In this document: one piece after another, positions 1 to 64,000 of the stretch
Position numbering within the stretch: the stretch's first letter is position 1
Layout of the letters: the number at the start of each line of letters is the position of its first letter
NCBI GenBank assembly: GCA_023053545.1
Contig: JAKZAN010000005.1
Span: 12,152,001-12,216,000 of the forward strand
DNA from: Lepidurus packardi
Taxonomy: Eukaryota; Arthropoda; Branchiopoda; Notostraca; Triopsidae
DNA: 64,000 nucleotides
Direction of reading: 5' to 3'
Notes under the pieces: generated by a model
The model's input: the letters and a program-made list of their open reading frames with translations, nothing else
What the model was told of the DNA's origin: nothing
Database searches by the model: none
Program-made: the position numbers and the translations under genes

Positions 1-108
1 AATGAAAAGAAAGACGGAAGAGTAGTAGGAACATTAATATGCAGCAAAACATTCCGATTAAAAAAAATAATAAAAAAAAAAAATTAAAAAAAATTATAGA
101 AAACTAAC

Positions 109-3100
109 CCTGGTTGGGGTGGCGGGTTTATCTCCGCGTAAAAGGTTGGCCAAATGGGTGTTTTGTTGAATATTAGCAGGCACAGGTTTGCTATAGCCGC
201 CTTTGGTGTTCACGTGCTGGGGAATCGGGTTCGAATCGCTTTGGCTATGGTTGGCATTCACGGGAGAATTCTTTTTTTTTTTTTTTTTTAAATAACCGAA
301 AGAACAGAAATAAAAACAAAAGGTTAACAAAAAACACTAGCGACAAACGAAAAGACATGCACGGGTAAAGGACATTCTATAAATATACTAGAAAGAAAGT
401 TGATAAATAAAATAGAAAAAGGGGAAAAAAAAGGAGGCGGAGCTTACGAATTGGACGCCTTGGGCGTGTTGACCAGGAATGGTGGGAATAGGTTTGCCCG
501 TCATGAGGATTTTTTGCTGGTGCTGAATGAGCTTTTGTAGCAACGTGGATTCTTGCAGCGAAGGATCTTTTTTGCTCGTCAAGTACTGGATTTGCGCTTG
601 GATGTTCCGTAAACTCTGTAAAAAGACAAATAACTAGGTAAAATTCCACATTTGCAATTTTTTTTAATGTAAATGTTGGATGCTTGATGATGTAAATTGG
701 ATGTTGATGTAAATTGCTGGATGCTTTATTAATTGACACTTTGATTTTGAAGAAGAAAAAAAGAAAAAAAACTTGAACTTATTTAGAGCTTAAATATAGG
801 TTAAAATCCGTTAATATTCCTTGTATTTCGACTAACAAATCTAAATGCATCAAATTGGCGTATAACTAGAGTAGTTATCGTGTCGAAATCATTAAGGTAA
901 ACTAAACTGTGACCTTAATTCAGAGTCTTGTCGCCCGAGGCTTTGAAGACTCTTCCTACCGGCTAATATTATGACTAGTTTACTGTTGATAAGGGTAATT
1001 GATAGATTCTTAATTACAAATGATCAGTTTTTGATATTCTTGTTATGATAGTAGAGTAGAGGCCGCTTATTGGGATCACTGGTTATTAGAATCAGAGGCT
1101 TTACGGAATCAAAGTTTTAAAGTACCGATTCAAAATGATACAATTCATAGCATTGTAAATTGGTTATTAGAATCACAATTTCGGGTATTGGAATCGATTT
1201 CAAAAGAATCTTGACAAGTACAGTAACGAAACTACAGTAGTGACTACGTGGACTCTGCATATTGACCAATGACATGGCTTTTACGTGGTTTGGACCAATC
1301 CTGTCATTTCTAGTCCACTACTACGCTTAGCGGATATCCCTTCTAAACTCCTCAGTCACTTACATGAGTAGGTTAATGAATAGTTTTTTAATTGACTGTG
1401 AAAATTAGAAGGGATAATCTGTTGTGAAACCTAACTAAGCGTAGGAGTAGGCTTCAAAGGTGCAGTGTTAGTTTTTGCATTCCAAAGATTCAAGAACTCA
1501 AGATTCAAGGTCGCGGTATTCAAGAATTCAAGATCGCAGATTTCGAGCTTCGAGATCGCAGAATTCAAGAACTGAAGATCGCGGTATTCAAGAACTCGAG
1601 AATCAAGATCGCAGATTTCAAGATCCGAGATCAAGGAATTCAAGAACTCTATACTCAAGATCGCGGTATTCAAGAATTGAAGATCGCAGATTTCGAGCTT
1701 CAAGATCGCAGAATTCAAGAACTCTATATTCAAGATCGCGGTATTCAAGATTCAAGAATTCAAGACCGCAGATTTCCAGCTTCAAGATCGCAGAATTCAA
1801 GAACTGAAGATCGCGGTATTCAAGAACTCGAGAATCAAGATCGCAGATTTCAAGATCCGAGATCAAGGAATCCAAGAACTCTATATTCAAGATCGCGGTA
1901 TTCAAGATTCAAGAATTCAAGACCGCAGATTTCCAGCTTCAAGATCACAGAATTCAAGATCACAGATTTCGACCTTCAAGATCGCAGAATTCAAGAACTG
2001 AAGATCGCGGTATTCAAGAACTCGAGAATCAAGATCGCAGATTTCAAGATCCGAGATCAAGGAATCCAAGAACTCTATATTCAAGATCGCGGTATTCAAG
2101 ATTCAAGAATTCAAGACCGCAGATTTCCAGCTTCAAGATCACAGAATTCAAGACCACAGATTTCGACCTTCAAGATCGCAGAATTCAAGATGGCAGATTT
2201 CGAGCTTCAAGATCGCAGAATTCAAGAACTGAAGATCGCGGTATTCAAGAACTCGAGAACCAAGATCGCAGATTTCAAGATCCGAGATCAAGGAATCCAA
2301 GAACTCTATATTCAAGATCGCGGTATTCAAGATTCAAGAATTCAAGACCGCAGATTTCGAGCTTCAAGATCGCGGAATTCAAGAACTCAATATTCAAGAT
2401 CGGTATTCACGAACTCAAGATTCAAGACCGCGTTATTCAAGAACTCAAGACCGCGAAATTCAAGATTCAAGATCGCGGAATTCAATATTAATCCCAGCAT
2501 TCTATTGCATATTTCCAATTTTCGGTTATTAGAATCTCCGCTTAAAAGAATCCATATTCACTGGACAAATGTGATCACCATAAGCGGCATCTGCTGTATA
2601 TAAAACCCAAATCCTCGACTCGAAACGAATTTCTAAAAATTAAACTAACAAGAAATCGGTAGACAAAGAATGTACACAACGCAAAACAAGATTTTCATGA
2701 CTTTCAAGACTTTTCATCACAAGAAAACTAATTCAGAAAAATGGAATTACCTGTTGATTTTGGGGCGTTAGTTGAATGGTTTGAACCCGATGCACCACAT
2801 TGCCTCCTGCCTGCGTCATAACATTGGGCGTGACAACATTCGGCATCATTTGCCCGCTACTTATATTGACTACCGACACCATGGTCGAATTCGTCTGTGG
2901 ATTATTACTACTATGCGTTTGTGTAGCTCCGTCCCCTTGTGCTATTACATAGGTGGGCATGCCGTTGCTTCCATTTTTTTGAGTATTATTCCCTTGATTT
3001 CCCTGTCCGGTTTCGCCTTCCGAAACCGCTGACACATTGGTGGGTGGAGCCTGCGCTCCAGGCTCGTCCTTCTTTTTTTTCTTCTTAGGATACGATTTTT

Positions 3101-6100
3101 TAGGTTTTTTAGGCGTCGGGATATTTTGACTCCGCGCTAAACTCTCCAAAAACGTATTTTGGAACCCTATATTGGGATGTTCCTTTGCTGCCGGCGGGGG
3201 GTTGGGACGCGTCTGGACCGGTTGCGGTTGAGGCTGTGCTGCCTGGGCCGGCTCCCGCACTATACTGCCTTCCAACGCTTCGCTCGGAGTCGCCAGGGAC
3301 AAGCCGTGTTGTTGCAAGGCTTGCAGAAGCGCCTGATTGGCCTCTTGGGCCGAGAGTCCCTGCCCCCCTTGTATCACCAACTGCCCGTCTTCGCCTACCG
3401 TGAGCTGCAAAGGCATGGATGACGTCATCATCGGGCCATCTGCACTCGGCGCCGGCTCTGGCAGGCGGTGGGGTGGCGGGGGGTGGTGGGGTGGTGGGGG
3501 ATTAGATGGGGGAGGGGGAGGACTATCTAAATCAAAATCGAACCCTTCTTCAGTAATTCCACTTTCTTTGAGCAACTCTTCCAGGTTTAACTTTTTCACT
3601 TCTTTTTTCTCTTCCTCTTTTTTCTTTTTCTTCGGCCTCTTCTTCGGTGGGGGTTTCTTGGGCGGCGGCGCGGGCGTTTGCGCCGGCTCCGCGCGAGCTT
3701 GCTGGGGTTGCTGCGGCTGCGCAGTGGGTACAGGCTGACTCGAAACCTGCGCACTCACTTGTGGCATGCTCTGCCCCCTTTCCACTGTGTTATACGCCTG
3801 CGCCGTAGTCACTAAATGCGTTCTGTCGTCACTCATCGGCGCCAAATTCGAATTCGTACTGTACAAATGCCCTGAACTTACACTAGCGTTATGGGGCGCC
3901 GTTAACGTCCGCATATTTTGCAGATTCGCGACTGTCTGAAGGTTCATCGTTGGATTCGAGTGTTGTTGCACCGCAATGTAGGCGGGGCCATTCGGCGTTT
4001 GGATCTGCTGCAACTGAACCGCGCCCATATTGGGCGAAAGGAGCCGGAGCATGGCTTGCTGCTGCGCCTGCGCAGTCAGCTGCTGATGCTGCTGCTGTAA
4101 TTGATGTTGTTGCTGCTGCTGCTGCTGTTGGGGGTGCGATCTCAGAATCTGAGCGTTCGTCAGCCCTCCCAGAGGATGCGGAACGAGTATTGTGTGTCCT
4201 CGCTGCTGATTCGCGTTGGCGGCCGCCTGCGCATGCGTGTTAGCTTGCTGAGGGGGCCGGACTAAGATCTGGAACCCGCCTCCTGGCTGCTGGATGAGGA
4301 ACTGCTGTCCAGCGGCATGTCCCATGACTGAATTGAGTACCATAGCGCCTCCCTGTTGACTGGAGAGGACCGTTCCTTGGTTAAAAACGATGGAGTTTCC
4401 ATTCTGTTGAGGTGATTGATGATGATGAGCTTGGAAAAACTGCTGGGGCTGGGCTTGCTGCTGCTGTTGTTGTTGCTGTTGCTGCTGCTGCTGGATATGG
4501 TGTTGATGATGGATTTGCGGAACGTTTTGGATGGGCTGAGGGGCTGGAGAAGGGACTTTGGTGGCTGCAGAGCGAGCAATGTTACTAGTCTTGGGGGAAT
4601 TGCTGTTGGAATTGCTCTGCTGCTGGGCGGAAGGCTTCGGCAGTAGTTGAGGCTGCTTGGAACGGCCAGGGGTGCTAGGAATAGGACGGATATTCGTGCT
4701 GGGGTGCGATATAGGTTGCGGCTGAGGAGGACTGGGCGTCGCCATGATCTGCACCATCGAACCACCCATAAGCTGCTGCATTTGACCCCCCACCAGCTGA
4801 GGCATCCCTTGCAACATACTCGAGTTGATCGTAATGGCACCCGAATTGTGCAGCGCCTTTTAGTTCCAAAAAATTCCATAAATCAAGTGGACAAAATGAA
4901 ATAAATAAATAATGAAATAATGAAATAAATCTTAAAAAAAAAATCATAAAAACACAACACTCAAATAGAATCATAGCGTAATACGCAGATAGAAAATAGA
5001 ATAGAATACATGGAAAAATGTTTAAAAAATAGTCAATAATTAAAGAAAATAAGGAAATTGACGCATTTCGCATGGTAGAAATTAAATACATAAATAAAGT
5101 TTATAAAATAATGAAATAAATAGAACAAAATAAAATATAATATAGTAAACAATATAATAATAGAACAATATAATAAATAGAACAATATAAAATATAATAA
5201 TAGAGTAAAAAATAAATACAGATATAAAACAAATAATAACATAAATAAAATAAAATAATAAAACATAACAGAATAATAATAATAGCAGAACAATAGAATA
5301 ACAATAACAAGAATAATAACAATAAATAACAAGAATAACAATACATAATAAATGCCAGTTTTTAGAGACTAAATACCAGTTTTTAGAGTTTTTAAGACTA
5401 AATCATGTAAATGAGTTGACAATAAACAAGTCAGGCAACAGGCTTTCAGCCTACGCCCGCAATTCAATAAAAAAAAAGTAAAAAAAAAAAATAATAAATA
5501 ACAATAAATAATAAATAACTAGAATAACAGAATAAAATAAATAAAACAGAATAGAATAAATGGAATAAAATAAGGAAAACTAAACTAGTAAATAAATAAA
5601 TAAAAGAAAATTTAGAAAAAAAAAAAAAATATATTTATATACCTGCAACATGGATGGATTGAAATTGGCAATGGAAACAGGCGTTCCAGGTCCAGGACCG
5701 GGGGGGTAGCTCACGGGGGAAGGTACGGGCGTATTAGGTACTGATCCAGGCCTCATGGGTTGTTGTAGAGGGGACGGGGCGTGTCTGAGCCCCGCCTGGA
5801 CGTTAGAGGCCGGTGACGTCACCGTCTGGAATTGTTGAATGAGCGCTGGTGAGCGCGCAGGGGCGGGCGACCGCAAGATGGCAGGATTAGGCGACGCGGA
5901 AGCGTAAGGGGCGGAGAAAGGCGACGACGCCTGAATAACCGACGCTGGCGACGCAATGGCAGGACTTTGCGAATAGGCACGATTAGCTTGTTGTTCTGCT
6001 GCAAACTAAGAGAAATCATAAACTTCTCAATTACTCATTCCCTCAAAATTCCTCATTACTTAAATTTCTCCCATATTCATGACTTCAAAATTCTCATTCA

Positions 6101-7114
6101 AAACTATTCATTTCTTAAAAATTGGAAAAAAGTAACTTACGCTAGATAATCCCAGGAAATTCTCCAGTGCATTAGGGTCGCTATAAAGATACAAAAAAAC
6201 ACCCACAAAATATTAAGAAAATAATCAAAATGCAGATATTAATAAACATTAAAAAATCACAAAAATTATACTATTCCATAAAAAAAAGCCGCTAGAAAAT
6301 ATACGAAATTATGAATTAAGCAAAAATCCAGTCCATTAGGGTCGCTATAAAGATTTAAAAAAAAAAAAATATTAAGAAAATAATCAAAACGCAGATATTA
6401 ATAAACATTAAAAAATCATAAAAAACTGAGATTATTACATAAATAAAAAAAAAACGTTAGAAACTATCGAAATTATGAATTAAGCAAATATCCAGTGCAT
6501 TAGGGTCGCTATAAAGATAAAAAACACAAAAAATATTAAGAAAATAATCAAAATGCAGATATTAATAAACATTAAAAAATCATAAAAAACTGAGATTATT
6601 ACATAAATAAAAAAAAAAAAACGTTAGAAACTATCGAAATTATGAATTAAGCAAATATCCAGTGCATTAGGGTCGCTATAAAGATAAAAAACACAAAAAA
6701 TATTAAGAAAATAATCAAAATGCAGATATTAATAAACATTAAAAAATCACAAAAAACTGAGATTATTACATAAATAAAAAAAAACCGCTAGAAAATATTG
6801 AAATTATGAATTAAGCAAAAATCCAGTGCACTAGGGTCGTTATAAAGATAAAAACACAAAAAAATATTAAGAAAATAATCAAAACGCAGATATTAATAAA
6901 CATTAAAAAAAATCACAAAAAACTGAGATTATTACATAAATGAAAAAAAACGCTAGAAAATATTGAAATTATGAATTCAGCAAAAAGTCCTTAAAAAAAG
7001 ACACGAAATTGTTCCAAGAAGTAACAAAAAGCGTAACGTTAAAGACACATTAAGTAGAGAAAAAATCAAGTCTCACTCAATAACATCAAGTAATCGTTGC
7101 CGATCGCGATCCAT
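109..7114 (-). CDS. BICRA: BICRA/GLTSCR1-like SWI/SNF (ncBAF) subunit, 5' part only
   Basis: Exons read on the minus strand: 7077-7114, 6141-6180, 5643-6005, 2751-4856, 448-615, 109-270; the gene continues past the left edge. All six junctions keep frame. The first two exons join to read LLDVIDDPNALENFLGLSS, close to the N-terminal LLDVI-DP-AL motif of BICRA proteins. The 702-codon exon is rich in glutamine, proline and histidine, with Lys/Pro-rich stretches (KKPPPKKRPKKKKK) and acidic/proline patches. The exon at 448-615 holds a helical IQAQIQYL segment. Family knowledge: BICRA is a nuclear, BRD4-associated subunit that defines the non-canonical BAF remodeller through a C-terminal GLTSCR1 domain; that domain would lie outside this window. 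The acceptor of the 109-270 exon is preceded by a poly-A tract rather than pyrimidines. The assignment rests mainly on the N-terminal motif and composition, so another Q-rich coactivator is possible. Confidence 0.6.
800..2610 (+). mobile_element. Decayed pogo/Tigger-like element, copy A, split by a minisatellite
   Basis: Three blocks match the copy at 27940-29060 read on its minus strand: about 880-1110 (CCTTAATTCAGAGTCTTG, then GGGATCACTGGTTATTAGAA), about 1330-1425 (CCCTTCTAAACTCC), and about 2515-2605 (CGGTTATTAGAATCTCCGC through GTGATCACCATAAGCGGC). The middle, 1487-2470, is the minisatellite. Both ends carry related, oppositely oriented TTATTAGAATC/GGGATCAC strings, as expected of terminal inverted repeats. 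No coding capacity remains. It lies in an intron of the BICRA-like gene. Confidence 0.55.
1487..2470. repeat. Intronic minisatellite, TTCAAGA-based
   Basis: About 1 kb of degenerate tandem units of roughly 15-23 nt built on ATTCAAGA...AAGATCGCAG. Higher-order blocks of about 165-230 nt recur (for example the stretch starting TTCAAGAACTGAAGATCGCG near 1566, 1798, 1993 and 2225). Long open frames on both strands here are a by-product of the repeat. Confidence 0.9.
5415..5465 (+). repeat. Short dispersed element with GGCAACAGGC..GCCTACGCC core
   Basis: The block has TTGACAATA, then GGCAACAGGC, a short spacer, AGCCTACGCC and a trailing CGC. The same arrangement occurs in several copies at 25333-25920 and in a diverged inverted copy at 44317-44348. 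The flanks here are A/T-rich intron of the BICRA-like gene. Type unknown; a small MITE- or SINE-like element is a guess. Confidence 0.5.
6181..7000 (-). repeat. Tandem array (about 164 bp, 5 units) carrying a 3' splice site
   Basis: The junction at 6163-6200 (minus strand: CTTTATAG, then CGACCCTAATGCACTGGA) recurs with the exonic 18 nt ending at 6344, 6508, 6675 and 6839, spacings 164, 164, 167 and 164. Each copy has the end of the intron plus the first 18 exon bases, then diverges into A/T-rich sequence with no donor. One copy reads GGACTGGA and the last reads CTAGTGCA, so they have drifted little. The array fills the intron between the 38-nt first coding exon and exon 2 of the BICRA-like gene. 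Confidence 0.85.
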
Positions 7115-7235
7115 ACTCGGTTGAACACACTTAAAGTTTTCAGTCTCGAAAAAGCATCCGTTCGAGACGGAAACCCACGGCCTTGTACCGTATTCTTTTC
7201 AGCAGAAGAAAAAACAAGAGGACCCGTTCATAACG
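7115..7235. promoter_or_regulatory. 5' flank and likely promoter of the BICRA-like gene
   Basis: This 120-bp stretch lies directly upstream of the BICRA-like start codon (complement of 7112-7114). It is less A/T-rich than its surroundings. An ATGACAG followed by a good donor (GTAAGC) lies on the plus strand at 7236-7242 and would match the phase of the GTSE1-like gene exon at 10647, so this could be a bidirectional promoter. No TATA box is evident. Confidence 0.3.
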
Positions 7236-7498
7236 ATGACAGGTAAGCAGCCACACGAATTTCACCAGTGCCTGCATCTATAACAACCCAAAACAAACAA
7301 ACAAACACACAAGTTTAACAACACTCTTTCCCCTTTACTTTCTAAATTTTTTTTTTAAAATTCAAAAAAAGTTATAAAATGAGGCTAGGTTGCTTCATTA
7401 ATACTGGTTACGCCCTCTACATACATCTTCTCCTTCCTTATTGATCGGAATTGGTCTTATAAGTACTCAAGAAAGCTTGTTTCAGAAACCATCTTCAT

Positions 7499-7533
<35 letters not shown>

Positions 7534-7869
7534 GAAATATTAAATGGTCCGAAGTAGTCGATAATGTGCCCGTTAGATGGCACAGTTTTGACTTAAAAAC
7601 AGTCCAACAACAACAGCACTTAAGAACATTTCTGGGAATCACCTTCTTTTCCCTGCAATAAATCATATCAGGGCGGAGCTTAAAGTGACGTCATAGCGGT
7701 ACGGCATCCCACAACTCGAAATCCCTTTCCTAACCTTGTTAATTCACACAGAATCCTTAATTACCTTGTCAATATGGATTAAAGCTCCTTTTTTAGGGTT
7801 AAAAAGTCTTTTAAGAGGAAAAAGTACTTTAACGCCTCCCAAGTAGATGCTAAGAAGCATCATGAGTAA

Positions 7870-8218
7870 TGAAACGGATGTGAGGCTGCACAAAGGTTCG
7901 CGGCAAATAATACTCGGTCCTGGACCGATATGTTGGGGAGTTGAAGGGGTGGTAAATGAGCCTTATTTGATTACCGTCACACCTTCAGGCTATTAGAGCT
8001 ACCGCCCGGAAGCGGGGTAGGCGTGGCCAAGGGGTATCTCCCAGCAAGGTTGAGATTGGTACGGAGCCCGAACCTTGGTTGGCTTGCCCCTCATTGGCAT
8101 GGCTACGGTGCGCAGGCGCCGCTCAGATCGACTTGGACGCCACTTGACCTGCGCGGGAGCGGGAAAGCGCGTTTACATTGGAAACCCTGACTGGAACTAC
8201 CATTTCCACTGATTTTTT
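7870..8218 (+). other. GC-rich structured block ending in a T run; ncRNA candidate
   Basis: About 350 bp stands out as GC-rich within A/T-rich DNA. It contains self-complementary stretches (TCGGTCCTGGACCGA near 7918; CTACCGC..GCGGGGTAG near 8001; AAGGTT..AACCTT near 8048-8072) and ends at a T7 run (8212-8218), which could be an RNA polymerase III terminator. It begins GGATGTGAGG, as 7SK RNA does, but the paired GATC motif of 7SK is missing, and SRP and RNase P signatures were not found. No long open frame was seen. Confidence 0.25.
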
Positions 8219-8223
8219 TCTTC

Positions 8224-8404
8224 TTACTCTTCTTCCTCTCTCTTCCCAAGTTTTGTCTTCAACTCCCGCATTTCTGCTTTTAAGCTACGTATGAAAGGAT
8301 CGAAGGATTGGGATTGGGATTTTGGATCAGTTTGTTCAGTTCCACTAAAGCTCCGAACATCTTTTCGTGGTGCATCTGTTGATCTGTGATTGGCAAGTGA
8401 TTTT
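8224..8404 (-). CDS. Possible terminal coding exon of an unknown gene
   Basis: On the minus strand a good acceptor (TTTTCCTGTATAG) precedes an open frame of 59 codons plus stop. It begins KSLANHRSTDAPRK and ends with a charged, coiled-coil-like stretch (LKAEMRELKTKLGKREEEE). No start codon or upstream partner exon was found between 8404 and 10000, so it may be chance, a pseudogene fragment, or the end of an unrecognised gene. No family is recognised. Confidence 0.22.
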
Positions 8405-8792
8405 CTATACAGGAAAATTCCCAGAAATGTTCGTTAACTGCACAGTAATTACAAAATGGAACCTTACACCCTCACCTTTTCAATCATGCTCATGCATAAT
8501 AGCACAAGTGTCAAAACTAAATCAGTTTTCGGGGGGTTTGCGAAGATTACACCTTATTTAGAGTGAAAAACGTGGCTTTAATCTTTGAAAACAACGTCTT
8601 TAGGCGCTTTTAAACTTTAGAAACTAACTTGCTTCAAGCTAGCCAACTTCCAGGCATTCACTTTTGAGTTTAAACTGAATTTCTGGATTTTTTGGAGAAG
8701 AAAACTTGAAAACTAACGGCTGCAAACCCTTCTAGATCTTCAAGCTAACTTTTCAAGTTTCAGGCGCTTATTTAGAACTAAACTACACTTTG

Positions 8793-8890
8793 GGAAGAAG
8801 AAAAGTGAAGTGTGGGATAGGAGAATGTAATTTTTGGAGAAGAAAAGTGAAGTGTGGGATAGGAGAATGTAATTTTTGGAGAAGAAAACT
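8793..8890. repeat. Short tandem duplication, about 44 bp
   Basis: Slightly more than two copies of a unit containing AGTGAAGTGTGGGATAGG and GAATGTAATTTTTGG lie in a purine-rich stretch. Reading frames of Ser/Pro/Phe repeats on the minus strand derive from it. Confidence 0.75.
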
Positions 8891-10257
8891 GAATTTGGGG
8901 GGGAGAAAACTGAAGTTTTGGAAGAAGAAAGGGAATTGACGGGGGGAAAAGGGAAGAGAAGTTGTTAGAAAAGCGTGCAAAAATTGGCCTAGGTTCGGTT
9001 GTAATCTCTACAGAGAATGAATCGCTTTTCCTTTCCCTTTTTCGTCTGGCTTGTCGCCATCGGAAATGAGAAAGGCCGAATGTGGAGGCTTGCAACCAAT
9101 CCTGGCCTGGCTAAGCAATATGTAAACCATCATCTAACCCAAGGCCCTGCCTTTTGGCTTTACTTGACTCTTTTTCCAGCTCTTGTTCTTCCTGCTCTCA
9201 ACGTAAATACCAGCACACACACAAGACACACGCCAGTAATCCTGGGGAAATTTTCTTGGCCACTTTTTCGCTCCTTGATTAATTGACTGGGTCTTTTAAG
9301 TTTGAACTGAAAAAAGGGAGGAGAAGCATAACCCTAGAAATAGACAGAAGCAACACACACACACAGAACACAAGAGAAACGGAGAACACAAAGGCTTGGA
9401 AGCTAAAGCAAAGGCAAAAGCAAAGGCGTTTCCAAACGGTAACTGCGACTGGGGAAAGAGGAAGAACAAGGCGCTTTTGGGGAGTCTTAAAAAAAGCGTA
9501 AATGCGGTGTTGATTAAAGCACTGACTCTAAGTGAGGTGTAATTGTGAGTGGTGGGAGGAAAACACGCGGTCACAAGCTTCGCACACCCTGTTTTCCCTC
9601 ACAATTTATCAGCAAAATAATTTCCTTCAAAAGTAACACTCACCCGTCATGTAACATGCCAGAGTCCTACGGGGCCGACGCTAGGAACCAGCACGGGTCC
9701 AACGCTTCCCATTGGCTCGCCTGCCTGTAGGGGCGACGAGCGGCGCTAGCGACCAGACTGTGGCGGGAGACCTGCGGCAACAATGCCCAAGCGGGTCCCA
9801 GCCAAAATCGGCTCTTTCGCTCTGCTCGCTTTATCTTGGGTTCCGATTTTACTGATGCTTCTCGCTTTACACCGCATTACGCTAAGGGATCTATTGTCAG
9901 GAACCGGATGCTCTCCAATTAATTACGATGAGAACAATTCACGTCTATGGAATTAATGTCTATAAAACTTTTTATTCCATTTCCGAGGCGAATAACGTCA
10001 AGAATTTGTTATCAACGGAGATAAATAAGATCTGTATCTTGATTGATTTTGCTGTAGGTAAAAGGAGGTTTAAATTTGCATTATACAATGAATATTCATA
10101 CGAAATAAAAAAAAATAAAAATAAATAAAAGCATTTGACGAGTTAAAATCAAGGTTAGTTTTGTCCAAAGTGCTTAAGTTTGAATTGATTAATTATTTTA
10201 GGTGCATTAACAAGGAAAGAACGTGTAGATGGTTAATTTAGCCATAATAGAAAACTT

Positions 10258-10301
10258 GGCAACGCTGCATTGATTTTATTATTTCATAAAACGGCAACGC
10301 T
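10258..10301 (+). promoter_or_regulatory. Two GGCAACGCT motifs, candidate core-promoter elements
   Basis: GGCAACGCTGC at 10258-10268 and GGCAACGCT at 10293-10301 match a vertebrate-absent, Drosophila-type promoter motif (GGCARCGSYS, described as DMv2). They sit 120-165 bp upstream of the ATG at 10422, which favours that ATG as the start of the GTSE1-like gene. The link is inferred from position and motif only. Confidence 0.3.
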
Positions 10302-10421
10302 AAAGAATTTTAAAATGTTCGCTACCAAAATCTAGGGAGAGGCGCTAGGAAAAACATTCCTTTTTTTTTTTGCTGATTTTATGTTAAATGAGTGCATAGT
10401 TATTATATTGTATTTACTGCA

Positions 10422-13400
10422 ATGTCAGGTAATTATACTTTGTTATTTGTGTTAAATCGTTACTATTGTACTCATAAATGAGCTCTAAAATGCCAATAAA
10501 ATACTTCCAACTTGGAAGTATTGGAGCGATTTCTAATTATAATATCTGCAAAAATTAAATGTTAGTACCAACAAACCACGTTTACTGTAACATTCCTTGA
10601 ATACCCTTTCTAATTGTCTACTTTCTTTGTTTTATTTTATGTAAAGGTCGAGTTCCTCTGGGTTTGCTCGTGGATTTAAACGATCCCAACTCGAGTTTAA
10701 TCTACGAACTGTGTTCTTCCGTTGAAAACCCCTTCACAATCCATGAAGATGATCCGTTTGGCCTTACAGCTGGCCAGAAAGAAGCCCAAAGTCTTCCCGA
10801 AGCCTCCGATAAGCGACCTTTTCAGGCTTTTAATGCCGATGGGAATGATGTGGACGTTTTAGTAAAATTAAGCGACAGTCCTAAAGCTCAACCTGTTGCG
10901 TCCAGCTCCTCTCCAGCAGCTTCCCATCAATGGGATCATCTGAGTTTGATTGATGAAGCCCGTCCGAACTTTGCCTGTGATATTTTAGAGGATTGGGATG
11001 CCATCGCCCAAGAAGCCATGCATTTAGCAGCTGATTTTGAAAGCAACCAACTTAGCCCCATTAAAAGTACATTTCAACTCGTCCTTTTCAAATTCACTTT
11101 ACGTTTCAAAAGCATCTGGATTCGTCAAACTTCCTTCTTAACTGAGTACTTTTTATTCCCGTAGTTGCTGATCTTTTGATACAACCGGATTCGCCGTTAT
11201 TAAGTTCCTCGAAAAAGCTACGAGATTTCTTGTCAATGGAAAACGGCTCAGATTTGGAGTCGACAAGCCCTTCACGTCCCCAAGCATCGCCTAAAAAAGT
11301 ACTCCATATGCTACCTGAAGTTCTAAAGCGTGAAATAACGTTTACTTTGAAGGAAAATCTCATTGGAAAGAAAGAAGAACCTAAAACGAAAGCGAAGAAG
11401 GAACTTGCCCACACGAAAAGACGTTCCATAGAGCCAAGACCGACTAAAACATCCAGTAAACGAGCGTCTTTGTCCGTTCCTATCAAAGCCACGCCTCCAG
11501 TTAAGAAAGTCCAAGTAAAAGATCCCGTTTCTCCCTCAAAGTCCCGATTCTTTGACTCAAATTGCGTCCATTTTCGTTCAGAAAGAGGCCAAAGACATAC
11601 CTGGAACGCCCAAAATGCGCTGCAAACTTACACCTGCACCCACAGCTAGCAACACGTAACATTTCTTACCTTGAATACACAAGGAATTGTGTAATTGAAG
11701 TGCTTTTCTCGGGGGAGAGAACAGGAGTCATCCTAGAATTCGCCGAAATTTAATGAATCCGCCTCCCAGTCGGGCTCCAGCACATGCGCACAAGTCTAAT
11801 GCACCTCAACCTGCTGGCCCGCTTAAAGCTGCTCCTTTGCCAAGCCTCGGCCCACCAGAAACTAGCATTACCTCTGCAGGCAAGAAGAAAACTGAATCTA
11901 GAAAATTAATTTCCTGAAAAAAAAAATTTTTCAATTTTTTTTTCAATTCTTCAAAAATTGCAGAAAAATTCATGTTTTTTTCTTTATATAGTATAGTTCT
12001 TATAGAGTTTACTTAATTAACTTAACGTTTAAATGAATTGTTTTTCATAATTTTTTTCTTTTTTTTTCATTTTTTTTTCTTTTTTTTTCAATTCTTCAAA
12101 AATTGCAGAAAATTCATTGTTTTTTGCTTATATAGTATAGTTCTTATAGAGTTTACTTAATTAACTTAACGTTTAAATGAATTGTTTTTCATAATTGTTT
12201 TTCTTTTTTTTTTTCATTTTTTTTTCGTTTTTTTTTTATTCTTCAAAAATTGCAGAAAAATTCATTGTTTTTTTGCTTATATAGTATAGTTCTTATAGAG
12301 TTTACTTAATTAACTTAACGCTTAAATTAATTTTTTTTCATAATTTTTTTTCTTTTTTTTCTTTCTTTTTTTCAATTTTTCAAAAATTGCAGAAAAATTC
12401 ATTGTTTTTTTGCTTATATAGTATAGTTCTTATAGAGTTTACTTAATTAACTTAACGTTTAAATTAATTGTTTTTTCATAATTTGTTTTCTTTCATTTTT
12501 TCTTTCATTTTTTTTCTTTTTTTTTATTCTTCAAAAATTGCAGAAAAATTCATTGTTTTTTGCTCTTATAGAGTTTACTTAATTAACTTAACGTTTAAAT
12601 GAATTGTTTTTTATAATTGTTTTTCTTTTTTTTCAATTCTTCAAAAATTGCAGAAAAATTCATTGTTTTTTTGCCTATAGTATAGTTGTTATAGAGTTTA
12701 CTTAATTAACTTAACGTTTAAATTAATTGTTTTTTCATAATTTTTTTTTTTTTTTTTTTTGCATAATTAGGCAGCCTTAGTTCCGTAAGCACGCCTTCGA
12801 GTGTTGGCTCGTTTTCGGCAAGCCGATTGAAATTTTCTGGACTGCCCAATGCAGCTTCTACTCCAAGCATTCCTAAACTAGCCACGCCTTCTCGCTTTTC
12901 ACAATTGCCGTTACTGCGAACCACTTCAGATTTGACCAAGGTAAAAAAAAAAAAAAAAAAATCGAAACTTGGGTTAATAAAATGATTACTATAGCAAGCT
13001 ACAGTGCCAAGTTCTTCCATCCATTCCCTCCATTCCTCGCATGTCACTTTAAATAGGTAATATACTATTTTTTCTCCTGTTGAAATGATTTTAAGAGTTT
13101 TATCGAAATATATTCGGTTTTGATATCGACAGTTCTTTGGGGATCACTACTGGTGTTCGTCGTTCGTTAATTCCAAACCCTTCTCCTCGCGTTCCTGCCA
13201 GCCAATTAGGTCGTTCAGGTTCTTTACGTCTCCAACCGCCTTCCGCTCCGTGAGTCACTGCTTTCTTAATCTTTTTTTTGCCTCTAACGAAGTCTTTTTT
13301 TGTCTTAAAATAGCGAGACGAAAGGCTTAGCTGAGCCTGGTACCCTAAAGCCCCTTGTTTCCGTGCCAAAACCTGTCTCCATGAAGGTAACGCTCGAAAA

Positions 13401-13516
13401 AAGAGCTCAAATTCGAAAAGAAACTTCAATTTATCAATTTAAAATTATTTCCCCCCCCCTTTTCTTAGCCTAGGAGTGTGATCCAACCAGGCCGTAAAGA
13501 GAACGTCTGTCCATAG
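10422..13516 (+). CDS. GTSE1-like Ser/Pro-rich protein
   Basis: Coding exons: probable first exon 10422-10428 (ATGTCAG), then 10647-11066, 11165-11514, 11582-11655, 11737-11879, 12771-12940, 12995-13056, 13133-13249, 13314-13386, 13469-13516; about 487 aa. All phases agree. An equally phased alternative start is ATGACAG at 7236-7242. The N-terminal part is acidic (DLNDPNSS, DEARPNFACDILEDWDAIAQ); an EAMHLAADFES stretch recalls the EAHLLALQIES segment of GTSE1. The rest is basic and rich in Ser/Pro (SGLPNAASTPSIPK), and the protein ends RKENVCP, containing a KEN-box-like motif. GTSE1 family members bind microtubules and regulate G2/M and p53. The similarity is weak and seen by eye. The intron after 11879 starts with GC (CAG|GCAAG), a GC-AG intron. 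The gene ends 106 bp from the CFAP57 stop, tail to tail. Confidence 0.5.
11925..12760 (+). repeat. Tandem array (about 110-150 bp, 6-7 units) with repeated pseudo-acceptors
   Basis: The unit is a T-rich tract, then CTTCAAAAATTGCAGAAAAA, TTGCTTATATAGTATAG, and TTACTTAATTAACTTAACG. Each unit contains a pyrimidine tract followed by TTGCAG, a plausible 3' splice site, at about 11960, 12103, 12254, 12390, 12541 and 12650. The array fills the GC-AG intron between the exons ending at 11879 and starting at 12771 of the GTSE1-like gene. Confidence 0.85.
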
Positions 13517-13622
13517 AGTTTCTTAACCTATTTTTTCTCGTTTGATTAGCTAGTAGATTGGGTTACAGGGTTTATCATTCAATCTTGGCGTTTTTGTACA
13601 GCTTAATTTTGCACAAATACAA

Positions 13623-16600
13623 TCATTTCGGTACAACTGCTTCTTTTTTCTCCAATTGCTTAAGCAGTAAGGAATTATCCTACAAGAGTGACGACACCAG
13701 ACATTTTTAAATTAATTTTTTACATATAAATTTTATCAAAATTATTAAAAAAATTTTACCTGCATTAACTTTTGTTTGATCGTAGAATGCGTTTTGCTCT
13801 GCTCTGATAACTGGTGCTTTAAAGACAAGAAAGACTGCTCTAGTAACCCATATTTCCGCGGCCAATCCATCACTTGATTCGCTAAATTCACTTCAGGGGG
13901 AGCACCTTTGCAATGTAACTCGTGTAACGCCTACAAAATAAGAAAAAAATGTAAAAAAAAATGTCCCCAATTTTCACAATTCAATTCAATTTCATCTCAG
14001 AATGTCCAATGTGACTTCACAATTCTCTGAAATGAAATCAGCACTGAAAAGTTAAGATTCAAATGTATTCAATTCTGTTCAGAATTAAAACTTTTTTGAA
14101 AAAAAAATCCCAAATTTTCCTAATTTGGGAAATTTTATTTATTTCACCATTGAAAAGTTTAGATTCAAATTTATTCAATTCCGTTCAGAATGTAAACTTT
14201 TTTGAATAAAAATCCCAAATTTTCCTAATTTGGGAATTTTTATTTATTTCAGCATTGAAAAGTTTAGATTCAAGTTTACTAAATTCCTTTCAGAATTTAA
14301 ACGTTAGCTTTACTTAAATATCTTTTGGACCTCAAGAAGAAATTCAATACAATTTCATCTCAGAATGTCCAATGTGATTTCACAATTCTCTGAAATCAAT
14401 TCAGCACTGAAAAGTTAAGATTCAAATGTATTCAATTCCATTCAGAATGTAAACTTTTTTGAAGAAAAATCCCAAATTTTCATAATTTGGGAAACTTTAT
14501 TTAGTTCACCATTGAAAAGTTTAGATTCAAGTTTATTAAATTTCTTTCAGAATGTAAGCGTTAGATTTACTTAAATATCTTTTGGACTTCAAGAAGAAAT
14601 TCAATACAATTTCATCTCAGGATGTCCAATGTGACTTCTAATTGCTCTCTATTTGAAGTTCGAAATTATAGTAATTGAAATTAAGTATTTGAATTAAATA
14701 CTTTCATTAAATTAATTTTTTTTCATTTCATTAAATTACTTTCATTTAATTAAATAATTTCATTATTAATTAAATGAATTAAATGATTGTTTATAATATA
14801 ATTAAATTCATTATTAATTTAATGAATTAAAGTACTTGAATTAAGTATTCGAAATTATAATTGAAGTTTTGGGGCCTAAATTACCAAGCTTGCAAGTACA
14901 TTGAGAAATTACCATAAAGTAGTGCTTCAACGCGGGGTAATCATGGACGTACGCCATGCCCACATCCAAGTCTTGTTTCCAGTTTGCCACACTCCTCAGC
15001 AGCGTTTGGATTTGCAGTGTTTTGGCTCGAATTGACTCTTTCTGAACCTGAGCTTTGCCTTGCAGGTCTTTCAAACTGCGCTGTAACTGGAAATGATCCG
15101 TCTCGTAGCGTTTTACCAACTTTTCTTTCTGCAAAACAAAAGAAAACGAAGCTGAGGTTAGAAAAAGTGAGACTAGTTGAGATCCTTTTCTTGAATGTTT
15201 TTGAAATCCTCCTTTTTATGGATAATGTACCTCTTCTAAGGTGGCACGCAAGTCCGTGATGAAAATCTCGCCAACTTTTTTGGCTTGGATGACGTCATTG
15301 AGCTCGGATTCGTGTTTAGCACGCCAGGCTTGCTCTTGTTCCAACAATCGACTCCAATGGCGCAACTTATCGTCTTTACTTTTCACTAACGAGTCTCTTT
15401 TAGCCAAATCCTCCTTCAATTCCGCATTGTTGCGCTGGTATTCGAGTATAACGGCCGCCAAACGTTGATTCTCCACTTGTTGTCCTGTCCCGTTTTGCTT
15501 TTGACTCTCCAAATCGCGCTGCAAACTAAAAACCAGCTAAAAACTCCCATAACTTAGTGTGGGGGATATTAAGTCCAAACCTGGCAATGGATTTGCGCAT
15601 AACGCCGGCTTCGCTCCTTAATTTCAGGTTCACTTGCTTTTCCACGCTCAAAAATCGATCGTATTTCTTCTGCAAGGCTTTCGTGTCCTCTCCCGACGTT
15701 TTTCGCTGCTCTTCCATGACCATTTGCGATTCTTGGAGTCTTTTGGCCAATTCCTCCTTTTCCCTGCCCCACTGTTTGGCTAACCCATCCGCATCGGCTT
15801 GAATCTTGGCCAATTTCTGATCAAAGCCCGTCTGCAGACTTGTTTTTAACGCTTTAGCATCCCTAAAATCGAAAAAACCCCCATAAAAATCCGAAATCAA
15901 CCCAACTGTGATGCTTCTCTTATGTTCTATAAAAAGTATTTAACTGTTCGTGAAGTTTTATAGCTTCTTCAAACCGTTTCTCGAGCCCATAGTAGCGCCG
16001 ATAAGACGACGCCAATTTAGTTTCGTAGTTTTCAGTCAAATGTTTCGTTTCTTGCGTTGAAACCACGTTTTTCTCTTCTAAACACTTAAGACACTCCAAA
16101 TCTTTAGCGTTCAGCTTCTCCTCCAGCTCCTACCGGTAAAGAAAACGCTTAGAAAATTAGAAAAACAAAGAGAAAAACAGAAATACTTGATTTTGCTTGG
16201 TGAGGCGAACCAAAACTTGGTTATGTCGAACTTCCTCGCTTAGAAATCGCTCATTCAAGTCTTTTTCGACCCTTCGTAGTCGATAATTGTACTCGTGTTG
16301 AGCTTCGTCAAGTAAGTGCTTTAGTTGGCTAATTTCTTGAAGGCGTTGATACCACTCGTCTCGCAAAACCAACGTTTCCAAAGGCGATTTCAAGTATTCA
16401 ACCTGCTTATCCATTTCCCCGAATCTCCATAAGCAAATCGAGCCGTCAGCACCGCAGGAAACTAAGGTGGTTTTATCGTAAGACACGCCCATCTGTGAAA
16501 CGTTTCAAGTTGACATGATTAAGCTTCGAAATTGGCAAATGAACTCGAAAAATACTAAAAAATTAAGAAAAAGAAATACAAAAATAAGAAAAAATAGAAA

Positions 16601-19045
16601 ACATGAAGAGTTTTCGTACTTGGGTGATTGGAGAGGATTGGGTGAAGTATTCATGGTATTCATAGCGAGTAGTAAAGGGGTAAGTGTATACTCTAAGTGC
16701 TCCAGTGCTCGTGGCAGCTAATACAGCCCTCCCTGAAGACTCTTCTTGATTTTTCGAAAGCAACTCAATGCTTACAATGCTAGTGTCGGGTATTGTGATC
16801 TCGTGGAGAACCTGAACCGAGATAAAAAAAAGACAAAATTAGCCTGAATTCATAAGCGAATAGAGTTTTTGAGACGTACTTGAGCTCCCAGAGCGTCCAG
16901 TTCAAATAAGGATCCTTTTCCATCCACCGCTATTAAACTATGGCTTGGACTAAATGTAATTGTAGTCAAAACAAGCTCCAGTTTCCATTGTAGGAGTAGG
17001 ATAGCTTTGCAAGGGTCAAACTGCAGAAGTGAACCGTCCGAAAATGCGGCGTAAAGCAAAGAACCATCCGCAACCCACGCCAAACATTTGATCTAATAAA
17101 ATTAATTAAAAAAATAAATAAATTAATAAATGAATAAATTCGATATTCTAGAAACTACTAGATTTTGTGCTTATAACTATTATTGTATGTTTAGTAGTAG
17201 TAATCTTAGTAATAGTAATCTTAATCTTAATAGTAATATAATAGTAATAATAATCTTAGTAATAGTAATCTTAGTCCAAAGAATTCGCTTACTTCAGCTC
17301 GCAGGTTGCAAGGTAATGTGGTTAAATTCCGGTGTGAGTAGTGGAACAACTGTAGATTGTTTTGATGCGCTAAAGCGACCACGTGACCGCCGGGGCTGCA
17401 CACCACGTGATCAAAGCGTTGTCTTATCTCCTTCACAACATGGAATTTATCCACTAACATCGCCGCTAAAATTAGCGCATCTTGGGTAGAATACACTAAA
17501 TAGTGACCTAATCACCCAAACCATATCTTTTTTTTAATTTAAAGATATCATTCGGGAAGAATTTGTAGCGAAATTAAATTTCGCTAATGAAATTTGTAGC
17601 TTCGACGAAATTTCGTTACCTGACGGGTGAATAGCGCATGTGGTCACGTTTTCAGTTGCGTGAGACTGCATTTGGACTCGAATTTGGCTATAGTCCCACA
17701 CCGTCCAGCAGTTATTGCCCGAAAGGGTGAGAAATTGCGGTTTCCATGCCGAGAAATTCAAACTACGGATCTCTTTTCCTAATCCAGCCATAGGTAAAAA
17801 TACCGGCAGACTATCCGTCTATAAATCACAAAGAAAATGATTAAAAACAAGAAAAATTGGTAGAAAAACGAGTAGAATTTTTTCACGAGATCCAAAATGG
17901 TGAGTTTTCCCGAGGCGCAAACAGCCAAATGCGTTCCATTGTTGTTTGTTACCACGTTTGTGATTACATTCCCGTTCGGAGGGTTTAAAGGGGACTCGTC
18001 AAGGTAAACTGGCCACGAAATTAGGAGTTCGAACGCAGTATTCTTCGCATCGGTGCTCCCGAACAAGCCAACAGTTAATATCCGGTCTTCTTTCATGAAT
18101 ATGCAGACGAACTTGGTGGCTCCCAAACAACAAAGCGACAAAATGGGCACTGATTCTAATTTGATTGCTGCAGCAATGTCACCTTCTTGGACGACCAGGA
18201 TTTGGCCATCTATGGTGCCCAATAGGAGATGATGCTGTTTCAAAGACGACAACCAAGCTTGGCAGGTTATTGAGGGACTGTATTTGATCTTGGGGCCCTG
18301 CTCGAAGCCATCCGGGGTTAGTCGCCATATCTTGAATTGTCCGCTCCATAATATCGTCAAGGAATTCACGTCCGTAGGGTGGAACAATACCTGTAAAAGA
18401 AGTTAACATGAACTTTCAGAGAGTACAATAAATAAGTCATTAAGGGTAAACTTTACTTGTGCTTTGGAGTCGAAAGTAGCTGGGGGAGGTAACTGGATGG
18501 AAGCGACGACTTTAGAGGTCCTCCACAGGTATAACGTGAGTAAACCTTGTGGTTGGTGTTGGGGAAGAAGCACTGCCAGATATTTCGTATCGAAAGACAA
18601 GTCTAACGCCAAAGCGTCCTTCCTGGAAGCGATTTCGATCTGGCTGATGACTTTCTTACGTTTGAAAGTCAGTTTGGTGGTTGCAGTCTCAGGAATGGCT
18701 TCGTAGACGACTAAACTGTTTTTGGGACCAGCCTCTACAGTTACCAATAATTGACTTGAGGATACAAGGGGAATTAGTGGGCAATTAGGACGAAAATAAG
18801 GGATTTTACTTGTCATTGCTGAAGCAGAAGGCTAGAGTTGAATAAGCGCTCGTTTTGGGCATAAGGAACGACTGAGGTTTGGGTTTGGAAGAGGCATTGG
18901 AACTGACGGATTGGAAAACTAGAGCTCTACCAGCTATGTATGCTAAATGGTCGTCGATAAAGGCCAAAGGAGGCTGCAAACTCTTGCCCCCTCCGTAAGC
19001 TAAAGCGAGCAGAGATTCCGGTGTCGGAGCCCAACCGTGTGCCAT
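13623..19045 (-). CDS. CFAP57: Cilia- and flagella-associated protein 57 (WDR65)
   Basis: Fourteen exons, complement: 18810-19045, 18457-18754, 17887-18390, 17620-17818, 17293-17495, 16880-17092, 16620-16811, 16187-16492, 15945-16129, 15581-15862, 15231-15525, 14913-15128, 13760-13930, 13623-13679; all phases agree, 1118 aa. The N-terminal half is a run of WD40-type beta-propeller blades (FDTKYLAVLLPQ, VLFHPTDVNSLTILWSGQFK, GADGSICLW). The C-terminal half, from the 16187-16492 exon on, is a long charged coiled coil (NAELKEDLAKRDSLV, QLEKKEAVVPK at the end). Order and length match CFAP57, about 1250 aa in mammals. Family knowledge: an axonemal protein of the inner-dynein/regulatory region, needed for motile cilia and sperm tails. 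The start is the first in-frame ATG after a stop-rich leader. It shares its upstream region with CCDC130. Confidence 0.88.
13975..14640. repeat. Tandem imperfect repeats in a CFAP57 intron
   Basis: Blocks of roughly 120-360 bp recur, containing TTCATCTCAGAATGTCCAATG (about 13992, 14354 and 14611), GCACTGAAAAGTTAAGATTC, and the palindrome CCCAAATTTTCCTAATTTGGG (about 14109, 14214 and 14470). The palindrome can form a hairpin. The rest of the intron, up to 14912, is simple AATTAAAT-type sequence. Confidence 0.75.
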
Positions 19046-19542
19046 TTTGAAGACCCGAAAAATTGACTAGAACTGCAAAAACATATTAACTTAATTTAAT
19101 AGTAACTTGGGTACCTCTAATATCAAGAGTAAAGTGGCTTCCATACCTTACCGAGCTCGCTTATCGTGATGAATTATTGATCAAACAACGACACACCGTA
19201 AGGCAAGCCAAAGGCCTACGTAATCCTAACACAATGATCAGCTATGACTGGGCTATGATTTACATCGAATCATGCATGAATTACATCCAACATCGCAATA
19301 CACACAAAAAATTCATCCAAAACATCCGCTAGTGTCAAAGAGATCTCTTGAAAATGAACACCTTAACTTTAAATGTCATATTGCCCGCCAGAATGCTTGA
19401 TCATCGTGTACAATATCGATAAAATTAACTATCGATATTTTGTCGATCAAATGCAACTTCGATTTCGACATTCTTCCGTCGTCAACAACGGGAAAGTCAA
19501 AAACTTGCATTGCTGTGAGAAAAACGAGCACAACCTACGAAA
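19046..19542. promoter_or_regulatory. Divergent promoter with two DRE (TATCGATA) sites
   Basis: The 497-bp gap between the divergent CFAP57 and CCDC130 starts contains perfect TATCGATA at 19414-19421 and 19430-19437, plus GTCGATC nearby. In Drosophila this octamer binds DREF and BEAF and marks housekeeping promoters. The sites lie about 110-130 bp upstream of the CCDC130 ATG. Confidence 0.6.
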
Positions 19543-21450
19543 ATGGTAAGAAGCTCACAGTATTTAATGTCCTAATTTTTCTTAACATGTTCTTTCTTGT
19601 CTTTCAGGCGGAAAGGAAGTCAGTTAACAAATATTACCCGCCAGATTGGCGTCCAGAAATGGGCTCGGTTAACAAGTACCATGGAACCCATGCTTTACGC
19701 GAAAGAGCCAATAAATTGCACTTGGGCATTCTTATTATCCGCTTCGAAATGCCCTACAATATCTGGTGCGAGGGCTGTAAAAACCATGTCGGCATGGGAG
19801 TTCGTTATAACGCGCAGAAAAAGAAAATCGGGATGTATTATTCCACTCCCGTCTACCAGTTCAGGATGAAATGTCACTTGTGCGACAATCATTACGAAAT
19901 TAAAACAGATCCAGGGGTAATTTCATCCTTTTTCTTTCCGTTTCCCATTAACTTTTTTTAACTTTTTAAGTTAATTACCGTAAACTAACTGAAAAAGAAT
20001 AATTTTACTCAAATCGCTTGTTTCGCAGAATTTGGATTATGTGATCGTCTCCGGGGCCAGAAGGCAAGAAAACCGGTGGGATCCTACTCAAAACGGCCAA
20101 ATATTTACCGATGACAAGGCTGTGATCCGAAAAATGGGCACGGATGCCATGTTCAAACTGGAACATGGCGAAACTGACGCAGCCAAGTCCAAAGACGCCG
20201 CTCCTGGCTTAGGAAAGCTTCAAAACCTCCAAGATCGCTTCAAAGATGACTACGATATCAATCAAAGCCTTCGCAATCTATTTAGAGTAACATCTCTTTC
20301 AATTTGTATTATACTCCTTGCCCTTCTATTCTTAAATACTCGTTTTTCTCCCAGAAATCCAAGAAAGAATTGAAAATCCAAGCCTTGATCGACGCAGCGC
20401 TTTTGGAGAAATCTTCCTTGGCTATTCCATTACTTCCCGAGTCGGAAGAGGACGACAGAATGGCTTCATTACTGCGCCTGAATCCATCAGAAAGTAATTA
20501 CCAACATAATAACATACTTTAACATTCATAATATAATAATTGATAACATACTTTCTTGCTTTTAAAGATTAAAAATATCTTCTACAATGGAAGTTCTCCG
20601 CTTGAAATTCATGTACAATTTACGTGTTTTAGTAATAAACAACATATAACATACTTTAATATTAAGAATACATTAACTGATAACATACTTTCTTACTTTT
20701 ACATATTAAAAAAATCTTCTAAAATGGAAGTTCTCCGCTTGAAATTCATGTACATTCAAGTACATACACAGTCAAGTACATGCACAGTCAAGTACATGTA
20801 CATTCAATACATGTACATTCAATACATGTACATTCAATACATGAACATTCAAGCACATGTACATTCGAATTACATGTACATTTCAAGCACATGTACATTC
20901 GAAGTACATGTACATTCAATATATGTACATTCAATATATGTACATTCAATACATGTACATTCAAGCACATGTACATTCGAAGTACATGTACATTCAAGCA
21001 CATGTAAATTCGAAGTACATGTACATTCAAGCACATGTAAATTCGAAGTACATGTACATTCAAGTACATGTATTTTCATGTACATTCATTTAGAATTCCA
21101 TGTACATTCATGCACAATTCATGTAAATTCATGTGAAATTCATGTGTTGAAATTCACCTGTTTTAGCCCCTGAGGAACGTCAAAAAGCTAGGCGAAACAA
21201 AATCGAGACGGAGGCCTTCTTATCGTCACCTTCCTCTTCAACTTCGCTGTTAAAAACCGTCGTCCCTCCTCGCATTAAAAAACTCTTAAACTCTTCGCTC
21301 TCCAAAGACGCTTTAGGAATTGTTCCCAAGAATTCTGAAGCGAATGAAAACCCTTCTTCGGTATCAGCTGATCCAACGCCTTCAATTCTTCCCACTAAAA
21401 ATAGCCTGGTATCGATGGATTACGGTACCAGCACGGACGACTCTGATTAA
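19543..21450 (+). CDS. CCDC130: CCDC130 / YJU2B, CWC16-family spliceosome-associated protein
   Basis: Exons: 19543-19545 (the ATG alone), 19608-19916, 20029-20286, 20355-20493, 21167-21450; 330 aa, all phases agree. Residues 1-105 contain the family core AERKSVNKYYPPDW, ILIIRFEMPYNIWCEGC, HVGMGVRYNAQKKK and MKCHLCDNHYEIKTDP, with two CxxC pairs (C-E-G-C and C-H-L-C) for zinc. DYVIVSGARRQENRWDP follows and matches YJU2B rather than YJU2. The C-terminal part is Ser/Thr-rich and ends STDDSD. Family knowledge: YJU2/CWC16 proteins act in the spliceosome around branching; the YJU2B paralogue is less well characterised. The first coding exon carries only the start codon directly before the donor (ATG|GTAAGA), which automated prediction could miss. 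Intron 4 holds a minisatellite. Confidence 0.9.
20565..21135 (+). repeat. Direct duplication followed by a palindromic 15-bp minisatellite
   Basis: A segment containing CAATGGAAGTTCTCCGCTTG (about 20584) recurs at about 20721, roughly 138 bp on. From about 20750 follow some 25 units of about 15 bp built on ACATGTACATTCAA, sometimes with GAAGT or GCAC linkers. The core TGTACATGTACA is self-complementary, so single strands could form serial hairpins. It lies in CCDC130 intron 4; reading frames seen here on both strands are artefacts. Confidence 0.9.
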
Positions 21451-23132
21451 ACTTTTTTTTTTTTTTTTCCTCGTTCTGCTCTGCCGTGTGTAAATAGCGT
21501 GTACAATACACCAAATCCAATTCTATGGCGCCATTGTACTGCAAGCAATTTTTTTTGTGTCTTTTTCTTTGTGGACGTCAAATACAGGGATTTTTTTTTT
21601 CATAAGACCAGATCCACATCCTGGGAAAAGAAGAAAAAAAAAAACGAAAAACAAAGGCAGTCAAGGCCAGTTCTCGTGGAACTTAAAGATAACACTGAAA
21701 GAGAAAAAAAAATATTCACTGTTGCAGGAGGAGGGAAGAAAACAGTCAAAACGGGCGGGGAATGGGGAATTTGGGGTTGAGAGTTTAAACTAACACGCAT
21801 TTTGGAGTTTCGTTTCCAGATCTAGACATCAAATCGTGGGAGGAGGGGCGTGGAGTAAATTGTAAGATTTATACGGCACCTTATACGAACTTAATACTTC
21901 AAAAAATAAAAAGGCAATGAAACATAAACAAGGGGCCCCTTAACATCGTGTTGAGTGTGGATTTTTGTGGGAGTATATATTTATATATACGTGTTGGAGG
22001 TGGTTTTCTTTTCCTTTTGTGTCCCTTTTCGCCAGCACCACAATCATTTGGGTAGTCTTCAAATCCCAAAATCAGGGCACAAGAAATCCAGCTGTTTTTG
22101 TTTACTTTTAGCCGTTATGCGTTAGACCAGAATGTCAAATCAACACTGTCTCACACTTTGGACTGCAAAGAACGTCTTTCTTAATTTCCCAAAACATGGC
22201 AATCCCAAAACTTTCCGTCAAGTTCAGACTTAGTTTCCCGTTCCTTCCATAGTCCAAACTTCCAACGGTCATTTTTTGAAAGCGCACGTGGGGAAATCCA
22301 TCTAGTGGTCAACTTGGGAAACGCATGGGAAAACATTGTTTGGAGGGAAATAAAGCGCCGGAAATCACTCCAACGGACAAAGTTTTCGTTCGTCAGCAAA
22401 GAGGCATAGGTTTGGGGGACAGGGAAGAAGATTCAAATTCAAACAGTTTCCAAAAAGGGGCGGGGCAATGGTTTGAGCAAAGCAAGGAGCTCAGCGTAGC
22501 TCTTGTTGTTTAGAGAGGGTGGGTAGGGAAAGAGGGAGATGAAGAAAAACTGTAAACTATCCTCTTCTTTCTAATCTTGTCGTCACATGTTCTTCTTCTC
22601 AACCAGCTGAGATCCTTCAACAAATGTTCTGGGCTCCAACGTTCTTTTCCCATTTAACGTGGCCCGTTTTTGGTTGCAACCGTAGAAAAACTGCACCTGT
22701 TTTCAACTTTTCATTCCGATTCTGTTCAAGTGTAAAAATGGTAAGGACGGGAAACGCAAGAAAAGGTGGGAAAACTGAAAAGTTGGGTTGCAAATACACG
22801 AATAAAAAACATCGATGAACATTCAACAGGCGCGAAAAAATCCTCAGTTTTCTTGAATCAGCCCCTACAACAATCCGCTCTTATTCTTTGCTGCTGACGG
22901 GTTTGTAACTGTCATTTTCTCTTCTTCGTGTTTGGTTTGCTGGGATTTTCCTTTCTTGGCACAGGAGGAAAAATGTCGGAACTGAAGCAGGGATGAAAAT
23001 TCTCTGGCTGAATCATAAGGTGCACAGTTATGGCCGAAAGAGGGACGCAGTTAGTTAGTGGGTGTGTCATATTTGCTGTCGCTAAGCTTTTCATCCAAGC
23101 TTTCCCACCGAATACTATCAAGGTCCAATGCT
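21451..23132. other. Convergent 3' flanks of CCDC130 (+) and SHOC2 (-)
   Basis: About 1.7 kb with no supported coding region. AATAAA at about 21905-21910 fits a CCDC130 polyadenylation signal. The remainder is probably SHOC2 3' untranslated sequence and intergenic DNA. Short frames at 21499-21793, 22325-22513 and 22624-22818 have no recognisable protein character. Confidence 0.4.
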
Positions 23133-25715
23133 TCACATCGAACGATAGGGTCCTTGCATCTTCAGGAACTGCGAACACAAATCATATGTCAGATAAATAC
23201 TCCCAAAAGGTTCCAAAATACAAACACATGAAAAACCCCCAAAATACCTACACTTTCTACTCGTAAAGCTCTCAATATGAAAAACAGACACACTATCATA
23301 ACAAGAACCTCACAAAACAAATTATTAGCAATTAAGAATACATTAGCTACGCGTAAAAAAAGTAAACAAACAAAAAGTTTTCATAATATTAGCCGTTGGG
23401 AAGAGTCTTCAAAGCCTTAGGCGATGGACTCTGAATTAAGGTCACAATGTTAGTTTACCTTTCTTATCTTGATTAGACAATTACTGAGTTATATGCAATG
23501 TAGATTTGTTAGACAAAATATGAGAACCTAAATGGATGTTAACTCTCTTTAAAACTATAAATAAGTCAACGTTTGTTTAGGCTTGGAACATATTACCTCT
23601 TTCAGGATACCAATATTTGACATTTTATGTTTTCTCATGTTCTTTTTTCGATGTTAGTTTACCTGTATAACAAGGGAAGGTCCTCCAGCCACAATCTCGG
23701 ACGGGATTTGGGATAAAGGACAGTTTTCGATGCTCATGATCTGCAGACTGGAACACAGAGCCAATTCGAAGGGTAAACTGTGCAAATTGAGGTTGTCATT
23801 GATGTAAAGGGATTCAAGGGTGTCTAGCGTCCCAATTTCTTCTGGCAGATAGGTCAAGTTGTTCTCGCCCACACTCAAGTAGGTCAAACTGGTCAAATGC
23901 CTACCCAAAAGAAAAATGTCTTTCTCTTTAATCAAATATAAGAACCAACGCTTACCCTATAGCTCTGGGCAAGGAAGCTAATTGATTGGACTGAACAATG
24001 AGTTTCTGCAATTCGCGCAAAAAGCCAATCTCATTCGGCAAGGCTTCCAGCTTGTTCTCTTCCAAATCCAAGATCCTTAACTTGCGCAAATTCCCAATCG
24101 TGTTGGGAATACGCTAAAAAATCAAACAAAAAATTACTAAATAATACATTTTATTTTAAAAAAATAACGAATCCCTTTTAAAAACAACTCTCTCTTTCCC
24201 TTTAAAACCCACTTTAATCTTTCACTTTAAAAACCATTAATTTTAAGCTTTACCCATTAGAGATTACATTAATTATGACTATAATCATGTTAAGTTCTTA
24301 CCTTTAAGTTATTATTGGATAAAATTAAAACTTCCAGGGAGTTTAAAAGGGAAATGTCGTCAGGTATCTTCGTCAATTGATTAGTTCCTAAGTTCAATTC
24401 CACCATATTAACCCACGTTCCAATATCTGTCAAAATTTAAAAAAAAACCAATTAATTTTTTTTTTTTTTATTAACAGAAAAAACGTAAACGTACCCAAAG
24501 GCAACGAGGTCAACTGGTTCTCTTTCATGTTCAATTTGGCCAAATTCTTGGCACGAGAGAAAATGCCATAAGGAATCTTGTCCACTTGATTGTGCTCCAA
24601 GTTAATTGAGTACACGTTAATGAATTGGGATGGCCCACCCGACGGATAGGAAGTAAAGGCGTTCCTGGAGAGCGTGATAGACGTCAAATGACTAAGACTC
24701 GACAATAAGCCATCCGGCAAACTGCTGATGGCATTGCCTTCCACGTTAAACTCGTCCATGTGAACGCAGTTGGCCAACGACTTAGGAACGCTCGTTAACC
24801 GGTTATATCTAAAGTGAAATATCATTATTGCCAATTTTAGCTTCCAATTTCAACGCTCTAATTATCTCAATTTTGTTTTTTTTATTTTTTATTCCATAAA
24901 AATTTGGTTAAAAAAGCGAAAATTTGGAATATTTTTTTGTTTTTTTACCTTAAGCCCAACCTAGTTAAATTTTGCAGATTGCCTATCGATGAAGGGATAT
25001 CTAAAAGCTCGTTATGTTGCAAATCCAGTGAAGATAATTGCACGCAATGGCCAATAGCCTCGGGCAAATGCTCCAAATGATTATGCGAGACGTCAAAGGT
25101 GATTAGATTGGTCAATTTGCCAATAGCAGCTGGCAATTCGCGGATCTTATTCTCCCGCAGACTCAACATGGTCAAATTCTAAATAAGAAAATAAATCATG
25201 TAAATATATGTAAATCATGAAAAAAATCATGAAAATATACGAAAATAATGTAAAAAAAAATTTATGAAAATAATGTAAAAAAAATATGAAAATAATGTAA
25301 ATAAATAAATATTTTTTTAATTTTTTTTTTAATTTATAGCTGGCGCAGGCTCTCGCCTGTTGTCGCAACTGTATTGTCAATTCTGGTTCTAAAATAGCCC
25401 AAAAAAAAAAAAATAAATAAAATTTGCTATTTTATAACCGGAATTGACAATACAGTTGCGGCAACAGGCGAGAGCCTACGCCAGCGATAAATTTTTGTAA
25501 AGAAAAAAAAAAAACTAAGTACATAAAAAATAAACTAAGTAAAGTAAAATAAGTAAAGCAAAAAAAAAAAAAAAAAAAAAATCTTTGCTATTTTATAACC
25601 GGAATTGACAATACAGTTGCGGCAACAGGCGAGAGCCTACGCCAGCGATAAATTTTTGTAAAAAAAAAAATAAATAAGTAAATAAAAAATAAACTAAGTA
25701 AAGTAAAATAAGTAA

Positions 25716-25752
<37 letters not shown>

Positions 25753-27720
25753 TGCTATTTTATAACCGGAATTGATAATACAGTTAAAAAAATCCAGCAA
25801 AAAAAAAAAAAAAAAAAAAAAAACTTTGCTATTTTATAACCGGAATTGACAATACAGTTAAAAAAAAATCCAGCAAAAAAAAAAAAAAAAAAAAAAAACT
25901 ACGCCAGCGATAAATTTTTGTAAAAAAAATAAATAACTAAATAAAAAAACAATTAAGTTATGAAGTCATGGTGTTATTTACATGTAAATTTCGTATTTCG
26001 TCTCCCACCACGCGAATGCGATTAAACCGCAAGAAAAGTGTGGTCAAAGATTGCAACTTGTACACCACATCCGGAATCTGCGAAAAAATAACGATAATTA
26101 ACATTCTCTTTATTAAAAACTCATCTTTTCTTAGAATTCTTTCCCAATGTCCGCCATTTCTAACCAGAACACGGTGAAAAAAGGTTAAAGGTGCCATATG
26201 GCATACCTCGTTTAACTTGTTGTGTCTCAAATCCAAAACTCGGAGCGACTTGAGATGAGCCAAAGTGTCCGGCAAGGAAGTAAGCGAATTCTCGCTTAGT
26301 GCCAAAGTCTGCAAGTTGACTAAACATCCAATCTCAGCTGGTAACAGCGCTAACTTGTTGCCATACAAGTAAAACTCGACCAGGTGGGTCAAATCCTTCA
26401 CTGCTGGCGGTAATAAAGTGACCTAAACCGCATAAAACGAATTTTTTGGGGGGAATTTTCTTCATTTTTTCCCACATTTTCTTCAGTATTTTTGATCATT
26501 TTAGAAAAATTGACAAATTCTTCAAACTTACACTCGATTTACTCAAATCCAAGCGTTTCGCTCCTTCTTCCTTACAACGAGAGAACTCCTTTGAAATATC
26601 CTAAATCAATCATGAAATATTAATGTATTAATGAACGAATCCTACTATTTTGAATCGAAAAAGAAAATATCAAACTTTTACCAAATCGGCTTGAATTGGC
26701 TTGTTCTTCTTAACTGTAGGTTTGGGCTTATTCGACTCGGGGTGTTTGACGGTGACAACTTTGGGTCGGGCTCCATCCCCACCGCCCAAGGATCCAGAAG
26801 ACAGTTTCTTCTCCTTAAAAATTGGGAAAGAAAACCTTGTTTATTTCCTCAGACTCATCCAGAACCTCGAAAAGGGCTAAGAAACGTGCGTTTTAATGGT
26901 CAATCCACTGAAATCTACTGCAGGGCCCATGCTGTTTCGTTACTACGTTACTTTTCAGTTGGCGCATGCCATACGTGTGCTGTTTAGGTGAATTTGTGGT
27001 GGAGTTTTCAATTTTCTTTTCAGTTTTTGAATTTAAAAATAATAATTAAGTATTGGGGAAAGGGTTGAAAGTTCACCAAGTACGAAGGTGGAACTAGATC
27101 GGGTTAAGATCTTTTTGTCGAACTAATCGAAGAGTGAAATAAAGGGTTTCGAAAAAAAAAAAAATAAGGGAAATTCTTATTTTTTTTTCATTTTTGTTGT
27201 TTTGCTGGCACAGTCCTGGAAAAACTTACAATGACCCGAGGTTGCATGGGACCTTGACCCTGTTTTGCCAAAGCAGCCTGAAAAAAATCAGCGAAAAACA
27301 CAATACAAAGCTAAACTAATGAACAGCATAATGTCTCTATTAAAAAGATAAAATCAAATCAATAACTTGGTATCCTTTTCTAATTAACTTTTTCATGTAA
27401 AATTACATTGGACTATAGAGAGACTTTTTACCTTGCTATTGTCTTTAGTAGATCCTGCAGAACCTTCCATTACTTCGGGCATATCTTGTACTGACTGGGA
27501 TTCGTTTTCGGGCGAGGTTGGATTAGAACCTGTGATCATATTGAGAGTTAGAACGAGTTGAATTTAGTTTGAGAGGGTAAATGAAGGTACAACCTGGCAG
27601 AAATAATGTTCCGGAGATGCTGGGAGGTCCACTCTCTCCGCGATAATCTGCTAAACGCTCAGCTGCCGATGCAGAAGGTCCAGAATATTCACTGGCTTTC
27701 GACTTGGACACTTTTCTCAT
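23133..27720 (-). CDS. SHOC2: SHOC2 leucine-rich repeat scaffold
   Basis: Thirteen coding exons, complement: 27594-27720, 27432-27529, 27230-27277, 26682-26813, 26532-26600, 26207-26422, 25982-26077, 24949-25178, 24495-24808, 24302-24426, 23956-24113, 23663-23900, 23133-23168; 628 aa (human 582). The N-terminal region is Ser/Pro/Lys-rich and disordered. About 20 leucine-rich repeats follow ([33 protein letters not shown]). The last exon encodes only [11 protein letters not shown], the conserved SHOC2 tail, which confirms the family and that the gene is complete. Family knowledge: SHOC2 assembles MRAS-GTP and the PP1 catalytic subunit to dephosphorylate RAF at the membrane. An overlapping upstream frame starting at 27904 crosses the start in another frame and could act as a uORF. 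The final intron contains a transposon fragment and another intron contains a hairpin-repeat cluster. Confidence 0.93.
23330..23540 (-). mobile_element. Fragment of the pogo/Tigger-like family, copy B
   Basis: On the minus strand it reads AACAAATCTAC, then GTGACCTTAATTCAGAGTC, GGCTTTGAAGACTCTTCC and GGCTAATATTATG, matching 840-975 and 28795-28930. Only the left-end portion is present. It lies within the last intron of SHOC2. Confidence 0.55.
25333..25920. repeat. Cluster of hairpin-forming repeat copies in a SHOC2 intron
   Basis: A roughly 70-bp unit (CTATTTTATAACCGGAATTG, ACAATACAGTTG, GGCAACAGGC, GAGAGCCTACGCCAGCG, ATAAATTTTTGTAA) occurs inverted at 25333-25398 and direct at 25423-25497 and 25586-25660. 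Truncated direct copies lie at about 25754, 25828 and 25900. The first two face each other across a short A-rich spacer and could form a near-perfect 65-bp stem. Copies are separated by poly-A runs of 20-30 nt. Confidence 0.85.
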
Positions 27721-27939
27721 GCTGTGATTGCTGCTGGGCCATAAAATCCTTCTTTGCTGTGGTTTGGATTAACAGAAACAAGCTTCCATCTTTTCCAAAA
27801 GAACAAGTTGGAGCTGCTGCTGTTTCGCCTTGGCTTTTGCAAGGTGTCAAATTGCAAACCCGCAACCAGGAATTTGATCGTCTCCTAAACGTATTTAAAA
27901 CCAAGAGGATAAGGCGTTAAAGCCGGCCGGCATTTAACC

Positions 27940-29060
27940 GACTAATGCGGAGAATCTAGGGGCGAGAAACAGGGCGAGAAATGCACTAGAAACGGATCAA
28001 AATAACACACACTACCCCAAACTGCAGGACATCCATTTTGATTACTGACTACAGCGCTCATCGGAACCAACGGCAGATGGTTCAAGTCCCCAAAAGGCGT
28101 AAAGTTCAAATACCCAGAGTTTTCCGTTATTGTTCGAACTTGGTTAAACCCATTAAAATGCACTAGCTGCTGCTTATTGTGATCCCATTTGTCAACTGAA
28201 TGCTATTCCTATTAAGCGGCGATTCTAATAACAGAAAATAAGAAATATGTACCCAAGAAACCAAAGGAACAAAGCATCGTTTACTTTCTGACACTTTCCG
28301 AAATGCTTTCTTTTTCTAAATTCTCTACACCCACTATTGTTTAGTTCGTAGCGATTTTTCAACAATTTTGGTAGAGACGATTGAGAAATTATTAATTTAA
28401 CAGTCGCTTTGCTTTGTGGCAAATCTTTTAAATTGAACTTGTCATAAGTTTCAGTGAGGGCAACTTCTCTTTTGCATTTAAATCAACTCTTTTCTTGTTC
28501 GCTGGCATTTTTACTTACTCACACGTCTAAAACTACACTGCGCCTTTCAAGTCTACTCCTGCTTTTTATACGTAAGGTTATCAACACGATATGCTGTCTA
28601 ATTTTCAGTCAATTAAAGGGACTGTTCATTCGATTGAATAACCTGCTCATTTAATTGACTGGGGAGTTTAGAAGGGATTTCTCCCTAAAGCGACTGATTC
28701 TAATAGCCAGTGATCCCAACAAGTGGCATCTACTATACTGTCATAACAAGAATATTAAAAACTGATTATCTGTAATAAAGAATATATCCATTATAGGAAC
28801 AATATTAGCCCCCAGGAAGAGTCTTCAAAGCCTCGGGCGACAAGACTCCGAATTAAGGTCACAGGTTAGCTTATCTTAATTATTTTCATTAGATAACTAC
28901 TTCAGTTAATGCAAAGTAGATTTATTATCCGAACTATGAGAATCTAAATGCAACATATCTAAAGAGTACTATGAGAACAACATATCTAAAGAGAACTATG
29001 AGAATCTAAATGCAACAGTTTCAATTGGTGTAAAATAAACTTTAAACTTACTATTCAGTA
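27940..29060 (-). mobile_element. Decayed pogo/Tigger-like DNA transposon, copy C
   Basis: This is the longest copy of the family. On the minus strand it starts near 29060, passes GTGACCTTAATTCGGAGTC and GGGATCACTGGCTATTAGAA (about 28718), CTTCTAAACTCCCCAG, a transposase-like frame (28227-28482), then CTGTTATTAGAATCGCCGC (about 28230) and GGGATCACAATAAGCAGC. The TTATTAGAATC/GATCACA strings at the two ends are oppositely arranged like inverted termini. It lies between SHOC2 and TECR. Exact ends and target-site duplication were not determined. Confidence 0.5.
28227..28482 (-). pseudogene. Transposase N-terminal (CENP-B-type HTH) remnant
   Basis: The open frame begins FKCKREVALTETYDKFNLKD and contains ATVKLIISQSSLPKLLKN, then RKRKHFGKCQKVNDALFLWF. 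This order (KR..LT..K, an ISQSTLSKILKN-type recognition helix, then a basic stretch and a DEAL..WF-type motif) is typical of the first part of CENP-B/Tigger/jerky transposases. There is no start codon in frame and no DDE catalytic region, so it is a relic inside element C. Confidence 0.5.
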
Positions 29061-29332
29061 TAACAGTAGTACTGAATTTCTAAAAGGGGCGAAATTAAAA
29101 CCTGGAATTTTCCTTTTCTTTTCCTTCAATTTTATTTATTATTTTGAAGTAGAAGATTGAAAAGCATCCATTCTAGTTTTAAAGTGATGTATTACTGGTA
29201 CTTAACGTGTTAATAGTATAATGTAAGTAAAAACGACAATAAAAGTCCCTTAACCCTTGAGCAAACAAGAAACAACCAAAAATGATCCAAAAATGAGTTG
29301 TCTATCCCAACACAATGAATGCGTTCTTTATT

Positions 29333-30674
29333 TTAGAGTACAAAAGGAATAATAGCTTTCCGTCCACTGGGATAGTTGGGGAAATCTTTCTTGTAGGCAC
29401 GGTGTTTGCCTAATGCCCAGACCGTCATCTGGTAAAAGCCGGCCAATGCAAATAATCCAGCTAAAATAAACGAAACAAGACAAGTCATTCGTATTTGTTA
29501 TGGTTTTCCCCCCCTTTGTTAAAAGGATTGTTAAAAGGAGTACTCATACCTGGAATGCACTGCGTCATGACCGAAAACGCTAACCAACCGCCAACTTCGT
29601 ATGTGTAATTAGGGCAAGAGACTAAACTAAATAGACTCGTAAAGGGATCGGCAGTGGGAAGAGGGATTTTGCGTTCTTTGCTACCAGGAGGGCGTAAGTT
29701 ACGTAATCTCCAATGAATGCTAAAGTTTCCAATTTCGCAAAGCTAGAAGAAAATTTGAAAAAATAAGGAAAATTAAGAAAAATGAAATAGCTTATATTGG
29801 TAGAGAAAATCAGACTCATGTACCGTCCAAACGCCTAGGGCGATGTACGACTGCATTTGGCACGGGGCAGTGTACAAGGGATGATTGACGTGATACGATA
29901 CATAAGCAGCGAACAGCCAATAATAGCCACAGTTACGCCACAAGTTGCTCAAGGGCATTGTTGCGTGCGAGAATCGGTGGACGAAGATCGTTTCTAAGAT
30001 TCGTTTGGCATAATGGACGGTCCAACAAGCTGCAGCAATGCTAAAAAGATAGACTTTAATTAGAGTTTTGATCCGAAACAGCGGAAAACCTTACTGAACG
30101 ACAGGAGCGACTGATTTCGTGGTAACATTTCCGTAAAACAGCCACGGTCTTTGATAAATCCAGAGGTAGATGGCTAAAGGACCCGCGTATTCAGCTAAGA
30201 AAACCGTTTTCCAGCCGATTTGTGGTCCTAGATCCTAAAGAAAGCTTCTATTACTAAGCTTCTATTTCTACGCTAAGGAAGGAGATTGAGAATTACTTTA
30301 AAGTACAGAACTTGGTCTGGTTTGAGTCCCAAGTTTTCCACAGTTTTGGATTCTTCTACCGGTTTGCCTCTGGGCTCCAAGCGGAATTCTTGGCGTTCGA
30401 AATGCAGGTGCGGTTTCAGATCACGAATCTCTCCTTTCAGTTCTTTGATCGTAGTGGATGGAGACACCTTCATAGCAAAAAAAAAACTGGTTTGTGACTA
30501 CGAAGTTCGAATATAATGGAGACAACGAATGCAAATTAAAATAGCAAGTTACCTTGAGTGTAGCTACCGGTTTCGAGCCTCTTGCACTGACAATCTTTAA
30601 CTAAAAAGCGACAAGATTATAGTACATAGTAACCAAGATAATTACAATTGGAATCTTACCTCCATTGAAGTCAT
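29333..30674 (-). CDS. TECR: Very-long-chain enoyl-CoA reductase
   Basis: Seven exons, complement: 30660-30674, 30553-30600, 30297-30467, 30095-30234, 29824-30040, 29550-29742, 29333-29460; 303 aa (human 308), all phases agree. Residues 1-80 form a ubiquitin-like N-terminal domain ([20 protein letters not shown]-like RLEPRGK). The membrane reductase part contains [43 protein letters not shown] and [12 protein letters not shown], the last being the conserved catalytic and NADPH-site region of the steroid-reductase fold. The protein ends IIPFVL. Family knowledge: it reduces trans-2-enoyl-CoA in the ER, the fourth and last step of very-long-chain fatty-acid elongation. The ELOVL elongase at 59475 acts in the same cycle. 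The first coding exon has only 15 nt. Confidence 0.93.
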
Positions 30675-31041
30675 TGTTGCACTTTATTGCAGGCAATTTC
30701 CGCTTTTCTTTCCTCAAAAGTGCCAAATCCTCAACTGACACAAAAATCGATATTGGAGTGCATCGTTGCCGCTAGCAGCAATTACGATACTTTCCAAAGT
30801 CAGGCGGGACTTTAAGCCGGGAAATTCAAAAATGTAAGTAAGTCTCACGGAGTTCCTCCCAAAAAAAGCTGAAAATTTGTTACATAACTATACCATATGA
30901 TAATCGGAGACTAAAATAATCCGAGTAAAAACTAATGTATTTAGGAGTTTAAGAACAACAATAAAATGGCGCCGCTACTACGACTAGTATGCTTTAAAGG
31001 AGACGGAAGAGTTTGCTGTTAAGATACGAACTTCTATAACT
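30675..31041. other. Gap between TECR and the xylosyltransferase
   Basis: Contains the presumed TECR promoter and 3' end of the xylosyltransferase gene. A CGTTGCCGCTAG string near 30765 resembles, on the minus strand, the GGCAACG promoter motif, and ATCGATA is nearby at 30748. Nothing else was recognised. Confidence 0.3.
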
Positions 31042-32662
31042 TTACTCTTCTTCAATTTGTTCGATTCGCTTGTAAATTAGGTGCCTAACTTTACCACAGT
31101 TTGTACTGGAAGTAGACTCCAACGCTTTTGTCAGTTCTTCCAACAATCTAACCTTTATGGACCCCTTTTCCGCCCACGTGAACTGTACCGTAATAAATAC
31201 AAAAATAATTATTAGGCTTGTCTTTTCAGGCTACATCAATTTGAGCCTTACGTCACGGAAAACTTTATAAACGCCACGGAAGGTGGGCTGTTTGGAATTA
31301 TGGAAACTCCGTCGGTTGCCATGCAACACGTAAATGCCTTCTTCTTCCGCTGCTTTGCACACGCTCATATACATACAATGGTCAGGACGGTAATTATATG
31401 AACAAGGATAAACATACACTGTCTCTGCAAACAGACACATATTTTACTTCGGAGTTCTCAAAAATAAACTGCGAATTTACCTGGATGGAAATGGAATATG
31501 ATATTGATGATATCTTGATCACCCCAAGTGATCTTAAGCTTGTATTCTTGATAAATTGGCTGAATATATTCTTGCCAGTTAAACGCACGCATGCGCGTCA
31601 GATTCATTAGCATAACTCCAGAGTTGAGGCCTGTCAAAATACAAACACTTTTATCCCATATAATGTACTTATACGTCACAAATTTTCGCAACCAAGCTTT
31701 TCTTATTTTGTAAGACATTAATTTCGAAGATTAGGACATTAAAATGGATACTTTACCTAATGGCTGGAAGTATGGATGTCTGGCAAAGCGATTGTACCAG
31801 CCTGTAGCAGGATCTTCATGTTCTGGCGCTAAGGCTGCCATTTGAACGTTATTCATGAGTGAAAAGTGGCGCCAAATGTGTTCAGGAGGCGACAGAAATA
31901 GAGTATCAGTGTCCACGTACAGTAAGGCGTCCACTTCAGTAAGCAGTGACTACATTCAAACCAGAAGATGAGTCCATTTTTAAGTCACATGTCTAATTTC
32001 AGGCAAAGAGCAACGGAATTACTGGAAGGAAAAGTCGTTGTGACGCACATGGCTTGAATAACTTCTTCCATTCACCTTTCTGGCCCTGGCTAGGGAAAGT
32101 AATGGGGCGAATTATGAGACGCGACCTTAGCTGAGAATCAGAAGGCCATTTACTAAACTAGAGGGACAATAAACACATGATATACTTAAGATTTAGAAGC
32201 TGTAATACTATAAGAAGTCCTATACTTCTTCTTGAAGGATAAGTGTGGCTTCTTCGTCGCAAAAAACTATGAAATCGAGGGACATTTTCGAAAGCAAAAG
32301 AGCGGATTTCATCATGATCAAGGTTTCGTTGGCTCTATCGCCACAGGCCACAGCGGATATGGTGATTCTTTGGGAAGAAGTAGGAGTCTTGGAACTTTAC
32401 AAGAGACATAACACATATTGCTGCTTAGATGATGGTTATAGGATTTAAAGAGAATAATTTACCTTGCGACGAGTGGCAACATGGCCTTCCTGAAATCTGA
32501 CGAATTTGGCTTGGCATTGTTATTAGAATCTCTGGAATGCATGTTGTATGATATGTTGATGACGGTGGGAGTTTGTGGAAGGTAGAGGATAAGCCAGCGA
32601 ATAATCAGAAAGCATCCAATTAGGAATGCAAAACGCTGGAGAAGCCAAACCTTTCTTGCCAT
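31042..32662 (-). CDS. GXYLT1: Glucoside xylosyltransferase (GXYLT1/2-like, GT8)
   Basis: Seven exons, complement: 32463-32662, 32226-32394, 32023-32157, 31757-31949, 31481-31630, 31252-31424, 31042-31182; 386 aa, all phases agree. A signal anchor ([18 protein letters not shown], about residues 11-28) fits a type II Golgi protein. Catalytic-domain landmarks: [37 protein letters not shown] with the DxD metal site, [52 protein letters not shown], and [15 protein letters not shown]. Family knowledge: it adds alpha-1,3-xylose to O-glucose on EGF repeats of Notch and related proteins. GXYLT1 and GXYLT2 cannot be separated here. Confidence 0.9.
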
Positions 32663-33198
32663 TTTGTTTCAGAGTGTCCCATATTGTTCAGAACAACGCC
32701 TTTCTACCCTTCTGGAAGAGTTTATATTTGATTAGAACATTTGTATTTATTTATTACATCTTAGAAGAATATTTACCCGCACAAAATCATCGTAGCCACC
32801 TAGCAGAACTTAATGAAAGACCAATGACAATCGAAACGCGCAAGAATCAAAATTATGAGCAAAATAATGGGAAACATAATGAAGTTTCGGCCATAATTAC
32901 ATTTCTAAACCAAAATCAATAATATGACACCAATAAAAATTAAGCTTCTTGAACTATGCAACATTCTGCAATTAACTATAGTTTATTTTTGCCAGTATTG
33001 TCTTAGTGCACATTCCACTTTCAAAAATGAAGTACTACATAATGAATTAAGGGGGGATATTTTAATGCCTACACAGCTTTCTTTTTACTTTCCAATCCCT
33101 GGGATTAAGCCAGGTAACAAGCTTTCAAAAATCTAATACCTAATTGCAGAGTAAAAGTGGTTTCAGTGAAAGGTTTTAATCTCCCGGACCTTCCAAAA

Positions 33199-33208
33199 CT
33201 ATTTAAAG
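33199..33208 (+). promoter_or_regulatory. TATA-like element of the secreted-precursor gene
   Basis: CTATTTAAAG lies about 120 bp upstream of the ATG at 33326. A donor (CAAAA|GTAAGC, about 33256) and an acceptor (CTTATTTAG, ending 33325) frame a likely intron that removes the leader just before the start codon. A TATA promoter would fit a regulated, tissue-specific gene, unlike its neighbours. Confidence 0.35.
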
Positions 33209-33325
33209 GGTGCTTCGGAAACCGGTAACGATTAGTTGATATTCTTCCCTGCAAAAGTAAGCCTTCATTGTAAAGAAGTCGTATTCTAACTTATAATGAT
33301 TCCTTATATTTTCTTGCTTATTTAG

Positions 33326-35590
33326 ATGAAGTCATACACCCTGAACGCCATCTTCTTCCTGTTCTTAGCATGCAGCTGCGCAGACTCCGCCACCGTTCGT
33401 CCCAAGGGTTTCTTCTCCAGAAATTCTACTACCGATACCACCGAAACTCCCAAACTTGATTCCCCAAAAGTCATCGAAGCTCGCAATACCATTACGGCTA
33501 CAACAGCTTTGCCAGATACTATTGCTACTGCTACTACCACCAGTAGTTCAACTTCAACATTATCAACTACTACAGCTCCTCTTGCTTCGACTACGCGTCG
33601 CAGAATTCCGAATATATTCAACGTTGTCCGCAACACCACAACTCCCAGGAACAGAACTCGCATAGTTCGCCAAGTAGCTTCAAATTCAACCACCACTACA
33701 ACCAAAACTCTCAAACCAGATTCCCAAAAAGCCATCCAAGTTCGCAATAGCGTTACCACTACAACAGCTTTGCCAAACACTAGTACTACTACGCGTCGCA
33801 GAATTCCTAATATATTCAACGTTGTCCGCAATACCACAACTCCCAGGAACAGAACTCGCATAGTTCGCCAAGTAGTTCGAAATTCAACCACCACTACAAC
33901 CAAAAATCCCAAACTAGATTCCGAAAAAGCCATCGAAGTTCGCATTAGCACTACAACAGCTTTGCCAAATACTAATACTACTACTCATCGAATCCCGAGT
34001 AGATTCAACGTTGGCCGCAATACCACAACTCCCAGGAACAGAACTCGCATAGTTCGCCTTGCGGTTGACAGGGAAGACGAAGATAAGTCCGACGAAGATG
34101 ACAAAATTAACGAGGAAAACCGCTCTGATGCCCCAGCAGACCGAAAAACTTTGGACCCCAAATCTCTGCACAACTCTCCTAAGGACTCTGAAGCCCGTGC
34201 CAATCCAACCGTCGTCCCCGTAGATCCTGCGCTTTCAGCTAAAGCCTCTGGAGCCCCCGTAGTTCCTGCAGTTTCCACAGTTATCCCCGTAGCGCACGAC
34301 GAAGAAACCATTAGAAAGCCCACACTCACTTTACAGAAAGCTGTCAACATTTCTGCTCTTCCACTTGCTCCAAAGGACGCTAAAACCGACGAAGAACCCC
34401 TTCTTCTTCCAACGCCTAAATCCACCGAGGAGAAGCCTACTTCCCACTCCATCACCAAACGTTCCTTAAAGCCTAAAGAATCTGAAGCCCGTGCCAATCC
34501 AACCGTCGTCCCCGTAGATCCTGCACTTTCAGTTAAAGCCTCTGGAGCCCCCGTAGTTCCTGCAGTTTCCACAGTTATCCCCGTAGCGCACGACAAAGAA
34601 ACCATTAGAAAGCCCACGCTCCATTTACTGAAAGCTGTCAACATTTCTGCTCTTCCACTTGCTCCGAAGGACGTTAAAACCGTCGAAGAACCCCATCTTC
34701 CAACGCTTAAATCTACCGAGAAGCCTACTTCTCACTCCATCACCAAACGTTCCTTAAAGACTGAAGATTCTGAAGCCCGTGCAAATCCAACCGTCATCCC
34801 CGTAGTTCCTGCGCTTTCAGCTAAAGCCTCTGGAGCACCCGTAGTTCCTGCAGTTTCCACAGTTATCCCCGTGGCGAACGACAAAGAAACCATTACAAAG
34901 TCCACACCCACTTTACTGAAAGCTGTCAACATTTCTGCTCTTCCACTTGCTCCAAAGGACGCTAAAACCGATGAAGAACCCCTTCTTCTTCCAACGCCTA
35001 AATCCACCGAGGAGAAGCCTACTTCTCACTCCATCTCCAAACGTTCCTTAATGACTAAAGACTCTGAAGCCCGTGCCAATCCAACCGTCATCCCCGTAGC
35101 GCACGACAAAGAAACCATTAGAAAGCCCACCTTCCCTTTACTGAAAGCTGTCAACATTTCTGCTCTTCCACTTGCTCCAAAGGACGCTAAAACCGTCAAA
35201 GAACCCCATCTTCTTCCAACGCCTAAATCTACCGAGGAGAAGCCTACTTCTCACTCCATCTCCAAACGTTCCTTAACTACCCTGATACCTTTGTTGAGTA
35301 GTTTGGGTGCCCCAGCCGCTCTGGCCTTGTTGGCTCAAGCCTTCTTCGCTCCTTTTATCGCCCTTATCCTCGGCCTTCTCGGCGGAATCGGATCTTCCTG
35401 GTGGATGGGCCAGTTGCCCGGTCTGGATCGTTTCAATCCATTCACTTTTCCTTCATCTGATCCTCCTACTTCCGACAACGAGATTTCTTCGCGCTCAAGC
35501 AGAGGCTTTGATTTTAACGCTCGTGACGTCATGTCTGCCATTGAAAGCGGTTACAAAATGTGGCAAAACATCCATAAAAATCAGTTGTAG
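33326..35590 (+). CDS. Repetitive secreted precursor of unknown family, 754 aa
   Basis: Single uninterrupted coding exon; the ATG follows directly after a splice acceptor. Residues 1 to about 21 form a signal peptide (MKSYTLNAIFFLFLACSCADS). Residues about 30-245 hold three repeats of about 55-85 aa, each Thr-rich with N-glycosylation sequons (NST, NTT, NRT) and ending in a basic block (RRRIPNIFNVVRN, then RNRTRIVRQV); the third is diverged. An acidic linker follows (DREDEDKSDEDDK). Residues about 287-650 hold four repeats of about 96-98 aa (the last shortened), each running from SEARANPT through APVVPAVSTVIPVAH and AVNISALPLAPKD to a dibasic KRSL. The C-terminal part has a hydrophobic Ala/Leu/Gly segment (about 652-700) and a tail with RGFDFNARD. 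No family is recognised. Dibasic sites suggest proprotein cleavage; a mucin-like cuticle, silk, glue or seminal protein is possible. Confidence 0.8.
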   Translation: MKSYTLNAIFFLFLACSCADSATVRPKGFFSRNSTTDTTETPKLDSPKVIEARNTITATTALPDTIATATTTSSSTSTLSTTTAPLASTTRRRIPNIFNVVRNTTTPRNRTRIVRQVASNSTTTTTKTLKPDSQKAIQVRNSVTTTTALPNTSTTTRRRIPNIFNVVRNTTTPRNRTRIVRQVVRNSTTTTTKNPKLDSEKAIEVRISTTTALPNTNTTTHRIPSRFNVGRNTTTPRNRTRIVRLAVDREDEDKSDEDDKINEENRSDAPADRKTLDPKSLHNSPKDSEARANPTVVPVDPALSAKASGAPVVPAVSTVIPVAHDEETIRKPTLTLQKAVNISALPLAPKDAKTDEEPLLLPTPKSTEEKPTSHSITKRSLKPKESEARANPTVVPVDPALSVKASGAPVVPAVSTVIPVAHDKETIRKPTLHLLKAVNISALPLAPKDVKTVEEPHLPTLKSTEKPTSHSITKRSLKTEDSEARANPTVIPVVPALSAKASGAPVVPAVSTVIPVANDKETITKSTPTLLKAVNISALPLAPKDAKTDEEPLLLPTPKSTEEKPTSHSISKRSLMTKDSEARANPTVIPVAHDKETIRKPTFPLLKAVNISALPLAPKDAKTVKEPHLLPTPKSTEEKPTSHSISKRSLTTLIPLLSSLGAPAALALLAQAFFAPFIALILGLLGGIGSSWWMGQLPGLDRFNPFTFPSSDPPTSDNEISSRSSRGFDFNARDVMSAIESGYKMWQNIHKNQL

Positions 35591-35680
35591 CTTTGTATTT
35601 TTTTTAGTCATTTGTATTTGAGTTTTTATAATGCTGTGTTGATCACGTAAAGCGAAAGTAAATACATCTTCATTCAAGTT

Positions 35681-40730
<5,050 letters not shown>

Positions 40731-42186
40731 TTTTTTCTTTAGTTTAACAATAGGTCAGGGCAGATTAATAGCAGAAAAGCTGCTAGAATGCCAAAATCTC
40801 ACGCTCTGTGCAAGTCAGAAAACAATATAAACAAAATACTAACGCCATCTAGCGTTGATAGTTTTATATTGGTCGCCAAAGCGCTAGTCGCCAATACAGA
40901 TAAAAAGACATCCAAGTCTTGTAACATTAACAAGATATTTGAAAAATTCTGCTCAAAGGAAATGAATTGGAAATGCTTGGTTTCTCAAACTTCAGGTTTC
41001 TTTTGATACCTAAGTGCAACCTTACTTAAGACATGAGCTAGGGACATGCTTTGCAAAATGGTTGCGACTGATCGTCCGCACTACAGCAACGTAGCCGGAC
41101 GCAGGAATCCCAACACATACTCATGTTTAAACGGAATATGAAATGTCTTGAATTTAAGCCAGGAATATTTAGCTCACTCTTTACTATAAAGCCTGTTGCC
41201 ATTTATACATTTCTTTCATAATTCACTAAAAAAATGCACGTAGATCCACCTAGATTCCTAAACAATGAGGTTGGATTTCTTTCCAAAACAAAATGGCTGA
41301 CCTAATTCCGTCGTATGCGTAAAGTGGCGGCAAGTATCTAAAGGGCCATGGCAATGTTAGCAACGGGCAACGTGATTGGGTACTGCAGTTGATAGTTTAT
41401 TTATTCCATGTTCTTGCATTTTGCGTTTTAATAATACCTTTCTCAGCATATTATTTTTTTTAAATAACAATAATTTTCTCCAACGAAATAAAGTAAAAGC
41501 GTTCCAGGAAAACTAAATATTAGTAAGTAACCGGACAAATCGAATTGAGCAACGGATTCCTAACTCCTTAGTGTACGAAGTACAGTTACAGATTGAAGTT
41601 ATAGATGAGGTTATGCGCGAAAAATTTTGACGTTCAACTTAGAATACATTATAAAGTTCTAACAATGTTTTTAGCAGAAATAAGGTTGAAGCAATGTTTT
41701 ATATAATAAATTGGGGGAGTTTATTTTATTATTTCACCTTCGCATGGCTGTGGGTCCCCCCAAGCCAGATGGCAAGGTATTATCTGCTCGAAAGCAGGGG
41801 TATCCCCAGGTACCACCCGGGTCTCTGTGGCCCACTTTAGCGACTTTGATTGTACTGTACACTCATGTTAACCTAACTAGCCAACCAAAAGCGAAAATTG
41901 ACTGAAAACTAAACCTGGGGAAGTCAATCAACTAAAACATCTACCTAAAACTATGAAAAGCACCCAACATCGGAGTACCCTAAACGTCCGGCAAATCCTT
42001 CATTGAAGAAGATTGCAGACTGAATAAAGTGCTTTATTCAAAGGTAAAGAATAAAGATCAGGCAGAACAAGTAACTATAGGAAAAAAGAGGGAAGTCGAT
42101 GATGACACGACCAGAGAAGAAAGTCCCCTTATGGTGTTCATAACGAATCTTGCGCTCTTGATCTTATAGCTGAAAGTGTAGAGTTT

Positions 42187-42405
42187 AATCTTGAGGGTTG
42201 AGGTTTGAGGCTTGATTCTTGATGCTTGAGGCTTGATTCTTGAGGTTTGATTCTTGATGCTTGATTCTTGAGACTTGATTTTGATTCTTGAGACTTGATT
42301 TTGATTCTTGAGGCTTGATTCTTGAGGTTTGAAGCTGGATTTTTGATTCTTGAGGCTTGATTCTTGAGGTTTGAGGCTTGATTCTTGAGGCTTTTCAATG
42401 ATGAT
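42187..42405. repeat. Minisatellite, TTGATTCTTGAGGC-type
   Basis: About 15 imperfect units of roughly 13-15 bp, consensus TTGATTCTTGAGGC with TTGAGGTTTGA variants. The unit (complement TCAAGAATCAA) is similar in composition to the TTCAAGA array at 1487-2470. Encoded SLKNQASRIK-like repeats on the minus strand are probably incidental. Confidence 0.85.
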
Positions 42406-43254
42406 CCGGGACTTGCAGGAACTTCAACGATGGCAGGAATCCTTGGGTAGGAATTCTTGAGGCTTGAACATGTAGATGTAGAGCTCTGGGTGACCAAGTT
42501 CCACTTCCTTGGTTTGAACAGGTCGTAGATATTATTAACGTTCGAATTGCCCGCCAAAGACCGCCACTGCTGTCTAAGGTTAGCCAGCGCCATATTGAAA
42601 ACCTCAACGATGTTTTCAATATGCCCTTCACTTCACGACTTCGACCTAAATCTTAAAATTAAAGAAACAATTAAATTAATTAAAAGTCAAGTCAGTTCAG
42701 TCAAAGTCTGTCAGTGGAAACTCAGTCATTAAAACTCAATTGAAATCCTGAAGTACTAGGAGAACGGCGAATGAAGAAGCGGCGATTCTAAAGCGTGACT
42801 TAGGGAAAAGTGAACAAATTTAAAATTAAAACTTAAAAGAAAACTCAACAATACAAACTACAAATAAGTCGGCTCTTTGCTGTCCTTTACAATAATCTTA
42901 AAAATGGTTTGGACATCTTGTGATCCATATTCGACTTCAAATAGCATTCTATCTGCTCGCCTGAAATAAATAATGAGTATTAAAAACTTATAAATGTAAA
43001 TTTCAAAGTGTTACTACCATCACTCCGAAGCTCCTTATGAACTTTAAACTGAAATCGGATTCGTTAGGAGATGTTGACCTCTTGACACAGGGTTACTTCA
43101 TCTTCCTCTTCATTTCACCACCGAAAACTAGAAAAGAGAAAAAATCAGTAGGCATGAAATCAATTCATTAACTGTTTAAAACTTACAAAATAAGTGTGAA
43201 CAAACACATCCACAGAGGAAGGCTCCCAAAGCGAGTGAAAATGGAAAACGTATG

Positions 43255-43445
43255 AAAAGGATCAAACTTGTCCTGATTCGTCTTTGTAGACTTCCGGTGA
43301 CACCTAAAAAACAACAACACAAGTTGAAGAAACGTGTGAAAAGAAGAACGACTTTGGAGAAGGATAAAACTTGCCGGGTTTTGTGTTTGTAGACTTTCGA
43401 TGGACAAATAAAAAACAACAATACAAGTTGTACACGTTTGAGACG
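43255..43445. repeat. Two diverged copies of a roughly 110-bp unit
   Basis: The pair CTTTGTAGACTTCCGGTGACA (about 43281) and TTGTAGACTTTCGATGGACA (about 43387) are each preceded by AAACTTG and followed by AAAAAACAACAA and ACAAGTTG. On the minus strand both encode HRKSTxT-type peptides, so duplication of a small exon is possible. Confidence 0.65.
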
Positions 43446-43794
43446 TTCGTCAAGTCGACCTCACTTCCGCATTTCCGGTTTGGGACATCATATGGACGTC
43501 GCAACACCCATTTGTCCTCTCCCTCAACCTTTCACCACCTTCCACCCACTTTATTCGATTAACGTTACCAAAGATCCTGCAACGAAACGAGATTAGAAAA
43601 AAGTCAGTTCGAAATGTATACAAGAATCAAAATCTAACGACATGGGAAAGAAAAAGATTATCTTTTACCTCGACCTCGGGAACACGCCGACTTACAAAAG
43701 TTGACTTTGGCTTCACAGGCAATCTTGGAAACACCACTGAATCGAAGAAAGCTCACCAAGGGACCAACTCGAAGCAACGGTCTATCGCTGCACT

Positions 43795-43925
43795 TTCCGC
43801 TCTTGAAAACACTGGGATTTGAAGAAGGGGCATGAAGGAATCTCAAAGATTAGGCAATGGTTCCATCTGCACTTTCACTCTTGAAAACACTGGGATTTGA
43901 AGAAAGTGGCGTGAAGGAATCCGAA
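43795..43925. repeat. Tandem duplication of about 75 bp
   Basis: GAAAACACTGGGATTTGAAG occurs at about 43804 and 43882, each followed by a GGCATGAAGGAATC or GGCGTGAAGGAATC stretch and AGGATTAG-like sequence. The two units are nearly identical, so the duplication is recent. Confidence 0.75.
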
Positions 43926-44316
43926 GGATTAGTCAAATGCTTCCACAGACGAAACTTCCATCCCTGCCTGGGCTGCGTTCTTCAGTAGAGGCTCCCCAAA
44001 TCCGTTGACCACTCGTTAACCATAGAAAAGCTTCGTTGTTACCATTAAAGACCTAATGAATGGCAACAACAAAGACTTTTCGCCGCCCAGGAAGTTAAAA
44101 GTTGCGGCTAAAGACCTAACCGGCCAACAACACTTTAACTCCTGGCATACCTGTTCCTTCTGGTTCTCCTGACTCCCACAGAAGGTTAAGTAGCTACCTC
44201 CAAGTAGCAGAGTATCAGCTTAGCAGATTAAAGTTGCAAACTTTGCCGACTGCGAAGGATGTTGTAAGGCAGGGATGAAGTAAAGAGCGCACTTAACACC
44301 AACACATTTTTTTTTT

Positions 44317-44348
44317 ACTGGCGTAGGCCCGACCAGCCTTTTGCCAAA
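44317..44348 (-). repeat. Diverged copy of the GGCAACAGGC..GCCTACGCC element
   Basis: On the minus strand it reads GGCAAAAGGCTGGTCGGGCC then TACGCCAG, matching the core of the elements at 5415 and 25333-25920 with a slightly longer spacer. Only the core is recognisable. Confidence 0.35.
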
Positions 44349-45092
44349 CACCACACTTAACACTTTCAACGCGCACTTGAATTGACTCCAGGTTTTCGAA
44401 GATCCGATTGGTAATGTAATGTTTTCCAATATTACACTTAATCCGATTGGTAATGTTCGACATGATTGGTAATGTTTAACTATAAACACTACTAGCTTAC
44501 ACAACATCACTGGAGAAAAGCACGTGTACACTGATCGCGTGCTCGGGAGCAACTGACATTATAGGGGTTCTTCAGGGTGCACTTCCGTTCAACGGCAAGA
44601 AACTTGTGGCTTCTTTCTCTTGAACCTGTCCGGACACGTTTTGGTTTATAAGATATAACACATGCAGTGTTTTTTTTTAGCTATGTTGGTATGTATGTGG
44701 ACCTCACATTCCAGCACAACATTTTCCTAATTATTAACAACATTTCTACGAGTTGGTATGATTCAGATGGTTTCACGAAAAGTATACGAAGTATTCCGGT
44801 TATGTATTTTGCAAAATTAATTGCAATCGAGCCCAATGGCGAACAAGGTACACAAACTCAAAAACCGTGCTTGATTTCAAATACAACGAGATCCCTTTCT
44901 CTCTCTCTCCTTTCTTTAAGGCACATGGAACATAACTGTTTATTTTTCTTGGTGCTTGAATCACTGGATTAGCAAAAAGTTAAAAAAAAAGAACACACCA
45001 AAACTCATATCGAGAAAACTGAAGAAAAAAAAGAAACAGAAACGCAATTGACTTCGAACAGGAAAAAAAACATTGATTTGAGCTAGTATACG

Positions 45093-48000
45093 TTATGGAA
45101 TGCTATTCTCTTCCTGAGATTCAACTTGAACACGGCTGAACTTCTCAGCTTCCTCTTCTTCAGCTCCAGCCAATTTGGCAGCTGCCAAGTGCTCCTGGAG
45201 GCGGAGCTTCTGCGACTGCATTTCCTTTACCACGCCTTCTACGTACAAATCCAACGGACGGTTTTTCAATACTTCTTGCAATCCATCCTTATCCTTCACG
45301 ATCTGCTCAATCAGCGTCCGGACATCACGACGAAAGGCCTCGAGGTTATTACCCGCATCTGGATCACGCGTTACCCCAAAACGCTCCAAAATACTCCCCA
45401 ATATGACATAAACAGGCTGCTGGGGCCAACCCAAACTCTCCAAACCAGGCATTCCCACCGTCAACGACAACAATTGCAAGACATTATCATACAGCGCTTC
45501 TCGTTTCTGCTCTTCTCCTGCTGACTCGTCGACTTGACTAGTCTTGGCTTCTTCGCTTTCAATAGTGGGCAACACATCCTCTTCGACTACTGCGCTTTTG
45601 CACGAACTAGGACCTACTATTTCTTCTTCACCCACAAGAAGTTCATACGCTTCTTCTTTGATTAGAGGCACAGTGGGATCAGGTACACCAGGAGCAAAAT
45701 CAGGCTCTATAAAATAAAAAAAATGAATGAAATAAATAAGAATAAAAACGATCCTAACCTTTCATTGCGACTTCTTCCACTTTCTGTTTGGCCATAAGGC
45801 GAGTGTACCCATGGGAAGATATCAAATGACGCTCCAAACCATCTTTGCGTAAATAAGATCGAGAACAATCTGGACATTTCATATAACTAGCCTAGAGAAG
45901 TCCAAATCATAAAATAGGATTTTTTTTAATTTTTTTTTTTTACTTTATCATGCAGGGCTGAGTGAGCTAGTAAGGAACTTCGAGTCACGAAAGTTAGCTT
46001 GCATTTGGAACAGCACAAGACGTGTTCGGCTCTATGACCAGCTTCATGCTTGATTAGATACCCTTTGGATGCGAAAGTGCGCGCGCAGATTGAACAAGCA
46101 AAACGTTTTTGGGGCTTCTTATGAGCAGAATTGACATGCTGGTTCAGAAGATTCTCTTCGAAGAAGACTTTACGGCACGTGGGACATGTAAACGTAAGAG
46201 ACCCTAATAGGAATGATATTAAACACATAATTAAACTTGTGTAGTTTCCTTCTTGTGTGATTCTATAGATAAAGGTTATACAAATGAATGAAACTGAAGC
46301 AGTTTGAACGGAAGGTTGTGAAACTATGAAAATTTACCATCTCTGAAGACACGAAAAATACTAAAGTATAGTTAGGGAACATTTTCAAAGTTTCTTCAGT
46401 AATTTCTGATCGAAAGTTGACTCGAAAGTTAACTTCATTCAAAGTTGACTTGAGCTGACTCGTAAGTTGACTTGAGCTGACTCGAAAGTTGACTCGTAAG
46501 TTGACTTGAGCTGACTCGTAAGTTGACTTGAGCTGACTCGTAAGTTGACTTGAGCTGACTCGTAAGTTGACTTGAGCTGACTCGTAAGTTGACTTGAGCT
46601 GACTCCAAAGTTGACTCGTAAGTTGACTTGAGCTGACTCGTAAGTTGACTTGAGCTGACTCCAAAGTTGACTCGTAAGTCGACTTGAGCTGGCTCGAAAG
46701 TTGACTCGAAAGTTGACTCGAAGATTTAAGGAAAAATTTTCAAGGATTTAAAGAAGGCATGCGAAAATTTGATTGAAATTTGTAACGATTTTGAAACTAT
46801 GGTGACGCTTTGTAAAGATTCCCAGTTACTATAATAAAAATATGTAAACAAACATTGAAAAAAATTCCGAAAATTGTACAAAAAAAAGAAATCTAAACAT
46901 CTGGAAGAAAGAAAACTAAAATAACAGGCGCACGCTTTAACATGGAAAGCCGAATTGCAAACAAAAAAAGATACCGGGGTGTAGCGAAGTGATATGTTCT
47001 TGCAATTCGGCCAAACTCGGGATTTTGGTACTGCAAAGTCCGCAAGTTTCAACACACTTATGGCCCTTTAGCGAATCTCTGGTAGCATATCCCTTTCCAC
47101 ACTGCAGAGCCATCCCAACGAAGAAACAGTCAAAGCATACACAGGGAAAAGGAACAGAAACAAGCTTTTAAAACACGGCAAACAAGCTTTTAGATCATGC
47201 CAATCTATCCAAAGAAGTAACAAGAAACGTACCACGCCGCAAGGAAAAGGTTTGTCTGTGCCATGAACTCGCGCATGCTTCTTGAGCGACCCGCTAGACC
47301 CAAAGCTTTTGCTGCAAAGGTCGCAAACAAATGCCTTATCATCTGCGCGAAACAAAAAGCAGAAAAATACCAAAAATCCAAGCAAAAAAGTACCAAATAT
47401 CCTCAAAACCAATGAAAAAACAAGCACTCCAAATCCAAAACAATCGCAAAGCCAATGAATGCGTTTAAAATTGTCAAAGGCAGACAAATAAAAATAACAA
47501 TAATAAATTATGATTATTATTTTTTGTATGTAAATACGATGGATTTACATCTAAAAAATAATAATAATAATAATTAATTAATTAAAAAAACAGAATAAAA
47601 TGAAACATACTTGTATGGGAAAGCATATGCGCTGCTAAACGACTAGTAGCGACTTCTTTGTTGCAGACTGGACAAACAGACGACGGTAACTTGCGCACGG
47701 GGGTCACGTGAGTGCGCATATGGTCCCTTAAAGTGTCCCTGCGCGTAAAGGGAGCCTTACAAATCTGCAAAACAAGACAAAAACAAAGAAAATTCTTAAA
47801 AACCCCCTTAAAAAAGGCTTTGAATTGAAAGAAAAGACGAGCCAAACGCTTACATGGCACTCGAAAGAGTCTTTCGGCATTGCTCCACATGATGCTGACA
47901 TGCGCAAGTGCTTCTGGTACTGCGCAAGTCGCTGGAATTGACCTCCACACGTTGGGCATTGATGCAAGTGAAGTTTGGACGCGTCTTCGCCTCCATGGAC

Positions 48001-50426
48001 ACTTAGATGCTGCAACAGACTCTGCGCGCTGAAACAAACGTGGTCGCAAACCGAGCACGTCAAACGTGACGTCTGATCCTCTGGTTCATGGACCGGGTCT
48101 TTGAGGATTGGCGGTATCGGTAGTGCTGGTCCTGGCAAGCTCTCCAAAGGCGAGAAATTCATGCTTGGAGGTAGACTATTGTTGAAGGGCGAGGCATGGC
48201 TGGGACTTGGGCTCGGTTCTGTCCCTTGACCCACGTCGTAGTAGAATTCGCCAGAAGTTACGGTTTGGCTAGCCGTTCTCTGATTCGCCACCATGGATTG
48301 ACGAACCCGGACCGAAGCTGCGCAGCACTGCATGTGTTTCTTCAAACCCTATAAAAAATAAATAAAAGGAAATTAGACTCGTTGGCCAAAGCGTTGAAGA
48401 GTAGAAAATTCATAAAAATTCATAAAAAAATAATGAAAATTCCTTAAAAATTAACAAAAAAAATCGTAAAAATTAATTCACAAAAAAAATCGACAAAAAA
48501 GAAAGAAGTGTTCTACTGAAAGAGACTCGTTGGCCAAAGCGTTGAAGAGTAGAAAATTCATAAAAATTCATAAAAAAAACAATGAAAATTCTTTAAAAAT
48601 TCAGGAAAATTTCTTAAAAATTAAAAAAAAAAAGTCGTAAAAAGTAATTCACAAAAAAAAATCAGAAAAAAGTAAGAAGTGTTCTACTGAAAGAGACTCG
48701 TTGGCCAAAGCGTTGAAGAGTAGAAAATTCATAAAAATTCATAAAAAAAATAATGAAAATTGCCTTAAAAATTCAGAAAAATTTCTTAAAAATTAAAAAA
48801 AAAGTCGTAAAAAGTAATTCACAAAAAAAAATCAGAAAAAAGTAAGAAGTGTTCTACTGAAAGAGACTCGTTGGCCAAAGCGTTGAAGAGTAGAAAATTC
48901 ATAAAAATTCAGGAAAAATTTATAAAAAAATAATGAAAATACCTTAGAAATTCAGGAAAATTTCTTAAAAATTAACCCCAAAAAATGTAAAATTAATAAT
49001 TTAAAAAGTAATTCACGAAAAAATCAGAAAAAAGTATAAAGTCTTCTACTGAAAGAGGAAGAGAGCGAAACTTACGCCAAGTGACGAACATATACGGGAG
49101 CAGATTCCGCAGCGAAAGCCGGTTTCTTTGGTTTGTTCTATAGCGCACGCATTGTTGAAGTTCCCTGGCATATTGTACGTCACGTTAGACGAATTTGGTC
49201 CATTTCCGTTGACTAGGAAGCTGTTTGTTTGCTGTTGCGACTGTTGTTGATGCTGTTGCTGAGCGTTATGTGGACTCATCCAGTCTAGCTCATGGTTAGG
49301 GAAAATAGGCGGGGCTAGTGAAGGCACTGAGTTGTACGCATAGTACGAAGGCAAGTTACTGGCGAACGGATGATAATTAGCGCGAGCATGAGGAAAAGCA
49401 TGGGGGAAGTTACGGGTACAGATTTTGGCACGGTAATGAGTCGCGTTTGGCCAACTAAATTCAAACTGTAAATTAGGGGAAGGACGATGATAATTAGCCT
49501 GGCTATGGTCTCCCATGTTATAATTTCCGTTTCCAAAGCTGATGTCTGTCTTGAGACTGGAATTGGGGCCTGCCAGGCCCACATTAGGTTCAAATTCGTG
49601 ATGGTGATTCGGGGAAGGGGACGATTCAGTGGATTCGTCGGATATTCCAGTGTCGTTGGAACTCCTGGGGAAGCTATAGTAAGTTGGAGGCGAAGGGGGT
49701 GTGAAAAAGGAAGGATTGGGCGCAAAATTAGGGTCAAACCCTCCCATAGAAGGGTGATCCGTCCCGAAATAGTGCCCGGAATGTCCAGAATTGCTCTGGT
49801 GATTGAAAGCAGGAGCTGAAGGTTGATGACTGCCGTTGTTGCTGGCGTTGTATTGGCCGGAATCGTAGATGGGAGGAGTTTCTTCCCGCGAATCTTTAAA
49901 CCAGTTGAAATCGGGGAGTTTGGACGGCGTGGAAGTGCGGTAATGCTGCTTGCATGGTTCTAGACGACTCGCCTGGCCAGATACTTGGTAGATCTGCAAG
50001 GCAGGCTGGTATATCTGCCAAGGGTTCCATGCTGAATCTTGAGACAGGACAGGATTCACGTTATGGCTGTTCCCAGTGCTATGGTTGGAGTAATCGACGA
50101 TTTGGGATTGATCCTGGTCCTGGTTAGCGTTCCATGATTCGTCTGGAGTGAGAAACTCGGTACGAGAAGTGTCTGACTCCTCAACTGTGTAAATGATATA
50201 ATAAAAACGTTAGTTGATAGGGAACTAAAGGTGAATATGAGAAGTTACGGGAGTAAAAGAGAATTAATTTACTGTTTAGGAGCAAAGGGGAGAGGATGCT
50301 GGTTTGTAATTGCGCAGAATCATCGGCCGGCAGATGTCTTGAAGTCACTTCGGAATTAGGGTGATGTTCATCGGGGTCTGATTGATCTTGATTGGTTCGG
50401 GGAGAAACGGAAGTGAAGTCGTCCAT
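45093..50426 (-). CDS. Multi-C2H2 zinc-finger protein with a helical C-terminal domain
   Basis: Nine exons, complement: 50273-50426, 49076-50184, 47854-48348, 47611-47764, 47233-47342, 46975-47101, 45944-46203, 45759-45891, 45093-45706; 1051 aa, all phases agree. Residues 1 to about 400 are disordered and rich in Ser, Asn, Pro and Gln (QQQHQQQSQQQ). Then come about 12 C2H2 fingers, some split by introns, such as FVCDLCSKSFGSSGSLKKHARVH, FTCPTCRKVFFEENLLNQH and MKCPDCSRSYLRKDGLERH. A few are atypical: one ends HMQCC and one HLRMSASC. After the last finger, about 200 aa hold a Leu-rich helical segment (LYDNVLQLLSLTVGMPGLES, then VYVILGSILERFGVTRDP, LDLYVEGVVKEMQSQKLRL) that I do not recognise. 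It is probably a nuclear DNA-binding regulator; no orthologue is named. Confidence 0.85.
46430..46725. repeat. Minisatellite, about 22-bp unit
   Basis: Units of AAGTTGACTTGAGCTGACTCGT repeat about 12 times with CGAAAGTTGACT variants. It lies in the zinc-finger gene intron between exons 46975-47101 and 45944-46203. The unit shares GACTCGnAAGTnGACT with the 53075-53790 array. Confidence 0.9.
48376..49060. repeat. Tandem array, about 150-170 bp, 4 units
   Basis: GAGACTCGTTGGCCAAAGCG followed by TTGAAGAGTAGAAAATTCAT recurs at about 48376, 48524, 48694 and 48867. The spacer in each is A-rich with AAAAATCAGAAAAAAGTA and GTGTTCTACTGAAA. The array fills almost the whole intron up to the donor of the 49076-50184 exon. 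Confidence 0.88.
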
Positions 50427-51595
50427 CTTTCTACTACTAACATACTACGGACTAGCTAAACGGACTTACAAATTCCTAAGATATAGAAAAGAAAATATCA
50501 TATATCTTTACACTTTAAACATGTATTTTTAGAACAAGAATTGCGTGCACAATTAGAAAAAAAATCAAAATTAGAAAAAATAAAACAGACAAACCATGGC
50601 AAGGCATGGCACGGCAGGAAAATCATTACTTTCGCTTTAATTTACCCCAAATAACTCGATTTTAATATTTAACTAGAAACAGAATAGTTATACCAACAGT
50701 GATGACTTACTTAGCTTGAATTTCACTTCATAATTCGTTCAATTAAATGAACTTCCTTCTCTACGTCTCTCTTCTCCCAGTCTGTTTTGCTTTGCAGCAC
50801 GTGGCTCATCGATTATAGTATCGACATATTTATATCGATTACAGCCAAGCAATATTTAACACTAAACCGATTGGGTCGCTGAACTACGCGGGAAACTTTC
50901 AAATTTTAACAGCATTTCCTGCCAATTTTCCTGTTTATTCTCTAAATATCTGATTTTTCGCGAAGATTTTGGGGGAAAACAATAGCGGAAGTAAGAAAAA
51001 CCTATTAGTGTAAAAGATTGAGTCAAGGTTAGGTTCGAAAAATTCCTTTGACCACGACGGGTGCCAATACGGTACTTTATGATTGTTTTAAGTAACTGTT
51101 TTTTCATTTATTTTTTTTCCCAATGCACTTGTCACTTCATTTGCTCGATCACACGAAAGGCTCACAGAAAAACAAATCAGGAATGATTACCACTGGGCAG
51201 GTAGGTAATGATTGTGGAAAGCAAAAAACTCCCTAGTTTTAACAAAAACATTCTTAACTAAGCAAACCATTAGCAAAACTGACTCTGACCGAATGGCAAA
51301 AGAATGTCTGGGTTAAATCAAACACTTTCTCAGTTAACATAACACTATTACCGCCAAGATTCCCAAAACAGAACCAATTTAAGAGGAAACACCAGAGGAT
51401 GAAAACAAGAAACAATTGTAAAGAACAGGTAACCAAAACAAAAGACCAAGTAACATTTCAGCCCCTCACAATTTTGGCAAAATGCACATGGTCCCTGTTC
51501 AAAAATGGTCCATTATGAGTTTTTCTTATTTTCTTTTTTTTTTTTTTTTTTTAAGCAATTGTTAGCTCATCACGCAACTTGATTTAAGGCGAAAA
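50427..51595. other. Gap between the zinc-finger gene start and the IMPDH stop
   Basis: About 1.17 kb. The zinc-finger gene promoter should lie at the left; ATCGAT-type motifs (CATCGATTAT, TATCGACA, TATCGATT) cluster at about 50808-50840 but none is a perfect DRE. The right part is probably IMPDH 3' untranslated sequence with an 18-nt T run at about 51534-51552. No gene seen. Confidence 0.35.
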
Positions 51596-56530
<4,935 letters not shown>

Positions 56531-57677
56531 TTTATAATATCAACGTAATGCTATTAGAACAAATAAACGCTAAAATATTTTCGAGAAAAAGATAAACACA
56601 AATGGGCTAAGATAAACTTGGGGAAGCCCAGTGTACCACGTTGTAGACACTTGAATAATACACTGCATCTCGTTTGTGGTTTCCACGCCAACTCGGTCTA
56701 CAATTTGGGTTCAGATGAAGATAACCAGAGGGCCTTTTGTTCCTAGCCTTGGGGGCGTTACCATGCCGAGTTTGCGCAGTAAGAATGCCCTGAGGGCATG
56801 CAATAATTAGTTCAATTTTCCCTTAAAAGGCTCTATAAAACTTTGAAGAAATGGGCATCTATTTTTAGAAAATTTAAATTAATTCATTATATAAAGTGAT
56901 ATGATATAAGAGTAAGAAATTTAAACTATGAAAAGAAAGCATTTTATTTCCGCTTTCTAACTAGTTTATTAAGATTCTAAAGGGCCTCATCATGTCATCC
57001 TATATCTCACAACCTGGGGCCTAGCTAATCTGGATTCCGGCGTTTGCGCAATAGCAAACGCTTTGAGGCAATGGCGTAATTCGCAAAATTATGGTTATTG
57101 GATTAGAAATAGGTGAAACAAATTCAATTATACACTTCAGGGACACATTATTCGGCAAAAGAGCCTTGAAGGCTTGTCGGGATTGTTCAGAAATTATGCA
57201 ATAGCGTTTTGTCCTAAGGCGACTATGACTACAGGACGCAATACGATGACTGCACACGCGATGCTGAGTTTGCGGTTTGAAATTACATAATTTTTTTATA
57301 AGCCAAGTTATTGTCAGGTTAATGGATTCGCTGTCCTTCCGGTAAATTTTCCGTGAGATACCGGTGACCTTTCCGTGTCTTTATACATTAGTAATAGGGT
57401 TTCAAGCGACGATTTCGTTATCCGTTAAGCGGACGGCGAATGAGCACGGATAGAATAGAAGAAGCTGGATGAGTTGTCTTGGTAACTGAGAGTAAACGAA
57501 TAGGACTGAGTCAATATTAGGGAGCAGACTAACAAGCATAAGAGACTGGTGAATAACAGGAAACAGAAAACGGGTTGTTTTTATCCTCATCCTTTGTATT
57601 TACAATCCCACTAAGCTTGCAAAGCGAACAAATCTGGTCTAATGTCTTTCATAAGGAACAAAGCTAATGAGAACTTT
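56531..57677. other. Gap between the IMPDH start and the NDUFB7 stop
   Basis: About 1.15 kb without a supported gene. A GCGTTTGC..GCAAACGC inverted repeat (57040-57061) can form an 8-bp hairpin, and TGAGGGCATGCAATAATT is at about 56790. A 78-codon minus frame at 57021-57257 has no protein-like character. Confidence 0.35.
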
Positions 57678-58252
57678 TTATTCCGGTAATTCTTCTTTGC
57701 GAGAACGAGATGCCTTCTTGGCTTGGCGCTCTAGCAAACGACGTTCTCGTTCGTATTCTTTCATTCTAATAACGTAACTAAAGAAGGGAAAGTTAAATTA
57801 AGACGAATTTTCGAGGATTTCCTTATTTTGCTTGTGAAAATCTTACTCTTCATATTCACAGTGAAGATACACATGCTTGTCGTGATGGCATTTGTACACC
57901 AAAGGAAAGTTATCTGCTCTACAGGTTTGGTAGTCTAACAAGAGGTGAGCACAGTAGTCCCGGTATTGCAAGGGAATTTTGGCAGATTTCAAGTCTTCTT
58001 CCTTGGCGATCATAACTAAAAAGAATCCATGTTCTTAATAAACACGAAGACTAGCTATTACAATTACAAGTAGTTTATTTTAGAGCTCGTTAATACAGTC
58101 TGAAGGAATGCGGTTGAGTGAAACCAAATGAACAAGATTCAGATGTATATTTTACCTCGCTGTTTACGTTCGGACGCAAATCCTAGACTAGGATCAAAGG
58201 TAGGATCTTCTTTCACATTTGGAGTGAGAGTTTTAGCTAATGCAGTTCCCAT
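57678..58252 (-). CDS. NDUFB7: NADH dehydrogenase 1 beta subcomplex subunit 7 (B18)
   Basis: Three exons, complement: 58156-58252, 57847-58015, 57678-57777; 121 aa (human 137), all phases agree. It carries the twin CX9C signature: CAHLLLDYQTC and CHHDKHVYLHC, whose cysteines form the disulfide-bonded CHCH hairpin. YVIRMKEYERERRLL after it is the conserved NDUFB7 tail helix. A Met-Gly start fits N-myristoylation known for the family. Role: an accessory subunit of mitochondrial complex I facing the intermembrane space, needed for assembly. Confidence 0.92.
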
Positions 58253-59474
58253 TTTCTTCGCTAAATCGCAGAAACAAATCTACACTTTTCCACCCAAATC
58301 ATACAGAAAAGGCAGGAAGTAAACAAAAAGCTTGGAGCCGAAAACCGCGACAATGCTATAAAACTGAACCGAACCGAACCAGCGAGTCGCACAGCCCGCC
58401 AAATTCAAACTTGTATAGCCGTTATCTGTTGTTCCGCGTTGTGCAAGCCTGTGTAGCGCTAATTTTGTCTCCCAAGGGATTGAAAATAACATAATGCATT
58501 GAAGCGGGTTTAATGATTTTATGAAAAGATTGAAGGTACCACTAATCCTGTTAATACGACACAACTGCGCAGAGTTGAGCGACATGCTATATATAATATC
58601 TGCCATCAGGGCTTACAGCAATACTTTCACACCATAGATGGTCGTCTTCAAGGCAGTTATGCATATGTGATGAGCAAAAATAAGACTTTCTCTTGAGCAC
58701 AGCACCCCACATACAGAGCCAATTACTTTCACAAACGCCTTTAACAGACACTATTCATCTAACATTCATCGTAACACGTAGCCAGCATCAAATACATTGT
58801 TTGCAAAAGCGCAGTGCATACATGCAGAGTTGTCGGTTCATTTCTCTGTAAAGTTCTGCAAACAATAAAAATCTTAGTGCAAACTTTACGGACGGTTTAA
58901 AGAAATGTGCAGTCGAGTTTTGTTTGGGTTTAGCATACACGGTGTCTTGTAATGTAGAGCTAAGGCAACTATGTATGTATATAACACATTTTCACTCTTC
59001 TTCCCCTCTGCAAAATATGGTCATTCACTCCTAGCCATTCAAACAAATTAAACCAAACCTTTTAGTCCGTTTTGGTACAAAGGGGGCTGAAAATAATTGG
59101 AACCTTTTCCATACAAAATGTTTTGCATGAAAAATAAAGTCCATTGCAGCAGCAATGGATGCTAGATTTGCTAAACGCTCATCACTATAGTTTCGGGTTT
59201 GTATATACATCAACAAAACACAAGACGCAAAAAGGGACGCGATGTGGGATTCTGTAAAGGAGGAGAGACGAAAAACTGTTTGAAACAAAACAAGAGAAAT
59301 GTCAAAAGTTGGTTTGTTTTTCTTAGTTAGAAGGAACAACAAAAAGGTCGGACAGAGTATCCCAATAGATGATGAGGTTTAAACAAGGGCCAACAAACAA
59401 AGAAAAGAAACACCCTACTAGGGTGACATAAAGAGAGTTGACCCAAGTTTTGCTGTGTACAGGTATAGAGGCTC
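58253..59474. other. NDUFB7 5' flank and probable ELOVL 3' untranslated region
   Basis: About 1.2 kb. The left part should hold the NDUFB7 promoter; the right part lies downstream of the ELOVL stop. No open frame with protein character and no other feature was found. Confidence 0.35.
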
Positions 59475-62400
59475 TTAATCATCCTTAGAATGGATGGATC
59501 CATTGGCGTGCCCGTTGGTGTGGCCATTGGAGTAACCATTCTCGTGTGTTTTGCCGTTACTGTAGCCGTTCGCGTGTCCGTTGGTATGGCCATTGGTGTA
59601 CCCATTGGTGTATCCGTTCGTGTACCCGTTGGTATGTCCATTGGCATGGCCGTTGGTGTATCCATTCGTAACACCATTCGTAACACCATTCGTAACACCA
59701 TTAGTAACGCCATTGGTGTACCCGTTCGCTTTTCCATTGGCCAACGCTGCTTTAGCATCCTACAAACGAAAATAAACATTTAGCCCAAAAGTTTTAAATT
59801 TTTTTTTCTAAAGTTTCTTCAAAAGTTATTCTTTGTTCTATAAGCTCCAATCCTAGAGTAACGCAAGAATAAGGTTGGGCTTCAAACTCATGCATATCTA
59901 TCTTCAAAAGCCAACCGAGCTATTACTAAAACTATGACTTGGAAGCCCCGCCCCCAGGCAGCCAACCGAGCTATTACTAAAACTATGACTTGGAAGCCCC
60001 ACCCCCTTGCCTGAGGCTTTATCCATAAGGAATCCTATAATAACTCGGTGATATTGCCGCTAGAAAGAGGGAATTTGAAGCTAAACGTATTGTTTTGATG
60101 CACTCTTAAGTAACTCATTAGCTATAGTAACTCATTAGCTATAGTAACTCTAGAGTAACACAAGAATAAGGTTGGGCTTCAAACTCATGCATCTCAATCT
60201 TGAAAAGCCAACCGAGCTATTACTAAAACTATGACTTGGAAGCCCCGCCCCAGGCAGCCAACCGAGCTATTACTAAAACTATGACTTGGAAGCCCCACCC
60301 CCTTGCCTGAGGCTTTATCCATAAGGAATCCTATAATAACTCGGTGATATTGCAGATAGATAGAAAGAGGGAATTTGAAGCTAAACGTATTGTTTTGATG
60401 CACTCTGAAGTCTGTAACTAACTGTCTGAAGTAAGTAAGTAACTCTTTAGCTATAGTAAGTAAAACTAAGTAATTTAAAAGAATAGGGAACATGGAGGAA
60501 AACTTACTCTTTGTTGTTTCCGCTTGGCAAAATAGGATTTTCGGTAGAAATCGGAAAAGAGAGCAAAGAAGAGTACGCCGTGGCACCCAATCCACCAGAC
60601 AAAGGCCTTGGGGTAGTTGCATTCGATAAAGAGCAGTTGGAACGCGTGCAGGACAATGAGGACAAATTGCACCATTTGGAATGTGGTCAAATGCTTCTTC
60701 CACCAGATGTACTTCTGGTACTGGGGACCCATGGCAGCGACCATATAATAGAAGTACATGACAATGTGCACAAACGTGTTGAGCAGACCGAAGAACGTGC
60801 TGTGTCCACCTAAAGCGAAAAATTCCCAGATAATTAAGAAACTAGCATGTCAAAAATTCCTCAAAAATGTCAATTTCCTTTTAGCTTGACTTGGTCGTAC
60901 CTGGGGTGAAACGTACTCCGAACCAGACACTCATAGGCATAATACCGTGATGGACAACGTGGAGCAATGAGATGTGTTGATCTTTCTTGCGCAGGACGAA
61001 GAAAAACTGCAAAAAAAAAACAAATCATGAACAAAATTAGAAAAATTTCAACGGAATTTAGATTTTAATTTAATTTTAAGATCTAGAAGCTTGGGACGCT
61101 TACTGTGTCGAAGAACTCCGTGAACTTGGAGAAGTAATACCACCAGCAAGCGTAGACCATCTAGTATACAAACTTTTAATGTCAAGCTTAGAAAGATTTG
61201 GGGTAGGAAAAGGTTTTGATGTGTTTTGTGATAGAAAAGTGATGATGTGATGATGAAAAGATTGTTGTTGAAAGGTAAAGAACCATAAAAGAGGAGTCCG
61301 ATCACGTCAGAGGCCACAAGCAGAGGTAAGGTCTGTTTTAACGGAAAAAATCAAGATTTTTTTAAAAAAAAAAAATATGTTTTAAAGGAACGGTCAACGT
61401 AAGTTGTGCAGCTTTAGAAAAAAAAATAATATATTTTTATACATACTCACACAGAAAGGGTGAAAGGAAAAGAATTTAAACACGAAAGATTCTGGGTTGT
61501 GAAATATGTGGTTTTTTAAACTCACCCGTACTGCCAATGGACTATTAGAATAATCAACGGGTTGACAGCGGTAATTATAGCCGTTTAACCACCCTGACAG
61601 GGCCAACTGTGGAAAAGAACCGAAAATACCCACACTACAAAAACCTCTTGCCAAGAAGCTTCAGTCACACACCTCTAAAACCGCTAAAAAGATCTTAAAA
61701 CGAACTTTATAGAGTATAAGTTTACATTCTTGTTTTACAAAAACCGTTGGGTTTTAGTCTTCTAACGCTTCTAGATTGATTTTAGATATATTTATATTAG
61801 TTCAGGGTGAAGGGTTAGGATTTGGATGATTTGAACTGGGGAATTAGCTCTTGCAGAGAGAAGAACTTCTCATCCAAGCGTTTAACTCCACTTTCGTGCG
61901 ATCTAACTGCATGCAAGCTGCAAAAACCGTTGCGTCAAAGCAGGAAGCGCGGGAAACATTTGAATTTGAAAAAGCGTGGGAAATTTAGAAGGGGAAAAGA
62001 GCGTAAGATGTGAAAATAGGTTTTGAAGGGTAGAAATTTGTTTCAGTTTGTTTGTCTATCCCTTTCACCCAAGACGTTTTATGAATCTTATGATTGTGTG
62101 CGTGTGTCGATGGCAGTATGGATGTGTTTCGAGAGCCCTGACCAGAAAGGAAAACCGATTTCCGAAAACTCACCCTGACTGCCATGTCGTCAAGTGAATA
62201 ATCGACAGGCTGACATACAAAGCTATATCCGTGGAACCATCCACCTCTACCATACTAGAACGATAAAAACATTTGCTTTTGCTCAGAAATTTTTTGGTTA
62301 AAAAAAAAAACAAAACAATAGGAAGCCAAACGATCTGTAACAAAACCAACGAAAAATAGTAATAAAGGTGTACGCAAACGAACGACCATCAGGTAACAAA

Positions 62401-62946
62401 ACTACATGGGTTTGAGACATGGGTATATGAAATGTCAGAAATAAGTAAATGTACGATAGGTACGTGTCTTGATCCTTGATCAACATGCCGAAAACTACGG
62501 AGCGAATCATAAATCTAAATTCAGGGAAAAGAAGTGGAAATCTGCCCAACCGTCAGTCAAAATAGGTTAAAGAAGGTGAAGAAAACCGACGCCAGTAGTC
62601 CAAACCTATTTTTTTATTAGTGTCGCCCTACTTCGTTAAAAAATAATAATAAAAAAATAAAAAAAAAAAAATCCGTCCCAAAAAAGCAGCTGTCAACCGC
62701 GTTGGCCAAGTTTTGTTCCTGTTAAGGTTCTTTTTCTGCACGTGATCAGAAGACTGATGTTCAATTGAACAATGAAAAAGAAGTAAGATTTGTGGGCTCT
62801 TCTTGAAAAGTGAAGGCAAATAAGGCGCGATGTAGACTTTTGAACTTAGTTGTCCCCTCACTCACCCTGATGGCAATCGGATCATCGGAATAGTCAACAG
62901 GTTCGCACATATAATTGTACTGGAAGAGCCATCCACCCATCAGGCA
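59475..62946 (-). CDS. Very-long-chain fatty-acid elongase (ELOVL), 3' part
   Basis: Exons on the minus strand: one of three alternative 81-nt exons (62866-62946, 62174-62254 or 61526-61606), then 61104-61160, 60901-61006, 60508-60809, 59475-59759; upstream exons lie beyond the window. Phases agree. Landmarks: PVDYS in each alternative exon, [37 protein letters not shown] with the catalytic HxxHH box, then [35 protein letters not shown] and several membrane segments. Family knowledge: ER membrane 3-ketoacyl-CoA synthase, condensing malonyl-CoA with acyl-CoA, step one of elongation; TECR (29333) acts last. The C-terminal exon is unusual: about 75 residues of NG-spaced repeats ([21 protein letters not shown]) ending SIHSKDD, with no KKxx retrieval signal. 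The exact ELOVL subtype is not resolved; ELOVL4/7-like insect elongases fit best. Confidence 0.9.
59860..60415. repeat. Tandem duplication of about 295 bp with an inner repeat
   Basis: A block from AAGAATAAGG through AGCCAACCGAGCTATTACTA and AACTATGACTTGGAAGCCCC to TTGTTTTGATGCACTCT occurs at about 59862-60108 and 60160-60405. Inside each copy the AGCCAACCGAGC..AAGCCCC segment is itself repeated. It lies in the last ELOVL intron. Confidence 0.88.
61526..61606 (-). other. ELOVL alternative exon 3 of 3
   Basis: 81 nt, phase 0 to 0, flanked by a good acceptor (CTTTTCCACAG) and donor (GTGAGT). It encodes [20 protein letters not shown] then NSPLAVR. It shares 14 of 27 residues with 62174-62254 and 15 of 27 with 62866-62946. 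Confidence 0.88.
62174..62254 (-). other. ELOVL alternative exon 2 of 3
   Basis: 81 nt, phase 0 to 0, acceptor TATCGTTCTAG, donor GTGAGT. It encodes [20 protein letters not shown] then LDDMAVR. The conserved frame is GW, Y, C, PVDYS, A, R at the same positions as the other two versions. Confidence 0.88.
62866..62946 (-). other. ELOVL alternative exon 1 of 3
   Basis: 81 nt, phase 0 to 0, acceptor AACTTTACAG, donor GTGAGT. It encodes [20 protein letters not shown] then DDPIAIR. It lies furthest upstream in transcription order among the three seen; more versions could exist beyond the right edge. Confidence 0.88.
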
Positions 62947-64000
62947 CTGTAAAGTTTCTTTTTTTAAAAACAGGGTGTTTGTCGTTATGTGTAAAAATCA
63001 ATCAATCAGGAAACGACGCCACGTGAAAGGATGGACAAGGACTTACGAAACAAACAAACAAACATCACACACACAGAAAAATGCAGGTTAATGACGCAAC
63101 AAACCATTCGCTTCGGGGCTGTAGTAACCATTAATGTGTTAGCGAAAAATTAGAAGCTGCTAAGTAATTCATCCGGTAAGAAATGGCGGTTTTTGTGTTG
63201 TCATAAAAAATACCCACGGCTAATAGGTACAGGTCAGAAGAATGTGTAGGTAAAAGAACGGGGTAAAAAGATCATTAACTACGATCAAACCAATTAGTTT
63301 TCCTCTAGAACCCCTCCAAACCATCAGATTAGCGAGCGTAAACGCAATTACCAACGAAGTAAAATTAAATTTAATGCTAAAGCCTCGTAAAACACCATTC
63401 AAAGCATCATATCCTAGCTTCGAGCGCTTAATTATCGATAACTGCCCAAATATCGATATCAAGTTGAAATATCGATACCAAGTTGAAATATCGATACCGT
63501 CAAAAACCGAAAGTTTAGCCAAAAATGAAAACAATAGAATTTAAATCTAAATCATATGAAATGAAATCAATTGTTGCTGGAAAATTATTTAAAAAGTTAA
63601 GTTACGAAACGTTTGCTAGATTATTTTTAAATTAAACTGAGTTTTCCTGCGAAACTTGTTGAAACTACTAACGTAAACTCGCGATTGGAAGTCAGAGTTT
63701 TTCCTTGAAGGTTAAAAACTGACCAGCTGAAGGTAAAGAGACTTGAAAAACGTGCAGTACAAGTTCAAGGTAAAAACGCGGTACATAACGACCGTTTGCA
63801 GAGCCTTGGAGCCAAATGCAGAGCGTCAATTTACCTTCCGCTACGCCAGACAGCAATACTTTTGGTTGACTAATTGAACCTCTACACAAAAGAACTGTAC
63901 ATGACTTTAAAAAACACCCAAAAACAACGAATCGCTCAGAGCGTTCTAGGCTAAGTAACTCCCGGCACGTTCAAAAGATAAACTAGAAGCTCAATGGTTA
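62947..64000. other. ELOVL intron running off the right edge
   Basis: About 1 kb of presumed intron upstream of the alternative exons. Apart from the TATCGATA cluster at 63433-63496 nothing was found; in particular no further PVDYS-type exon is visible on the minus strand. Confidence 0.4.
63433..63496. promoter_or_regulatory. Cluster of four TATCGATA (DRE) sites
   Basis: Perfect octamers at 63433-63440, 63451-63458, 63470-63477 and 63489-63496, the last two embedded in repeated AAGTTGAAATATCGATACC. Four in 64 bp is far above chance. It sits in an ELOVL intron, about 490 bp upstream of the first alternative exon, so it may be an internal promoter or enhancer. Confidence 0.45.

Follow-up and report, generated by a model that had tools for sequence, protein, structure and literature searches.

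An elongase gene of Lepidurus packardi, lying at the end of a 64,000-nucleotide stretch of genomic DNA (the window; G000:C4:12152001-12216000, from a genome of 108.6 Mb in 344 contigs), appears to contain a mutually exclusive exon cluster through which an ELOVL1/7-type elongase would have its luminal lid exchanged. We assign this reading a probability of about 0.8, leaving aside any effect of the exchange on the substrate. In the proposed mechanism, an ancestral 81-nt exon encoding Loop 2 would have been triplicated in tandem, and the spliceosome would most likely place one of the three copies (A, B, or C) in each mRNA. The outcome would be three enzymes with a common catalytic core and differing luminal lids, each lid retaining the cysteine predicted to bond with Loop 6 and to close the tunnel at the ER end, with the charge and the residues adjacent to the cysteine differing between them. 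Such a lid could tune substrate length, partner choice, or stability.

Organization of the elongase gene

The gene is encoded on the minus strand, and the exons placed in it are listed below with their window positions.

64192-64002, minus strand: upstream shared exon U, just beyond the window end; 13 of 18 pyrimidines at -20 to -3
62866..62946, minus strand: alternative exon A, 81 nt, 27 residues, open; AG before, GTGAGTGA after; homologous to B and C
62174..62254, minus strand: alternative exon B, 81 nt, 27 residues, open; AG before, GTGAGTTT after
61526..61606, minus strand: alternative exon C, 81 nt, 27 residues, open; AG before, GTGAGTTT after
61104..61160, minus strand: downstream shared exon D1, 57 nt, 19 residues, phase 0; in frame with A, B, or C
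60901..61006, minus strand: shared exon D2 with the histidine box HVVHH (HxxHH); GCAG before the first bases TTTTTC, last bases CACCCCAG before GTACGACC
60508..60809, minus strand: shared exon D3 with the Loop 6 partner cysteine (FIECNYP); CTTTAG before the first bases GTGGAC, last bases CAAAGA before GTAAGTTT
59475..59759, minus strand: last coding exon D4, an Asn-Gly-repeat tail and then the stop

Exons A, B, and C lie between the single upstream exon U and the single downstream exon D1, and the introns U-A, A-B, B-C, and C-D1 measure 1055, 611, 567, and 365 nt, respectively. The chains U-X-D1-D2-D3-D4, where X is A, B, or C, each give a 340-residue open frame to the stop; these chains begin at U, with the preceding coding exon unplaced and the base completing the first codon set to G. 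The preliminary description of this DNA had proposed three 81-nt exons of equal length and phase, and its coordinates were recovered as given, with all three exons in phase 0 and open. It had also called the splice sites strong, a description that fits all three donors (each GTGAGT) and the acceptor of C, with 15 of 18 pyrimidines at positions -20 to -3, fits the acceptor of B less well (12/18), and does not fit that of A, where the tract is weak (6/18). All three acceptors end in AG, and the acceptor of the constitutive exon D1 has 9 of 18 pyrimidines.

Several repeats are present in and near the gene. In the D3-D4 intron (window 59853-60405) a stretch of ~250 bases is seen by eye to occur twice, each copy consisting of approximately two tandem units of 50-51 bp (GGGGCTTCCAAGTCATAGTTTTAGTAATAGCTCGGTTGGCT...), and in the U-A intron, at 63448-63498, a 19-bp unit that includes ATCGAT (AAATATCGATACCAAGTTG) is repeated 2.7 times in tandem. 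Upstream of the gene there is a long tandem array with a 200-bp unit repeated 8.6 times (L010:8253-10000, C4:12224253-12226000), which also fits units of 100 and 300 bp, as well as an AT-rich array with an 88-bp unit repeated 9.7 times (L010:3998-4853). An open frame of 100 codons at window 61048-61350 spans about half of the C-D1 intron and continues beyond it, and a patch of the same intron at ~61340-61280 looks richer in G+C than the remainder by eye; the frame and the patch may reflect chance or an unrecognized element. Elsewhere in the genome, genes for cuticle proteins of the Chitin_bind_4 family, a marker of arthropods, form large clusters at G000:C3:0.42-2.8 Mb: the profile search gave 266 candidates, many of them arrayed on contig C3, and all 150 that were scored matched (150/150).

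Identity of the enzyme and position of the putatively exchanged segment

The preliminary assignment of the gene to the ELOVL family is borne out by both profile and structure searches. Isoforms A, B, and C score 231.3, 224.0, and 230.6 bits against the Pfam ELO profile (PF01151), for which the cut-off is 27; with the exon skipped the score is 203.6 bits, and inclusion of any one exon raises it to 224-231. With isoform C as the query, human ELOVL7 was the only relative in the PDB at E <= 0.001, with an E value of 7e-83. A query with exon D3 found no relative in the viral or prokaryote contig collections, as expected there.

The exon of isoform C aligns without gaps to ELOVL7 chain positions 86-112, with its cysteine at position 99 (counted by hand). 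This cysteine is kept in A, B, and C, and the cysteine of the D3 motif FIECNYP aligns to ELOVL7 position 231 (likewise counted by hand). PMC10449689 describes a cysteine pair in ELOVL5 that joins Loop 2, between TM2 and TM3, to Loop 6, between TM6 and TM7, on the ER-lumen side. Through this disulphide the tunnel for the substrate is closed at the ER end, and the same paper gives the two cysteines as highly conserved among eukaryotic elongases. From the alignment to ELOVL7, and from the conserved Loop 2 cysteine with its partner in the shared exon D3, the alternative exon is predicted to encode Loop 2, which would form the luminal lid in this ELOVL1/7-type elongase. The pair is deduced from the presence of both cysteines, and the bond between them is predicted. 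The earlier suggestion of a luminal segment thus agrees with the alignment and with the place of the disulphide cysteine in Loop 2 (PMC10449689). The three versions differ in net charge, which is -3 in A, -1 in B, and +1 in C, and in the residue that precedes the conserved cysteine (Met in A, Val in B, and Arg in C).

Homology and selection of the alternative exons

The three peptides have 11 invariant columns out of 27 (GW...Y...C.PVDYS....A.R), and pairwise they share 13 (A-B), 15 (A-C), and 14 (B-C) residues. At the nucleotide level 47, 44, and 45 of the 81 positions are identical in the same pairs. When 81-mers drawn from the four introns of the gene itself were compared in the same way without gaps (7,551 comparisons), the background mean was 20.9 (sd 3.9, maximum 35). 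Identity is unevenly distributed over the codon, with 18/18/11 of 27 identical at positions 1/2/3 for A-B, 14/20/10 for A-C, and 18/17/10 for B-C. The dN between exons is 0.41-0.46 by NG86, and dS is not computable (NG86 returned -1). We read these values as saturation of the synonymous sites together with conservation of the protein, indicating that the exon set is old and under purifying selection.

Neutral divergence was simulated in 3,000 runs per setting, with three copies descending from one ancestor (exon C) and no indels. At 20, 25, or 30 substitutions per copy, none of the 3,000 runs kept three open frames together with at least 11 invariant residues; the setting of 25 matches the observed divergence, and at this setting the frames of all three copies remained open in 4.5% of the runs. 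The settings of 10 and 15 substitutions fall below the observed divergence, and there 14% and 1.3% of the runs kept three open frames with at least 11 invariant residues. The positional identities and the simulations together point to selection on all three exons. This is in line with the preliminary description, which had considered the exons old and selected with about half of their residues in common: 13-15 of 27 are shared, and neutral simulation at the observed divergence never reproduced the pattern.

These results bear on the possibility that only one exon is used, most likely C, which has the best acceptor and is nearest to ELOVL7, and that the others are relic copies. Such an origin would account for the poor acceptor of A (6 of 18 pyrimidines, against 12 in B and 15 in C), but it is very improbable, since A and B are open with GT and AG intact and retain all 11 shared residues while agreeing with the other copies at only 10-11 of 27 third positions, and neutral copies at matching divergence did not do so in any of 3,000 runs. 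The Pfam ELO score of isoform A, moreover, is on par with that of C (231.3 versus 230.6).

There is no fourth copy of the exon among the best 60 matches of a tblastn search with the three peptides over 34 kb (window 50001-64000 and 20 kb past its end); the top match beyond the exons and their cross-matches has an E value of 0.55.

The segment in paralogous elongase genes

ELO matches were found at five loci of the genome, with at least 15 matches, and a protein query gave at least 17 matches, in four of the five. The number of segment copies in three paralogues (C6, C4b, and C2) was counted within 9-9.5 kb per locus. Gene C6 has one exon of 27 codons (81 nt) at L014:3742-3822 and gene C4b one of the same size at L015:5468-5548, each preceded by AG and followed by GT. 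In gene C2 the segment also occurs once, with an intron at the equivalent place before it, and is fused to the downstream coding sequence. A match at L014:3581-3622 resembles a cassette, but it falls within the upstream coding exon, is read in a different frame, and was taken as chance. For the fifth locus, gene C5, even the best tblastn match to the segment was unconvincing (E 0.054). The single 81-nt exon in C6 and C4b and the single segment in C2 suggest that the 81-nt exon is an old slot of the family, which looks to have been triplicated only in the present gene among the genes compared.

The C6 exon shares 11, 9, and 13 of 27 residues with exons A, B, and C, respectively; for the C4b exon the counts are 9, 9, and 11, and for human ELOVL7, to which C is closest, they are 12, 13, and 15. 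The three resemble one another more than they resemble the exons of C6 and C4b; the one exception is C, whose count with C6 equals the lowest count within the cluster. The distances among A, B, and C are comparable with the distance of each to the human protein, which again indicates considerable age. When the core residues are compared with gene C2, A shares 11 of 15 and B and C 9 of 15 each. The triplication may therefore predate the duplication that gave C2, the difference being two residues, which is thin evidence. An Asn-Gly repeat tail ends both the present gene (59475-59759) and the C2 paralogue (L013:4059-4796), and the fly homologue presumably ends in a similar Asn-Gly tail.

Probable inclusion of the exons in mRNA

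The exons are in the same phase, and they are also adjacent, homologous, of like length, and flanked by compatible splice sites, the last four being features named for mutually exclusive exon clusters in PMC3923563. On this anatomy, A, B, and C are very probably used alternatively, one at a time. The reading frame cannot impose this exclusivity, as had been pointed out in the preliminary description: the combinations AB, AC, BC, and ABC, as well as full skipping, all stay open and in frame. The Pfam ELO scores of BC (224.0) and ABC (225.2) are no lower than that of isoform B (224.0 bits), so the profile offers no argument against serial inclusion either.

Both observations would suit optional cassettes that could be included in series, yielding elongases with a longer Loop 2. 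This arrangement nevertheless has only a slight chance of being correct, because each exon is homologous over its whole length to the same single segment and brings a disulphide cysteine of its own, the segment is single in human ELOVL7 and in three paralogues of this genome, and extra copies would put two or three lids and additional cysteines into one loop. A loop of fixed length between two helices, containing one cysteine, would be expected to tolerate 54 or 81 residues poorly, and for this reason we favor inclusion of a single exon.

How one exon would be chosen was considered from the intron sequences. None of the introns is very short (365-1055 nt), making steric exclusion unlikely. Whole-intron duplex folding produced duplexes as long as the introns, with all six intron pairs at or below the mean of 40 shuffles, and was uninformative. 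A docking candidate in the C-D1 intron (61321-61298) gave energies of -20.2, -26.9, and -19.8 when paired to the three introns and of -24.2, -16.2, and -20.8 when paired to their antisense strands, and none of 28 dinucleotide shuffles of whole introns was as strong. The C-D1 intron is patchy in composition, however, and better-matched controls were as strong in 35 of 300 cases when the segment was shuffled, in 77 of 300 with random window stretches serving as partners, and in 12 of 42 with such stretches serving as docks; against these controls the candidate does not stand out. In the mirror scan, a dock in the first intron was matched by 6 of 20 shuffles. A docking/selector RNA structure is not supported beyond these controls. 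With the frame, short-intron, and RNA-structure routes lacking support, and with acceptors graded C > B > A, exclusivity would most likely come from regulator proteins that act on these unequal acceptors.

Possible roles of the luminal lid

Elongase specificity is commonly ascribed to gene duplication. It has also been ascribed to helices TM6 and TM7 together with Loop 6, according to the part of PMC10449689 available. Through splicing, the present gene could yield three enzyme versions, and counts of elongase genes would then underestimate the number of elongases that an arthropod can make. With Loop 2 long kept in three versions and the rest of the enzyme unchanged, the gene would amount to a natural swap experiment on the role of the luminal lid.

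The difference between the lids could affect substrate or chain length, a suggestion we make tentatively and at somewhat less than even odds. Alternatively, the exons may be mutually exclusive with a difference that is regulatory or structural, acting on stability, dimer partner, or ER quality control and not on substrate choice, which is a realistic option although short of probable. Loop 2 is superimposable in four human elongases and Loop 6 is variable, in a comparison of one structure with three models built on it (PMC10449689), which fits a regulatory difference and makes Loop 2 less likely to be the part that usually sets specificity. In the same direction, the fly CG31522 and CG31523 proteins are reported to interact, as stated in the accessible part of PMC3867666. 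On the other hand, three differing sequences preserved over a long time would point to distinct functions, and the loop would help to close the end of the tunnel. An extended form of the proposal, in which splicing would encode a dial for lipid chain length, with three luminal lids of deep arthropod age used by tissue, sex, or stage for membrane or cuticular lipids, is speculative and rather unlikely.

Comparison with known systems

The Drosophila CG31522/CG31523 group (mosquito AAEL008004) has a similar core sequence and an Asn-Gly-rich tail, and its members may be orthologues of the present gene. Fly CG31522 has an A-like segment starting CLMGGW, and insect annotations give several isoforms of this gene; if both points hold, the cluster may be conserved across many species and present in existing annotation. 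Non-insect orthologues were confined to Elo68 and CG31522 among the 10 clusters of PUFA elongases in insects (PMC5039406). In the accessible portion of PMC11677483, the AAEL008004 elongase is listed for Apis cerana as differentially spliced in the cold, with the event type unstated there. In the available text of PMC7351493, the methods include mutually exclusive exons as a class of event, and the elongase AGAP004373 is one of five differentially spliced pathway genes; most isoforms of those five genes differ solely in untranslated regions, and the exceptions named in that text do not include the elongase. CG31522 appears once in the part of PMC4938635 available, as a doublesex target. By term look-up, the main texts of PMC3303723, PMC3228551, and PMC3923563 mention neither CG31522 nor elongase nor fatty acid, and PMC3867666, which deals with CG31522, does not contain the words exon, splicing, or isoform. 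Among the literature matches listed, none presented an elongase whose exons are mutually exclusive, with supplements and most subscription papers outside the scope of the search. The elongase exon cluster is thus apparently undescribed, and genome databases may already annotate such exons.

The closest solved protein is human ELOVL7 (PDB 6Y7F), to which 239 of 246 queried residues align (E 7e-83). In contrast to the present gene, the solved protein has the segment once, sharing 12-15 of 27 residues with each exon. The arrangement of the exons resembles the Dscam and Mhc exon clusters of arthropods, in which tandem homologous exons of like length encode one protein segment and have matching splice sites. 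It differs from these in that the product is a lipid enzyme of the ER, the exons number three, a docking/selector structure is unsupported, and the cluster is known from genomic sequence alone. Mutually exclusive exon clusters are a known kind of arrangement, and the interest of the present one lies in the luminal lid of an elongase as the segment that would be swapped.
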